Part shown: positions 1 through 64,000 of the stretch, piece after piece
How positions within the stretch are numbered: the stretch's first letter is position 1
Layout of the letters: each line of letters starts with the position of its first letter
DNA from: Skeletonema tropicum
Lineage: Eukaryota; Bacillariophyta; Thalassiosirophyceae; Thalassiosirales; Thalassiosiraceae
Reading direction: 5' to 3'
Assembly: GCA_037178625.1 (NCBI GenBank)
Contig: CM074129.1
Location: forward strand, 3,100,001-3,164,000
Length of the DNA: 64,000 nucleotides
The notes under the pieces: generated by a model
Seen by the model: the letters and a program-made list of their open reading frames with translations, nothing else
The model's database searches: none
Told to the model about the DNA's origin: nothing
Translations under genes and position numbers: made by a program

Positions 1-166
1 TGTGGTAGAAAATGACGATGAAAGTGATGGAGCTGCCGAAGAAGAAAGGGCAGCTATGCTTCAACGTCTTGATGATATGTTGATAGTGCCGCCTGAACTT
101 CGAATTTCATCGGACGACGAAGGAGGTCAGTTTGATGACGCAGACGAAGATGATGAACTTTTGTAG
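1..166 (+). CDS. 3' end of an acidic hypothetical protein (partial)
   Basis: An open frame enters from the left edge and stops with TAG at 164-166. It gives 54 visible residues, rich in Asp and Glu (for example EEERAAMLQRLDDML and the C-terminus DDADEDDELL). Such acidic tails are common in nuclear and chromatin proteins, but no domain is visible, so no function is assigned. The gene is convergent with the IQ-motif gene that follows, with only about 30 bp between the two stops. Confidence 0.6.
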   Translation, partial: VVENDDESDGAAEEERAAMLQRLDDMLIVPPELRISSDDEGGQFDDADEDDELL

Positions 167-195
167 TATCGAAAGGGTTGAAGGTCTTATAGATA

Positions 196-2349
196 TTATT
201 TGATCGTCTCACGTTTACCTCTTCGGAAAGCATCTTGAATTATTCGGGCAGCCCTCATCTCCTTTTCTTTCGTAGTCTTGAGGCGTAATCTATCAACAAT
301 CCACAGTTTCCTCCTTAACTGCTGACGTCCCTTCCATAGACGAAACATGAACTGGATTGTCTTGGCAGCGTGCTGTTCCCACATAGACCGATACGCTTCT
401 TGTTTCAACTCAGAAAAAGTTCGTCGTGCTTTGAACATTTCACATGAAAGCAAATTCTCTCGGATGACCTGACGTATATGCTTCTTTCTAATGGTTGTGA
501 TCGTTTGCCCTGAAGAGATGTTATGAAACTGAATGCGACTCGAGAGAGCATACACCTTCCACTGAGACCCTTCCTCGCCCACGTATTGATATGACAAACG
601 TTGTAGCTCGCGCATACGCCCTATAGAGATTGATTTTGATTGCCCAACGATTTTTTCAAAGATATTCTCCTCATCAAAAGTGATAAAGTTTACCCCGTCC
701 ACTGCGCTTTTGAAGGAAACAATATCAAAGGGGTCTGGTAACGACTTGAAGAAGAGCTCGGGATCTACATTTGAACTTCTCATCAAACCGTCGAGAATAC
801 TGTAACTAATAACATCATCTGAAGTCAAGGCTCGCTCGGTAACTTCGTCAATCGCATCTGAAAGGATCATCTTGTACTTCTTTTCTTGATCTTCGAATAG
901 ACGTTTGTAGTCAGCTGATGACTTCCAGGCTTCGATTTGCCTCGTCAGAGATGCCTCGAACTCAGATTGCTTCGACAACCATTTTATGTCCATCGCCTTC
1001 TCCATTTGACGCCTTGTGTGCTCAACTCGTTTCCTCCTCAACTCTCTTTGAGAGTTCAAGATATCAATGTCATCTTGGCTCAGTTGTCGTTTCTTTGACT
1101 TGTCTTGGTTATTTGCTAATGCTAGCACACTTGTCCACTTCGGCGTGGGCCTTCTGAGGTGTTTATTTCTTTCGAGCTCCAATGATTGTTGTTGAAGCTG
1201 AAGCGATTTCCTCTGTTGTATTAAAGATGCTTCTCGGATTCTTTTCCTATGTTGGATCTCAAGGCTAGCGTGCTTGCGAAGGGAACGAAAAGCCACTCTG
1301 ACGGTCTTTCTTTCTTGCCAATGTTTGGCATCTTCAGATCGTCTTTCAATTAACGTAAATGATATCCATGTAGAGAACGCCAATCTACGTTTGAGCTTCT
1401 TCGCAAAAACGCGTAGGTGCCCAGATGCACTCCTAACCTCTTTATCGATATCCTCACTCAGGCAGATACTCTGTATTCTGTATTTTACTTCATACAGTTT
1501 TCTCCACCGCATGAAGCTGCGTCGAATCTTCGCCGTGTATCCAGTAATGATTGATACTTCTTCCAGCGCCTTTACCATCTTGAGTCGTTGTGCCTCCTTG
1601 TTCCACGCAGATAAAGCTCTCTTTTTCCTACATTTCGTCAATCGATGTGACAGCTCGACCTCCAATCTCCAGGCATCAAAACATCTGAGCAAACGTCTCA
1701 TCTTGAAGGCGTGCATTCTCTTGATACCAATGGCTTTGGATGCTTCGATGAAGGCGCCTAAGGACTCGTTTTCGAGGGCACATAACAACTCAATCTTTTC
1801 GTCACTTGGCATCTGATTCACGAGTTGCAATCGGAAGTGATCCATTACAGATGTACAGGAGTCGAGCGCCTTCTCTAGCTCAATCATAGAGACGCGAGTA
1901 GATCTACCTACACTACTACTTCTAAGCTGATCTTCTAGCAAGCCCGAGGTACGACCTGATTCACTTTTTGTAACAGCTGCTATTGAAACAATCTTGAGGA
2001 TATCGCCCAGCCTCTTGTAGTCACATCTCATGTCACCATTCTGAGTGTACTCATCAAGTATCTTAAGGAAGATAGATCGCGGATTCCAATAGGCAGGTGC
2101 AGCGTAAACAAGAGCTTTGTGCATTGCTACAATGAAAGAACAATCGACACTATTTGATTCGTGGCATATGAAAGCTTCAAAGAGCCTACGGCTGAATTTG
2201 GCCGAAACGTCGCTTCCAAATGCTAGAGTCAGCCCCCTTGCGAATGACAAGACGTCACCACATGCTGAGCAGTGATTGATGATGCTACATATTGAAAATG
2301 AAACCTGTTTTCTTCGCAAATAGCTCGTCAGAGACCGGACTATTTTCAT
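196..2349 (-). CDS. IQ-motif / Sfi1-like repeat protein
   Basis: A single uninterrupted 717-residue frame begins at ATG 2349. Residues about 215-370 hold several imperfect helices with Trp and Leu spacing (FDAWRLEVE, ALSAWNKEA, SFMRWRKLYEV, AFSTWISF) resembling the centrin-binding repeats of Sfi1. Residues about 370-480 are highly charged and Gln/Arg-rich, probably coiled coil. The C-terminus carries two IQ calmodulin/centrin-binding motifs (KTIQFMFRLWKGRQQLRR and ARIIQDAFRRGKR). Known IQ/Sfi1 proteins bind EF-hand proteins such as calmodulin or centrin and often act at centrosome- or cilium-like structures. Assignment to that role here is inference from motifs only. No intron is evident. Confidence 0.7.
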   Translation of the reverse strand: MKIVRSLTSYLRRKQVSFSICSIINHCSACGDVLSFARGLTLAFGSDVSAKFSRRLFEAFICHESNSVDCSFIVAMHKALVYAAPAYWNPRSIFLKILDEYTQNGDMRCDYKRLGDILKIVSIAAVTKSESGRTSGLLEDQLRSSSVGRSTRVSMIELEKALDSCTSVMDHFRLQLVNQMPSDEKIELLCALENESLGAFIEASKAIGIKRMHAFKMRRLLRCFDAWRLEVELSHRLTKCRKKRALSAWNKEAQRLKMVKALEEVSIITGYTAKIRRSFMRWRKLYEVKYRIQSICLSEDIDKEVRSASGHLRVFAKKLKRRLAFSTWISFTLIERRSEDAKHWQERKTVRVAFRSLRKHASLEIQHRKRIREASLIQQRKSLQLQQQSLELERNKHLRRPTPKWTSVLALANNQDKSKKRQLSQDDIDILNSQRELRRKRVEHTRRQMEKAMDIKWLSKQSEFEASLTRQIEAWKSSADYKRLFEDQEKKYKMILSDAIDEVTERALTSDDVISYSILDGLMRSSNVDPELFFKSLPDPFDIVSFKSAVDGVNFITFDEENIFEKIVGQSKSISIGRMRELQRLSYQYVGEEGSQWKVYALSSRIQFHNISSGQTITTIRKKHIRQVIRENLLSCEMFKARRTFSELKQEAYRSMWEQHAAKTIQFMFRLWKGRQQLRRKLWIVDRLRLKTTKEKEMRAARIIQDAFRRGKRETIK

Positions 2350-2731
2350 TGTGCATTCAGAGTAAGACAGAGTAATAGAAAGACAAAGACATGCGAAGCT
2401 TAAATTGTAAGAGGACGATGTTGACTACGTGTGCAAATAGTTGAATGAAGGTTTTGTTTAATCGTACCAAGGTCCCATTGATCCCTGCGCTGCACATTGG
2501 ACATGAGAAGCATCGATGAGCGTATTAATTATTAAGAACCTCTTCCACGATAGCCCAAGATGGAGGCCAGCCAGTTGTGGTTCAAAATAATTCAAACACA
2601 TTTTTTCGCCACGCAAGTAATCACGCATATGATGCATTTCGTAGATGTTCGATGAGCATATCGTACCAAAACAAACTAACAACACGCGTTATGCCCTTCA
2701 CAACAGTAATCACGACGATGTTCAAACCTCA
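2350..2731. other. Intergenic, no gene seen
   Basis: About 380 bp between the start of the IQ protein gene and the 3' end of the SPRY gene, both on the minus strand. The open frames here are short and overlap the SPRY 3' end. No supported gene or RNA was recognised; it probably holds the promoter of the IQ gene and the SPRY 3' UTR. Confidence 0.4.
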
Positions 2732-3520
2732 TTACAGAATACCTCTCGCAGCCAAAAGGGGTCCAAATCTAGCGTGGGGACTCATCTCCCTAAAGTTATC
2801 TTCATCAAATTCAGCAGTTAACGATATCCCCTCATCATCATCAATACGATCGCCCCCAGCCTCTGCTGCACCCGGCGGGATATAAACTGCGGGATAAACC
2901 GTCCCTCGAAATCGATTGATTGTACACTCTGGCAACGGCTCTCCATTCAATAAAAATTGAATCATGGGGAGATCCGATTGCTGTACGGCAACACCAATCA
3001 CATCATTGTGCCGTAAATTCGGAATTGGTCTCATTAGAACAGTCCCGTCATCACGTGAGGATGCTTCATCGCCCTCTTCTTCGACATTTTCTAATGATTT
3101 GTAAAAGTGTCGATCTTTCCGTGTCGCTACGCCAAATTTTAATGCATAAGGATCTTCATCATTATCGTTGTTGTTGTCGTTATCATCATCGTCCATGTTT
3201 ATACTGTGCATCCTATCTTCATCATTATCATCTCCATCATCCGGATGACGAGGCAGCCCCGGCAAATCGACATGCCATTCCCAATACGCGGCATCTTGCT
3301 CAATCGGTATTTTTGCCAATGCCAGTCCCGACCCAGATACGGTGAATCCCTGAAGTCGAATAGTGGGTGCCGACATGGCTCGTGATAGACCTAGAGAGGG
3401 AGGGGGGATGCTGCCCTTTGAACTGTTATTGCGTGCTGTCATTTCGGTGGAGGAGGAGCCATTTTGCGATGAGTGTTTTCCACCGCTTATTGCGTCGAAA
3501 CAGGAACAGCAGGCGCCCAT
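2732..3520 (-). CDS. SPRY-domain protein with N-terminal lipid-anchor signal
   Basis: A 262-residue frame with ATG at 3520. It starts MGACCSCF: Gly2 followed by Cys4, Cys5 and Cys7 is a classic dual acylation signal (N-myristoylation plus palmitoylation), predicting membrane attachment. Residues about 75-255 resemble a B30.2/SPRY fold (YWEWHVDLPG, ALKFGVATRKDRHFY, NDVIGVAVQQSDLPMIQFLL, NRFRGTVYPAVYIPPG), interrupted by an Asp/Asn-rich low-complexity insert at about 95-125. SPRY domains are protein-interaction modules, but no catalytic domain accompanies this one, so the partner is unknown. A serine-rich linker separates anchor and domain. No intron is seen. Confidence 0.75.
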   Translation of the reverse strand: MGACCSCFDAISGGKHSSQNGSSSTEMTARNNSSKGSIPPPSLGLSRAMSAPTIRLQGFTVSGSGLALAKIPIEQDAAYWEWHVDLPGLPRHPDDGDDNDEDRMHSINMDDDDNDNNNDNDEDPYALKFGVATRKDRHFYKSLENVEEEGDEASSRDDGTVLMRPIPNLRHNDVIGVAVQQSDLPMIQFLLNGEPLPECTINRFRGTVYPAVYIPPGAAEAGGDRIDDDEGISLTAEFDEDNFREMSPHARFGPLLAARGIL

Positions 3521-4137
3521 TTTTACTCTTCAGTACAATATTCGCTTGTAGTCACTGCAAGGCTGTGCTATCAATAATAAGATTACCGCTGCAGGGCTGA
3601 TTGATTGTTAGCTGTTGCAACTCTTATACAGCATAGGCATGGGCATGTGGCATGTGGCAGGGCATGCATGGGCACCGGCATGGGGCATGGCCAGATGGCA
3701 TTACTTTTACCTTATGGGGCATGGTCACGTATCTTTTTGTCCGAAACGAACGGTCCGGACGAGCGGTGAGGTAGGACGGCAGGTCCGACCGGGATACTGA
3801 ATCACGGATGGAGACAAAAGTGCAAGTCGGAGTTGCACAAATTTTTGTTTGGCTTCTCGAAGAGCGAATCTCGAATCTCACATTCTCGAACGTTCCGATT
3901 TCCGATGCTCAACACGCACGTTCAAGTTCAAACCTCGCTCCAACGCAACAAGTCTCTGAGAGTGCTTGAGCATACTACTTAAACCAAGTGATAGTGCAGA
4001 TAATATATGGTATGTAATTGGAACGCTTATCATATGAAAGCTTAACAACGAAGACTTGTGTTTTGCAACACTAAGTTTGAACTTTTCTCAACGCAGATCA
4101 CAAAACTGGAAACTTGGCTGATCTAGAAGATACAAGT
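3521..4137. promoter_or_regulatory. Divergent intergenic region between SPRY and YqgF-like genes
   Basis: About 615 bp separate two divergently oriented genes, so both promoters should lie here. The part at 3640-3725 is unusually dense in GGCATG/GCATGC words (about ten within 90 bp). The stretch just before 4096 ends in a pyrimidine-rich segment and CAACGCAG, which could be a 3' splice site for an unseen 5' exon of the downstream gene. No protein gene is supported. Confidence 0.4.
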
Positions 4138-4854
4138 ATGCTGGCAACCAAGCTAAGCAACGCTTTAGTCACTCCATCCAAGGTGGCGAACATTCTCGAT
4201 TGGAGGAAGGCCTTCGGTGCCGTAATGGGCTTGGATATAACGAGAGATAGGATTGGTCTTGCGGTAGTAGAGCATCCAGAGCACATTTGTGAGTCAGTTC
4301 CATTGAAATCAATACCTCTACACGACACAGGAGCCAAGAAAGCTGGCATCTCCAAGAGTGCATTGTCAGAGCTCGAAACGATTATTAGGCATCATCATGT
4401 GTGTGCTTCTGTCGTGAACTGGCCCGTCCATAATGGGAGGATGGGCGAAGACTGTGGGAAAGTCCTACATGTACTCGATGCTGTCATCGACCGATCCAAC
4501 AGTATCATCTCAACGAAGAGGCCTTTCACCCTATGGGGTAGCAGCTCAAACGGCTCCTTTGCTTCTTTCCCACTTGACAACTGGGGAAGATCTGTAGAGT
4601 TCATTAGAGCACCAGCGTATACTCCAGGCATGAGCTTCAGCTCAAAGAGCATTTTGAGACAAGATCCATCTTATGACCCATCCTTGGTTGCAGCTAGTGT
4701 ACTAGACGAATGGGTGGAGACACACTGGCAAATAGATAGTAACCTGGGCATAGCTACAGCGCCAAAGCTAACGCCGAAGAACTTTTTCTTCGATCCTTCT
4801 TCTGTTGATGAATTCAATAGTGAAACGGCTTCGCTACAGGCTGCATTATTATGA
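4138..4854 (+). CDS. YqgF/RuvX-like (RNase H fold) nuclease-family protein
   Basis: The first ATG in frame is at 4138, giving about 238 residues; the frame is open slightly further upstream but only with TTG. MGLDITRDRIGLAVVE matches the strand-1 motif of YqgF/RuvX proteins, where the first Asp is catalytic. VVNWPVHNGRMGEDCGKVLHVLDAV matches the following PxN/xG loop and helix, with an Asn-Trp-Pro variant. VAASVLDEWVE is in the right place for the C-terminal Asp-containing helix. Bacterial RuvX acts on Holliday junctions or in pre-16S rRNA 5' maturation. The eukaryotic copy is probably organellar, but no clear targeting peptide is visible unless a 5' exon ends near 4096. The C-terminal 40 residues are divergent. 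Confidence 0.65.
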   Translation: MLATKLSNALVTPSKVANILDWRKAFGAVMGLDITRDRIGLAVVEHPEHICESVPLKSIPLHDTGAKKAGISKSALSELETIIRHHHVCASVVNWPVHNGRMGEDCGKVLHVLDAVIDRSNSIISTKRPFTLWGSSSNGSFASFPLDNWGRSVEFIRAPAYTPGMSFSSKSILRQDPSYDPSLVAASVLDEWVETHWQIDSNLGIATAPKLTPKNFFFDPSSVDEFNSETASLQAALL

Positions 4855-4857
4855 TAC

Positions 4858-5464
4858 ATGCACAGCGCGAAACAAGTAGAGTGCATTCAAGTATAGAGAA
4901 CCTGTGCCAACATAGATATTTATAAAAGAATAGAGATACAACATATAGTAGGATATACACTCGCATTTTATTGCAAAAGTGGCAGATTACTTCTTTTACT
5001 CTTTCTATTTAAAACTATTGCAAGTACTAAAAGCCTTCTCAACAGAAAAGACAGATACAAGGATAAGTGATACTTAACGAGAAGCGCAGCTGCAGCTCAA
5101 GCTTTCGAGATGCAGCTGCACTTACAAGAAGGTCTTATTATGGAGCTGTGATATGAAACCCATGCAATCCCTACAGCTAACCTCCGCTGCGGCGAGCTTG
5201 GGTCTTTGTCTCGATTGATGGCTTTATAGAGGTCCGTGCAACCGTTACCGTACATCTTTGTTCTTTGTTGCTGCTGCCTAAGATACGAAAGCAACTGATA
5301 GTACTCTCTAAAGAAGCAGTGCAGGTCGAAGGTGGTTTATCTATCTCTTCTACGCAGAGTATGTATTGAAGAAATACCAATAAAGTAAAACTATATATAC
5401 TCAAAAAACTTGACACAAAGCGCAAGATTTCAGTAAAACATCGCAGTTGGCGAGTGAAATCAGC
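4858..5464. other. Intergenic, no gene seen
   Basis: About 600 bp of moderately AT-rich sequence between the YqgF-like stop and the tRNA locus. Short minus-strand frames at 5097-5425 have no recognisable domain and are not supported as genes. The segment just upstream of the tRNA is TATA-like and A-rich (around 5390-5400), which would suit a Pol III 5' flank. Confidence 0.35.
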
Positions 5465-5570
5465 GAATGTGACGCGTACGGCAGCCCATGGTCGCGGGTT
5501 CGACCCCCGTCTGGTGCACTCCTGTGCACTTGTAACTCAGTGGTCAGAGTGTGGGTCTTATGACACGTTC
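5465..5570 (+). tRNA. Circularly permuted tRNA-Ile(UAU) gene
   Basis: The 3' half lies first: 5483-5518 holds A38, anticodon 3' strand GCCCA (5484-5488), variable loop, T stem GCGGG/CCCGT with loop TTCGACC (5494-5510), acceptor 3' strand CTGGTGC (5511-5517) and discriminator A. After a 7-nt spacer (5519-5525) the 5' half follows at 5526-5562: acceptor GCACTTG, TA, D stem ACTC/GAGT with an AGTGGTCA loop, anticodon strand TGGGT and loop CTTATG (anticodon TAT). TGGGT pairs with the upstream GCCCA (one G-U). The acceptor pairs 6 of 7 (one G-U, one U-U mismatch). A box and B box are near consensus but in reversed order. Outside the halves, 5465-5471 (GAATGTG) pairs with 5564-5570 (CACGTTC) over 7 bp, and 5475-5478 with 5559-5562, giving the bulge-helix-bulge-like fold used by tRNA splicing endonuclease in permuted tRNA precursors. 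Confidence 0.82.
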
Positions 5571-5581
5571 CTTTTGTTTTT
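5571..5581 (+). terminator. Pol III terminator (T runs) after permuted tRNA
   Basis: CTTTTGTTTTT directly follows the last base of the trailer helix (5570). Two runs of four or more T on the sense strand are the normal RNA polymerase III stop signal. It lies just past the 5' half, as expected if the transcript runs leader, 3' half, 5' half, trailer. Confidence 0.65.
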
Positions 5582-5954
5582 GCCTCAAGCCAACGTAATC
5601 ATTTTTTGCGGTCCTGCGCATGTCTCATTCAATAGAAGTTGTTGATTGTTTGGAAGCTTGTGAATATTGTATCGCCAGGTGAACTTATGAAGCAAGTTGT
5701 TTTACTATTTATGTTTTGTACTGAACATTTTTTGATTACAAGTGAAGGTTGCCTCTCCGACAGTGACCACATAAGCTGAATTCAGTATAAGAGATGATTG
5801 TATTGCTATTCTAAAACAACATTAACAATATTATTTATTTCTACTTGTCTTCTTCATGTCTTGAAGATGTTTGATACATAAATAATATAATATGCCAGTA
5901 CAGTTCTATCTATCTATCTATCTACTTACCTCTAGAGTCAGACAGTTTATGCTA
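5582..5954. other. Intergenic with a short tetranucleotide repeat
   Basis: AT-rich sequence with no supported gene. A CTAT/TCTA microsatellite of about four units lies at about 5907-5925, just before the dispersed repeat copy that starts near 5955. Confidence 0.4.
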
Positions 5955-6215
5955 TTACGTAGATTATTTTAGTTGCTACTCCCTCTCTAGGCACTAGTGC
6001 CAGTAGAGAAAGGTGAACCTAAACCAGGAGAAGCTCGGGCTGGTCCCGAAGACGCCTGTGGTGCGTGCTGGGCAGGAATTGGTCAACGAATGTGGAACGC
6101 GAAGGCTTTGGTGCAAGCAAGGCCAAACTGCTGGAGGAAGTGGATTGTGGGGGTGGGTGCCGTGTAGGAATGACCATAGAATTTCTGGTCGCTGGTTTGG
6201 ATGAGGACCAGGAGG
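5955..6215. repeat. Dispersed repeat copy A (second copy at 38.8 kb)
   Basis: About 260 bp here align by eye with 38822-39085 in the same orientation. Shared words include CCAGTAGAGAAAGG-like sequence, CCGAAGACGCCTGTGG, GAATTGGTC and TAGAATTTCTGG, with scattered substitutions and small indels. The open frames inside (for example 6013-6204) are not conserved in the second copy, so this is read as a non-coding dispersed repeat. Its class is unknown. Confidence 0.6.
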
Positions 6216-7189
6216 AGTTTGCGAGAGGGAGGATGCCATGCGGGGCCGAACTTTGGAGGGAGTCGAGGTACATCTTTGCAGCTTGGGGCCAGTTGGCGGA
6301 GAAGGAAAGTGGTATCTACAGTATCCAGTACCATAGTTCGATACACGTTGCTTGCAGAGCCAAACCAAGGAGTTTGGCTAGCAATGCGAACGAAACGAAT
6401 AGCTAATCTTTCTCATGATCTAACAGCCGCATTTTCTCCCTTTTTCTAATCGTAGGCATCTTCGACGTCCCTTTCGATGCATCTCAGCAGCGCCCAATGT
6501 CTACATTCACGTCACCAGCTACCGACCTTGTCTGGTGGCTTAGTGGTATGTCTCCACTTAGGTCAACGACGTAACAGCTCTTTGTTAGAAAAATCAGCGC
6601 GGTGCTACTGAAAAACTTAATCCCTTCTCGAATAGCTGGATTACATTTGGAAAGAGGATCCTTTGTTCAAAGGTAGATTGTATTCCTCGCTGATGAAGCT
6701 GACTTTGAATCCATCTCTGCTACAGCTGACAACGTATATGCATTGAGAACTCTACTCCGTATTTGCTATCCTGCAAAGATCTTCGAACACACAGGTAAGC
6801 TTTGAATCGACTCGACTGTCCTTAGAAAGTTCCTTTCGGAATGAGGTATCCTTCCACTACTCTGGGGATCTAGTGAAGCTCCAGTCATTCTATGTCAATG
6901 GCGAAATGAACAGCACTGCGCCTTCAACGATGACAATAAAAGAGAGGAAGAAAATTTGAACTATCCTTTGACTGAATTGAGACGAGGTTGAATGATATGA
7001 AAACAAAAAATTATATCAAACCATGCACTATTTCACAACAACAAAACTAAATATTCTACCAGCACAGACTCATACGAATACAACACTACGAAGAATGCTC
7101 ATCGATTTAGCAATGAAAATGTACTTCCATATCATGAAAATGTACTTCCAAAGTATATCAACAAAGTATAATGAGCCAATAAGAATACC
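6216..7189. other. Intergenic, no gene seen
   Basis: About 970 bp between the dispersed repeat and the satellite array. Several short overlapping frames on both strands lack domains or coherent composition. The part near 7080-7180 has a small local duplication (two copies of ATGAAAATGTACTTCCA-like sequence). No gene is supported. Confidence 0.35.
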
Positions 7190-10100
7190 TCATGACAATA
7201 TTGAAAACGATTGGTACAACTTGGATAAATGTGGTGCTGCTAGCCAGCCAACACTGGACTTCTCATATCGGCTACGAGACTGTAGCATCGCTTCTTCTTA
7301 CGCCAAACGTCTGAGCAGTACAAATGAGCTTGTCTAGTATCACCGCCGACTATAATGGGCCACTAGCAGCGGCTCATGCCCATTCCGAGGCAAAAGATAC
7401 GATTTGGTAGAATGTGATGCTGCTCGCCAGCCAACACTGGACCTCTCAGATCAGCTACGAGACTGTAGCATCGCTTCTTCTTACGCCAAACGTCTGAGCA
7501 GTACAAATGAGCTTGTCTAGTATCACCGCCGACTATAATGGGCCACTAGCAGCGGCTCATGCCCATAACGACGGCGATAGATACGATTTGGTAGAATGTG
7601 ATGCTGCTCGCCAGCCAACACTGGACCTCTCAGATCAGCTACGAGACTGTAGCATCGCTTCTTCTTACGCCAAACGTCTGAGCAGTACAAATGAGCTTGT
7701 CTAGTATCACCGCCGACTATAATGGGCCACTAGCAGCGGCTCATGCCCATACCGACGGTGATAGATACGATTTGGTAGAATGTGATGCTGCTCGCCAGCC
7801 AACACTGGACCTCTCAGATCAGCTACGAGACTGTAGCATCGCTTCTTCTTAAGCCAAACGTCTGAGCAGTACAAATGAGCTTGTCTAGTATCACCGCCGA
7901 CTATAATGGGCCACTAGCAGCGGCTCATGCCCATACCGACGGCGACAGATACGATTTGGTAGAATGTGATGCTGCTCGCCAGCCAACAATATCAGCTAAG
8001 AGACTGTAGCATCGCTTCTTCTTACGCCAAACGTCTGAGCAGTACAAATGGGCTTGTCTAGTATCACCGCCGACTATAATGGGCCACTAGCAGCGGCTCA
8101 TGCCCATACCGACGGCGATAGATACGATTTGGTAGAATGTGATGCTGCTCGCCAGCCAACACTGGACCTCTCAGATCAGCTACGAGACTGTAGCATCGCT
8201 TCTTCTTACGCCAAACGTCCTGAGCAGTACAAATGAGCTTGTCTAGTATCACCGCCGACTATAATGGGCCACTAGCAGCGGCTCATGCCCATACCGACGG
8301 CGATAGATACGATTTGGTAGAATGTGATGCTGCTCGCCAGCCAACACTGGACCTCTCAGATCAGCTACGAGACTGTAGCATCGCTTCTTCTTACGCCCAA
8401 ACGTCTGAGCAGTACAAATGAGCTTGTCTAGTATCACCGCCGACTATAATGGGCCACTAGAAGCGGCTCATGCCCATACCGACGGTGATAGATACGATTT
8501 GGTAGAATGTGATGCTGCTCGCCAGGCCAACACTGGACCTCTCAGATCAGCTACATAACTGTAGCATCGCTTCTTCTTACGCCAAACGTCTGAGCAGTAC
8601 AAATGAGCTTGTCTAGTATCACCGCCGACTATAATGGGCCACTAGCAGCGGCACATGCCCATAACGACGGCGATAGATACGATTTGGTAGAATGTGATGC
8701 TGCTCGCCAGCCAACAATATCAGCTACGAGACTGTAGCATCGCTTCTTCTTAAGCCAAACGTCTGAGCAGTACAAATGAGCTTGTCTAGTATCACCGCCG
8801 ACTATAATGGGCCACTAGCAGCGGCTCATGCCCATAACGACGGCGATAGATACGATTTGGTAGAATGTGATGCTGCTCGCCAGCCAACACTGGACCTCTC
8901 AGATCAGCTACGAGACTGTAGCATCGCTTCTTCTTACGCCAAACGTCTGAGCAGTACAAATGAGCTTGTCTAGTATCACCGCCGACTATAATGGGCCACT
9001 AGCAGCGGCTCATGCCCATACCGACGGTGATAGATACGATTTGGTAGAATGTGATGCCGCTCGCCAGCCAACAATATCAGCTACGAGACTGTAGCATCGC
9101 TTCTTCTTACGCCAAACGTCTGAGCAGTACAAATGAGCTTGTCTAGTATCACCGCCGACTATAATGGGCCACTAGAAGCGGCTCATGCCCATACCAACGG
9201 CGACAGATACGTTTTGGTAGAATGTGATGCTGCTCGCCAGCCAACACTGGACCTCTCAGATCAGCTACGAGACTGTAGCATCGCTTCTTCTTACGCCAAA
9301 CGTCTGAGCAGTACAAATGAGCTTGTCTAGTATCACCGCCGACTATAATGGGCCACTAGAAGCGGCTCATGCCCATACCGACGGCGATAGATACGATTTG
9401 GTAGAATGTGATGCTGCTCGCCAGCCAACACTGGACCTCTCAGATCAGCTACGAGACTGTAGCATCGCTTCTTCTTACGCCAAACGTCTGAGCAGTACAA
9501 ATGAGCTTGTCTAGTATCACCGCCGACTATAATGGGCCACTAGAAGCGGCTCATGCCCATACCGACGGTGATAGATACGATTTGGTAGAATGTGATGCTG
9601 CTCGCCAGCCAACAATATCAGCTACGAGACTGTAGCATCGCTTCTTCTTACGCCAAACGTCTGAGCAGTACAAATGAGCTTGTCTAGTATCACCGCCGAC
9701 TAATAATGGGCCACTAGCAGCGGCTCATGCCCATACCGACGGCGACAGATACGATTTGGTAGAATGTGATGCTGCTCGCCAGCCAACACTGGACCTCTCA
9801 GATCAGCTACGAGACTGTAGCATCGCTTCTTCTTACGCCAAACGTCTGAGCAGTACAAATGAGCTTGTCTAGTATCACCGCCGACTATAATGGGCCACTA
9901 GCAGCGGCTCATGCCCATACCGACGGCGATAAATACGATTTGGTAGAATGTGATGCTGCTCGCCAGCCAACACTGGACCTCTCAGATCAGCTACGAGACT
10001 GTAGCATCGCTTCTTCTTACGCCAAACGTCTGAGCAGTACAAATGAGCTTGTCTAGTATCACCGCCGACTATAATGGGCCACTAGCAGCGGCTCATGCCC

Positions 10101-11835
10101 ATACCAACGGTGATAGATACGATTTTGTAGAATGTGATGCCGCTCGCCAGCCAACAATATCAGCTACGAGGCTGTAGCATCGCTTCTTCTTACGCCAAAC
10201 GTCTGAGCAGTACAAATGAGCTTGTCTAGTATCACCGCCGACTATAATGGGCCACTAGCAGCGGCTCATGCCCATACCAACGGCGACAGATACGATTTGG
10301 TAGAATGTGATGCTGCTCGCCAGCCAACACTGGACCTCTCAGATCAGCTACGAGACTGTAGCATCGCTTCTTCTTACGCCAAACGTCTGAGCAGTACAAA
10401 TGAGCTTGTCTAGTATCACCGCCGACTATAATGGGCCACTAGCAGCGGCTCATGCCCATACCAACGGTGATAGATACGATTTTGTAGAATGTGATGCCGC
10501 TCGCCAGCCAACAATATCAGCTACGAGGCTGTAGCATCGCTTCTTCTTACGCCAAACGTCTGAGCAGTACAAATGAGCTTGTCTAGTATCACCGCCGACT
10601 ATAATGGGCCACTAGCAGCGGCTCATGCCCATACCGACGGCGACAGATACGATTTGGTAGAATGTGATGCTGCTCGCCAGCCAACACTGGACCTCTCAGA
10701 TCAGCTACGAGACTGTAGCATCGCTTCTTCTTACGCCAAACGTCTGAGCAGTACAAATGAGCTTGTCTAGTATCACCGCCGACTATAATGGGCCACTAGC
10801 AGCGGCTCATGCCCATACCAACGGTGATAGATACGATTTGGTAGAATGTGATGCCGCTCGCCAGCCAACAATATCAGCTACGAGGCTGTAGCATCGCTTC
10901 TTCTTACGCCAAACGTCTGAGCAGTACAAATGAGCTTGTCTAGTATCACCGCCGACTATAATGGGCCACTAGCAGCGGCTCATGCCCATACCAACGGCGA
11001 CAGATACGATTTGGTAGAATGTGATGCTGCTCGCCAGCCAACACTGGACCTCTCAGATCAGCTACGAGACTGTAGCATCGCTTCTTCTTACGCCAAACGT
11101 CTGAGCAGTACAAATGAGCTTGTCTAGTATCACCGCCGACTATAATGGGCCACTAGCAGCGGCTCATGCCCATACCAACGGTGATAGATACGATTTGGTA
11201 GAATGTGATGCCGCTCGCCAGCCAACAATATCAGCTACGAGGCTGTAGCATCGCTTCTTCTTACGCCAAACGTCTGAGCAGTACAAATGAGCTTGTCTAG
11301 TATCACCGCCGACTATAATGGGCCACTAGCAGCGGCTCATGCCCATACCGACGGCGACAGATACGATTTGGTAGAATGTGATGCTGCTCGCCAGCCAACA
11401 CTGGACCTCTCAGATCAGCTACGAGACTGTAGCATCGCTTCTTCTTACGCCAAACGTCTGAGCAGTACAAATGAGCTTGTCTAGTATCACCGCCGACTAT
11501 AATGGGCCACTAGCAGCGGCTCATGCCCATAACGACGGCGATAGATACGATTTGGTAGAATGTGATGCTGCTCGCCAGCCAACACTGGACCTCTCAGATC
11601 AGCTACGAGACTGTAGCATCGCTTCTTCTTACGCCAAACGTCTGAGCAGTACAAATGAGCTTGTCTAGTATCACCGCCGACTATAATGGGCCACTAGAAG
11701 CGGCTCATGCCCATACCGACGGCGATAGATACGATTTGGTAGAATGTGATGCTGCTGGCCAGCCATCACTAGATTTCTCATATCAGCTACGAGACTGTAG
11801 CATCGCTTCTTCTTACGCCAAACGTCTGAGCAGGG
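7190..11835. repeat. Satellite array, about 25 units of 184/173 bp
   Basis: A head-to-tail array of highly similar units. Units start with ATGAGCTTGTCTAGTATC at about 7323, 7507, 7691, 7875, 8048, 8233, 8418, 8602, 8776, 8960, 9133, 9317, 9501, 9674, 9859, 10043, 10216, 10400, 10573, 10757, 10930, 11114, 11287, 11471 and 11655; a diverged partial unit precedes them and the last unit degenerates near 11830. Full units are 184-185 bp. Short units (173-174 bp) lack 11 bp where CAACACTGGACCTCTCAGATCAG becomes CAACAATATCAG. Each full unit holds a 65-codon frame, but the 184-bp period is not a multiple of three, so this is treated as satellite DNA, not protein. Confidence 0.95.
9859..11286. repeat. 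Higher-order repeat: four 357-bp dimers within the satellite
   Basis: Within the array, four successive dimers at 9859-10215, 10216-10572, 10573-10929 and 10930-11286 each combine one 184-bp and one 173-bp unit. The second units share private variants (ACCAACGGTGATAG, GATGCCGCTC, GAGGCTGTAGC), and the first units share GACAGATACGATTTGG in three of four. This is the signature of amplification of a dimer by unequal exchange rather than of single units. Confidence 0.85.
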
Positions 11836-12400
11836 GTTATGTACGAGTTCCTTCTATAATGGGCCAGTAGATGTGGCTCAAGTTTTTATTGATGATGATT
11901 GATACCATATTGTTGAAGTTGTCCCTGAGGACGAGTTCAATTTGCGCCTCTCATAATAGCTATGGCCTTGGAGTATTCTTTTGACGAATGCCATTTGACT
12001 GAGCAGTTTCCTAGTCGTTCAATTTCATTGATGAGTAATTCTAATTTAATGGAATTGTAAACCATCTCTGTTTGTATTTGATTCAACAAAGTATTGTACG
12101 CTTGCGATGTTGAGGTCATGCAATGAAATAAGTTACATCTCATCCTTACTTTGTTACAAGTGTTACATGTTTGGGGGACGCCCTCTATCTCTCTATCTAG
12201 CCCCAGATTTTGAATGCCTCACTCCCCCTCATTTTTTTTGAAGTCATCAACGCGCACCCAACAACTTCACAGTTGGAAGCGGAAGGTTGCAACTACTTAT
12301 CTTTATAGTTGTCGATAAGCAAGGCTCTTGAGTCGGGAATACTTTTCAATCCTGAAGATATTAAGCAGAAGAAGTTTGTTGTGAAATCACCAGCTGAAGC
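11836..12400. other. Intergenic / 5' region of the TrpEG gene
   Basis: About 565 bp between the degenerate end of the satellite and the TrpEG start codon. A short minus-strand frame (11937-12143) has no recognisable domain. No separate gene is supported; the 3' part is presumably the TrpEG promoter and leader. Confidence 0.35.
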
Positions 12401-15400
12401 ATGGCAAAATACTTATTTTCAGCCTTGTGTGTGGCACTGGGCTTGGCTACATACAATGCACCCGCATTCTCGTTCCAACTCTCACCAATCCGGCACCAAG
12501 TCGCGACACCTCACTCAGCATCTACTACGTCGCTCTATTCAACGACCCCAGATTACAACTCTGTGTTTGTGGCGAAAGAAGGTGGCGTAGGCGAAAAATC
12601 TGCTTCGGAAATGATGGGCGTGAAAGGCAGCTCTCGCAGTCTGGGTGCTCCTCCTGCTCGTCTCCCAACTGGTGGGACATTTAATACATATGGAGGTGTC
12701 ACTGTTGATGCTGTTGTTCGCCCATTGAGATACGTGCATAATGATGTCGATGAATGCAATGTCGATGAATGTGACGACTACGTATCTCCATTTTTCAAAA
12801 ATGGTGGGGTGGAGAGCGGGCTCACTTGGGGGAGCGACGGTGCTATTGAGCGTCTAGTTGACTTGCTTGACAATCGTCGTGGTGCATTGTTGTCATCCAG
12901 TTATGAGTTTCCTGGAAGGTAAGAGAGGGGATCATCGTCGTTTATATTGCAACAATATTTTTCACTATTCTCCAATCACTCACTTTTGCCATCCATCAGA
13001 TATGCGCGTTGGTCACTTGGATTTGTCGATCCCCCTCTTGAAATATCAGGGACAGGAAGTAAGTGCAAAATCTCTGCTCTTAATGTCAGAGGACAAGTTC
13101 TACTAGAACCAGTAATGGATGCCATGAACAAATTACTTGAAAATGGTACTTTGTCAGATATTTCTCGTGAAGGTGATGTGATTGATGTTCAAGTAGCGCC
13201 TTTAGCAGACGTGGGTACATTCAGTGAAGAAGAACGTTCTAGGCAGGTGAGCTATGGTGTTAACTCTACAATTTGACACACCTGCATTGCGTCACCATTC
13301 ATCTCACCATGTCTTTTGTTGCATTTCAGCCGTCACTATTTTCTGTTGTACGTGCCTTGGTCGATTTATTCGGATATGACAGCGATGAAACTGGCGACAT
13401 TCAACTCGGTTTATATGGAGCATTCGGTTACGATCTTACATTTCAATTTGAACCAATCGACTTGGCACAAGAGAGGGACCCAAACCAGCGCGATATCCAA
13501 CTGTATCTTGCAGATGAGCTTGTGATTGTAGATCATGGACGGAACTCTGCTTGGACGGTATCATTTGACTTCGCATATGGCGACAAATCTACGAAGGGAT
13601 TGCCACACGAAGGGTCGGAAGCACCATTTTTGCCATTTGATGAGCACCCCAGCAATAAGGGAGAATTCTTGGACCGTGATACCCCTCGGGGCGACTTTAC
13701 AAAATCAGTAGATCGAGCGAAAGACGAATTTAAGGTTGGAAATCTATTTGAAGCCGTGCTATCTCAAACATTTCGCAAAAAACTCGATGAAGAGGCCACT
13801 CCATCAAAGCTGTTTAGAAAATTACGAGCGCTAAATCCTAGCCCGTACGGATTTTTCTTCAACTTGGGAGAGGATGAATATCTCGTTGGTGCAAGTCCTG
13901 AAATGTTTGTTAGGTGCGAAAAAGTTCAGAATAACGCTTACAGACCAGGCGCTATCCGTGTCGAAACTTGCCCCATTTCTGGAACAGTTGCACGCGGTGC
14001 AGATGCGTTGGAGGATGCTGCCCGAATCAAGAGTTTGATTATGAATGAGAAGGAAGAGAGTGAGCTTACTATGTGCACAGACGTCGACCGTAATGACAAA
14101 TCGCGCATTTGCGAGCCTGGTTCAGTTAAGGTGATTGGAAGAAGACAAATTGAAATGTACAGTCGCTTAATTCATACCGTGGATCATGTAGAGGGATACC
14201 TGCGCCCAGAGTTTGATGCACTTGATGCTTTCCTTTGTCACACTTGGGCTGTAACTGTCACTGGTGCACCAAAAACTTGGGCCATTCAATTTGTTGAAGA
14301 CAACGAGCGTTCGCCCAGATGCTGGTATGGTGGTGCTGTAGGTTTGGTTGGTTTTGATGGGACCATGAATACTGGCCTTACGCTTCGTACTGTCCGCGTG
14401 AAGAATGGTATTGCAGAAGTAAGAGCTGGTGCTACCCTCTTGTATGATTCGGACCCTGAGGCAGAGGAAATGGAGACTGAGCTGAAAGCTTCAGCAATGC
14501 TTGATGCTATCGCAGGTGTAACAAAAGATGACGCGAGTGGAGATGCTGAGACTGAGCAATTGGATGCTGCCAAGAAGGCTGGAGAAGGAAAAAGTATCAT
14601 CCTTGTAGATCACGAGGACTCCTTTGTTCACACACTTGGAAATTACTTACGACAGACGGGTGCAAGTGTCATGACTTTGCGTAGTGGACCATCGGCACTC
14701 AAATCAATCCAAAAGTTGGTTGACGAGGGAAAGAAACCTGATATGGTAGTCTTGTCTCCTGGGCCCGGAAACCCCACTGACTTCAAATTGTCGGACACAA
14801 TCTCGCTTTTGGAGAAGAATAACATTGCAGGCTTTGGTGTATGCCTCGGTCTTCAGGGTATGGTTGAGCACTTTGGAGGCGAGCTTGGTGTCCTTGGTTA
14901 CCCAATGCACGGCAAGCAAACTCCTGTCACACTCACAGAACAAGGAAAAGACAGCCTTTGGTAAGTGAACTGTATCTGTCGTTCTGTTTCAACTTTTTGC
15001 TGTTCGCTGTATCTTACATCAAAACGGCGTCATACCTTCTACTCTTCAGCATATTTAATGGGCTTCCAGACACGTTCCAGGTGGCTAGATATCACTCTCT
15101 TCATGGCATTAAAGATAAGATTCCTTCCTGCCTCGATGTGACTGCATTGACAGAAGACGGTATTGTCATGGGTATTCAGCACAAGACTCTTCCATTTGCT
15201 GCTGTTCAATTTCATCCTGAGTCAATCTTAACGAGCCCTTCACATGGAATGACAATACTGACAAATGCTCTTTCATTTTTGTCCAACGAGTCTTCAGACG
15301 ACAAGGAGGTAAATGGAAATTAGGAGATGTCATTGGATATATGTGATGTATGAATAAAGTCGTCAGCTAACTACTTAGTTAAATCCTCAATTTACACACA

Positions 15401-15721
15401 TACACGGAACAGGCAAATATCATTGAAGAAATAGCAGATCTTCCTAATATCATTGACGTAATAGCTGACCTACCCGTTTCGAAATTGAAAGACATGTTGA
15501 AAGAAAGAGGCCAGTCCGCCCATGGAACCAAGTCGGAGTTGTTAATGAAGCTGACATTGAGACAGCTCACCGAAGATGACATTCGTGCAGGAAAGTTTCA
15601 GCTTGGTGATATGACTGTCCCTGAGCTAAGGGAGTTGAAAACCAGTCTTGGAGTGAAAGGAACTGCGAAGAACAAGTCTTCTTTGCTGGAGTTGCTTGAG
15701 AGTTGCCTAACGACAGCTTGA
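12401..15721 (+). CDS. trpEG: Plastid anthranilate synthase, TrpE-TrpG fusion with C-terminal SAP-like repeats
   Basis: Five exons join in frame: 12401-12918, 13000-13246, 13330-14960, 15050-15308, 15413-15721 (987 residues; GT-AG introns of 81-104 bp). The enzyme makes anthranilate from chorismate and glutamine, the first step of tryptophan synthesis. Residues 1-24 are a signal peptide ending in an APAFSF motif, followed by a transit-like stretch, so plastid import is expected. The TrpE part carries CPISGTVARG, VDRNDKSR, TVTGAPKTWA, WYGGAVGLV and GATLLYDSDPEAEEMETELKAS as in Rhizobium-type TrpEG. The TrpG glutamine amidotransferase follows (GPGNP, nucleophile Cys in FGVCLGLQG, FHPES His/Glu). 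TrpE-then-TrpG order separates it from PabA-PabB fusions. Exon 5 adds two SAP-like helix pairs (LPVSKLKDMLKERGQ, MTVPELRELKTSLG). Keeping the last intron gives a stop at 15321, which could yield a form without SAP. Confidence 0.93.
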
Positions 15722-15900
15722 TAATTCGATAACTAATGAGTTGATCTTTTTGCGGCGCATTAATATTTCTATCTGAAATACATGTCACTGATTATTTTCT
15801 CTTCTATCCAAATAGGTACATGTTGCGTCACCACCACTCTCACCACTCTTGCTGGTCACAGCTCCGGATGCACTAGTGTGTTTTTATGTAGAGTCTCGTC

Positions 15901-16260
15901 CTACTCTTCATCTGTATCCAATTTTTGCAGATTGTTCTCAATTTTTTGCAACAAGAGTTGTTTTATTTTGTCTCTTATTTCGTGGTCACATTCATCATCT
16001 TCACCACTACCATCATTATTTTTGTGCTCCAATCTGCAGCTATCGCTGTTTAGAATTATACCCATCATTCCTTTGGTACCATCACTCTCTACTTGGGCAG
16101 CGGGCAAAGTCGTCACGAGCCATTTTTCAGCGTCCACTGCATCTGTGGTATCCTGAATGACACGAATCCAATCCTTCGTTGGTAGCGCCGTCTTTTGGGC
16201 TTCTTTGGCTGCTTGCTGAGCGAAAAATGCAGCAGCTAGATCATCAGGGTCGTCGTCCAT
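15901..16260 (-). CDS. Small conserved-looking hypothetical protein
   Basis: A 119-residue frame with ATG at 16260. The sequence has normal protein composition: an acidic start (MDDDPDDLAAAFFAQQAAKEAQ), a central segment (KDWIRVIQDTTDAVDAEKWLVTTLP), and a C-terminal charged helix (HEIRDKIKQLLLQKIENNLQKL) that may form a coiled coil. No family is recognised and no targeting peptide or membrane segment is visible. It converges with the TrpEG gene, about 180 bp after that gene's last exon. Confidence 0.55.
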   Translation of the reverse strand: MDDDPDDLAAAFFAQQAAKEAQKTALPTKDWIRVIQDTTDAVDAEKWLVTTLPAAQVESDGTKGMMGIILNSDSCRLEHKNNDGSGEDDECDHEIRDKIKQLLLQKIENNLQKLDTDEE

Positions 16261-17249
16261 AGTTTAATTTGGGTACAATAATTGCTGCCTTCAAAAACAG
16301 CTTGCTTGCACCCAAGCTTGATTTTTGCTCTTTTATGCCTCTTGCCTCGCCCCTTGCAGCCCCTAAGAAAAAGGAAAGAGGATTTCACTCCTCTTCATGC
16401 GTCGGAATCAATAGAATCAATTGCGCGATGGATCTTCTCCAACAACTTTTCCGCTCAGCAACGAGCGCGATGAACACTTATCAATCATGGCGCGGACCGG
16501 CAGTATCTCGAGCTCTCACAGCCATTCATTCAATCATGGATGGCAGCGAGAAACGGCAACGAGAAAGCTGTTGAGATCACTTGCAGCTGCCTCATGAGCT
16601 CATAATTTTTCAACTGGCAAACTGTCAACATCATTTGCTAGCAAACCACCATGTCGGCCAACTCCCCTCCGCTCGCCGGCCGCTTGCTGTACTACCGCCG
16701 CCTTCCAACGACGTTCACCCGCAAGCATCGCCGCCGCCTCGAAGCAGGCGCCGTCGCTAACGACTGCAGCCGATGACCTATGATTACAGGTGAGTTACAT
16801 GATTCATGATCGGGCGAAAACGAAAAGCAGTATTGTAGATGATCGAGCAACAACTTCAGCACCGTGGAAGCCGGTGCTATACAAATTGGCCCAGCACCGT
16901 GGAAGCCGGTGCTATATAAATTGGCCCATCGCCGAGGAAAGCCGGCGATTGATAAATTGGCCCAAGAAGTTAATGGCCTTCGGGTGCACTCGGTTTGGGG
17001 TTCCGAGATAGAGAGATAGTAATGGTTGGTTTCCAAGGTTTGGTCACGGCAGCCTTTGAAGGTGTCGAGAGGCTTAAACAGAGTGTTCGTCCTCCCCAGG
17101 GGATAAGATGGGCACAGTTCCTTTAGGGTTTGCCAGACCAATAAATCCGTCGTTTTACCACCATTCGTTCTCTTGAAACGTATCCCCACAAACGGATCAA
17201 AGATCCGACTCTACTCTTATTCTTCGGTGGCAAATGAGCGTTACTTCAT
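16261..17249. other. Intergenic; contains three 35-36 bp tandem repeats
   Basis: About 990 bp without a supported gene. At about 16857-16964 a 35-36 bp unit occurs three times; each unit has a short internal palindrome (AGCACCGT..GGTGCT, or ATCGCCG..CGGCGAT in the third copy) followed by AAATTGGCCCA. The third copy changes both palindrome arms together, so pairing is kept. A long minus-strand frame (16692-17189) crosses these repeats but lacks an ATG and any domain. Confidence 0.5.
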
Positions 17250-17665
17250 TGTTAGAAATGATAAAGAATCGATTACTGGGACAGTGACTTTATCATTTCT
17301 AACATAATGCAAGTCACCAGTTCGAGTCCAGCGAGGAAAAAAGCCTCTATTTCCCACCTAGAGAGAGGTATGGATAAGAGGAAATACTACTGCGGGTAGG
17401 CGGACTAGGAGATAAAGATCTAGCTAGAGGAATACTAGTACTGTAATTCCCACTAGATGTAGGTGGACGCTGCAAGGTGTGACCTGCGCTAGCCTACTCC
17501 TGTCTCCAGTAATCGACTAGAGATGGCATGGACTTACGGTCCTGTCAAGGCTCGTAATCCTGTCATCAGTCTAGGAACGGACTGGTGAGTTGCATTATGT
17601 TAGAAATGATAAAGTCACTGTCCCAGTAATCGATTACTGGGACAGTGACTTTATCATTTCTAACA
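17250..17665. mobile_element. Foldback / MITE-like element with palindromic ends and 5-bp target duplication
   Basis: The 416-bp element is bounded by TGTTAGAAATGATAAAG and its inverse, and flanked by TTCAT on both sides (17245-17249 and 17666-17670). The right end (17598-17665) is a perfect 68-bp palindrome centred on ATCGAT. The left end (17250-17304) is the same palindrome missing 13 bp. Inside these, CATAATGCAA and TCACCAGT also repeat in inverse orientation. No coding capacity is seen. TG..CA ends and a 5-bp duplication would also suit a solo LTR, but the end palindromes favour a foldback-type non-autonomous DNA element. Confidence 0.75.
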
Positions 17666-17670
17666 TTCAT

Positions 17671-18930
17671 AAATATTGTTGACCTACTATATCTAACAAC
17701 AACATTTTCTCCCTCGTTCAACGTAGCCATCTTCCCTTAACCATGGCGTCTCATTCGATGCATCTTGACGTCGATAGCTACGAAATGTTTGAATGTAATC
17801 GAGAGGAGTTCAACGTCTGTATGCTCTTCGACACTCTCTTCGCAAGGCGTATCGCAAGCTACACAGCTACCGTCCAAATTCCACCCCACCCCACCCTACC
17901 CCACCGCAACTCGGACCAAGCAGAGACTGTTGACTTAAGGCCTTACTAGCAGGGCAGAAACAAGATGGCAAGTTTAGTTTGATTGAGCAGTCGAGCTGGG
18001 CCTGTCCTCCAAGTAGCGCCCATATTGCATCGCCATCGCGTATCTTATGGCACATTATTTGCTGCCTCTCCCTCTCTAGAGATAAAGAGGCGAGATGATC
18101 GGGAATACGCCATCTTCTAGTCTTGGGTTGGAATGGGAGATAGATAATGTGTCTCATGCTTTTTGTCAGATGTAAAAGTTTACTTACGGCACTGCTTTTC
18201 TAGTTCCAGTTAATTCGATTTCCAAGTCCAATTCCAATGCTAGCTTGTTCTTATGCAGCCCTCTTGAGATCCACCCAGCAAGTGTGTACGTCACGCTCAG
18301 GCTCAGTTCCAATCTCAAGAGGAATTCAAATCTCTGAGCACACTCTTCAAATGGCTTCCTGCAGATGTACGGCCATCACAGTCCATTCGCTACATACTTG
18401 GACCAAGCAGAGATGTTTCGTAAGGACTTACTGGTGGAATCAGGATTAAGACGAGCAACTGAGCAGCAGGCCTTTCCCCCAAGTACCGCGGCACCCTACT
18501 TCATATCCCCGCTGCCTTTCTCTCTCTCTCTGCAGCGGGATGTGAGGTATTGGCGTTGCCGTCTTCGCATGAATAAGAGGAAGAGATGTAGGTAGAAAAC
18601 GTATCAAATGCAGCAAAGTACCACATGTAAATAGTATTATTTATGACACTGCTTTTAGTTCCAATCTTGTCGAAATCCATGAGATCTTGAAATCTCCCCA
18701 GGTCATTTTCCCATGGGGTCAGCATAAGCCATCAGGCAGCAGCAATCTTCTTCTACTTTGTCAAATGAACGACCCGCCAATGCTTCGCCCCAGCAGCCAA
18801 CGCTCGGTGTGCCAGAAAGGGAGTTAGTGTGACCACTCCATTCTCACCACGACCATTGGCGTACTTGTGTCACTCCGTAAAGAACATTTGGAGGGTACCA
18901 AAGATCCACGAGGACGGGGAACAAAGTGTA
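17671..18930. other. Repeat-derived intergenic DNA, diverged tandem duplication
   Basis: No supported gene. The stretch about 17900-18170 and the stretch about 18400-18620 share an ordered set of words (GGACCAAGCAGAGA, GAGCAG, CCCCAAGTA or CTCCAAGTA, a CTCTCTC tract, CGGGA.., then a GCCATCTTC/GCCGTCTTC block), suggesting an old duplication of about 480 bp. Small frames such as 17743-17949 have no domains. Confidence 0.4.
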
Positions 18931-18934
18931 GATG

Positions 18935-19432
18935 ATCATTTCGAATAATGATGACGATATATACGATATGAGAGAATGTAGTGCTGCGAGACAGCTGGGG
19001 CCAGCCAGCTCCAATTGGACCTCTCAGATCAGCTACGAGGCCTCTACGTGCGTTATCCGAATGAGCAGTAAGTGCTAATACTTTGTGCCAATCACCACCA
19101 AGTATATTTGGCCTCTAGAGCAACGGCTCGTGCGCATAATGATGACGATAGATACGATATGAGAGAGAGAATATAGTGCTGCGGGCCAGCCCCAATTGGA
19201 CCTCTCAATCAGCCACGAGGCTGTAGCATCACCTCTAACATGAGCTCTGCGACCGAGCAGTGCTAATACTCTTCGTGCCTATCATCACCAAGTATATTTG
19301 GCCTCTAAAGCAACGGCTCGTGCGTATAATGATGACGATAGATACGATATGAGAGAGAGATGACTGTGGCTGTGGGACAGCTGGGGCCAGCCCCAATCCC
19401 CAATTGGACCTCTCAGATCAGCTGCGACGCTG
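18935..19432. repeat. Diverged satellite-family copies (three units)
   Basis: Three degenerate tandem units related to the 7.2-11.8 kb satellite. Shared words are GACGATAGATACGAT, AATGTAGTGCTGC, TTGGACCTCTCAGATCAGCTACGAG, GAGCAGT.., ATCACC..AAGTATA..TGGCC and GGCTCGTGC.CATAA. Unit length is about 185-190 bp. Divergence is far higher than inside the main array, so this looks like an older or ancestral locus of the same family. Confidence 0.75.
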
Positions 19433-19435
19433 TAC

Positions 19436-19645
19436 AAGGGAGGTGCCGCGAACTAAACCCCCCAGGGGGTCTAAAAATTTTGGCTAGTCTGCTCTAGAGG
19501 GGGGTCTGACTTTCGGAATAGTCACATACTAATTCCCTAGTAACTACTAGTAGAAACAAGGAGGGGGGTCTAAAAATTTTGCTAGGCTGTGATTTGGAGG
19601 GGGGGTCTAAGCTGACCAGGGGGGTTTAGTTCGCGGCCTTCCCTT
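19436..19645. mobile_element. Short MITE-like element with about 27-bp terminal inverted repeats
   Basis: A 210-bp segment starts AAGGGAGGTGCCGCGAACTA and ends with its imperfect inverse (TAGTTCGCGG..CTTCCCTT), each end including a run of six C/G next to a TTTAG/CTAAA word. The interior has G-rich blocks (GGGGGTCTAAAAATTTT) repeated twice. No coding frame and no clear target-site duplication were seen. It sits immediately at the end of the diverged satellite copies. Confidence 0.6.
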
Positions 19646-19991
19646 ATTGAAGTAGGTAAGAAGTAGTAGCATCGCCTCCGTCACTTGGCTTGTCACGCAC
19701 AAGATTCCGCATGTCACATGTCACATGTCACATATCACAACGCCACAGCACAACTCACACGGGACACGGGACACGGGAAGCCACGTGGAAGCCTGTCCAT
19801 CGTCCGTGTCTCTTGTCTCCAAACTAAAATAAACTCCAAACGAAAAGAAAGAACAAATTCATCTTCCACAACATCTGGCAAGCAAAGTTGTTGTTCGATT
19901 GTCCACTACTTTTGGTAGCAGGATTGCAGGGCCTGGCGAGGATCATATCATCGGGAATTGGAAGAAGAGCTTGCTACAACACAACAAAATT

Positions 19992-20825
19992 ATGGGTTCA
20001 AGAATTGAGCATCACACGCTTAGGATTTCAGCTTCCTACCTAATCATCTGTTGTCTACTTCTTGCGTCATCGGCTGGAGCTTTCGTCATCACCTCAAAAC
20101 AGATAAGCAACTCACCGCGATCATCTTTCACAGTAGCCATGTCCTCGAACGATGATAACGAAGAGGAGAAAGAAATACCAGTCTCCGGCTCCTTTTTCAA
20201 TCCCGTACCGCCACCATCGTCAGAACCTACGGATGATAGCAACAACACTAACGATGAGATGTTGATAGAAGAATCACTTTCTGCCTCTGCATCTTTTTCT
20301 GGTGATGATATGGAAATGTTTCAAGAAATCATAAAAAAAACAACTCTCAGCAGAGAAGGTAGTGGAAAGGGCTTCTCCAAAACCACATCGACTACCGATC
20401 ATGCGGTATCATCAGTAATTCAAACAACTAGTACAGACTCTTCGGGCGAAAAGAAATCGTTCGTGGGTATTGGAAAGCCACTGAATGACGTGCAAAACCC
20501 CGAATATGATGAGGATGGGTACACTCTCTACGCAGACGAAACCACTGGCGAAAAGAAACGTGTCTTTGAAGCTCTTGTCGAGTATCCGTCAGTCTTCAAG
20601 ATGAAGATTGTTGGACAAGATGATGAGAAAGAGACGTTTGCTCCTGAAATAGTCGAGATTGTCGCAAAGAGTTGTGGTGTGGAAGAGAGCATGGTAAAGC
20701 ACACCATGAGGAAGAATGGGACGTGGACATCTGTGACGGTGCATGCCCCAGTGAAGAGTGCGGATATGTTGTATTCTCTTTATGCGAATGTTGACAAGAA
20801 TCCCAGAGTGAAGTTTAAGTTTTGA
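19992..20825 (+). CDS. Plastid-targeted DUF493 (YbeD-like) domain protein
   Basis: First ATG at 19992 gives 277 residues; the frame is open further upstream without ATG. Residues about 12-33 form a signal peptide (ISASYLIICCLLLASSAGAF) whose AGAF junction matches the diatom plastid ASAFAP-type motif. A long Ser/Thr/Asp/Glu-rich linker follows. Residues about 190-277 match the DUF493/YbeD alpha-beta fold (EALVEYPSVFKMKIVGQD, APEIVEIVAKSCGV, WTSVTVHAPVKSADMLYSLYANV). YbeD-family proteins are small ACT-like domains, some implicated in lipoate metabolism regulation in bacteria; the plastid role is unknown. No intron is seen. Confidence 0.75.
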   Translation: MGSRIEHHTLRISASYLIICCLLLASSAGAFVITSKQISNSPRSSFTVAMSSNDDNEEEKEIPVSGSFFNPVPPPSSEPTDDSNNTNDEMLIEESLSASASFSGDDMEMFQEIIKKTTLSREGSGKGFSKTTSTTDHAVSSVIQTTSTDSSGEKKSFVGIGKPLNDVQNPEYDEDGYTLYADETTGEKKRVFEALVEYPSVFKMKIVGQDDEKETFAPEIVEIVAKSCGVEESMVKHTMRKNGTWTSVTVHAPVKSADMLYSLYANVDKNPRVKFKF

Positions 20826-21366
20826 AGAACAGCTAACATCTTATGAGTAGTGGAATGTGTCTACCAAGTTGATAAGCCTAACCAGTAGTTTCTGTAAGGT
20901 TGTCACGTGGATATTATAATAATGCACAAGTTATGAGCAAATGCGAAAAAGAAGTAATTGTAGGTCGTAAACAGAACTGGTTTTAAGTTGTTGCCAGCCT
21001 AAGCACATCGTTAAAGCCTTACCCTACTTACTACTTCACGAATGATTGGACTGAATGAGCCGCGCGCTCTCCAATGATGGAGATAGTAGATAAGTTAATC
21101 ACTGTCCGTCAGCGTTTTCCGCGGTTTTCCTGTCCACGTGCTCTTAGTTTCGGATAAAAAAGATGGCTATCTCATCTTCTCCGTTCGGATACCAAAAAAT
21201 GTCCGTTCGATGCATTCGGCCACAAAAGCCCTCGACAACTACTTTATCATCTGCCTTGAGCGCTTGCTTAGTTGCTTGGTTGCAAGCATAATCGATGTGA
21301 ATACCTGGAAATCTCACCTCTAGAGAGTAATTGTTCTGGCAAGTAATAAGTGTAGCACCTGAGTTC
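20826..21366. other. Intergenic, no gene seen
   Basis: About 540 bp. A minus-strand frame here (21144-21593) overlaps the start of the next gene antisense and has no domain. The region presumably contains the DUF493 gene's 3' end and the promoter of the secreted protein gene. Confidence 0.35.
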
Positions 21367-24300
21367 ATGATGAAAAGGTTCTCTTCACTTTTGAAGCTGA
21401 TGCCTCTGCTTGTAGCGTGTCTGCTGCTAGCCTCGAAACGAACAGATGCGCAGGAGAACAATGATATGAGGCGAGGCATAATGCACAGTACTGCTAGTGA
21501 TAGAATTTTAGACCCTGCCCAGCCACTTGGTAAGCCTGAGAATAGAATTAGCAGACGATTGTACAAGTCACAAGAGAACACCTCTAGACACACCTATTGG
21601 CAACCTGGTCATGCATACAACAGCAAAGCAACAAAGAAGGATAGCAAGAGCAGCAAGTCGAAATCAGCCAAGTCGAAGTCAGCCAAGAGCAAGGCAGAAA
21701 AAATGCCCGTCTACCCTTGGATGGGTGTTCGTCCAGGACCTACACCAACAAGGAGACCAACAAAGAGACCAACTCCACGCCCTGTAATTACTTCTAACCC
21801 AAGACCAACAAGCAAACCTACCAAAAAACCTTCTTCCATCACTCCACCAACACTTCCTCCACCGCCAGATAAGTTTGTTGAAATAAGTATGGGTGGCGTA
21901 TTGGCTGCGACGAATTTGGAGCCAATCCCATCCTCAGGAAGTGATCAAATGAAAGAACTCGCGCGGGTATTCGAAGATACAATTCTGAGTAGCCTGGATG
22001 ATACTTATAAGTGTATTGTTTACGAAATCGGTGGTACTCCTGTTCGTGTTGGAGGAGTTCGGTCAGTGAGTTCTAATCGTCGCCTCCAAGGTGTTGCGCA
22101 AGTGAGGTTCACCCTTAGGGTAACGAAGCCGTGCTCAGGCTGTGATAAAGCTGACGCTATGATTTTGGGCTCTTTGGTGTTTGATGAAACATTCCAGACC
22201 CTAAACGAGAGCGCCGAATCGGGTGAAATGACTACTTCTTTCTGCAGTAATGTTGAAGGAACGGGGCTTGTTTCTTCTCCGTGTCAAGTGACTATTACAA
22301 GTGTGGAGGGTGCTTCATTGGACGTGAAATTCGTCGAAGATACAACAACTCCTCAGCCTACAACGCCGAAGCCTCCTACCATGCCACCTGTGAAGTGGGA
22401 CCCTACTCCCGCGCCGACTTTGAAGCCTGTTACCACTGCCCCGACAAGAAAAGGCGACACGGCTTCTCCTACCACTGCCCCGACAAGAATAGGTGACACG
22501 GCTTCTCCTACAGATGCAACAAATGCTCCCTTGACCCCTGCACCAAGTTCTACGACTGTAACACCTAGTACATCGAGTCCAATGATGATACCCAGCACAT
22601 CGAGTCCTACAATAACACCTAGTACTTTGAGTCCAGTGGCTGTGCCGACAACGATTGCACCGACAAGTCAACCAACTGGCACTCCTACACTAAACCCTAG
22701 TTCTCCAAAGGATACGCTTGCTCCGACTAGAGTATCGATTCCAACAAGTATTGCCCCTACTTCTACACCTCCTGGTGCAATCTATTACACTGGCTTCGAA
22801 ACTGGAGAGTTCCCGAATGATAGCTTCTGGACAACCTCAGAGTCAACACCATGGACCATCGATACAGAAAGAGTCCAAAGCGGAGTCTTCTCAATCAGGA
22901 GCGCTAATCTCGAAAGCGAGGAACTTACGCCCAGGGATTCTAATGTGACTTTCACAACCGGTGACGACTTTCCATCAGGAAAGCTTGTTGTCAATATCTT
23001 GTCAGGGGCACGAATGCCATTTGATGATTTGCAATACTTCGTTGATGGAGTTTTTCGAGGTCGAATTCAAGGCATGACTGATTTTCAACTTTCCACTATC
23101 CCAATGGGACCCGGCAAGCACGAAGTTTTATTTATATACAAGTTTAATCCGATTGGCCTTCCTCAATTTCCTCCTAAGGACTTTGATCACCTCGGTGCAG
23201 TGTATTTGGACAATGTATACTTCCTACCAGATGGTAATACAATATCTCCGACGCCGGAGAAGACTTCGGTTCAACCTACTGTGAATAGTAATCCGCAGAC
23301 TGTTTCACCGGTGAGACCACGTTGTTACTTACACACACTTTTGTATTCATGATGCTATTTCTCACTCACAAGCTTTGCACTGTATACATTTCTCTCTAGA
23401 CTGCTCCAAGCGGCGCGGTGACTCCTGTCCCATCTGCAACGGACGCAACGCTCGCTCCCACAACTAATGATGGAGCTCCTACTCCGAGTTTCTTCGACGG
23501 ATTTGAGAGAGGTGATTTCTCTGCAGAAAGTTGGAGTGTTGCTGGCGAAGAAGCTTGGGTTGTCGACCAGACAAAACCATACGAAGGCTCATATTCTGCA
23601 CATGTCAAAACTGCAGATATTCCAGAAAGCCAACTGTATTCCGAACTCAATCTGGAAGTGTCATTGAGAACCGCAGGTTTTATTCAGTTCTTCTTTTTTG
23701 CACCCATCTCTCAGCCTTTTGAAGCATTCGAGCTGTGGGTAGATGGACAGTTCCTTACACCTCTGACTACTGAAGGAGGGGAATGGGCTCAGGCTGGTTC
23801 AATCTTGTCAAGTGGCGATCACATTGTTGCTTGGAGGTACTCGAAGAACCCGGCTGGGGCACCAGATACAGTACTTCTCACTTGGCCTCAACCTGATTTC
23901 AGACTTGGCGAGGCATGGTTAGATAATGTGAAGCTACTTGGATCTACACCGTCATTTACAGAGAATTGGGACTCTGGTGACTTCAGTGCTCACCCATGGA
24001 TTTTATCAGGAGATGGGAACTGGTCAATTACTGACAGTGAAAAGGTTGAGGGTGAATATTCCGCTACGATAGCTTCACCTGATATTGAAGCCTCATCTGG
24101 CACATCAGATCTTAGTATCGACTTGATTACCGAAAAGGGAGGTACCCTAACTGGTGACAGGCTGCTCTCTCTGCAATCAACGTTCGACTTATTCCAAATA
24201 CTCATTGATGATATCAAGGTCTATGAATACTCCGAAATTCAAGATGAGTGGATGCCACTAGATGAAGTTACAATCCAACCAGGGAAGCGGCAAGTGACCT

Positions 24301-24419
24301 TCCGACTTGTCAAGAACCCGAATAATTTTGATGAAGCTGTCTTGTCAACAATTCCTGAAGAACCAAATTATCAAGGCCAAGTATGGCTCGACAAAATAGT
24401 CTTCACTGCCAATTCATAA
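21367..24419 (+). CDS. Secreted Ser/Lys- and Pro/Thr-rich protein with three related modules (candidate cell-wall/silica protein)
   Basis: Two exons, 21367-23310 and 23400-24419 (GT-AG intron of 89 bp, in frame), give about 987 residues. Residues 1-28 are a signal peptide (MMKRFSSLLKLMPLLVACLL, then ASKRTDA). A basic cluster follows: KKDSKSSKSKSAKSKSAKSK, with Lys and Ser alternating as in silaffin-type and pentalysine-cluster proteins that enter silica deposition vesicles. Long Pro/Thr/Ser linkers (TPTRRPTKRPTPRP; repeated TTAPTR.GDTASP) are mucin-like and likely glycosylated. Three modules of about 130 residues, starting YYTGFETGEF, FFDGFERGDF and FTENWDSGDF, share W.I/V/S.D......G.YS and a final A.LDNV pattern and look like beta-sandwich domains. 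An early globular domain (about 170-320) has paired Cys. Role in the cell wall is inference. Confidence 0.75.
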
Positions 24420-24825
24420 TTACCCGTTTTGTGGACAACTGTATAAGTATATATGTTGAAATGTAAAACATAGAATTCTACGTAAAGTAACATAGAATTG
24501 AATTCGTTTACTGCCACACTTTCACTTATCCAGCAACCATCACTAGCTCATATTACTACTGTATCATCATTTACTCTGCCATGCATTTTTTGTTCCATCT
24601 AAACATTTACTTCTTCACATAAATCTCTCCCTGTACTACCCTATTTTTTGCTCTCACACTTTCAAAGTCCTTTCTCAATTTTGGCACTCCCACCAATCTT
24701 CCAAGCCCTATACTTACTCATGAACAGATCAAATGTCCACTTTGAAATTCAAAATGCAAAAGATGGTATGCAACCCCAAGGCAAAGGAAAAAATTGCAAA
24801 ATTCTCCCCCTCTTTGTATCCATTA
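24420..24825. other. Convergent intergenic region
   Basis: About 400 bp between the secreted protein gene and the TLC gene, which converge. The minus strand here contains a plausible donor (TTTG/GTATGA just past the TLC stop) and acceptor (TTTCAAAG near 24737), so a short extra 3' exon of the TLC gene is possible. No independent gene was recognised. Confidence 0.35.
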
Positions 24826-25581
24826 TCATACCAAAGAAACAAGATTTCTCTCCATATTGCAGGGATAGAGAAAACAACGGATGCTGACCCATGTCACATA
24901 AAAGAATATACTGATGAGCTTGACTCGAATGGAAAAGAGTGATAAATCAATAACCCATGGGCCAAAGCCTTGTTTGTTAAACACTCTCCTTGCAATGAGA
25001 AGCCATGTATTGATCTCTACAATGAGACAAGCACCCATCAACCACCCCGACTCTCGTGGATGCATGTAGGGGATTAGCATATAAACGAGTGTTGCCACAT
25101 GATGTTGCACAATCACAGTTGGAGATTTGACACACGTCGGGACTTGTATGACCCAAATGAGATCCGCCACAAAGTATCCGACAGTTGTGGCAAAAAATAG
25201 AGGAAAATACTGCCCCGTCCACGCCTGCTGCAGAGATTTGTTACTGTCAATGAGGATATCCCAGTCCCAATTGATAATATTTAGTACAACCACTGGAACT
25301 AATGCAATCAAATTGAAAAAGTCGTGTAGGTCACGAGCATCATTCTCGTCGTCATTGGCGGGGAGGCCGGGTAGCAATGATTTCGTTTCCGCATCGACGC
25401 GGTAGTGATCTTCCACTAATAGACGGCGTCTGCGGCCCATTCGTGGAGGCGCCGAGGAGGATCTGCGAAGAGTAGCAATTTGACGCGATGACGACGGTTG
25501 TCGCTGCTGCTTATTGGCCTGGAGATTTTGTTGCGGCTTCTGTGGCACAGTCTGTGGACACATTGACATGCGGATGTCCAT
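24826..25581 (-). CDS. TLC (TRAM/LAG1/CLN8)-domain membrane protein
   Basis: 251 residues from ATG 25581. After a Gln/Arg/Ser-rich cytosolic N-terminus of about 85 residues come at least five hydrophobic segments. HHVATLVYMLIPYMHP and GWLMGACLIVEINTWLLIARR match the His-His..Thr and Glu-containing core helices of TLC domains, and ISIFFYVTWVSIRCFLYP matches the penultimate helix. TLC proteins sit in the ER or plasma membrane; LAG1-type members are ceramide synthases, while TMEM56/TLCD-type members handle or sense lipids. The spacing looks closer to TMEM56/TLCD than to ceramide synthase. The last helix of the fold seems missing, so a further 3' exon is likely. Confidence 0.7.
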   Translation of the reverse strand: MDIRMSMCPQTVPQKPQQNLQANKQQRQPSSSRQIATLRRSSSAPPRMGRRRRLLVEDHYRVDAETKSLLPGLPANDDENDARDLHDFFNLIALVPVVVLNIINWDWDILIDSNKSLQQAWTGQYFPLFFATTVGYFVADLIWVIQVPTCVKSPTVIVQHHVATLVYMLIPYMHPRESGWLMGACLIVEINTWLLIARRVFNKQGFGPWVIDLSLFSIRVKLISIFFYVTWVSIRCFLYPCNMERNLVSLV

Positions 25582-26203
25582 TTATGAATGTGTTGTACTA
25601 GGTGTGATGAAGTTCCAGCTTTATGTATTATAACAATTACACCACAGCATCAGAATAATAATTTTCAAAGCACAGCCAGTTGGAATCTTCAGTCCTTCAG
25701 TCCAATACCCGTGTCACCTTCCTTTCATTGTCGTTGAGTTTGCGTTGATTTGATTGAGATTCGCATCATCTTCTTCGTTCTTCGGATTCGGATTTCGATT
25801 TCGATTGGAATTTCCTTCTCCCATCTCTCCTCTACTAATTTAAGTACGACAAGTGCAGCGCCACGCACGCCAGCAGCGCACAGCGCACGCACGCATCGCG
25901 CATTTGTGACTTTCTCTTTCCGATGACCGTGACTGGATGGCGTCTGCTATGGTACCACTTCAGACAAAATCAAATGAGAATTTTTATTTACTGTGCCGCT
26001 GTTCATCAAGCGGAAAGCTGCATGCAAGGTTGACCTTATCTTTTTCAGTTTTCAGTCACTGTTCAGCGGCTGACATTGATGTGCAGTGATGATGGTTCAC
26101 ATTTGTAGTTGGAGACTAACTACGAGAGGACCTGCAAGGCATCTTATCAGAAACAGCCCATTGAGGAATTGCAAATTTCACAGACGCACTTCATTTAAGT
26201 ATC
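25582..26203. promoter_or_regulatory. Divergent intergenic region, TLC and serine-rich gene
   Basis: About 620 bp between two divergent start codons. It contains a GATT/TTCG-rich stretch (25745-25815) and a CGCACGC-rich patch (25860-25900). No gene is supported; promoters of both flanking genes are expected here. Confidence 0.35.
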
Positions 26204-27341
26204 ATGAATCGACTGCTAGGAAATCGGGGCAAACCTGCCGATGAAGAGGACGAAGTCACTAATGACTACAATGAGTGCGTTGCCGAAATAAAGAAGGAGA
26301 ATCCTTACATGGGACATTTGGCATTACAGCACGAGGCGATGAAGCGCGTAGCTGAACGGAGGGCAGCAAAACAAGACAGTGGTCAAAGTTCAAAGGAGGA
26401 TTTTGCTCCTCAAAGAATTGCGTTCAGGAGGAGATCGAATAACAATATAAAAGACACCAAGAACAATAAGGAGAGGAACTCAACCAACCAGTCATTAAGT
26501 CGATCTTTCATTGGATTTTTGAGTTCCAGTACAAACACACAAAAAACCTCCAACAAAAAAGTGGGTGTTAAGTCTCACGAAAATGTCATCGCTGGTAGAC
26601 GTACTAGTAACAATTTCGTCATCGCTGGTAGACGTACTACTTACTACGAAGAAGATGGTGTGCACACAGCAGCGTTTGCCATGGGGGACATTGAATTATC
26701 CGACTCTGAGGAAAGCAGCCAGCGCAGCTCCTTAAGTAAGAAGCTTAAGGAGCAGAGTTCACGCAGAGAATCTTTGATAAGACAGTCAGCAAGTCAGCAC
26801 CGCGCTTCAATCAATTCATCCATATCTACCTTGCGAAGGTGTTCATCAGATTTATCCATAGGCTCGACAACAGAAAATAGCGTAGAGTCCACAACTGATG
26901 ACAGTTCGAAACCGCAGCACAATCCGCAACTAAACAGCCATGACGACAAAGACTGTGGTGAGAAGGAAAGAAAAAGAAGAAGACATAATGGATTTTGTTG
27001 AGGAATTCTTGGCCAAGGGTGGTACTGTCCACCCAGCTCGGACCGAAATACCATTAGGAAAGGCTAGTTCAAGACGAGCATCACTATTCTCTGTCGAAGA
27101 AGACAGAGCATGTGGAGAAAGCACTTGCAAATCAATTACATCATTGGGAGAGGGGAGTTCTTCCTTAGCTGCACGTCGTGACTCACTTATTTGTGGTTGG
27201 ACAAGAGGATCGTTGAATGAATCTGAATTGATGGGTGCTGATGGAGATCTAATATGTAATTGGGATGCGTCAAATTCAGAGTTGTCATCAGAGACGAAGA
27301 AGCTGCCACGTGAGATAAACGTTGGCAGCAATCCATCCTGA
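26204..27341 (+). CDS. Serine/arginine-rich hypothetical protein, paralogue A
   Basis: Exon 1 26204-26957 and exon 2 27037-27341 join in frame across a 79-bp GT-AG intron (GTGAGA to CCACCCAG), giving about 352 residues. The N-terminus (DYNECVAEIKKENPYMGHLALQHEAMKRV) pairs with the N-terminus of the gene at 32230-33110 (GYKVIMEEIKREHPDLPPSV, then QQQMAIERF), so the two are paralogues. The rest is rich in Arg-Arg-x-Ser sites (RRTSNN, RRESLIR, RRASLFS, RRDSLI), typical of AGC/CaM-kinase phosphorylation sites, plus a direct repeat VIAGRRT. No catalytic domain is visible; function is unknown. Confidence 0.65.
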
Positions 27342-27394
27342 CGATAGATGATAGGTTTTGTAAATACTTATAGCTATCAAAGGTTTGTTTACGT

Positions 27395-29509
27395 TTATGC
27401 CGTACTTTGTAACGCTGCGTGAATGTCTTCCATCTTCATGTCATTAGTCTCTATCAACAGAGAATCGGCCTTGTCTAGACTACCCATGTACCTCTCAACA
27501 TCCATCTTAGTCCCGGGCCTTGCCCTCAGTAACACAGGGGCACTTAGTCGTGGTGTCTCCGGTGCTGCAACTACTCTATGGACTGATGCAGGGATATTGT
27601 TGCGAGAGGTAATCTGGAGGAGCTCACCTGGCATGACTATCAAATAACGACTATGCCATGGGAACTTTGCGTCCATCTCTCCTTTTGGATCAACACTCTT
27701 TGCGTGCTTGCGAGCATTCAATTCGGGTCTGTACCACTGTAGCGAGTCTTCGTCGTAAACTTCCAGGCCACTAACAGCAGCAGCCGGGACAATGGTAACA
27801 AAGGTTGTATCGGTATGTGCTCCAAAAATCTCACTTGGTTTTGCTTTCCTTTTTGAACCCTGTCCATTCGAGTATCGGCAGATTCTATGGGGGCTCATAC
27901 TCACTTGTCCTTCATCATGTTCAATGTTGACAGACTCTGATAGAGGCTTTCCATCGTCCATGATTTCTTCAGTTAACAATGTTGCAGCTTCTGATGCAAG
28001 AATACTAGCTCGAGCAATATCATCATCCGAAGGTTGTGTATTCTCATCCATAACACCAGATACTGTAGCTTCTTCAAAAGATAATCCTGCGATTGAGGGC
28101 GAATCTTCATCCTGGGTCACAACGGATCCGACTGTTACAAAAGCGCCCGCCTCATCACTTGATGCAGCTGTGGCAATCCGGACAATGTCTTTTCCCACTT
28201 CGGACATAATATTGAAAGCGTCAACCATATTCTTGGCACCTTCTTCACCGATAACCGACGAAGTCTCCTTTGGTAACAACGAGCCATCTGTTCTACTTAT
28301 TCTGGTCTCAAGGAATTGATTGTCACCATCTTTAAAGCTCGCGTATCCCACCATCGCATGAGAAGAACCAACTCCCTCTGCTGGTCCCATTGCTGGTATA
28401 GTGCTTGCAGCATCTCCTTCAACAACTTGTTTGAAGAAAGATTCAGTTGCTCCCCACATTCCAGACATGGTTTCAGCAACCTCGGGAGATTTATCTCCGT
28501 CGGTCAAATCCACGATGATGCATCCATGATTGGCAAGTGAATCCATCACGTGAAGCAAAGTCTTCCGGTTCTCGCTTCCATCTGGATTTCTACTAGCTTT
28601 CAAGAGAGAGCTCCTTTGAATGACATTGTAGCCCATACTCGTCCCACCGCGATAGGCATTGAACTCATCTTGGGCTTCGGTCGGAGCTGCGTTAACACGT
28701 TGCACACAATCGGTGGCCAAATCCTTCAATGAGCCAATATCATCGCCTGGCAGGAGCATTCCCTTCTCCTTCGCTTCTTCCCAAAGAGTACCATCTGGAT
28801 CTAATGCTTTCAATAATGCTTCCAAATCCATCGCCTTCTTACGTGAAGGAACCTCACGCACGACGAAACTGAATCCGTCACCTGGTTCCCAGCCACCCTT
28901 GGCAATGGCATCGGTGAATGACTCATAAGATGTCGACCCATCTTCTCCCTTGATAACATTCCCTGTCTCAGAATCAACAAATGAGACGCTTTCAATTTGA
29001 CCCCAAGCACCTTCATCTTGCATCGATTCATCATCGCCCAAGTTCAAAGTGTAACCATTGCTATCCATGGCAACCTTCACCGCCTCTTTCGCACTTGCAT
29101 CCATAGAGTAAAGCAAATACACATCACCAAGCTCTTCAGGAATCCCATTTGGAAATTGTTTGGATGCCACAACCATCAGTGCCTCATGCATACGCCGACT
29201 CAAATCACCAATTCCGAACGTTTTACCATTAATACCAACGTCCATGTAGGTGGAATCATCTTTGCTATTTTGCATCTCTGCAGGCATGAAATCTATACTA
29301 GTGGACTTTTTCATCCAGTTCCCGTCCATGTTTTCAGTTTCATCGAACATGCCACTGGCGTCTTCGTCGACATCGGAGTTTTTGATTGCTGTCCGTATTC
29401 TACCTTGAATGCGTTGCAATGATGGTATTGATGTCATCGTCATCGGAGCGAATGATGAAACTGCACCCATCAGGAGAAGGGCACTAGTAGTTGCCAGTTT
29501 ACGTGACAT
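27395..29509 (-). CDS. Plastid-targeted 2-oxoglutarate/Fe(II) oxygenase-like protein
   Basis: A 704-residue single-exon frame with ATG at 29509. MSRKLATTSALLLMGAVSSFAP is a signal peptide with an SSFAP plastid motif. The C-terminal third resembles the isopenicillin N synthase-type double-stranded beta-helix: HTD in FGAHTDTTFVTIVP gives the first metal His and Asp, VHRVV supplies the distal His, and RLSAPVLLRARPG has the Arg-x-Ser that binds 2-oxoglutarate. The N-terminal half is acidic and unrecognised, with a DIN-like segment (HGCIIVDLTDGDKSPEVAE) of the non-haem oxygenase N-terminus. Substrate cannot be named. It is convergent with paralogue A. Confidence 0.7.
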   Translation of the reverse strand: MSRKLATTSALLLMGAVSSFAPMTMTSIPSLQRIQGRIRTAIKNSDVDEDASGMFDETENMDGNWMKKSTSIDFMPAEMQNSKDDSTYMDVGINGKTFGIGDLSRRMHEALMVVASKQFPNGIPEELGDVYLLYSMDASAKEAVKVAMDSNGYTLNLGDDESMQDEGAWGQIESVSFVDSETGNVIKGEDGSTSYESFTDAIAKGGWEPGDGFSFVVREVPSRKKAMDLEALLKALDPDGTLWEEAKEKGMLLPGDDIGSLKDLATDCVQRVNAAPTEAQDEFNAYRGGTSMGYNVIQRSSLLKASRNPDGSENRKTLLHVMDSLANHGCIIVDLTDGDKSPEVAETMSGMWGATESFFKQVVEGDAASTIPAMGPAEGVGSSHAMVGYASFKDGDNQFLETRISRTDGSLLPKETSSVIGEEGAKNMVDAFNIMSEVGKDIVRIATAASSDEAGAFVTVGSVVTQDEDSPSIAGLSFEEATVSGVMDENTQPSDDDIARASILASEAATLLTEEIMDDGKPLSESVNIEHDEGQVSMSPHRICRYSNGQGSKRKAKPSEIFGAHTDTTFVTIVPAAAVSGLEVYDEDSLQWYRPELNARKHAKSVDPKGEMDAKFPWHSRYLIVMPGELLQITSRNNIPASVHRVVAAPETPRLSAPVLLRARPGTKMDVERYMGSLDKADSLLIETNDMKMEDIHAALQSTA

Positions 29510-29930
29510 GATGATATTGTTTGAGTCGTCGCCTGATGTTGGCTTGAGAGGAATCTACTTCTCAATATTATTTGTGCTCTCCGAACTTCAGACAATCCGA
29601 GTGGAGGCAGCTAGCTAACAACTTGACAAGTACCTACTATATGGTATCAACTGCACTGACGTGCTCAAAAGCAAAAGAGTTCGTGTGCGGTGTATGTGCG
29701 GTGATGAGATGATGCGATGAATGAGTTGACGAGCAGTGAGCCAGTCTGTCCCTACTGTCACTGTGACTGTGACAAAAGTACTGATCCATCATCATCACAC
29801 TAACACCATCGATCATGATGACTAGCCTCGCTGACGCTCGTCTAGCCGCTGCGCGGCAATTTTCAATTTTCCGTTCACACAATTCCGTCCGACATTCTAC
29901 CAGCCTCTCTCTCTCTCATCTCCCTATCGA
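29510..29930. other. Intergenic, no gene seen
   Basis: About 420 bp between the oxygenase start and the minisatellites. It presumably holds the oxygenase promoter. Short frames on both strands lack domains. Confidence 0.35.
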
Positions 29931-30023
29931 CGCTCCTTGACAGCTCCTTGACAGCTCCTTGACAGCTCCTTGACAGCTCCTTGACAGCTCCTTGACAGCT
30001 CCTTGACAGCTCCTTGACAGCTC
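29931..30023. repeat. 11-bp minisatellite upstream of IPI3
   Basis: About eight head-to-tail, almost perfect copies of the 11-bp unit CTCCTTGACAG. It lies 245-340 bp before the IPI3 start codon, so it may be in the promoter or transcribed leader. Confidence 0.9.
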
Positions 30024-30060
30024 CTGAAGATCAAGCCAATCAAAGAAAGAGTCGATCGAA

Positions 30061-30226
30061 AATGCCCGTGAAGGCCAAAGGACACGCCAAAGGGCCCGGA
30101 CAGAACGACAGAACTACCGACCGACAGAACGACAGAACGAACGACAGAACGAACGACAGAACGAACGACAGAACGAACGACAGAACGAACGACAGAACGA
30201 ACGACTTAGCTCCTCTCATTATTTAG
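30061..30226 (+). CDS. Possible upstream ORF encoding (NDRT) repeats
   Basis: An ATG at 30061 opens a 54-codon frame ending 41 bp before the IPI3 start codon. Its product is basic at the N-terminus (MPVKAKGHAKGPG) and then six to seven NDRT repeats, encoded by a 12-bp minisatellite (about 30120-30206, unit ACGAACGACAGA), ending LAPLII. The period of 12 keeps frame. It could be a regulatory uORF of IPI3 or merely a chance frame in repeat DNA; there is no homology support. Confidence 0.35.
30120..30206. repeat. 12-bp minisatellite in IPI3 leader
   Basis: About seven near-perfect copies of ACGAACGACAGA. It is distinct in sequence from the 11-bp minisatellite 100 bp upstream. It codes the NDRT repeats of the small upstream frame. 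Confidence 0.85.
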
Positions 30227-30267
30227 ATCATGGTCCATAGGGCATTTCACACCAAAGAACTCTCCCA

Positions 30268-32118
30268 ATGGCGCTCGCAAACACACATTCCCATCCATAC
30301 CTCCTATATGCAATTTCAAACCGTCCGCCAGGCTCAAGTGGGAGCGGCAGCGGCAGCGGTGGCTCTCACAGCAGAGATCCCATCCAAGTGATATGTCCAT
30401 TCAATGGTTCTAACCTCACTGGCGCACATCCATTGCGTGTGCCGGCATCTTCTACAGCGTCGAGAGGAGGTGTCTTTGGAGTGCGATGTTTGATACCCGT
30501 AACGTTAACAAATACATTAGGCTTTGGTGGAGATGATGCAAACGCTACTGTCTTTGTTGGACACGGGGGATCTGGTGATGCAAAAGGAATGGAAAGTGGA
30601 AAGGATGATCATGCATTCTTGGTTAGTAATGGGCCATCATCTGGGGGAGCGACCAACCCACGATGGAAAGTTCGTGTTCCCGAGCCACTCTCTCGAACAC
30701 AACAGTCAATGGCAGTTTCGCCTGATGGTCGATTCATTGTCGCTGGTTCTACAAACGGAACATGTTATCTATGGGATTGGACGTCGGGGGAAGACAACTT
30801 GGTTCGAGTTTTCAAGGCGCATTACCGCCCAGTTACGTGTGTAGCATTTGACAAAGATGATGGTGCTACTCTATTCACTGCAGGTGAAGATGGTGTTGTG
30901 AACGCATGGTGTTTGCTTGATCTGGTAGATCGAGACTGCCCATCTGGATCGGCCATACATCCGTTTCATACTTGGTCGGAACATCATCTGTCAGTGACAT
31001 CTCTCTGTGTACTCCCTGGTGGTGGTTGTGGGTCAACAAGACTGGTGTCATCTTCACTTGATCGGAATTTGATAATGATGGAGCTGGGAAGCTCAGATAG
31101 CAATTCAAGTTCTTTAGGAGGTAACAGTGGTGCTAGAACACTGGCAAGAATGTGTCTCCCGTCTGGGGTACACTCAGTCATCTCTGACTCGTCATCTGGG
31201 CGCCTTTACGCAGCAGCTTCAGATGGGAATATTTATACTGTTGACTTGACAGAACATGCAATCCAGAGAAGTTTGAATGGATTAGGTACGTCTGTGGTCG
31301 TTGACGAACATCAAAATTGGACAGATGATCACAACAACAAAGGGAAAAAGCGTGCAAGGGGAGACTTTGAGTCCATCCTATCAGGCGATCACCTAGCTTC
31401 ATCGTCAGTGACCACAGGATTAGAGTCAGACAATAGCAAGTATATTTCTGAGTTAAAGGGACATGTGAAAGCAGTTGTTTCGCTAGCATTGTTAGATCCA
31501 ACAGACTTGGCATCAATTCATGAAAGCGGTAAAGTCACTCCTCTTTTAGCAAGTGGTTCTGAGGATGGCACGCTACGAATTTGGGACTTGCACTCAAGAT
31601 CATGCGTAAAAGTATTACGACCCTGGGCTTCTACCGCAGATGGAGGGAGCGGAACAGCAACATCATACGCACCTGTGACTTCAATAGTCGCAGTGCCGAA
31701 ATCAAGTTTGAGTGGCAACGCTTTAACGATGGTGCCATCGCGTTTTGCTACTGGACGTAAAACCAATGCATTTGATATTGCCACAATGTTCAAGCCACTA
31801 AAGCGTTTCGTACGCGGCACAAGTGTAGTGGGCCAAAATGATGATAATAACACAAGTGTAGATGATTGCACAGTAGTCCTCCAGCCACGCAGAAATGAGT
31901 CGTACGTTAGGAATTGGGAGCGCACAACATCAGTTGGGGTTTCAAATCATACCAAAAAGGCGAAAACGTCGAAGGCAACAGGTTTCGATGACGAGGATGA
32001 AAAGCTGGCTGAAATAACTCGATTAAGGAAAGAGCTGCAAGAATCCAAGGCGCTTATTGAAAGATGGCAAACAGTGAATAACCAATTGGTTGCAAAATTG
32101 AAAAATGGTGGCTCTTAA
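30268..32118 (+). CDS. IPI3: WD40 protein of the Rix1 complex (IPI3/WDR18)
   Basis: A 616-residue intronless frame from ATG 30268. WD40 blades include SMAVSPDGRFIVAGSTNGTCYLWDW, HYRPVTCVAFDKDDGATLFTAGEDGVV and LASGSEDGTLRIWDL. The HYRPVTC.AF...G..L.TAGEDG signature and the W-SEHHLSVTSL blade are typical of IPI3/WDR18. The C-terminus (EKLAEITRLRKELQESKALI) is the short coiled coil also present in WDR18. IPI3 works with Rix1/Ipi1 and the AAA ATPase Rea1 in nuclear 60S pre-ribosome maturation (ITS2 processing). Low-complexity Gly/Ser inserts lengthen it compared with yeast (555 residues). Two minisatellites lie in its 5' region. Confidence 0.85.
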   Translation: MALANTHSHPYLLYAISNRPPGSSGSGSGSGGSHSRDPIQVICPFNGSNLTGAHPLRVPASSTASRGGVFGVRCLIPVTLTNTLGFGGDDANATVFVGHGGSGDAKGMESGKDDHAFLVSNGPSSGGATNPRWKVRVPEPLSRTQQSMAVSPDGRFIVAGSTNGTCYLWDWTSGEDNLVRVFKAHYRPVTCVAFDKDDGATLFTAGEDGVVNAWCLLDLVDRDCPSGSAIHPFHTWSEHHLSVTSLCVLPGGGCGSTRLVSSSLDRNLIMMELGSSDSNSSSLGGNSGARTLARMCLPSGVHSVISDSSSGRLYAAASDGNIYTVDLTEHAIQRSLNGLGTSVVVDEHQNWTDDHNNKGKKRARGDFESILSGDHLASSSVTTGLESDNSKYISELKGHVKAVVSLALLDPTDLASIHESGKVTPLLASGSEDGTLRIWDLHSRSCVKVLRPWASTADGGSGTATSYAPVTSIVAVPKSSLSGNALTMVPSRFATGRKTNAFDIATMFKPLKRFVRGTSVVGQNDDNNTSVDDCTVVLQPRRNESYVRNWERTTSVGVSNHTKKAKTSKATGFDDEDEKLAEITRLRKELQESKALIERWQTVNNQLVAKLKNGGS

Positions 32119-32229
32119 CGTTTAGCATTACATCTCTCAACTTTGGCCAGCCAAACTCAGATTCTAATCGCCTTATACTACACGAGCTTCTGCTGTTTCA
32201 AATCATACAAGTTGTACTTTCATGATGTG

Positions 32230-33110
32230 CTACTTGGAGCTTTTACCACCCCAAGCTGAAAAGTCTCCTTCGAAAATATCACTATCAGTTGATAAAAACG
32301 ATGATGCATTTGATGATCTCATGCTCTCATGAACCCTGCTACGCCGCCTACCTTGACTCTTGTCGTGAGACCCAAAGCTTCGTTGGCCATCATCGATATC
32401 GCATCCATCAAGAGCATCAAGAGCATCAAGAGCTAATTTAATCTCGTCCGGGAGATCACCAGTAATTGAGATGTTGTTCTTTGTTGACTTAACGTCTTGA
32501 TCACTATTCTGAGTTCTGTCCTTGCTATTGGCTAAAGATTCTGGAATCGAGGCATTCAGCAGCTCTTCATCCTCATGCACATTCAAGAGCTCAGTAGAAG
32601 ACCACTGGTCAAACTAGCACGTTTCAGGCTTTCCCTACGCACAACACGCCTACTAACTTGTCTTCTAGGTGCCGCGGACGCCTCTATGTTGTGTAAACTA
32701 TCTTCAAGAGAATCAAGGTCCTCGTCGCTTGGAATGTCCAAGATTGACTGCGACAAACCTTTTGTACAAATACGTGCCACACTAACACGTGGGTTCAAAT
32801 GTCGCCGGCGATCCTCTGGCTCGTTTGTATTATTGCTATCCGTGGTGGGATCACCTGTGGCTTTGTTACCTCTGCCGAAGCGAAAATTGGACAGAGCTGT
32901 CAAAAGATGGTTTTGATTTTGAGATGATCGCTTTTCTTTTATGCCGGAGCTGGAGAACCTCTCAATAGCCATTTGTTGCTGGACACTGGGAGGAAGATCA
33001 GGGTGCTCTCGCTTGATCTCTTCCATTATCACTTTATAACCATCGAACGCGCCTTCATCTTCGTCGTTGGGAGACAAAGCTCTGATGCGCCGAAAAAGCT
33101 GTGGAGGCAT
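32230..33110 (-). CDS. Serine/arginine-rich hypothetical protein, paralogue B
   Basis: Exon 1 33110-32658 and exon 2 32589-32230 join in phase across a 68-bp GT-AG intron (GTTAGT to CTACTGAG), giving about 270 residues. The N-terminus (GYKVIMEEIKREHPDLPPSV, then QQQMAIERF) matches paralogue A. The middle contains RRQ/RRES/KRAS phosphorylation-like sites; the C-terminus is acidic and serine-rich with LALDALDALDG repeats. Without the intron the frame would stop at 32583, so splicing is needed to join the two parts. No function can be named. It converges with IPI3. Confidence 0.6.
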
Positions 33111-35303
33111 TGTTGACGTCTTCTATTGGTATGGTTGTCAGAACAGGGGCCTTGTGATGTCTTCTTACCACCTCGATACAGCCTAACTGTTGATCGCCTT
33201 AGAATGAATGCGGGGCTATATCTTTTATGTGCCCTGGGGCTACTTATCCATACTTATTTGAATTGTGTGATATATAGAACATTATTCCCATGACCTCGCT
33301 TCTCTTTTTGACCATTTTTGCATAGCAGAGAGACAGTATTTTTGTTTTGTCTCTGCGCGGATTAGGGGGCTCCCCCTCTAATAGGGTTTCTCGCAATGGA
33401 AAAACTTTAATAATTTTGGCAAGAAAAAGTCCCTTTTAGTCCGATATCTGCTATTTTTAGATCAAATTCACTGGAGTTAGCTAATTATTGTCCCAACCGA
33501 CCCTTGAGGGGGGGAAGAAGGGTTCAATCCCCCCCAAATCTGCACTAGGCTCAAGCAGTTTTTGCATTTTTTGCAGGAGTCACGGGTTCTAAGGCCTACG
33601 TAGGAATTCAAATCTTCGTAGAACGTACATACTACCTGTAAGTCCTACCTAATGCTGCACTTTTTGACATCAACCATGAAGCTGCCGCTCCTACCGACGG
33701 CCCCAACAATGCACACGCTTCAAATATAACCAATATACGCACCTATATCGCTCTCCATTACTATTGGGTATATTATGGAGGCGTTCCTTTGTCGAGGTAG
33801 ATGCCGTCGTTGAGTTATTTTACTCGCCATCAACGATATGAAAATTGGTCATCTTCGTCCACCTGTGATATGATCCTTTTGTCAATGATACTCTGCACTA
33901 CAAGGTCCCCTACTTTACATATCTCATCTGCAACATAGTATTGACTGCCGAGGTCGTGCCCCACGTATGAGAGTGCTCCCTCTATTTATTATTACCCAGG
34001 CGCACATGTGATCGGATATGTGATGTTTCACATAATTAATATGCAACAATCAACCATATAAACAGTCCATAACAACAATGCAAACACAATTCTTCAACTC
34101 ACAACATAAAAGAGGATGTCGGGGGGGTATACACGCTTCAGTAGCCGCAATATAGGTGTAGATGTCATATTTATCATGGTGTAGAGGCCTACATTTTTTT
34201 GTAATTTATTGTACCAAATAATATTTAATATTATCCGATTGAAAACACTACTCCAAACAATACCAATGTATATTATTACCGCAATGATTTGTTAGTTCTG
34301 TTTTGGATGTGTTTTGGAATTATTGGTGGCTGTATACAACAATTGATGGTGGTTATTGTGCCCATTTGAGACGAGTTTTTTGTAATTATTGACTCGTCGC
34401 TTCAAGGAGACAATAAGACTCTTTTTATTAGGTTTATGCCCCCCAATCATCGCTCTATATCATATTATAACTGGGGCATAAGTTTCAGGGCTTCGTTCCT
34501 TCTGTGATGCATCCTTTGGTGAGAGTGTCGGTCGCAACAAGGCGACAGGTGGCTTTTCATGATGGTGTGGCTAGATCACTTATATTCTTGGTGAATACGG
34601 TGATTACTGTGGCGATAAGCATCACCTACGAATAATATATGTTTGGTTGTCGATTGAGAGGGGCAGGGCGGAGTGATGGCACACCCTACTGCCTCTCTTT
34701 TGGATAAATACGGCAGCGGCAGACTGTGTCGTCGAGGGGAAATTTCTAGCGATAAAATATGTCGACGAGAATTAATTCGACGTTATTGTATACTGGTGAA
34801 CTTTTTTAGTAATGAACTACAATATGGGTGTAGAGTTCTTTGCCAAAAAAGTTCACCAGTATATCAAGATGGGACATTATATCACCATAGGACGCAAACA
34901 CACCATGGTGCCGGTGCTCCTCATCTTTGTGATGTTGAGTGGAGATGAAAAAGTGTTTGGCGATAGTTAGCCCGTCAAGAAAATATATTGATTTTTGCCT
35001 GTTTTGGTTAGTAAGAGTTAACAAATGTCGTAGCGATAGTCATATCACTCGCTATGTACTATTCCTACGTTGATACTCCTACTTTTGAACTTAGACCGGG
35101 AGGCTTAGAACCCGTGGAGTTTAGTACGAGCACCGCCTAAGTATGATATATATGTACATATCGTACTTATGATACATAAGTAAGTATGTACGCAGAAAAG
35201 CCAACGCAATCGTATCATCTAATCCACTCAATTTACAATAACTCTTTCTCGCGCAGCGCCCAGAGCGACAAGAGGTTTTTTTTGCACGACATATTGAAAG
35301 TGC

Positions 35304-35334
<31 letters not shown>

Positions 35335-35495
35335 AGAGAGAGTAAACTGGCGTCCGAAAAAAACACTAAAAGTATTGGCTGACGTTTTTAGCATGTTATC
35401 TGATCATCTTTCATAGTCCACAATGCCTCTTAAAGTTACCAATGCAAGAGTTAACACCTAAAAACAAAAGATGTGTCATCACTAACTGATAGCCT
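33111..35495. other. 2.4-kb AT-rich gene-free region
   Basis: No protein gene is supported over this stretch. Seen inside are a perfect 18-bp inverted repeat with a 37-nt loop (34790-34807 / 34845-34862), a CT microsatellite (about 35309-35334) followed by its inverse AGAGAGAG, and a 13-bp word ACGGGTTCTAAGG / CTTAGAACCCGT in inverse orientation near 33587 and 35107 that might mark ends of an old element. A C/G-rich patch at 33505-33535 recalls the interior of the 19.4-kb MITE. Confidence 0.45.
34790..34862. repeat. Perfect 18-bp inverted repeat (hairpin)
   Basis: ATACTGGTGAACTTTTTT at 34790-34807 and its exact complement at 34845-34862, separated by 37 nt. No coding or T-run context was recognised; it may be a small foldback element or an RNA hairpin. 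Confidence 0.6.
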
Positions 35496-36434
35496 TCACG
35501 AGCTTTGCTTCGCTTCTAATACCATTCCAACGAAGTATTTGTGCCAGCGCAGGTCATCTGCAATCTCTGGATGGAATGCGGTACAAAGAATCATACCCTT
35601 TCTAACAGCACAGATCACCTCTCTTGCATTTGTTTCGTCACTCGCCCCTGGCAAAGTAACATTAATTCGTTCTTGAATGACGCTTGTTGCGTCCTTCTTT
35701 TCTTCTTCGAAATTTGAAGCATCTTCCTCTCCATTGTTACTCTTTTGCAAGCAAACGTTGGTGTAACCTATCCCTCCATCAGCCTTTCTCTCTAGGGCAT
35801 CAACAACTCCTAATTGAATCACATTTTCTCCAGCCTCAAGTTTGCGTTCCAACTCACGAAGTACCACAGCTGCCGCTCTGCAGGGTGCAGCTACAACAGT
35901 CCCCAGGACTTGAACATCTGGAGGAGCTGTCAAAATTGCAGGAGCTCGAATGAATACCCCTGGAAATGATGGGTCATCGCAATCATCAACTGTGCCATCC
36001 ACGGTAGCAAACGGAGCAGGAGGTGCAGGAGTGCTCATTTCAAAACTAGAAATCTGACTCCCAAAGTAGTTCCTGCACACCAAGATATCCACCCCACCAA
36101 TCAAACTTTGTCCTTTGGTAATTACCGCACTAGTTCCAATACAACGTTCCGCTAATAAAATCATTCCGGCACATGTCCCCCAAGTGGGCTTTCCGCTGTT
36201 GTGCACAAAGTCGCGGAGACCGTCCCACAGTCCGGTGGTGACATCACCAATGAGTCCCATGGAGGTTGATTCACCTCCTGGGAAGACGATACCATCGATA
36301 GATTCGAGTTGATTGGGGGTACGGATCTGGATGGTGCGTATGTTGGGTGAGATGGCCTCTAGACATTGTTGATGTTCTTCGAATGCCCCTTGGAGGGCAA
36401 GGACGCCTATTGTGATGGTGTCAGTAGTAGACAT
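35496..36434 (-). CDS. PDX2: Pyridoxal 5'-phosphate synthase glutaminase subunit (PDX2/PdxT)
   Basis: 312 residues from ATG 36434. All class-I amidotransferase landmarks of PdxT are present: GVLALQGAFEEH, PGGESTSMGL, the nucleophile in WGTCAGMILLAE, RNYFGSQISSFE, FIRAP, and the catalytic His/Glu in AFHPEIADDLRWH. It hydrolyses glutamine and channels ammonia to PDX1 for vitamin B6 synthesis. It is longer than usual (about 190-250) because of an insert of roughly 70 residues at about 200-275 (KADGGIGYTNV to the acidic EEEKKDATS stretch), just before the last strand. No targeting peptide is seen, so cytosolic. It is divergent to the L7/L12 gene. Confidence 0.93.
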   Translation of the reverse strand: MSTTDTITIGVLALQGAFEEHQQCLEAISPNIRTIQIRTPNQLESIDGIVFPGGESTSMGLIGDVTTGLWDGLRDFVHNSGKPTWGTCAGMILLAERCIGTSAVITKGQSLIGGVDILVCRNYFGSQISSFEMSTPAPPAPFATVDGTVDDCDDPSFPGVFIRAPAILTAPPDVQVLGTVVAAPCRAAAVVLRELERKLEAGENVIQLGVVDALERKADGGIGYTNVCLQKSNNGEEDASNFEEEKKDATSVIQERINVTLPGASDETNAREVICAVRKGMILCTAFHPEIADDLRWHKYFVGMVLEAKQSS

Positions 36435-36850
36435 TGTGTATATGTGATCAATTTGTAGCTTTGATGTTATGAAAGATCTGCGTCACCGAGTGAATGGAAT
36501 GATGGTGGATTTCCTATGCGTCGCTTGCCCGTGCTTGGTGCTTGCTTTTGCTTTTGATTGGCAGCTTGCTTGCTTGCATCATTCATAGCTTGCATCTTTC
36601 ACTTACTTGATCTTCGATGATGTGCGGTGGCAGAGAAGAGATAAGCCCGCCAAAAATATCGTCTGTCTGAAAAACCAAAACCTCCATGACATATCTGACA
36701 TCGCTCCCCTGCCTCCGTCGCATCCTACACTAGAGAGACAGAGATTGAAGACACAGAGTGTGAGAGGAGAGAGATTGCAGCCACCGAGCAGAGGAGCGGT
36801 CGATAGGACTAACAACAACATTATTATAGAGACATGCAGGAGTAAAAATC
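36435..36850. promoter_or_regulatory. Divergent promoter region, PDX2 and L7/L12
   Basis: 416 bp between two start codons of opposite genes. It includes a TTGCTTGC/GCTTGCTTG-rich patch (36535-36590). No gene is present on either strand. Confidence 0.4.
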
Positions 36851-37523
36851 ATGGCTTATAGATTGGAACGCCTCGCAATAAGCGCATGTCGACGATCACG
36901 TGTTGTCGGCCAAATTAACAAACCATCATCATCGTGCACATCATCCAGTCAACTAAGACCAATTGTGTCTACAGCATTTGACACCGTTAGACAACAACAA
37001 CAACCCACTGTCTCTACTAATTCTTCATGGAGGAATTTTCACAGCACTACCAGAAATCAAGACGATTCAAATGATGGCGGCGCAGCTGTCGAGACTGCCC
37101 CCTTCACGTCACCAAAGGTAGAAGAACTGTTCAATAAAATAATCTACCTCGACATGGTCGAAGTTCACCTCTTGGCAGAACTTATTAATGAAAAAATGGG
37201 GCTCAAAATCTCGGACTGCGGAACGAGAGCGTATGGCGCGAGGAGGTGGAGGAGGCGGCGGTGGGGGGAAGACGGGTGATGACGACGAGGCAGCTCCAGC
37301 TGCGGAGGAAAAGACTATTTTTGATTTGAAGCTTACTGCATTTGATGCCAAGGCGAAAATTAAGGTGATTAAGGAAGTTAGGGCAATTACCTCTTTGGGA
37401 TTGAAGGAGGCCAAGGAGTTAGTGGAGGGTGCGCCGTCAACGGTGAAGAAAGATAAGATGGAGGAGGCTGAAGAGTTAAAGGCCAAGTTGGAGGCATTGG
37501 GTGCCACTGTGGAGATTGCTTAA
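36851..37523 (+). CDS. Organellar ribosomal protein L7/L12 with one frame break
   Basis: ATG at 36851. Residues 1-75 look like a mitochondrial presequence (basic, hydroxylated, then NFHSTTRNQ). [20 protein letters not shown] is the L7/L12 N-terminal dimerisation helix pair that recruits translation factors. The C-terminal domain ([20 protein letters not shown], then [20 protein letters not shown] and [14 protein letters not shown]) is complete, but in the +1 frame. The shift must fall between about 37186 and 37276, in or near the Gly-rich linker (AAAAAA, GGGG and GGGGGG runs). One surplus base in a run would restore a full 223-residue protein. No acceptable intron fits the short interval. Mitochondrial location is favoured over plastid because there is no signal peptide. 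Confidence 0.85.
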
Positions 37524-37761
37524 GCATAACAGAGGATCGATCATGGGGAGCTGGAGCGAGGCAAACTTACAACAAAATAGAAAATTACCACCATACTAGT
37601 TGGAATGATGTTTAACACTTCTTGTATAGATTCTAATCGTCAACGAAAACGTGAGCACTGGATAGAGAGACAAAGCAAAATAGCTCTAGAGCCACGTATT
37701 CTCTCGACTTGATTGAGATTGAAGAGGACCTGAGACTCTTGTACTTTGTGCCAAAATGGCT

Positions 37762-38399
37762 CTACTCTCCGTCTTCCTCTTCTTCCAAGCCCAAGTCTCC
37801 CAAGACCGGATGCCCTGCAAGTGCTTCATAGCAGTACTCACCTAAAACTTCCTCCCTCAAATTCCAATGCGAGCTTCACGTACTCTTCCATTGCGTCAAT
37901 CTTGCTCATCCCATAGCATTCCATATGCGCGTTGTGTTCACAAGCCGTAGGATTATTCGGGTGCCACATCCTTGTTGCAGTTGCTGTCTCCTCGAGTGGC
38001 TTGAAGGTATAGACCCTTCAGTTGAAAATGTTCCACGCTAGAAAAATAGTACTTGTCGCCCTCATCAAGATCATTGTAAACCTCGCGAATAATGTCAAAC
38101 GCATGACTGACCCTGCCTTCATAGCTTGCGGGATAGCTGCCACTGTCGTCATCGGAACATTTGCCCATCATGGATTCAACCATCTCCCTAAGCCCAGTTA
38201 TTTCGGCTTCCATTTCTCTTTTGGACTTTTTCAACGCCTTCTCGAGCTTTAGCAACTTTTCTTCAGAGTGCAGCGACTCGTTCTTTCAGCTGGGCGGAGG
38301 CGGAGCCATCAGATCCATCTTTGATTACGACTACTTTTGACGCGACGGTTGCTTCCACTTCCACTTCCACGAGTTGCTTGTGTTGTTGTACCGCTGCAT
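37762..38399 (-). pseudogene. Broken coiled-coil / acyl-CoA-binding (ACBP) domain gene
   Basis: Three or more minus-strand frames together encode one protein. A heptad-rich coiled coil (AQLKERVAAL then EEKLLKLEKALKKSKREMEA) leads to an ACBP-type domain: HAFDIIREVYNDLDEGDKYY, HFQLKGLYLQATRGD, HMECYGMSKIDAMEEYVKLA, matching the LKLYGLYKQAT.GD and GMSKEDAM..Y landmarks. An acidic tail follows (LGDLGLEEEDGE, stop 37762). ACBP domains bind long-chain acyl-CoA. Frame breaks lie near 38265, 37967 and 37872, each consistent with one extra base. The N-terminus is unclear. It could be a pseudogene or an intact gene with sequence errors. Confidence 0.6.
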
Positions 38400-38821
38400 T
38401 GTTGTTCTACAGGGCAAAGAGATGACGAAGTGTTGGTTGATGAGATGTATGTATTATGAAGGCGTTGGCGCACGCATCCTAGCGGAACGAACCCGCGGGA
38501 TAAGTTTAACATGAGCGGAGCATGGACAAGAGCTGAGCGAGGAAAAAGATACTTTCTTTTATTCGGGAAGGCCCCACGAAAAATGACGCCCACACAGCTT
38601 TCGAATAAGTAGTATCGTAGACGATGCGCACAGGCGATAGATCTGATCTCTTGCTATTTAGCTATGTAGTTACATCTATCTATTTTACGAATGTTTCTTG
38701 GAAGCAAACGCAGCCTTCAACACTACGTTTTCATCACATAGAGCATGCAGCTTCTTGGCAGTCAGAGGAACAAGCGGCATCGACTACAGTAGAACATGGT
38801 ATTACGCTCTACCTTGAATAT
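38400..38821. other. Intergenic, no gene seen
   Basis: About 420 bp between the broken ACBP gene and dispersed repeat copy B. A minus-strand frame (38309-38593) may contribute to the N-terminus of the ACBP-domain protein, but it lacks an ATG in a convincing place. Nothing else was recognised. Confidence 0.3.
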
Positions 38822-39085
38822 ATAGATAGATTATTTTTGTTACTACTTTCTAGAGCCAATGTCAGTAGAGAAAGGAGAACTTAAACCTGGAGGGACTCGG
38901 GTTGATACCGAAGACGCCTGTGGGGCCTGCTGGGTACGAATTGGTCGACGGATGTGGATAGCGAACGCCATTGGTGCAGGCAAGACCTGAATTGTTGGAG
39001 TAAGTAGATCTTGCGGGTGAGTGCTGTGTAAGAGTGGCCGGCCGTAGAATTTCTGGTGGGCTGGTTTGGATTAGCTCTCTCTAGA
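38822..39085. repeat. Dispersed repeat copy B (first copy at 6.0 kb)
   Basis: It aligns with 5955-6215 over its length (TAGATTATTTT, GTAGAGAAAGG, CCGAAGACGCCTGTGG, GAATTGGTC, TAGAATTTCTGG). The Mutator-like element begins about 30 bp after the end of recognisable similarity, so the transposon sits beside or inside an older repeat. Confidence 0.6.
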
Positions 39086-39114
39086 GAGAGAGGACCCGAC
39101 GAGTTTAGTTTGGG

Positions 39115-39205
39115 AGCTGATCCTCAGCCATCCACTTGAAGTTGGGAAAGCAGAAACTGTCTTTTACGTCACTGTGACTTTTACTGATGAAAGGCCTTTC
39201 CCTTC
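39115..39205 (+). repeat. Left 91-bp terminal inverted repeat of the MULE
   Basis: Perfect inverse match to the right TIR. It includes GTCACTGTGAC-like palindromic sequence near its inner part (TTTTACGTCACTGTGACTTT). Confidence 0.9.
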
Positions 39206-39387
39206 AAGAGCTCCTCTCATCTCCTCTCTATCTTGTCCTCCACCAACAGCCCCACGTCACATACAATACAAGGCATCATCTTTGCACAGCCGGCGGGCTG
39301 GAAACGCTTCTGGCTCCTTCAATGACGAAGACAAGCAGCAAACTTTCTTGGTGGTGGATTTGATGAAGTCATTCAGTAATACTGAAC

Positions 39388-41567
39388 ATGGACTTGGAAT
39401 GCATTAACAAGCCTTTGAAGGACAGGGAAGAGTGGGATACCCCGTGTCTTTGTCTAGATCTTCATGAGCAGCCTGGTAGAGAAGATTCTCAATTGTTGCC
39501 AACGCAACATGATCTCACAACATTCTTCCCTCCTGAGGTCTCGGCATATTATAATGTAGGGGGTGGTAGAAAGGTAAGATAAAAAAGTAGCGCAAATACT
39601 CCTTCGACGTCTCACCTTATTCTGGTAACCATTCTAACTCATTCTCCTACTCATTCACCTTGTTGCAGGAAGACAAACGGCTATGGTTTGGTCGCAACTA
39701 CAAAGACAGTGAATCAATTGTCACTATGATCAATAAGTCATGTATGAAAGGAGGATATGATATCATAAACAGGGACACCAAAGCAGGAAAAACCCACACC
39801 TTGATAAGATTGCAGTGCCAATGTGGCAGAAGAGCCCAAAAATCAGTGGCCACCAAAAGAACAACCACAAGCACGAAGGTGCAAGATAAGGACCAGCCCA
39901 CATGTAAAATGTACTTCAACATCTTTTATGATCATGACGGACCTTATGTCAGGCAATACTACATCCGCCAGAATGGGGGCCACTGTTTTCATCATTCAGG
40001 ACATGCACCTGTACAGATGGAGTTGAAAAGAGTAGAGAAACGTCATGTTCAAAAACAAACCATTGATGATATTGAGAACCTACTCAAAAGCAATGTAGAC
40101 TCCAGTACTATTCAAGAGTTTGCAGAATTCAAAACTGGCCAGAAATTGAAGGAAGGGACAATAAGAAAGCTTCGTGAATCTGTTCTTATGGGTGAATTTC
40201 AAACGAATAAGGAAACAAAAGAGACAACAGCTCAGACTCTGATCCGTTGGCTTAACGAACACCCTCATTATCATTATGTTGCTTACTATGGTTCACTTGA
40301 AGAAGCAACACATACAGTGAAGGTACGGAAAGAGACGAGTAAGGGGAAGAGGAAGAAACGTGTTAAGGCATCAAGGGTGGATGGTGCTGTCAATCAGAAG
40401 ATGGAATGCAATGGTGAGATTGGTGCTGTATCACCCATTACACATGGTGAGCACACGACATTGTGTGATGCCACAGCATTGCTCAAAGATAAACAGTCAA
40501 TCGAGGTGGACAGTTGTGGTAAAGGTGGCGTAGTGACATCCAGTGTCTTAGCAGAAGACATGGACATCAGTGAGTTCTTATGGTTTGTCTTACCTGAGTG
40601 ACTTTTCTCATGTACATTGCTCACACAACTTCTTCTCTCTGTAACTTCTTCTCTCTGTGGCTGATTCAAAGTGAATGATGTATCTCCAGATGCTAAGTCA
40701 TTTGTAAAAAGTTTGATTCAACAGCTAACTACAGGAGATGGAACAATCCTGCTTGCTGTAATGTTCATTTCTGAAGAGGGACGTAAGTATCACGTCAAAT
40801 TTCCTCATGTGCTTGGCTGCGATGTTACATTTGGGACCAATGCAGAAAAGCGCCCATTATTCAGAGCTTCTTGTAAGACAATGGATAATAAAAACATTCC
40901 AATCATCAATGCATTTGTGCCATCACAACAGAGATGGGTATTTGATTGGCTGTTTGAAGAAGGGCTGCCCACTATTTTAGACACCAATGCTCTACAAAAA
41001 ACATCCATGGTCATCACTGATGACGTAGAGAATCACGGAGGAGGTATGCTGTTGAGAACATCTTTGTCGGACCTGACAGCTCAGTTGAAGAAGTGCGGAA
41101 GTGAAAGCTTGGAGTGGTACAATGAAACACGAAATGATGTCGGTGTCGATGTAAATCCACTCCAACAACATCAGAAGGAGGATGAAATAGCATCTGCCGC
41201 ACCAATGATAGGAGAGGAGAGAGAACAGAGTACTGATAGAGCAGAGAGAAAGAATGATAATGGGAACAGAAATGAAGTGATGACTATTGAGATTATGCAA
41301 AACCCCCGGAAGCAGAGCTGTTATACTCGTGTCATGCCAACATTTCGGGACACTGCTGAACTTTGTAAGAGTGAGGAAGACATTCAAGGGCTTAAAGAGG
41401 TTTTGACTCAGTACCAAGCCAAAATGATGTGCAAGAATGTCAGTAAGGAGACAGTAGAAACAGTGTCTTCAGGTAGTACTGTTGGTATATTATCATTTCC
41501 AACCCTTGAGACGAAGAAGGAGGCGCCACGACACAAACCTTTTTACTCTCCATCGAAAAGGAAATAG
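39388..41567 (+). CDS. MULE transposase, FAR1-like zinc finger plus partial DDE domain
   Basis: Exons 39388-39573, 39669-40569 and 40672-41567 join in frame across two GT-AG introns (95 and 102 bp), giving about 660 residues. Residues about 65-185 hold a FAR1/WRKY-GCM1-like zinc-binding region (LQCQCGRR, CKMYFNIFYDHDGPYVRQYY, GGHCFHHSGH: C-x-C..C..H.H). After a basic linker, the third exon has the start of the MULE catalytic domain: VLGCDVTFGTNAEKRPLF with the first Asp and SMVITDDVENHGG with the second. Soon after, the sequence becomes low-complexity and the expected region with the catalytic Glu and C-x-x-H is not found, so the enzyme is probably inactive or an internal-deletion derivative. 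Confidence 0.75.
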
Positions 41568-42897
41568 ATGTGTCTCTACCGAAGTAGCTATTGAAAAGTT
41601 TGTATATACTAATTCTTCTCATCATAGAATTCTTGCCAAATGTCACTTGTAGCTTGCTGTAACCAATCTTTGAATGTCTGTGTTCATCTGGTGCATTATG
41701 TTCCAGCACTGATAATCAGCGGAAGGTATGATATGCCTGCAGCATATGCGAAGTTGCATTGTGCACAAAGATTCATCCACCTAGTTCGTCCTCGTGTTGG
41801 GACGTTTGGCACTCGGAGCTCAGAGGCACCAGGACATCTTCACGTGAACATACTTAGCGTTCTCCCAAACGCATTGAATTCCGTAAGGGACGCAGAAAAG
41901 GAGAGTAATCGGAGGAGACATAGTGCTAGAGTGACTACAGCTTGGAGGAAACGCTCTAGTGTGGAGATTTCAGAGAAGGAGATGGAACAGGAGATGGAAG
42001 ATGGAGAAGATAGTAATCATGATGGAAGATGGAGAAGATAGTAATCATGAAGGAGGTATTGCTAGAATGTTGGATACAAGTGCTGGAGCCGGAGCGGGAG
42101 ATTATAGACACCTAGTCTGAGGAATGAGTTAAATAATGTATGGAAGCAGCTGATATATGTTGTTGTTGTATTCTTTCTTAATTTTAATTTTGTGCTCCTG
42201 GAGAGTCAACAACCTCTACCCCTAAACATCAATTGGATTGTATTTTGCGCTCTCCGTTTTGTTTTTGATCTCGTTCCAGAATTTTTGCTATTGCGCAGAG
42301 ACAGCAGCTCGCTGCCACACATCATTAGATGTTGACTTGTTGTTAGATGTCATTGTTGGTTTGTGTTATTCCACCATGGTGGTGATGTCGGTGATGAGAA
42401 CTCCGATTGGAGGCAGTCCAAATGAAGATGACATGGAAGATGATGCAGAGGAGGCCGACAATAATAATGATGATTTAGATGCCATGGAGTGTGGTGTGTT
42501 GCAGTGGAGGACAAAGCTGGGTTGTGGCAGAAGAGGCGAGGGCAGTGGTGTTGGTGGCGACAGAGTAGGAAAGGACGATGTTTTTGAGTCTAGTAGGCAA
42601 GATGATCAGGGAGCTGGGGTGAACATTTGTCGTGCAGCGTCCCTGGCTCTCTCGCACACAGTGACATCTGTCGGAACTCTTGCCATCACAAAGCCTTGCC
42701 CAGCTCAACTGCATGCCAACAGCATTGGATGGTGGCAGTAGTGCCTACGCTGTGGACAAGATTCAACGATTCATAGACACACAAGATCCAGCCGATTGCT
42801 GACGGTTGAATTTTCAACGGAAAAATAGGGCTGGGGTATACTTGAAAGAAAGAGAGAAAGAGAAGACAGAGCGGCATTCACATTCTTCAGATTTCTA
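41568..42897. other. Interior of the MULE without clear genes
   Basis: Short frames at 41640-42041 and 42238-42741 have biased composition and no domain. The second lacks an ATG start at its recorded beginning. They may be remnants of the transposase C-terminus or accessory genes. Confidence 0.35.
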
Positions 42898-42988
42898 GAA
42901 GGGAAAGGCCTTTCATCAGTAAAAGTCACAGTGACGTAAAAGACAGTTTCTGCTTTCCCAACTTCAAGTGGATGGCTGAGGATCAGCT
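42898..42988 (-). repeat. Right 91-bp terminal inverted repeat of the MULE
   Basis: Exact complement of 39115-39205. The flanking sequence GACATGGTA does not duplicate the nine bases before the left TIR. Confidence 0.9.
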
Positions 42989-43284
42989 GACATGGTATGG
43001 TAGGTACTTAAATATTTTCGTTTCTATGAGAAATGAAGACTTCGATCGATTCGAAGTTGTTGATACGTCTGATGCGACATTCTTTAGGAGCTGCAACCCA
43101 GCCTAGCCACAAACTTGATTGATTTAGACCCGACTACCGTGCATGCTCAGTTCATGCTCGCTTCTGCCTTCTCTTCTTCTCGTCGTACGTGTTCAATGTT
43201 CATTTTTGCTTGACGCAATGCAGAGAGAAGATGTCAAAAATTCACAACTTTTCATTTCATCTACAGTAATGTTTGGTCAACATA
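42989..43284. other. Intergenic, upstream of the broken YrdC gene
   Basis: About 300 bp with no gene; presumably 5' flank of the YrdC/EF-hand gene. Confidence 0.3.
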
Positions 43285-44531
43285 ATGTTCATCAGCATTA
43301 GACTTATCGCTTTCCTCTTCCTCGCCTCCCCGCAGGCCATATGGGCCTTCTCGTCGCTCTCGTCAGCTAATGCTTCTTCTTCTCCAACTAAACAAGAAGC
43401 TTCCGCCAGCATGATTTCCAAGGCATCTGCTCTCGAGAAGGTCCAGCAATGGTCGATATCATCGCCCGTAATGGATGCGGCCTTTGATGCCCTTTGTGGA
43501 GGAAAGACAATTCTTTGTCCCACCAACGTCGGATACTCCCTATTATCCTTGATGGCAAAGAAGGAGCAGCTAAGATCGACCACGCCAAAGGGAGAGAAAA
43601 GAAGCCTTACGGTGTTATGGGGACTGAGAAAACATTCTCTCGTGTATTTTCTGGTCTCAAGGCACCAGCTCTGAAGAATGATTTCTGCTCCGACAATTTT
43701 TTATCCTTTGTGAGCTCTGAGTCTGTATCAAATGATGCCCGTGAGCAGCTAAAGTTATCGAGAGCCGTAGGGCCCTCGGGAGAGGTGGCCATGGTAAGCA
43801 TGTAGCTGGAATTGCGGCTATTTCAAGAAGTAGTCTCTGTTCTTTTATACTTCATCTCACACACAAAATGAATTGCATCTTCCTTCCTGTTCACCACAGT
43901 GGATCAATGGTGGTCCAATCGCTTGACACACTAGTCGAGAGAGTTGAGGAGAAGTACGAAGGCAAACGCCTTGTCCTTGTCACCAGTGGCAATATAAGTG
44001 GGCGAGGTAACCCAGCATCAAGTACGTTTTCTATCGATGCAATTGATGATGAGCTTCTTGATCGTGTTGACGTCATAATTGACATTCCTCACTGGAGTGA
44101 CCCCTGAACTCGATGAAGATGGACGTTGGTATAGTGCCCCAATGTTTGATATGGATACGTACTCATTCCGTAAGAGCTGGGAAGCACATGTACAGCGCGA
44201 AAATTATTCTTTCCGTTTTCAATGCAATGGATAAGGACGGCTCCAAAACTATTGATACAGAGGAGTTCCAGACCTTCTTCAAGTCCGGTCTCGTTGGTGA
44301 GGAGCTCGCAAGACTCCCTGAAAAGGAAGTTCAAGTATATGTTCCAGCTGATAGACGCAGGACGGTTCTGGATCTATTGATTTTGAAGAGATGTATTCCT
44401 TCCTTGCTAGCAGTAAATCTGCAAAATTCAACATTGCTACTTGCAGCGAGCTTCATGAAGCCTTTACCAAGGAGGAGGAGACTAATCACGACGCCTCCTT
44501 TGTGAATTACTCAATTGAACAAACAACCTAG
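43285..44531 (+). pseudogene. Broken plastid-targeted YrdC/Sua5-like plus EF-hand gene
   Basis: MFISIRLIAFLFLASPQAIWAFSS is a signal peptide with a plastid AF motif. A YrdC-like domain follows: GGKTILCPTNVGYSLLS, then in another frame DGKEGAAKIDHAKGREKKP (the K..R substrate motif) and VLVTSGNISGRGNP (the TS.N.SG motif). YrdC/Sua5 proteins make threonylcarbamoyl-AMP for tRNA t6A37. A GT-AG intron lies at 43794-43899. After that, frames change near 43915, 44103, 44207, 44333 and 44362; each is repaired by dropping one base from a short run. The last two parts are an EF-hand pair (DKDGSKTIDTEEF and, with repair, a DADGSGSIDFEE loop). An early break near 43552 would need one added base. The YrdC-EF-hand combination is unusual. 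Decay or sequence error cannot be separated here. Confidence 0.65.
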
Positions 44532-44714
44532 TCAAAGGTATTATGAAGTTCGCAATGGTACTGGATAGATTGAACAGCAAATTATTGTTACACATTATTC
44601 TGAAATCCAATATATACTAATACGTAATACTCTACTTTGTAAAATAATACATCGAAACACTAGAAACAGATGCACATAGTCGCATCTAATAGTCCTATTA
44701 CACTTGATGGCGTT

Positions 44715-45132
44715 ACTACGGAAGCTCATTGTTGATGCTCAGACAGTTAACGTACGTAGAACGATGCTATAGCCTCGTAGCTGATCTGAGAGGTCCAATT
44801 TAAGCTGGCCGGCTGCACCTCAATCAGCCAAATCGTATCTAATGTCGTCACTATGCAAATGAGCCGGTGGCCCATCTTACTCGGCGGTGATAAGAGACAA
44901 GCTCATAGTTGATGCTCAGACGAATTGCCTGAGTGAAAGCAATGCTACAACCTCGTAGCTGATCTGAGAGGTCCAATTTAAGCTGGCCGGCTGCACCCCT
45001 CGTACTTAGCTGACCTGACCTGAGAGGTCCAGTGTGGGCTGGCTGGCAGCACAGTAATTCACCTTGTCGTATCTTTCGTCGTCACTATGCGCATGAGCCG
45101 CTTCTAGTGGCCCATTATACTTGGTGGTGATA
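44715..45132. repeat. Satellite-family copies in inverse orientation (two units)
   Basis: Two or more degenerate units related to the 7.2-11.8 kb satellite, on the opposite strand: CTCGTAGCTGATCTGAGAGGTCCA, AAGCTGGCCGGCTGCA, AATCGTATCT..GTCGTCACTATGC, ATGAGCCG...TGGCCCAT..TACT.GG.GGTGAT, and AGACAAGCTCAT..TGATGCTCAGACG. These sit between two gene blocks, next to a broken gene. They show that the family is dispersed as well as tandem. Confidence 0.75.
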
Positions 45133-45488
45133 CCATTCTTCAGTTTTGATCACTGCACAGAGATGTTTGTTAGTATGAATCTCACAACCTCGTATGTTCT
45201 GGTGTGTTAGCTTCAACTTTCTCTTGCTGCCACTAGGAAAATTGTACTTTATCGCATCCAAAGTTTTTCAAATGACTGATTGTCCGAGTTGTTTCGCTAC
45301 TATTGTTGTTTGTTTTGTTAGAATCGATAAAGCGTAGTCTTACCTTTCATTTTCCAACGTCGCCATATGCTTGTAGTTGACCTGTCGAGTATACTTGCCT
45401 TGCCTGCTTGATAACATCCATGGAACTATAGTTTATACGTTTTGTGCGTACTATGCTTATTTTTAACTTTATTTGGCCATATCCTAGT
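45133..45488. other. Intergenic, no gene seen
   Basis: About 355 bp between satellite relics and the cyclin 3' end. No supported gene. Confidence 0.3.
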
Positions 45489-46568
45489 TCACAATTCGAG
45501 ACTGATTGCCCTTTCCTTAATAACACAGACGGGAGATTCGTCTACTACTGCTGTTTTGTCATTTGTCGTCGATTGTTTCGATTCTATTATTGGTAAGATT
45601 CCTACTTGTGCAAGCGAATATCCCGATGATCGCGTAAAACTATCAAGTAATCTCATACGAACTGAGTTGATCACGGGTGAGAAGATGTCAAGACCTGTTG
45701 CCATGGATATTGCCTCTGCGTACCTAATTCTTTCATTCAGTGGTAGTGAGTCTTTTTCTAGATTCTCTAGGGAATTCAAGATCGCTGCCACAGCAATTAC
45801 AGATCGTCGGATGGGTATCAATGTGCAATCGCCTATGGCTAACTCTGTTTGAAAGTGCGAGTGTTCATACAATGATGCTTTATGTCGACATGATGTTGGA
45901 AGTAGCTCGAGGAGATAGTTTACAAATTGAAGTGATGTTGGACCTGTTGATAATAAGATGAAGATTCAGTCGTGAGCTAATTGATCGTATGAAAGAGAGA
46001 GAGGGCGCATATAGTGTTGTTGAGACGCAAACTTACCATTCAACCTCCACTGCAATGCGACCAAAATTTCATACTCGAGAGCAACTATTTCCTCTTCGGA
46101 ATGGACTCCTCTTGAGAGCCTACTCACGAGCGATGGTTCCATCGCGAATGGTTCAAAAATCTTTGTCGCAATATAAAATGCAGTCAGCACTACAAGTTGA
46201 TATTCCTTACGATCCAGTCTTGCTCTTTCAGCTGAGGGAGATGATGTGCACATGAATCTATCAAGATATTGCATACTCACAGAAGCGGTCTCTCTTCGCA
46301 ATCGTGTGCAGTCAACAACTTGAAAGACCCATTCTGCCATCTTTGTTCGACAGTCTTCATCGATCCCAGTCTCATCAAAATCTAAATAGCTATCACATTG
46401 ATACTCCTCTTCTTGCCGCAACATTGCTGAAAGAACACTGTACAGGTCTTCTTCTTGCATCATCGAACCTGCGGCGGCATTGTCTTGTGGATAAACGTTC
46501 ATAATTGCACTTCTTGTTTCATTATTATGCACAGAAGGAATCACAAGTTTTGACAGCATATATTTCAT
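45489..46568 (-). CDS. Cyclin (two-exon)
   Basis: Exon 1 46568-46037 and exon 2 45943-45489 join in frame across a 93-bp GT-AG intron (GTAAGT to TCAACAG), giving about 328 residues from the first ATG. The N-terminal cyclin box is clear: RTKMAEWVFQVVDCTRLRRE, SMQYLDRFMC, YQLVVLTAFYIATKIFEP, and VALEYEILVALQWRLNGPTS. The second box follows (LQFVNYLLELLPTSCRHKAS, then YEHSHFQTELAIGD). Cyclins activate CDKs; this divergent type resembles the diatom-specific cyclins thought to link nutrients and light to the cycle, but the subtype is inference. The frame reads cleanly, in contrast to neighbouring broken genes. Confidence 0.88.
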
Positions 46569-47091
46569 GTCTGCATGCAAATATGCGTGTCTTTAACGGG
46601 GATTTAAGAGAGCAAGATGACGCAAGAGGAGCTCCATGTTCCTCACTCGAGTTCGTGTTCCCTGTGACCCGACGTAATGGTATACGATGACATTGCAACA
46701 GCCGCTCATGCACAAAGGCCCAAGAAGTATTAATTAAGTGGAGTGGTAAAAGACAAAAGACACACACAACCTCCCTACTGCACATCAAGATTGTCAATGC
46801 TAATGTCATGACTTACAACAGCAAGCGCAAGCGAGAGAATGCATGGACGGAGTTCTCATCTTCTGATCACATCAATGAAGGAGTTCGGATCCCATTTTAA
46901 GATATCTTTTATTTAGATCAAAGATATTATGGATCTTCATACGTTCTCATCGCTCTATCTTTGACAAGAAGCAAAAAGCGCATGCAATGCAATGCATGAT
47001 TCAAATATTTATGAATATTTCTTACATTTTACCAACAGTCCAACACCAACGCTCTCACTTCCTCCATAAAATTATCATAAGCATCCTAATC
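46569..47091. promoter_or_regulatory. Divergent promoter region, cyclin and MtnK
   Basis: About 520 bp between divergent starts. It includes a repeated CATGCAATGCAATGCATG-like palindromic word near 46980-46998. An in-frame upstream extension of the MtnK frame from ATG 46987 is possible but looks unlike the family N-terminus. Confidence 0.4.
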
Positions 47092-48347
47092 ATGTCCCTC
47101 CTCACCGTCGATAGTGTTGCCGACTACGTGTCAAAGCACGCCGCCCAAATCAACGTTTTCCCTCCAGACGCAGTGCTCACAGCAGAAGCCATTCAAGGTG
47201 GTAATGTCAACTTTGCATTTTGTGTTCGCTCATCCTGCGGCAAGTCAGTCTTTGTAAAACAAGCACCCGAATATGTGGCTGTATTTGGACCTGATGGGCT
47301 CCCTCTGACTTCTACACGTATACAGAAGGAAGTATCGATTTTGGTAAGTCGCTAACAATTATTGTATTGCTATCATTATCGCAACTGTAGATATTACTTA
47401 CAACTATCATTGCTTCATAGGGCGAGTGGAAAGCAATCTTGGGCGATGAGGCTGATAAATATCTTGCAAAATTGCATTACTTTGACGATGAAAATAAAGT
47501 GTTCGTTATGGAGTTCCTTGAAGGATTTTTGCTGCTAGACGAACATCTTGTGTGCTCCAAGCTTACTCCGAACGCCGACAAGCAGATTGCTATTCAAATG
47601 GGCACCTTCATGGCAAAAACTCATCTGGCTACTCACTCCTCCAAAGTCTCAGCCGAGCGTGCTGCCTTTTTAACCACTGAGTACGAAAATCGTGCACTTC
47701 GGGATATACAGCTAGAGTATGTCTTCACAAAGGCTTATGAAGAAACTTCGGAGCAAACGTCGACTGGATTTGATGTGGATGATCAATTCCGAAGTGAAAT
47801 CAATGCCTTAAAGGAACGGTACAATGGAGAGACAGGATCTAACAATTTTTCTCTCTGTCACGGAGATTTGCATCCAGGAAGTGTCATGGTTAAGATCAAA
47901 GATGATGATGCAAGCATTAAAGTTATCGACCCTGAATTTTGTGTGTACGGTCCTCCTGGATTGGATGTTGGAAGTTTACTTAGCGGATTTATCCTTGCAG
48001 CTGTCCATCACTCGTACTCGGACTCTGAGGCAGAAATAAAGAATAAAGCTGTTGGGTCAATCAATGAGGGTATCAAGGCGTCATGGGACGCATACAAGAC
48101 AGTGCTATCAGGTAGCATCAGCTCCGAACTAATCCGTGAGATTGAGATCGAGTCGGTTGGATTTGCAGTTGCAGAGGTGTGTCGTACTGCTCTTGGTCAT
48201 GCCGGCATTCGCCTTTGGCTGCAATTTGATGACCCTACAGTGAAGGAGGCCGCAGTGCAAAAGGCGTTGTCGATTGTACAAAAGTGTATGACGGCGAGGC
48301 ATGATGAAGGAATGAAAGTTTTGTTCGATTGCCTTGACGCTCTTTAA
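47092..48347 (+). CDS. mtnK: 5-methylthioribose kinase
   Basis: Exons 47092-47343 and 47421-48347 join in phase across a 77-bp GT-AG intron, giving about 392 residues, the usual family size. It phosphorylates 5-methylthioribose in the methionine salvage (Yang) cycle. Landmarks are GGNVNFAFCVRS and VFVKQAPEYV (ATP-binding N-lobe), the catalytic loop LCHGDLHPGSVMV and the metal-binding VIDPEFCVYGPPGLDVGSLL. The ATG at 47092 (MSLLTVDSVADYV) matches typical starts; an upstream ATG would add 35 hydrophobic residues. No plastid signal from the chosen start, so probably cytosolic. Confidence 0.9.
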
Positions 48348-48405
48348 GTTGGAGATCGAACAAAATAATAACATCTGTGTCACTAGGATTAATAAGCATT
48401 GTATT

Positions 48406-50652
48406 CTATGTTTCAAGCTCAGCAGCTCTCATGCTCCACTTGTTTGCAGTTTGCATCTTTCCTGCACTCATTGCCATTTCTGCAGCTTGTTGGAAAAGCT
48501 CCGCAGCTAGCCAGACGGTCTCCAGTCTTCTCTTTCAATTCAGCAATCTTAGAAATCAAATCATAGTCTAACAAAACTATTTCATCAGTATTTGATACGC
48601 CGAATGCTTCTTCGTCGGAGAGACGAGATGTCTCATGGGATAAAACTTCAGCAGAAACCTCAATAGGGCGGACATTGTCGGCAGGCAAAGTCTCTGAAGA
48701 GCCATCATCATCATACTGAATGACTACAGAGTTGCCATTATCCTAAAACGTCAATGACTTTGCCAGGGTAATAAGTCCCTTCCATAAAGTAATTTCCTTC
48801 CACAACATCCCCAACATGAAAGCCATCAGCTTTGCCTCTCGATTGCATCTTCTTCGCGTGTTCTTTCACAGCCGCTTGCTCACGTTCAGCCAAGTTGAGG
48901 AAGTTAAGAGCTTCCTCAAGCACATGCAGCTTCTCCACATCACCTGCAGCCTCTTCATCCTCTAAGTATTTGGTACAAGAGACATCCAGCAGCAGCCTTA
49001 GGTGATGCAGGTGCGCGTTCTGAAGACATGGCCCTTCTACACAAGTCTTTGGCAGAATCAAAATCAATGGGAACGTTCGTGTGTAAAAGTGGAGACGCGG
49101 AGCTGTGGAGCCCGACGCGTGCTCTTGCCAACGCAAGGCATGCTTGTACATTCCCAAGAGAAGCAGCATGACTAAGGTGGAACACAACTGAGAAGATATC
49201 ATGGCTGGGCGACTCATCATCGTCGATTCTGTCTGGTGACACAATCTCTGGAAATCTATCCATCCCGTGCAAACACGCAAGATGATAATGGACTTTGCCC
49301 AAATTAGACTTCGTCTCGTCGGTGATTTCCATGGGAGGGTGATCAACTTTCATCAATGCAACGGATTTACGTTTGAACATGTTCTCTCTCAGATCAGAAC
49401 CACTGTCTTCGCTATTTCGTCTATGTCTCGGGTTTCACCTCTCCCGATTCAAACCTGTGAAAGGCTGTGTTGTCAAAAACTGCATCTGTTAATGCAATTT
49501 CCTAGGCAAGATGTAACCTCGTCAACGTCGGATTTGGTTCTCTTGACAATGGACACAGCCGTCTTCTTTTTAGACGCCACAAATGACCTGCGAATTGTCT
49601 TCGAAACTTCAGAGAAGTTGTTTCTCTTTTCTGTATCCGTACTGTCTGCGCAGTTCAAGTCTGTTGGCATGACAAGTATCGACTTTCTCATCTGGCGATT
49701 GTCATCCAACATTTTGAACTTACACATGATTGCCTCAAGAAGAGGAGAACCTTCACTTAGTGTAGACTCATCATCTTCATACTTGGCCTGATGTTTACGC
49801 TCGTTCCGTGAGAGAGGAAAGATTGGAATTCCCATCTTGTCGGAAAGATCGCAGTGGCGAAAGTTCTTGAAGAAAAGCGCCATACCTCTGGGCCCCAAGT
49901 CACCGTCACCAAAGCGATAATCGATTGACAACACCTGGGGATCTGTATATAAATCACCAACTCCCTGGATGTCAGCGACAAGCCTGTTACCTTGCGATGC
50001 ATAGAAACTGTGTGCCGAGAAAACTTGTGGCGTCTTGCGGCGTACCTCCTGATCCACAAATCCCGAGTTTGTGTTATGCTTTAGGAAGCCACAACCATAC
50101 GTGTCTTTCCCAGCAATGAAAACGCTCCACTGCAAACATTGGCGACCCTGGCCTGTCCACAAATTCAAGTGCATACGCCCTGATGAAATCAATTTTCTTC
50201 GGAGCTGTAACATTGAATTTTTCTGCCCAATGTGCCGCTTCATACTGCAGAATAATGTCTGTCAAGACGCTGTCTCTCTCATTCACATCAGGCTCACCAG
50301 CTTCATTGAGATAGCACTTTGCAACATAATTCAATGCCCTACTCCATCCATAGGAATGGAAGCGGTGATTAGTTGCTGACTGTGGAGGCGTCGCAAGTTT
50401 CTTGAGACGAAAGCAGTGGCGCATCGCTCCGTTTGTAAAGGGCTCCTTTTCAATCTTGACAATTGTTTCATTCTTAAGAAATTGTTTAGTCTCAGGATTG
50501 TAAGTGTGCCGAACTACTCTTTCTGCAGGAATATCCTGAATGTTGAATTCGGCCCAGACGTCTTCTTGATGAATCGCGGTGGCTGCCGCTCGACGAATCT
50601 TTTGCCGGAGGCTCTTCCGAACTATCTCTCTGTCGTAAGAGAATGCAGTCAT
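48406..50652 (-). CDS. Alpha-kinase with Sel1- and Tudor-like C-terminal parts, several frame breaks
   Basis: ATG at 50652. The atypical alpha-kinase (eEF2 kinase/myosin heavy-chain kinase family) domain is clear: GAMRHCFRLKKL, NYVAKCYLNE, KKIDFIRAYALEFVDRPGSP, NSGFVDQEVRRKTPQVFSAH, LVADIQGVGDLYTDPQVLSI and GDLGPRGMALFFKNFRHCDL. A Ser/Lys-rich linker and then Sel1-like helices follow (HLACLHGMDRFPEI, HLSHAASLGNVQACLALARA), as in eEF2K. A Tudor/Agenet-like segment follows (GDVVEGNYFMEGTYYPGKVI, NGNSVVIQYDDDG), ending in another helix pair. Four breaks (near 50107, 48962, 48741 and 48508) each need one base removed from a short run; the last restores an eEF2K-like end (LFQQAAEMAMSAGKM). A small intron is likely between 49530 and 49390. 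eEF2K slows translation elongation; the substrate here is unproven. Confidence 0.7.
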
Positions 50653-50673
50653 GGTCCTGATGTCTCTTTCCAA

Positions 50674-50929
50674 CCTGAATGCTTGGTACCTACCTTAGTA
50701 ATAGATGTACTTGATTTTAAGTGAGTAGGTTAGGGGAGCATACTTAGGCTATGGTTAGAAGATGTTATTGTAGATTGGATGGTCACGATCTTGCCAGCCA
50801 TATCATAATATTATGATGTGCTATGTCAATATGTCATCCATCCGCCATCTTCTCATTTTCATTTTTTCGTATCTTTCGGTTCGGTTTGGTTTTGCTTGGG
50901 CAGATAAGTAAGTAAAAGTGGATAAAATT
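50674..50929. other. Intergenic, no gene seen
   Basis: About 255 bp upstream of the alpha-kinase, ending at the left palindromic site of the recombinase element. Confidence 0.3.
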
Positions 50930-50950
50930 CCGGTGTAAAAGTTACACCGG
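50930..50950. repeat. Left palindromic direct-repeat site
   Basis: 9-bp arms CCGGTGTAA / TTACACCGG around AAG, identical to 52747-52767. Confidence 0.8.
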
Positions 50951-51293
50951 GTACAAAAGGCCCTGTCAACGGGGTATAATTTGCCTCCAAGGTGTCCGCT
51001 AGTGCCCTCAAGACCGCCCACTCCGGAGCTCCAGACCACGCAAAGTTACAGCAATGAAACGAATGAGGTTGTTGATGTAAAAATGTATATTATTTTATGT
51101 AGACCTACAGAAGATTATCCTCTGCCTATTGCTGTTGTTTTGTGATCTCCAAAACTTTGGAATGCGCTCTTTCAGCCAGCGGTCAGCTTTGGCCATTGCC
51201 ATTGCCGCAAGCTTGCCATCTTGGTCCAAGTCCGAACAGTTGAATATGGCGGCGATATCCATAATATTTCATCTCGATATCGAGACAGGCAGC

Positions 51294-52555
51294 TCATCTT
51301 ACCACATTTAAATCACCTGCGTCTTGACGAAAGTGATACATTTCCGTCACACCTCCAAGCTTCCAGCCCGCTCGTAGACACAAGGCAACAATCGATGGGC
51401 CCACAGTGCTGGCATTGGCGACCATACTTCCGACGCCTTTCAAGTAGAATGAGTACCAAGTTCTTGCCAGTCGATCCCAATGTCGCAAAAAATATCCTTG
51501 ATTTCCTCAAAGAGATCATGCATTCGACTACTCTACCTAGTATACTGGTTGGTGCCAGAAAACACGCAAAGATCTACCTTGCGAACAGCACGAGACAGAT
51601 GTGAGGCTTTTCTTGATTGGCGAAGCAGTGCTATGCATGCCTCACGCTGCTTACCCTTCTCCTTCTCAACTACAAACAATTCAAGTAAACTTCCTCGAAG
51701 TCAATGCGTATCATTTTCACATTCAAACAGCTCTCACTGCTCTTCATCAAGTTCCAGTCCAAAAGAAGCATGAGATGATTGAAAATATCTCTTTCTCTCC
51801 ACTTTCAATGCTCTGCAATTATCTCCTACGCTTCGGATTTCATCACGTCTTTGCCCTTCGTGAGCTTGAGACCGAGTTGTTGCTTTGCTGCAGCAACGTG
51901 GCGTGTTATTAATGTAGGTCCCAAGATCTTGCGCAAAAGGCATCTCCACTGTTGCTACTGCTACTTTGTAGACCCAAGCAATTGCACTGCGTATTCCATA
52001 ATATTGCTCTACCGATTGGAAGACTCTACCATCTTCGGCTACCATGTCGGGGGTGATTTCATCTGTTTATTTTCAGCGCCTTCATGTACTTCTCGGCGCA
52101 TGAACGTTCAACCACAGCAACATAATACTTAGTAGTCATATGTATTCCACAACTGTATCATAGGAAACTGATATGGTGTTGCCTATCACGCAATGGTTTG
52201 AGCGCGTCAACAGCATCGACGATATAATTTCGGGGAGCCGTCCTCTTGCGATCATTTTTGTTCTGATCTTCAATGTCAGCATCGATCATCTTTTCCAGGT
52301 GCTCATCGTTCAAGCGGTTATCGAAAAGACGTACCAAACCAAATGAGGTAAGTTGCAACGCTGCCGTCATCAACAAAACTCTTTTTTTTTATATCATATC
52401 ACTTAGGATCTTTTCAACACGATCGGTGGATGCCCTTGCACTTGCATCGGCAGCAGGAGAGGTTGTTGCGGGAAGCATATTCGCAGCGGTGATTTCGCCG
52501 GCGCCTTCTTCTTGTTCTTGCTGGGGCGGCCCTTTGACTTCATTGGATTCGGCAT
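51294..52555 (-). pseudogene. Tyrosine recombinase / integrase-like pseudogene
   Basis: Minus-strand frames from about 52555 to 51294 contain ordered pieces of a phage-integrase-type protein of the kind abundant in diatom genomes. In order these are a basic AT-hook-like start (MKSKGRPSKNKKKAPAKS), HLEKMIDADIEDQNKNDRKR, a core-binding stretch (QSVEQYYGIRSAIAWVYKVA, TVEMPFAQDLGTYI), and a C-terminal stretch DWQELGTHSTLKGVGSMVAN, SIVALCLRAGW, GGVTEMYHFRQDAGD. In active members the His-x-x-Arg box reads like HSCRKG; here the Arg is replaced (HSTLKG). Several stops and frame changes interrupt the middle (about 51500-51760). It is therefore called a pseudogene. Confidence 0.6.
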
Positions 52556-52746
52556 CTTTGTCGGTGGTGATTGTGAGTTGGATAGTAGTAGTGTGTGATA
52601 GGGTGCCATGTCCATGTCGCCATTGCCATTGAGCAGTATGCAGTGTCATGTGACGAATTTTTGAATTTTGGTGAACACATGAACGTACTTTACGGGCATC
52701 GCCGCAAAAAGCATGACCGTGGGCAGTCCACTGGGCTGGTTTGTCT

Positions 52747-52767
52747 CCCGGTGTAAAAGTTACACCG
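52747..52767. repeat. Right palindromic direct-repeat site
   Basis: Identical to 50930-50950. It is followed by related half-sites (TTACACCGGG at about 52811 and TTTTACACCG at about 52852), so the right end is a small cluster. Confidence 0.8.
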
Positions 52768-52819
52768 GAAGTTGGTGTAATATCGTGTATTTCAAGAAAA
52801 AGTGTAGAAGTTACACCGG

Positions 52820-53558
52820 GAAAGTACACAGAATACCGAATTCCGCCGTATTTTACACCGTAATTTTTGGTAAGTATAAGTATGTAGGTCAATCAAGGGT
52901 ACAATATTTAACGTACTTGTAGGGAAGAGTAAGGTAGGCACCGAGGATTCCTCCATCCAACACCTTCGGGCTGGGCATGGGTGGCTGAAACAATAGAGTA
53001 CTCATTGGTGTGCGTGTCATCTCTCGGGTTACTTGATCAAACCATAACCTTCAGCAAGTGCTGCTTGACTTAACAGAGAGTACATAGTTGTACACAAGAT
53101 GTGTACAGGAGGTTCCATCAACCTTGTCATTCGATACGATACTTCTCCCGCCAAGTATGTACAGTATCCAAGCAGACAGTGATGAAGTGTATAATGCATA
53201 TTCCATTGATAACTGAGATCAACCACTGTACTCAGAAGCACAAGTGCAAAAAAGAAACGCAGGCTGGCACTATCATATCTCTATTACATGGTTATTTTAC
53301 TGCACCAAAATAAAGTGGAATGCTGAGACTGAGGATACCAATCCTAGTTACTCATGTATTTGTAGCACTCAAACCAATCCTATCTGACTGCCTTGAGCGG
53401 GTCGGGCAGCACGCATTATTATAACAAGAGTCGCCCGAAAAATTAGCAGTTGATGCCTCACTACAGATAGAAACTGAAAAAGACAACTGACCGAGTCCTG
53501 ACTTACTTTTGGCCACACTATTCTACGATGGCTTCTTTTTTAATAAGCAGGTATAAAC
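52820..53558. other. Intergenic, no gene seen
   Basis: About 740 bp between the recombinase element and the FCP gene's 3' end. Short frames at 53029-53313 on both strands have no domain. It includes the FCP 3' UTR. Confidence 0.35.
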
Positions 53559-54314
53559 TTAGATTCCTTGTGGAAGGAAGTATCCGGCCTTGGCAGCATA
53601 TTCGGGAGCGGCGAAAGCAGGGCTGAGCTGGGAAACGATGTCAGTTCCAGAGTTGGCAGCCTGGCAGATAAGACCGAAGGCACCAAGCATAGCAAGACGG
53701 CAGTGCTTGATCTCTTGGAGTTGCTTGTCAGCATATTCCTCAGGAGAGTAGTTGAGGCCAAATGGGTTGTAAGCTCCGGGGTAGCCGATTCCAATGTCTC
53801 CGACAACACGGTTGGATCCCTGCTCCTTGATGCGGATGATACGTTGGTATTCAATCCATGCCATACCTCCAACAATTTGGTAGATAGCGGCTTGGGGAAC
53901 ACTGGTAAGAGCTTCGAAGGGGTTAAGGTTTGAGTAAGCATCGACACCTCCGAAGTCCTCAGATCCGGGCAAAGTTCCGAAGAGTCCGGGCCAGATGAAT
54001 CCAACAACAGCAAGCTGGGCGATACGGCCGTGAGCAAGCTCGGCCTCACGAAGCCACTCAAGGTCGCTCATGAAGTTTCCCTCTTGGTAGAGAGGGTTGT
54101 TGAAGGAGGCAGCAGGGACGGTGGAGAAACCAATGGGGTCGAAACCAACATCTCCAGGAAGAGATCCATCGAGAGTATCGGGGGAGGATCCGAAAGGAAG
54201 AGCCTTAGTTCCCTCAATCCATTGAACATTAAGAGCGGTGGATGCCTTGTCGGTAGGGGCAGGAGCGAAGGCGGCGGCAGAGCCAAGGGTGGCGGCGACA
54301 ATAGCGAGCTTCAT
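53559..54314 (-). CDS. Fucoxanthin chlorophyll a/c-binding (LHC family) protein
   Basis: 251 residues, intronless, ATG 54314. MKLAIVAATLGSAAAFAPAP is the canonical diatom bipartite presequence with the AAAFAP cleavage motif. LREAELAHGRIAQLAVVGFI is the first and EIKHCRLAMLGAFGLICQAA the third LHC membrane helix, each with the Glu/Arg and His/Asn chlorophyll ligands (His-Cys-Arg instead of Asn/His-Gly-Arg in helix 3 is unusual). GSLPGDVGFDPIGFS precedes helix 1 as in all LHCs. A middle helix (PQAAIYQIVGGMAWIEYQRI) is present. It binds fucoxanthin and chlorophylls in the thylakoid for light harvesting; the REAELAHGR form leans to an Lhcr/photosystem I-type member. Codon use is strongly biased (ATC, GTC, AAG, GGA), fitting high expression. 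Confidence 0.93.
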   Translation of the reverse strand: MKLAIVAATLGSAAAFAPAPTDKASTALNVQWIEGTKALPFGSSPDTLDGSLPGDVGFDPIGFSTVPAASFNNPLYQEGNFMSDLEWLREAELAHGRIAQLAVVGFIWPGLFGTLPGSEDFGGVDAYSNLNPFEALTSVPQAAIYQIVGGMAWIEYQRIIRIKEQGSNRVVGDIGIGYPGAYNPFGLNYSPEEYADKQLQEIKHCRLAMLGAFGLICQAANSGTDIVSQLSPAFAAPEYAAKAGYFLPQGI

Positions 54315-54659
54315 GTTGAGATATAGATAGTGTTTTGGTGAGTGATACTATGGTGGCTGCGGGGTTGAAGGGTTGCAACTTCTTTGCTGCGGTGCGGGCA
54401 AAGGTGACGCAAGTACGTTGTTGAAGAAATCTTTGTTTTGTGCGTCTGGATGGATAGTTGGTTCCCGCCAATTTCCATAAACACTTCCCGAAGTATCCTA
54501 ATTTGTAATTTCCTAAAATGATCAACAAAGAGCGACAGATACGGGAAAGATCGAGAGAAAGGAGAATCAACACGGTACAGAAAAATCTGTGAGATTGCGC
54601 ACCTCCGCTCTGTCTACATCCATGAACGAACTTGATGTGGACTCTATCTGATATACTAC
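54315..54659. promoter_or_regulatory. Divergent promoter region, FCP and BTB genes
   Basis: 345 bp between divergent starts. It probably carries the light-regulated FCP promoter; no defined motif is claimed. Confidence 0.4.
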
Positions 54660-56204
54660 ATGGCATGGCACAGCTCTCGTATAGACTTCCCCACTCATCG
54701 GAGCCGATCAAGAAATAGAGTTGCAATGAGCTACGAAAGTCCTGGCCTAGTGCCTGCTGATGACAGCAGCCCTCATTGCGCTTCACAGTTTCCATCCACC
54801 ATTGACCTCTATGACGGCAAGAAAATGGTCGGTTTTGATTCACCTAAAAATGGCAGCATCACTGCTACAACTGGTATGATTACGAGTCCGTTATCATCGG
54901 TGCATTATTCTCCAGGAGAGCCCAAGAGAAGGTCGCAGCATGAATATGTCCGCAGTGAGCACATCGATGAGCATTTACCTGAGTCGCACAAAAAAGAATA
55001 CCCAAGACCAAGAAGCACAAACAAGAGAAGAAGTAAGAACAGCAGACCAAGGCAACAATCCAGCTCAACTCGTCATGAAACTTTGACTTGGAGGATGGAC
55101 CCGAACGACAGTCTAAGTGACTTTACTCTTTCTATTATCGGCATCGAGGATGCAGATGCTATTCAGAAACATCTACTTGACAAAGAAAAGAAAAGCAAGA
55201 AGAAGAGAAGTAAACGTAGAGAACAGTGGATGGTGGAAGGATTGTATTTGGACATGTCACAATCTGAAGATAATGATGGTGAATGCAATACCGATGTTTC
55301 CATGCAGGCGAAAGAGACTCAATTTGAAGGGCAATATCTAATGAAAGAACAGTACCATCTTCACAGGGTGAACTTAGCTGTTGGATTACGCAGCTGTGAG
55401 TATTTTTCACGCCTCTTCCGGAAAATGAATTCTTCTCCGGATGGCAGTCATATTAGGGAACACACAATCGAGCTTCCAAAGTCAAGTTTACAAGCCATTC
55501 CTGCAATGTTAGATTTCCTATATGACCCCGATCCGACAGTGCAAGTGAAAGCTACCGTAACAACAGCTATTCCGCTTCGATATCTAGGAAAATATTTTGG
55601 AAATCCTCTGCTATTTGACTCTGCAACGCGCTTCCTTCAGATGGATCTGAGAAAAGAAACAGCCGTAATATACTTGCAGCAAGCTGAAACATACAAACAA
55701 AAGAAACTCGCAGAAGTTTGTGCTAGAGTGTGTGCCGAGAGCTTTACTCAAATCAAAATGACTTCCTTATCAACATTAGAGCCACATCTAATGAAGATGG
55801 TACTGCATTCCAAATATTTCAGACCAGAGATTGAAAGTCGGGCTATTTGTGCGAAGATAGCATCGTATTGCCGTTGCCAAGACAAGTCAATTTCAACCAA
55901 AATGTTCCTTTCATTTACAAGTGAGAACGTGATGCAACATATTTGCCCAGAAGAAGCTCTATTTTTTATTCAATTCATGATTGGTCTGGGAATAGATGTG
56001 AGCTGTGACAATCAAAAGGCGGGCCGTTTGTACGAAAGATGCATTCTTGCAGCCCCACATGTAATGCAGGAGATAATCAACAGCTCTAGCAAAGGTCGCG
56101 TTGGGCGAATGGCAAAGAATGCAAGCGGAAGCTATGCAAAGTTACCTCCACATATTAAGGTACAACTGCTGGAGTTTGCACTGACACAGCAGCAACATAT
56201 ATAA
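54660..56204 (+). CDS. BTB/POZ-domain protein with BACK-like region
   Basis: 514-residue intronless frame from ATG 54660 (another in-frame ATG at 54726). Residues 1-230 are disordered and basic (KKSKKKRSKRREQW). Residues about 235-320 resemble a BTB fold: HRVNLAVGLRSCEYFSRLFR, HTIELPKSSLQAIPAMLDFL. The following helices (LRYLGKYFGNPLLFDSATRF; TYKQKKLAEVCARVCAESFT) look like the region after BTB and a BACK-like helical domain. BTB proteins commonly act as substrate adaptors of Cullin-3 ubiquitin ligases; the substrate is unknown. Confidence 0.65.
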   Translation: MAWHSSRIDFPTHRSRSRNRVAMSYESPGLVPADDSSPHCASQFPSTIDLYDGKKMVGFDSPKNGSITATTGMITSPLSSVHYSPGEPKRRSQHEYVRSEHIDEHLPESHKKEYPRPRSTNKRRSKNSRPRQQSSSTRHETLTWRMDPNDSLSDFTLSIIGIEDADAIQKHLLDKEKKSKKKRSKRREQWMVEGLYLDMSQSEDNDGECNTDVSMQAKETQFEGQYLMKEQYHLHRVNLAVGLRSCEYFSRLFRKMNSSPDGSHIREHTIELPKSSLQAIPAMLDFLYDPDPTVQVKATVTTAIPLRYLGKYFGNPLLFDSATRFLQMDLRKETAVIYLQQAETYKQKKLAEVCARVCAESFTQIKMTSLSTLEPHLMKMVLHSKYFRPEIESRAICAKIASYCRCQDKSISTKMFLSFTSENVMQHICPEEALFFIQFMIGLGIDVSCDNQKAGRLYERCILAAPHVMQEIINSSSKGRVGRMAKNASGSYAKLPPHIKVQLLEFALTQQQHI

Positions 56205-56230
56205 CCAATATTAGCCTTTACATGATTCTT

Positions 56231-57922
56231 TTATTTTAGCTCCAACTTTCTGGTGCAAAATCGATTTATCTGCTCTTCACTATGTGAAACGATCACAATT
56301 GTACTGTTCATATCCTTTAGTGTCTTCTCTATGCTTAGAGTGGTCTCTTTGTCGCAGTTCGAAGTTGTTTCATCCAGGAGCAATAAGTCTGGCTCTAAGG
56401 AGAGCGCAATTGCCAAGTTGGCTCGTTGTGCTTCACCACCAGAAAGAGATCCCCAAGATTGATCCCAAGCTTCTTCCGAGAGGTTCCAGCGTTTCGCTAT
56501 TTCAATTGGATCTTGGTGGTCACTGCTTTTTCTTTTTTGGTATGTTGCATAGCTCAGAATACTTTTGTAAAAGTCTTTAGGTGAACCAGAAAGAGTAGGT
56601 CTATCTTGAGATACCCACATGACGCGTGATCTCCAGCTTGGGCTTGGTATGTCTGACGAGGATTTGCCATTCAAGTAAATTGATCCATCCTTACAATCGT
56701 CTAGCTTGGAAAGGACACGTAGCAAGCGAGACTTGCCAATGCCAGACCGCCCGACAACACCTACACGAGCAGCTTTGCCAATAATAAGTGACTTTATTGT
56801 CAAATTTGTTGATTGCAACGTGAGATCCTTCACTTCAAGTACTGTCCCTGACTCTACGTCAGCAGGATTAGGATTGCTTTCAGCTCTCAATGATTTTTCT
56901 TGCACCGGAATAGTTTCGTCAGCTGTCACCGATTCATTTTCCTTCTTAATGCCATAGACGCCACTTGACACAAGCAACGACATCAGAATAGCCGTAAGAC
57001 AAGACGACGTCCCAATTGCAAAATAAATCATTATTTGGTACCCCGAAGCTGCGTATGGTGATTGTCCGCCTAATATCTGTCCAGTCATCATCCCAGGCAA
57101 AAATATGATTCCAGTGGCCGCCATTGCATTAATAGTTGGCATCAGTGCAGCTTCAACAGCGTCTCTTAACACTGGTAGAGATGCCTCCCAAAATGATGCA
57201 CCACGAGACAATCGTAGCTCCACTCTATCAAAATCTTCCAAAAAGTTTTGAAGAAGTACTTTCTTTGCTAGGGATGCTGCAGTCAAAGCATTTCCAAACA
57301 ACATACCTGCAATCGGAATGATTGTCTGTGCATTGAGTTGTATTGAGAAGCTACTGCGACCAAGAACGAATACCACAAGATGGAGAAGTGTCAAGCCAAC
57401 ACCTCCTAGTATTGATATGAAGCTATCTAGAAACTGTTTCTTGTATGTATATTTGGAACGAGATACGGCTTCTTTCGATGCAACCGCTGCTATGAATGTA
57501 ACCCATGCAGAAAGTTTCCATGGCGAAGATGATGTATAAGCAAACAAGGGAGCTAGGAAGGAACCTATCAAAAGAAGCTGAACTGACATTCGAGAAGCAG
57601 CGGTGATGATACGCCTTGCTTGAGACTTTAGACCCAACAATTTGAGTATGACTGCAACAAGTACAACTGTCGAGAAGGATGATGCAAGTTGGAATGGGCC
57701 CAACGATGGCGATACCACCGCAGATGTAGACTTGGCGATAGCGGCGACATGCTTTCCACTGAATAGTTGTAGAGAAGGAAGACTTTGATGCTGCTGTCGT
57801 TGATGGAACAGGTTTGCGTTGAAGTTGGTTCTTACACGAGCCTTTGGAAATGTGAACGCTGCAACAGAACCTTGTATGATGATAACCAAACGTAGGAGCT
57901 TTACCATTTTGATCCAGACCAT
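56231..57922 (-). CDS. Plastid-targeted fused FetB/FetA-type ABC transporter (STAR2-STAR1 fusion)
   Basis: 563 residues from ATG 57922. LRLVIIIQGSVAAFTFP is a signal peptide with an AAFTFP plastid motif. Residues about 80-320 are a UPF0014/FetB (plant ALS3/STAR2) permease with about seven hydrophobic segments and the hallmark LPGMMTGQILGGQSPYAASG. Residues about 350-563 are an ABC ATPase: Walker A GRSGIGKS, signature LSGGEAQRA, Walker B LLLLDETTS and the switch His in IVIVSHSE. Bacterial FetAB exports iron and plant STAR1/STAR2 acts in aluminium tolerance, in both cases as separate subunits, so the single-chain permease-ATPase fusion is notable. Expected at a plastid membrane; substrate unknown. 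Confidence 0.85.
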   Translation of the reverse strand: MVWIKMVKLLRLVIIIQGSVAAFTFPKARVRTNFNANLFHQRQQHQSLPSLQLFSGKHVAAIAKSTSAVVSPSLGPFQLASSFSTVVLVAVILKLLGLKSQARRIITAASRMSVQLLLIGSFLAPLFAYTSSSPWKLSAWVTFIAAVASKEAVSRSKYTYKKQFLDSFISILGGVGLTLLHLVVFVLGRSSFSIQLNAQTIIPIAGMLFGNALTAASLAKKVLLQNFLEDFDRVELRLSRGASFWEASLPVLRDAVEAALMPTINAMAATGIIFLPGMMTGQILGGQSPYAASGYQIMIYFAIGTSSCLTAILMSLLVSSGVYGIKKENESVTADETIPVQEKSLRAESNPNPADVESGTVLEVKDLTLQSTNLTIKSLIIGKAARVGVVGRSGIGKSRLLRVLSKLDDCKDGSIYLNGKSSSDIPSPSWRSRVMWVSQDRPTLSGSPKDFYKSILSYATYQKRKSSDHQDPIEIAKRWNLSEEAWDQSWGSLSGGEAQRANLAIALSLEPDLLLLDETTSNCDKETTLSIEKTLKDMNSTIVIVSHSEEQINRFCTRKLELK

Positions 57923-59003
57923 TCAAGCACCGTGATGCTATTACTACCTACTCCTGCACTACGATGCTGCTTTTGCACAAGTACCAAGTACACCCGCTCA
58001 AGCTAGCAGAAAGCATATGCACCATCGTCTCGTACGCAGAGATATCGTAGGTAGATGATGGATGGAAAAAATGGCGCGGTGCTGGGTGCAAAAAGTAAGA
58101 ACGGCTCGACCGGAATTTTCTACCACCTCATAGCTTTGCATGTACTACCTACTTCTACACCAATTGTACTATGGTACAACATGATGAGGCAATAGGATTG
58201 TCCGCAACAGTTGCCTTTTTGCCTGAGCTGGTAATAAGAAAGCTGTGTACCACCCGACAACCATTACCACGCCCGAATGTATGATTTCCGCAGCAGCTCT
58301 AGCTTGTGAACTCTTTTCTCCTCAGCTCCTCAGATGCAGACACTACCTTATCTTTCCAAGCTCTCTGCACTTGTACTGCACGTATATCCTTTCTACCCCT
58401 CTTTCAGTATGTATCACTTATTCGTCTCTGACAAGAAGTGATGGTAACAGCTCTTTCCATTTCCAGTGTGGTCCGTTTTGCCTCTTTCTGTTTCTGTAGA
58501 TAGATTTGCTTCCTCTTCATTCTACAACGTCAAGGGATTTGCACATAGTTTCTGCCTTCTGTTGATGGTTCGGAAAGGGCTCAATTACAATATGTTGTAG
58601 CCAAAAGACATTAGACTGGTATTGCCTTTTTGCAGTGTACTGTGAGAAGCAGCGTTGGTGAGAAGCAAGCCTTACTTTCTTATTGTACCGATCGCATCGA
58701 CAAACCATTGAAGAAAAAACAGAAAATATGTTTGCGTAGGTGCAAGATTAGATATCACTTAATGATATGAATATGGCTGCATCGACTTCCATATCCCTCG
58801 CTCAAGGTTGTTGAATCATCTTAAAAACCGACTCTTGTGATTTTTGTTACTTGTCGGCTCTTTCATAAGATGACTTTTCATCAATCCAATAAAACTGAAA
58901 CCTGATCTCCTCTCTTTTCTAATCCTCCCACCTGTAAATTGTTTATATAAATAGCATCCACCTCTTCTACATTATGAATCATCTCTCTCTAAATATTACA
59001 ATC
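57923..59003. other. Intergenic, no gene seen
   Basis: About 1.08 kb between the ABC transporter start and LSM2 end. Frames at 58245-58499 and 58517-58708 have no domain or composition suggesting a gene. It includes the ABC promoter and the LSM2 3' UTR. Confidence 0.4.
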
Positions 59004-59458
59004 TCATGCACTCGTAACATCCGGTGTATTTTCTTTCCTTGTTGCATCCTGCAGTAACTCTGTATCAACATCACTAGGATTAATTTGCACATACCGAACG
59101 ACACTCCCCCGAATGAAGCAATTTTTAAGAGCCGTCAGTTGAGGATACCTATTTTGATTCACCACGGATACATTTGTTAATTTGATGTTGAGATATTGGT
59201 CGACACTGTGTAGTGTTCCTGTGAGGACGACGTCATTTTTCAGTTCGACGGCAATTTCCTTGCCTACGAGAGTTTTGAAGAAGGAAAAGAACAGCTGCGA
59301 GTTGATAGTGGGTGCGATGAGGTGAAGAGTTGAGTTAGAAAGATGATGTTTCCAAAGAGAGAAAGATTTTTGGGCATTGATTTTGTGATGTCTGCTCTGC
59401 ATAATCGAATTCATCAGATGTGCGCAACCGATGGCAGACGAAACGAAGTACTCACCAT
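59004..59458 (-). CDS. LSM2: U6 snRNA-associated Sm-like protein LSM2
   Basis: Exon 1 codes only the start codon (59458-59456); a 161-bp intron (GTGAGT to CAACTCGCAG) separates it from exon 2 (59294-59004). The 97-residue product starts MLFFSFFKTLVGKE, as LSM2 does, and contains Sm1 (VELKNDVVLTGTLHSVDQYL), NIKLTNVSV, and Sm2 (NCFIRGSVVRYVQI). LSM2 belongs to the LSM1-7 ring (mRNA decay) and LSM2-8 ring (U6 snRNA). The alternative unspliced start within the intron would add about 40 unrelated residues and is rejected. Confidence 0.93.
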
Positions 59459-59857
59459 TTTTTTCCCTCGTTAGTGAGCCAAATCAATTAGTAGCAGTGA
59501 AATGTTGGTGTCCGCCCGTTGTTATTGGGTTGTCGTTTAAGTATATCGTGACAGTTGTGTTGCGGCTCGGTCCTCGTCTCGCTCGGGTCGTTTGGGCTTT
59601 GGCTTTGCGCCGATGGCGAAAAATAAAGAAAAACGTTTCTTGTCCTTTTCGTGCCATTTTTTTCTTCGGACCTGACTACATAACACGTCAATAAATAGGA
59701 GTATAAACCCAACACTTTACAGGCAGGCTGAACAATCACTATCGAATTGGCTGGTGCATTGACTACGGTGAAACCCATTAGCGGTCAGATAGCAGCACGA
59801 ATCCGCCCAAATGAAACATGTCATCGAGCGCAAGGATTTTCTATCCCTACTCTTGAC
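59459..59857. other. Intergenic between LSM2 and the FANCE-like gene
   Basis: About 400 bp between divergent genes. The first exon with the FANCE-like start codon may lie here (a possible 3' splice site TTTCACTGTAG ends at 59888), but it was not identified. Confidence 0.35.
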
Positions 59858-61916
59858 TACAACTACAAGCGACTGATTTCACTGTAGGCGGCAAAACTAA
59901 TAACATTGCTGCCCACCTCCCTGCTTGCGAGCTGAAACCTCTCCTCGCAGCAATATCAGCAGAATGCAGTGGTCAAAAGGATACATCATCGTTAGGTTCC
60001 TTCAAGTATGCACAAAATGAAGTGGTTGTCTATGAACAGCCACGAAAAAGAGCGAGACGATCCATCAACAACAATCTTCATTCAATTTTACGGTTTGTGG
60101 AGCGGATTCTTGAGAGTCGGTATGCAAATGACAGAGACAACGCCTATTGACAAGCACACGCAATTTTTACAGAATGAATTGCAAAGATAGTTTTGGTAGT
60201 ACAACTGATGTTTCATACCGGGACGAAGAGGATGTTCTTTGCTTGGTATTTGACTTGGCGTATGATGCTATCCGTTCTGTTGCCTGCATAGAAGAAAGCA
60301 GTGATAGCATGAGTCCTTCTCAATTGAAGTCTATTATCGATACTATTCATCATAGAGACGCTGTAGACACATCGCTACGCATAATTGATCGTGTTGTTGA
60401 TATTGACAAGCAGGAAAGAAGGACACGTGATCGATTACGACAATCCAAGATGAACCGCTTATCTCTTTTAGATCCAAGTGCAACTAGCAAACGACAAAAA
60501 TACTCACACTTACTACAACAGAACTTGGAGATAAGAAGTGAACAGAACTCATCTTCTTTGTCAGAGACGACATCTTTAGTAGAAAAGAGACACCCCAAGA
60601 AGTGGGATTGGCTTGTGGAGTTCAGAATCGAAATATTCATCAATGAGTGACACAAATATTGATACTGATACTATACAGCAAACTGTAAATAGCAAGAGTA
60701 ATGATAGGTGGATATTCTCGAGAGGACAATTATACCAACTCTATATCACAATCATCACAGGAGTTTCTGATCCTACGTCGAAAGTACGAATCAATGGATG
60801 ATATTTCATTGTCTTCGTCTGACAGTGATCAAGAAATGCAAGACACTGTTGAAGAAGTCGCCGAGTCAGATCCATTGCTATCAGCGGATAATGCAGGATA
60901 GTAGCAAAATACCTGTAACAGAAGGAGCCGCAAGCGATACTGGAACTGCAACCAATAATGAGTTAGTTGACAAAGAAGCATCGTCATTACCGATCGATGA
61001 GCTTGACAGGGAATCGCATGAGCTGAGAAATACACTGCTAGGCTTACCACCAGGGGAGCTTTCGTCGGGGCAAATAATTGACCAAGCCACTGATACTTTA
61101 GTGTCACTTCTAAATCGTTACAGTGATCTCAATGGAACTGCTGGAATCAATCACTGCGGAGATGTCATTGCAGGAAATCTATGCGATTCAAGCGATCAGA
61201 ACGACAAAAAGTTTCCTCTGAAGGAAGAGATTGTGACGTCATTGGTGAAATCATATTTGACAAGCGCGACTGGCGCATTGAGAGCAAAAGCTTTGATGGA
61301 AGCTTTTGTGCTTCCTTTGGTACTAGAGATGAACCCTGTTGCCACCAAAACTAATGTTGCGAAACAACAAAAACCAGCGTCAAGGTTATTAACTTCTCTC
61401 ATTGTAAGTCTGGCACGTGATCGTCCAATGGAATGCGTAGACGCTATTTTTGTGCCGTCAATGATTCCTCCGCTGACGCACACAACTGAAGATTGGGAAC
61501 CAACTCGTTTTCAGTGCGAGCTAATATCTCGCGTCCTTCGTGCTGGCAGAGATTCTTTATCTTTACAGGCAATTAGTCAGCTAGTGGAAAAGCTAATGAC
61601 AGCAGACATGGATCCCAGGAGAGTGAAATGGACTGATAATACAATGCCGTTGTTGACGACATGCTTGAATCGACGACCTCCACTATCTGGAATGGTGGTA
61701 GCAAGGATGGCTGACGAGATAGTAGACGTTCTATCACCGAACAAATGCAAATCAATGGAGAAAAACATGAAGTTTGCAACACTATTCAACGCTCTAGTGA
61801 CAAAGTATGGACCACAGCTGAAATCAGCAAGCAAAGTAGATCCTCTGATAGAAGCAGTGCCTCGACTCAAAACCTTCATGAGCAAAACTATTTCTACATC
61901 ACTCAAAAAGCTGTAA
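59858..61916 (+). CDS. FANCE-like protein (Fanconi anaemia core complex), N-terminal part with frame breaks
   Basis: The C-terminal 330 residues (60900-61916) form a clean frame of helical repeats with FANCE features: IVTSLVKSYLTSATGALRAK, SRLLTSLIVSLARDRPMECV, FQCELISRVLRAGRDSLSLQ, WTDNTMPLLTTCLNRRPPLS, MKFATLFNALVTKYGPQLKS and the end LKTFMSKTISTSLKKL. FANCE joins FANCC/F and FANCD2 in interstrand crosslink repair in the nucleus. Upstream, coding-like sequence (NNLHSILRFVERILESRYAN; VLCLVFDLAYDAIRSVACIE; serine-rich acidic linker) moves through frames with breaks near 60147, 60188, 60615, 60708 and 60896, each fixed by removing one base. The start is not resolved. The N-terminal Ser/Asp-rich linker is typical of the family. 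Confidence 0.65.
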
Positions 61917-61970
61917 TGAATTGAATAATTCTAGTAGATTGTTTTGCGTGGTATTTAGTGCTCAAACAAG

Positions 61971-62675
61971 TCATAAGGGACGAAAACTCTGAATGCAAGC
62001 TTGAACCTCTTTCTCCCTAGCTTCATCAAAATCGGCTTCTTTACTTTGCACTGTCAGGACGTACAGAAAACCATCTTTGATGTAAATTCGCGTCGCAAAC
62101 CGCTTCTTGCCCCTCTTTCCATCAGATATGTACTCTATATCATAACATCCTGCACTATCTTCAACTGGATCCTTGGCAAGAGTAACTTCAAATACACCAT
62201 CTCGATTCACCTCTGCAGTTACTACTCGTGCAGCTACTTCTTCAGGAGTGCCAAAGTCTTTGATTGACGAAATGCGCACAGGATCAACAGTAACTCCAAG
62301 CGTGTATCCTCGAACATCAGGGATTGAGAAATTGATTTCATCCAAATGAGTCTTTAGTGGTTTGTTTCCCGGTTCAAATAATGGAGGTGGTGTGACTGTG
62401 TAGCTAAATTTGAATTTATCGTTCGGTGATGGGGTACGTACATAGGCCTCATCAGATGCAACCGCAGGAGTAGCTCCAGCCACTATTGGGCAGAGAACGA
62501 GTGATGACAATTGTCCAACGATCTTTCGCCGCGAAAGATTTTCTGCTGCTTCGGGTAGTTGTAAGTTTTGCTTTGTGCTTTGAACTGATGTTGTAGGCGA
62601 CTGCACATGAAATGCTTCTGCTCTCATCGCCATTACAGCGATAGTGCAAGCCACCAGCAAGGGACGATTAATCAT
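61971..62675 (-). CDS. PsbP-domain thylakoid-lumen protein
   Basis: 234 residues from ATG 62675. The presequence is tripartite: signal peptide (LLVACTIAVMAMRAEAFHV with plastid AF motif), transit region, then a Tat lumen signal (SRRKIVGQLSSLVLCPIVAG, A-x-A cleavage near TPAVA/SDE). The mature part matches PsbP: FKFSYTVTPPPLFEPGNKPL, LGVTVDPVRISSIKDFGTPE, and AREKEVQACIQSFRP at the C-terminus. PsbP-family proteins support the oxygen-evolving complex or assembly of photosystems; this one, with an altered N-terminus, is more likely a PsbP-like/PPD protein. It is head-to-head with the next lumen protein. Confidence 0.82.
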   Translation of the reverse strand: MINRPLLVACTIAVMAMRAEAFHVQSPTTSVQSTKQNLQLPEAAENLSRRKIVGQLSSLVLCPIVAGATPAVASDEAYVRTPSPNDKFKFSYTVTPPPLFEPGNKPLKTHLDEINFSIPDVRGYTLGVTVDPVRISSIKDFGTPEEVAARVVTAEVNRDGVFEVTLAKDPVEDSAGCYDIEYISDGKRGKKRFATRIYIKDGFLYVLTVQSKEADFDEAREKEVQACIQSFRPL

Positions 62676-62939
62676 AGTTCGGTTTTAGCGTAGCTACTGA
62701 TCTCGAGGGAATGATGTAGGAATGTGAGAGAGAGTCAGTGCCAGTACTGTTGCCAACACCAACAAGCAACAAAACGAGAGGATGGAGGTGACAAAATCGA
62801 GAGTCGAGAGTGAGTTGGGGAGATGGGATGAGGAGATATTTCCCGCCATTTTCTCCAAGAAAGATTCGATGACGATGACGCAAGCGATGACATCAAAGCA
62901 CATTTTCATGTCGCCTACAACAATCTGTTGTTGCTAACC
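62676..62939. promoter_or_regulatory. Short bidirectional promoter for two lumen proteins
   Basis: 264 bp between the start codons of the PsbP-like and PsbQ/Psb31-like genes. Both encode Tat-type thylakoid-lumen proteins, so a shared light-responsive promoter is likely. No specific motif is claimed. Confidence 0.55.
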
Positions 62940-63701
62940 ATGATGAACCGTACCGTAGCTCTCCTCCTCGCTGCCGTTTCGTGCAGCCATGCATTCACTA
63001 CACAACCGTCAGCGCCTGCGCCAAGGCATATGACCGAACTTTCCGCGGAGGCAGAAGATGATATTTCAGGAAGAAGAAGCTTCCTCACAACTGTAGCGGC
63101 TGTAATCCCTGCTGTCGCCTATTCCGCTCCTGCCTTTGCTTCTGGTGGAGCTACTGCAGGAAAGTACACTACTATTCCAATTGCGAAGCGTCGTTATTAC
63201 GGACGCGTGCAGGAGGCTGTGCACGAATTCTTGCTGATGGGACCTGCTGTTATCAAAGGAGATTTGACCGATCCTGTTGTTCAAGACTTCTTCGATGTCA
63301 CTAAAACAGTTGTAGTACCAGGGAAGAAGAAGGACATTAACGGTGTCTGCAATAAGAAGGATGGCGACTGTAAAGCTACTGATATTTTGGACTCACGTTA
63401 CAATGATATGAAAACTACAATGTACCTTCTCGGAAACGCGTTTAGGATTAATCAGCAAAAGGCACCTGACAACCTACCAACTGTGAAGGCAGCTAAGAAA
63501 TTCTTCAAGACAATGAATCTTTTCGAAAGAAAGGTGCTTAAGAACCCATCGAAAAATGATAAAGCTGCCACGGCACTCTACGCTGAAGCTCTTGACCAGC
63601 TCGACGTATACCTCGATCTCGTCGAGCTTCCTCCAACAGAAAGTGGGCATTACGACCAAGAATTCTCGACCTTGGTCGGTGAGAGCAGTAGAATTACTTA
63701 A
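62940..63701 (+). CDS. PsbQ/Psb31-like extrinsic photosystem II protein
   Basis: First ATG at 62940 gives 253 residues. MMNRTVALLLAAVSCSHAFTTQ is a signal peptide with a plastid AF junction; GRRSFLTTVAAVIPAVAYSA is a Tat lumen signal with the twin Arg, cleaved after PAFAS. The mature protein of about 175 residues is predicted as a helix bundle (GRVQEAVHEFLLMGPAVI, LDSRYNDMKTTMYLLGNAFR, TVKAAKKFFKTMNLFERKVL, LYAEALDQLDVYLDLVELPP); the last segment is very PsbQ-like. Two Cys (VCNKKDGDC) in the first loop recall Psb31, a diatom PSII extrinsic protein. PsbQ versus Psb31 is not decided here. Confidence 0.7.
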   Translation: MMNRTVALLLAAVSCSHAFTTQPSAPAPRHMTELSAEAEDDISGRRSFLTTVAAVIPAVAYSAPAFASGGATAGKYTTIPIAKRRYYGRVQEAVHEFLLMGPAVIKGDLTDPVVQDFFDVTKTVVVPGKKKDINGVCNKKDGDCKATDILDSRYNDMKTTMYLLGNAFRINQQKAPDNLPTVKAAKKFFKTMNLFERKVLKNPSKNDKAATALYAEALDQLDVYLDLVELPPTESGHYDQEFSTLVGESSRIT

Positions 63702-63727
63702 ATATTATCATAGTAATACACCTTCTT

Positions 63728-64000
63728 TTATATACTCTGCAATACAATCCAATCTAAGCCCTCGCCTTTCCTTGTCAAACGCAAGTACGCAAACATTTGA
63801 TTTGACGTCAGAAAATGTAATCGCAATGCTGAGTAAGCAGCAACAGCGCAGTACTTATCGATAGCAGGGTCATAGTCAAGAAGTAGCCTATCGTATGCCC
63901 TCGCATAAGTAGTTGCAAGCTTCATACAATAGATAGCGACTCCCCCTGTGGCTGCTACTCCTTCACAAGAACGAATCGCTCATTGATCGCCATCAGCCGC
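63728..64000 (-). CDS. 3' end of a hypothetical gene (partial)
   Basis: A minus-strand frame ending at 63728 runs to ATG 63925 and stays open about 45 bp further, giving CEGVAATGGVAIYCMKLATT, ARAYDRLLLDYDPAIDKYCA and SALRLHFLTSNQMFAYLRL. An in-frame stop then occurs near 63980. The window edge prevents a conclusion; either an exon boundary or a different start is needed. No domain is recognised. It is convergent with the PsbQ-like gene. Confidence 0.4.

Follow-up and report, generated by a model that had tools for sequence, protein, structure and literature searches.

A predicted circularly permuted tRNA-Ile(UAU) gene and a permuted tRNA-Arg(ACG) family in the nuclear genome of the diatom Skeletonema tropicum

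Permuted tRNA genes are uncommon and have been described chiefly in red and green algae. Table 1 of a 2014 review has 34 of them, found in one red alga, in green algae, in the nucleomorph of a chlorarachniophyte and in one archaeon; Ile(UAU), Arg(ACG) and diatoms are all absent from that table (PMC3978253). According to the review, the splicing endonuclease presumably cleaves the algal precursor at a BHB motif, and ligation then yields a circle. The circle has been detected, and RNase P and tRNase Z are the probable enzymes of its opening (PMC3978253). Permuted tRNA genes in the Amorphochlora nucleomorph were reported later than this review. The genome studied here, that of the diatom Skeletonema tropicum, appears to hold permuted tRNA genes of this known kind in a new lineage.

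A close likeness in layout is to the red alga C. merolae, where the 3′ half also precedes the 5′ half, the spacer is short (7-74 bp, compared with 7 and 5 nt in S. tropicum), a T stretch follows the 5′ half and a BHB lies at the junction, for which we see a candidate site here; a junction at 37/38 corresponds to its type II (PMC3978253). C. merolae differs in that it also uses junctions 20/21, 50/51 and 59/60, and in that its own Ile(UAU) gene carries three introns (PMC9602550) and, like Arg(ACG), is not among the permuted genes of Table 1, whereas S. tropicum has one permuted family of five copies. In Ostreococcus, Micromonas and the Bigelowiella natans nucleomorph, 20 of the 21 listed genes are type II with an hBH motif (PMC3978253), and the S. 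tropicum genes resemble these in having a putative central helix and no shared outer helix. In those organisms, however, mostly Ser, Leu, Cys and iMet genes are permuted (PMC3978253), while S. tropicum is a diatom host with the genes on host nuclear chromosomes. The green alga Auxenochlorella, which is not a diatom, likewise has tRNA genes with reverse-ordered halves, found after a first tRNAscan-SE set was incomplete (PMC12633428). Among stramenopiles, a permuted RNA is on record in the mitochondrial 5S rRNA of brown algae, although this is another RNA in an organelle genome (cited in PMC11528492). We found no report of a permuted tRNA in a diatom in the mostly non-subscription literature covered on permuted tRNAs in diatoms, stramenopiles and algae; the original prediction knew of none either. 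Two scans of viral contigs and one of genome contigs for relatives elsewhere were empty, as expected, because these collections should hold no diatoms.

tRNAscan-SE is not made for permuted genes. The tRNAs of the published S. tropicum genome (78.78 Mb; 23 chromosomes of 1558-5738 kb) were predicted with tRNAscan-SE (PMC11032307). We searched a 78.39-Mb assembly of 125 contigs; the window, that is the whole stretch of 64,000 nucleotides that was analysed, lies on its contig C3. In the window as it stands, neither ARAGORN nor Rfam at gathering scores calls a tRNA at the Ile locus. When the two halves are swapped back, ARAGORN reports tRNA-Ile(tat) with an acceptor stem of 6/7 pairs (mismatch T6.T67, one G.U), a D stem of 4, an anticodon stem of 5 (one G.U) and a T stem of 5 (one G.U), and its anticodon arm aligns closely with that of the Ile(AAT) gene of the same genome. 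The 3′ half lies 5′ of the 5′ half on the same strand, with a short spacer between them, and a T stretch follows the 5′ half and is absent between the halves; the first TTTT begins ten bases into the trailer. Together the halves restore a complete cloverleaf including the conserved positions, both with ARAGORN on the rotated sequence and with the covariance model described below, and energy folding of the precursor agrees only in part. The boundaries of the halves and the spacer, the cloverleaf obtained by swapping and the Pol III T runs had all been given correctly in the original prediction (Table 1). As a modelled structure, the permuted arrangement is real.

Table 1. Coordinates of the permuted tRNA genes and their parts in the window and on contigs C6 and C7.
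Feature	Position	Strand	Content or score	Basis
3′ half of tRNA-Ile(UAU), positions 38-73 (A38-A73)	5483-5518	+	Anticodon 3′ strand, variable loop, T arm (B box), acceptor 3′ strand, discriminator A73	Direct reading, ARAGORN, model R1
Intervening spacer (A73/G1)	5519-5525	+	7 nt, CTCCTGT, T run absent	
5′ half of tRNA-Ile(UAU), positions 1-37 (G1-G37)	5526-5562	+	Acceptor 5′ strand, D arm (A box), anticodon 5′ strand, anticodon TAT 5559-5561, G37	Direct reading, ARAGORN, model R1
Leader of predicted precursor	5465-5482	+		Folding and chance estimates
Trailer with Pol III-type T runs	5563-5581	+	TTTT 5572-5575, TTTTT 5577-5581	
Permuted tRNA-Arg(ACG)	C6:1366915-1382397 (L144, L145)		Three intact copies, 49.1-49.2 bits, and one truncated	
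Permuted tRNA-Arg(ACG)	C7:2206225-2219992 (L153, L154)		Two intact copies, 49.3 and 48.9 bits	
Truncated Arg(ACG) copy	L144 4047-4120, C6		30.8 bits	Model R1

The original prediction had named a tRNA covariance model as a check. To obtain such a model (R1), we took 12 ordinary tRNAs from the genome, split each at 37/38 and exchanged the halves in silico around random spacers of 7-28 nt; the permuted Ile gene was kept out of the training set to avoid circularity. On the 64-kb window R1 matches the Ile gene with 59.2 bits (E 1.9e-19), and the sole other match up to E 10 reaches 6.8 bits. Among the ordinary tRNA loci given to R1, the top score is 34.2 bits, at a tRNA-Ala locus. With a descriptor kept loose on purpose, the window yields a single place, the Ile gene, and its minus strand none; simulated order-1 Markov sequence, scanned on one strand, yields one place in 40 Mb. 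We therefore consider it extremely unlikely that the locus is an assembly artefact or a chance arrangement of tRNA-like repeats: the genome does have B-box-bearing repeat families, but the repeat loci examined stay at or below about 17 bits with R1, the loose descriptor matches only once in the 40 simulated Mb, and five permuted Arg copies lie on two contigs with flanks that differ between C6 and C7.

This Arg(ACG) family, found with R1, comprises five intact copies and one truncated copy on contigs C6 and C7. ARAGORN calls the rotated sequence tRNA-Arg(acg); the D stem has 3 bp, and the acceptor includes the pair G1.U72. The intact copies have spacers of 5 nt from which a T run is absent. A DNA search of the genome with Arg(ACG) returns the six places and nowhere else. 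The loci given to R1 came from a B-box pattern, with 208 places in the genome compared to 92 for the reversed control; 95 of the 208 were examined (52+20+23, the last 23 partly hand-chosen), and R1 was run on the loci of these 95 and on loci L001-L030. Beyond the permuted Ile and Arg genes, no locus scanned exceeds 34.2 bits. Since R1 covered chosen loci and not the whole genome, the count of permuted genes is a lower bound.

The family also allows a view on selection, which the Ile gene, being a single copy, cannot give. The halves of the five intact Arg copies are identical (36/36 and 36/36, or 72/72 nt), whereas ungapped comparison between the C6 and C7 copies shows only 2/5 positions shared in the spacer, 12-14/40 in the leader and 10-16/35 in the trailer; between the two C7 copies the values are 3/5, 22/40 and 12/35. 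The three C6 copies are close duplicates (38-40/40 in the leader, with two identical over the whole stretch compared) and thus do not count as three independent witnesses. Constant halves next to differing spacers, leaders and trailers are expected under selection on the mature tRNA. The pattern is what a processed, working gene would be predicted to show, and gene conversion limited to the halves seems a less likely cause.

The question of whether these genes could be in use is closely tied to the presence of normally ordered counterparts. A DNA search of the 78.4-Mb genome gave no second place similar to either Ile half. An intronless normal-order Ile(UAU) pattern matched 10 places (34 in the reversed control), 0/10 of them a tRNA by ARAGORN, and a pattern from D loop to anticodon matched 54 (control 88), the permuted Ile gene included; ARAGORN called a tRNA at none of the 43 examined, and the remaining 11 carry matched words identical to examined ones. 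A second tRNA-Ile(UAU) gene, the presence of which the original prediction had proposed to check, was thus found neither by the DNA search nor by the two patterns, which reach intronless or similar genes and are not exhaustive. The recurring word GGTCAGAGTGCCGAACTTATG was considered as a second Ile(UAU) candidate and rejected, the single copy inspected (L070) having no tRNA around it. For Arg(ACG), the intronless normal-order pattern matched 7 candidate places versus 15 in the control. ARAGORN called 31 anticodon kinds (one of them, Val(aac), a single doubtful call), and neither Ile(UAU) nor Arg(ACG) is among them when the permuted loci and L052-L106 are left out. As 95 of the 208 B-box places were covered, an unusual or intron-bearing normal gene could be missed.

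The codons in question are used: in the 16 window ORFs taken as coding, with 6884 codons, ATA occurs 80 times, CGT 77 times and CGC 48 times. Given this use of AUA, CGU and CGC, and with no normal Ile(UAU) or Arg(ACG) gene found in these non-exhaustive searches, the permuted genes probably supply both tRNAs. Under standard decoding CGU and CGC need Arg(ACG), while AUA could in part be read by Ile(IAU), so that the need for a working permuted gene is better supported in the case of Arg than in that of Ile. Among the ORFs of the window, the one at 53559-54314 on the minus strand looks like a fucoxanthin chlorophyll a/c protein, which we take to fit a diatom. For an anthranilate-synthase-like ORF of the window, the 120 matches listed out of 8000 include Skeletonema potamos (95% over 80% of the query) and Cyclotella atomus (84% over 96%), and several others among them are better.

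It could be argued that the Ile locus is a dead relic, left functionless when a tandem pair of tRNA-Ile(UAU) genes lost its outer halves by deletion and a 3′ and a 5′ half came to adjoin. Such a deletion is a natural origin for permuted genes in general, the truncated Arg(ACG) copy shows that loci of this type do decay, and the Ile gene is a single copy with one acceptor mismatch. We nevertheless regard a relic as unlikely: the arms are intact and score 59 bits with a model trained without the gene, the DNA and pattern searches gave no normal Ile(UAU) gene although ATA codons are used, and the sister Arg(ACG) family is constrained in its halves only. The original proposal, a nuclear gene for tRNA-Ile(UAU) that is circularly permuted and belongs to a diatom, is instead supported as the best reading by the R1 match, by the DNA and pattern searches that gave no second or normally ordered copy, and by the second permuted family. 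Judging from the sequence, we put at roughly 90% the probability that 5483-5562 works in the S. tropicum nucleus as a tRNA-Ile(UAU) gene in circularly permuted form, with a type II junction (37/38). The genome would then have two or more permuted families, this one and tRNA-Arg(ACG), the latter with five intact copies.

The sequences that flank the halves were analysed for pairing. In the Ile gene, GAATGTG (5465-5471) can form a 7-bp outer helix with CACGTTC (5564-5570), and an inner 4-bp helix joins 5475-5478 to 5559-5562. The original prediction had placed the cut at 37/38 from this pairing of leader and trailer; it does exist, but as evidence it is weaker than was thought, since 7.6% of random flank pairs (0.076) yield a 7-bp outer helix and folding gives no such helix common to the Arg copies. 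When the flanks are 20/14 nt long, the minimum-energy fold contains the leader/trailer helix; when they are 32/16 nt long, it does not. We thus dropped the outer helix as main evidence, its chance value being too high. Pairing of leader and trailer is also what one would see if the halves were separate transcripts spliced in trans, and archaeal split tRNAs likewise have leaders and trailers that pair. We think such a split tRNA very unlikely, as the 7 nt (Ile) or 5 nt (Arg) between the halves hardly leave room for a promoter, and the spacers are without a T run while T runs lie 3′ of the 5′ half.

A permuted gene read as one transcript would need a cleavage site at 37/38, and here the leader may contribute. 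In the Ile gene, leader TACG (5477-5480, positions -6 to -3 before A38) can form 3/4 pairs with C32-A35 in a central helix flanked by 3-nt bulges on either side. The same helix has 4/4 pairs in the C6 Arg copies, 3/4 in the C7 copies and 1/4 in the truncated copy. An A-I pair could be formed by the G at -3 (5480) and C32 (5557), which we take to be its usual position; a G stands at -3 opposite C32 in 6/6 intact permuted genes, and in the truncated Arg copy as well. By chance, at least 3/4 pairs would be reached with a probability of 0.14 for Ile and 0.083 for Arg, and 4/4 for Arg with 0.0086. The cut at 37/38 in the original prediction therefore has the right geometry and a central helix of 3/4 pairs, but at a chance value of 0.14 the support from the Ile gene is modest. 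Taken together, the leader/anticodon-loop pairing modestly supports a putative hBH-type site at 37/38, as in green algae (PMC3978253).

In energy folding, the unmodified precursors fall short of a full cloverleaf. Without flanks, the Arg precursors show 5/5 anticodon-stem pairs together with the T arm and the acceptor stem, but with leader and trailer added they keep 0/5 of the anticodon-stem pairs. The Ile precursor keeps its anticodon stem at all three lengths and forms 5/7 acceptor pairs, with 0/5 in the T arm, where an alternative pairing is preferred; its acceptor is extended into the spacer by A5518-T5525 and C5519-G5524, leaving a 4-nt loop. This mixed outcome leaves the odds given above unchanged, because they rest on the covariance model and on the pattern of selection.

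We suggest the following course of maturation. Pol III would make a single transcript of leader, 3′ half, spacer, 5′ half and trailer, ending at the T run. This RNA would adopt a cloverleaf in which the anticodon loop is open and the acceptor ends are linked by the spacer, a form predicted by the covariance model and ARAGORN and in part by energy folding. The tRNA splicing endonuclease may then cut after G37 and before A38 at the BHB-like site built from leader, anticodon loop and trailer, for which the geometry is present, and a ligase, with RtcB as one candidate, would join 37 to 38 into an RNA circle. By analogy with the published algal pathway, RNase P and tRNase Z would excise the spacer, CCA would be added, and the mature tRNA-Ile(UAU) would read AUA. 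Candidates for part of this machinery are encoded in the genome. Two proteins match the endonuclease family PF01974 (67.5 and 30.8 bits); the first also matches EndA-like and Sen2 PDB chains, while the second has no PDB match and as a protein is barely above the cut-off (27.4 vs 27 bits). One RtcB ligase gene was found (562 bits). PF09511 (Trl1-type ligase) gave no match in the genome, a result that decides nothing as the control was silent too. As for transcription signals, TTTT lies within 25 nt 3′ of 6/6 intact permuted genes and of 48/64 ordinary tRNAs, and a TATA-like word occurs at -60..-16 in 4/6 permuted and 14/64 ordinary genes; none was found in this interval at the Ile gene.

The diatom plastid is of red-algal origin. 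From the sequences, we consider it likely that the diatom nucleus depends wholly on permuted genes, matured via RNA circles, for AUA (Ile) and CGU/CGC (Arg), and that the Arg family, while under selection, has expanded to its five copies on two chromosomes. In that case no permuted tRNA set would have been described before from stramenopiles, nor from the host nucleus of any alga whose plastid is secondary; the set would either have an independent origin or have been acquired from the red-algal endosymbiont. The Arg(ACG) family was not part of the original prediction and makes the case much firmer than a single gene would. Permuted tRNAs in a diatom would add a distant and ecologically very important lineage to those with such genes, would suggest that standard tRNA finders miss permuted genes, and would offer a case where permuted genes seem to be the sole source of a major isoacceptor, Arg(ACG). 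The several Arg copies permit evolutionary tests that are impossible with single-copy genes, and the persistence and origin of permuted genes become testable across sequenced diatoms.

Some other tRNA-like or B-box-bearing sequences were noted among the loci examined. A dispersed repeat around GAGGCACCGGGTTCGATCCCCGGGGATGGC, at L141, L146, L155, L183 and L184 (C5, C6, C7, C18 and C10), has B-box-like stretches ~57 nt apart; by eye it is tRNA-like, perhaps SINE-like. Another dispersed repeat, around TTTTGGCCGTAGCTAGGGGGTTCGATTCCTTCGTACAGAGGCCGTC, has a chance-like B box (L120, L122-L125, L134-L136, L142). Finally, Gly-like tRNA stretches that look degenerate by eye and are uncalled by ARAGORN occur at L173 (C11:290002-290214) and L180 (C15:609903-610115).
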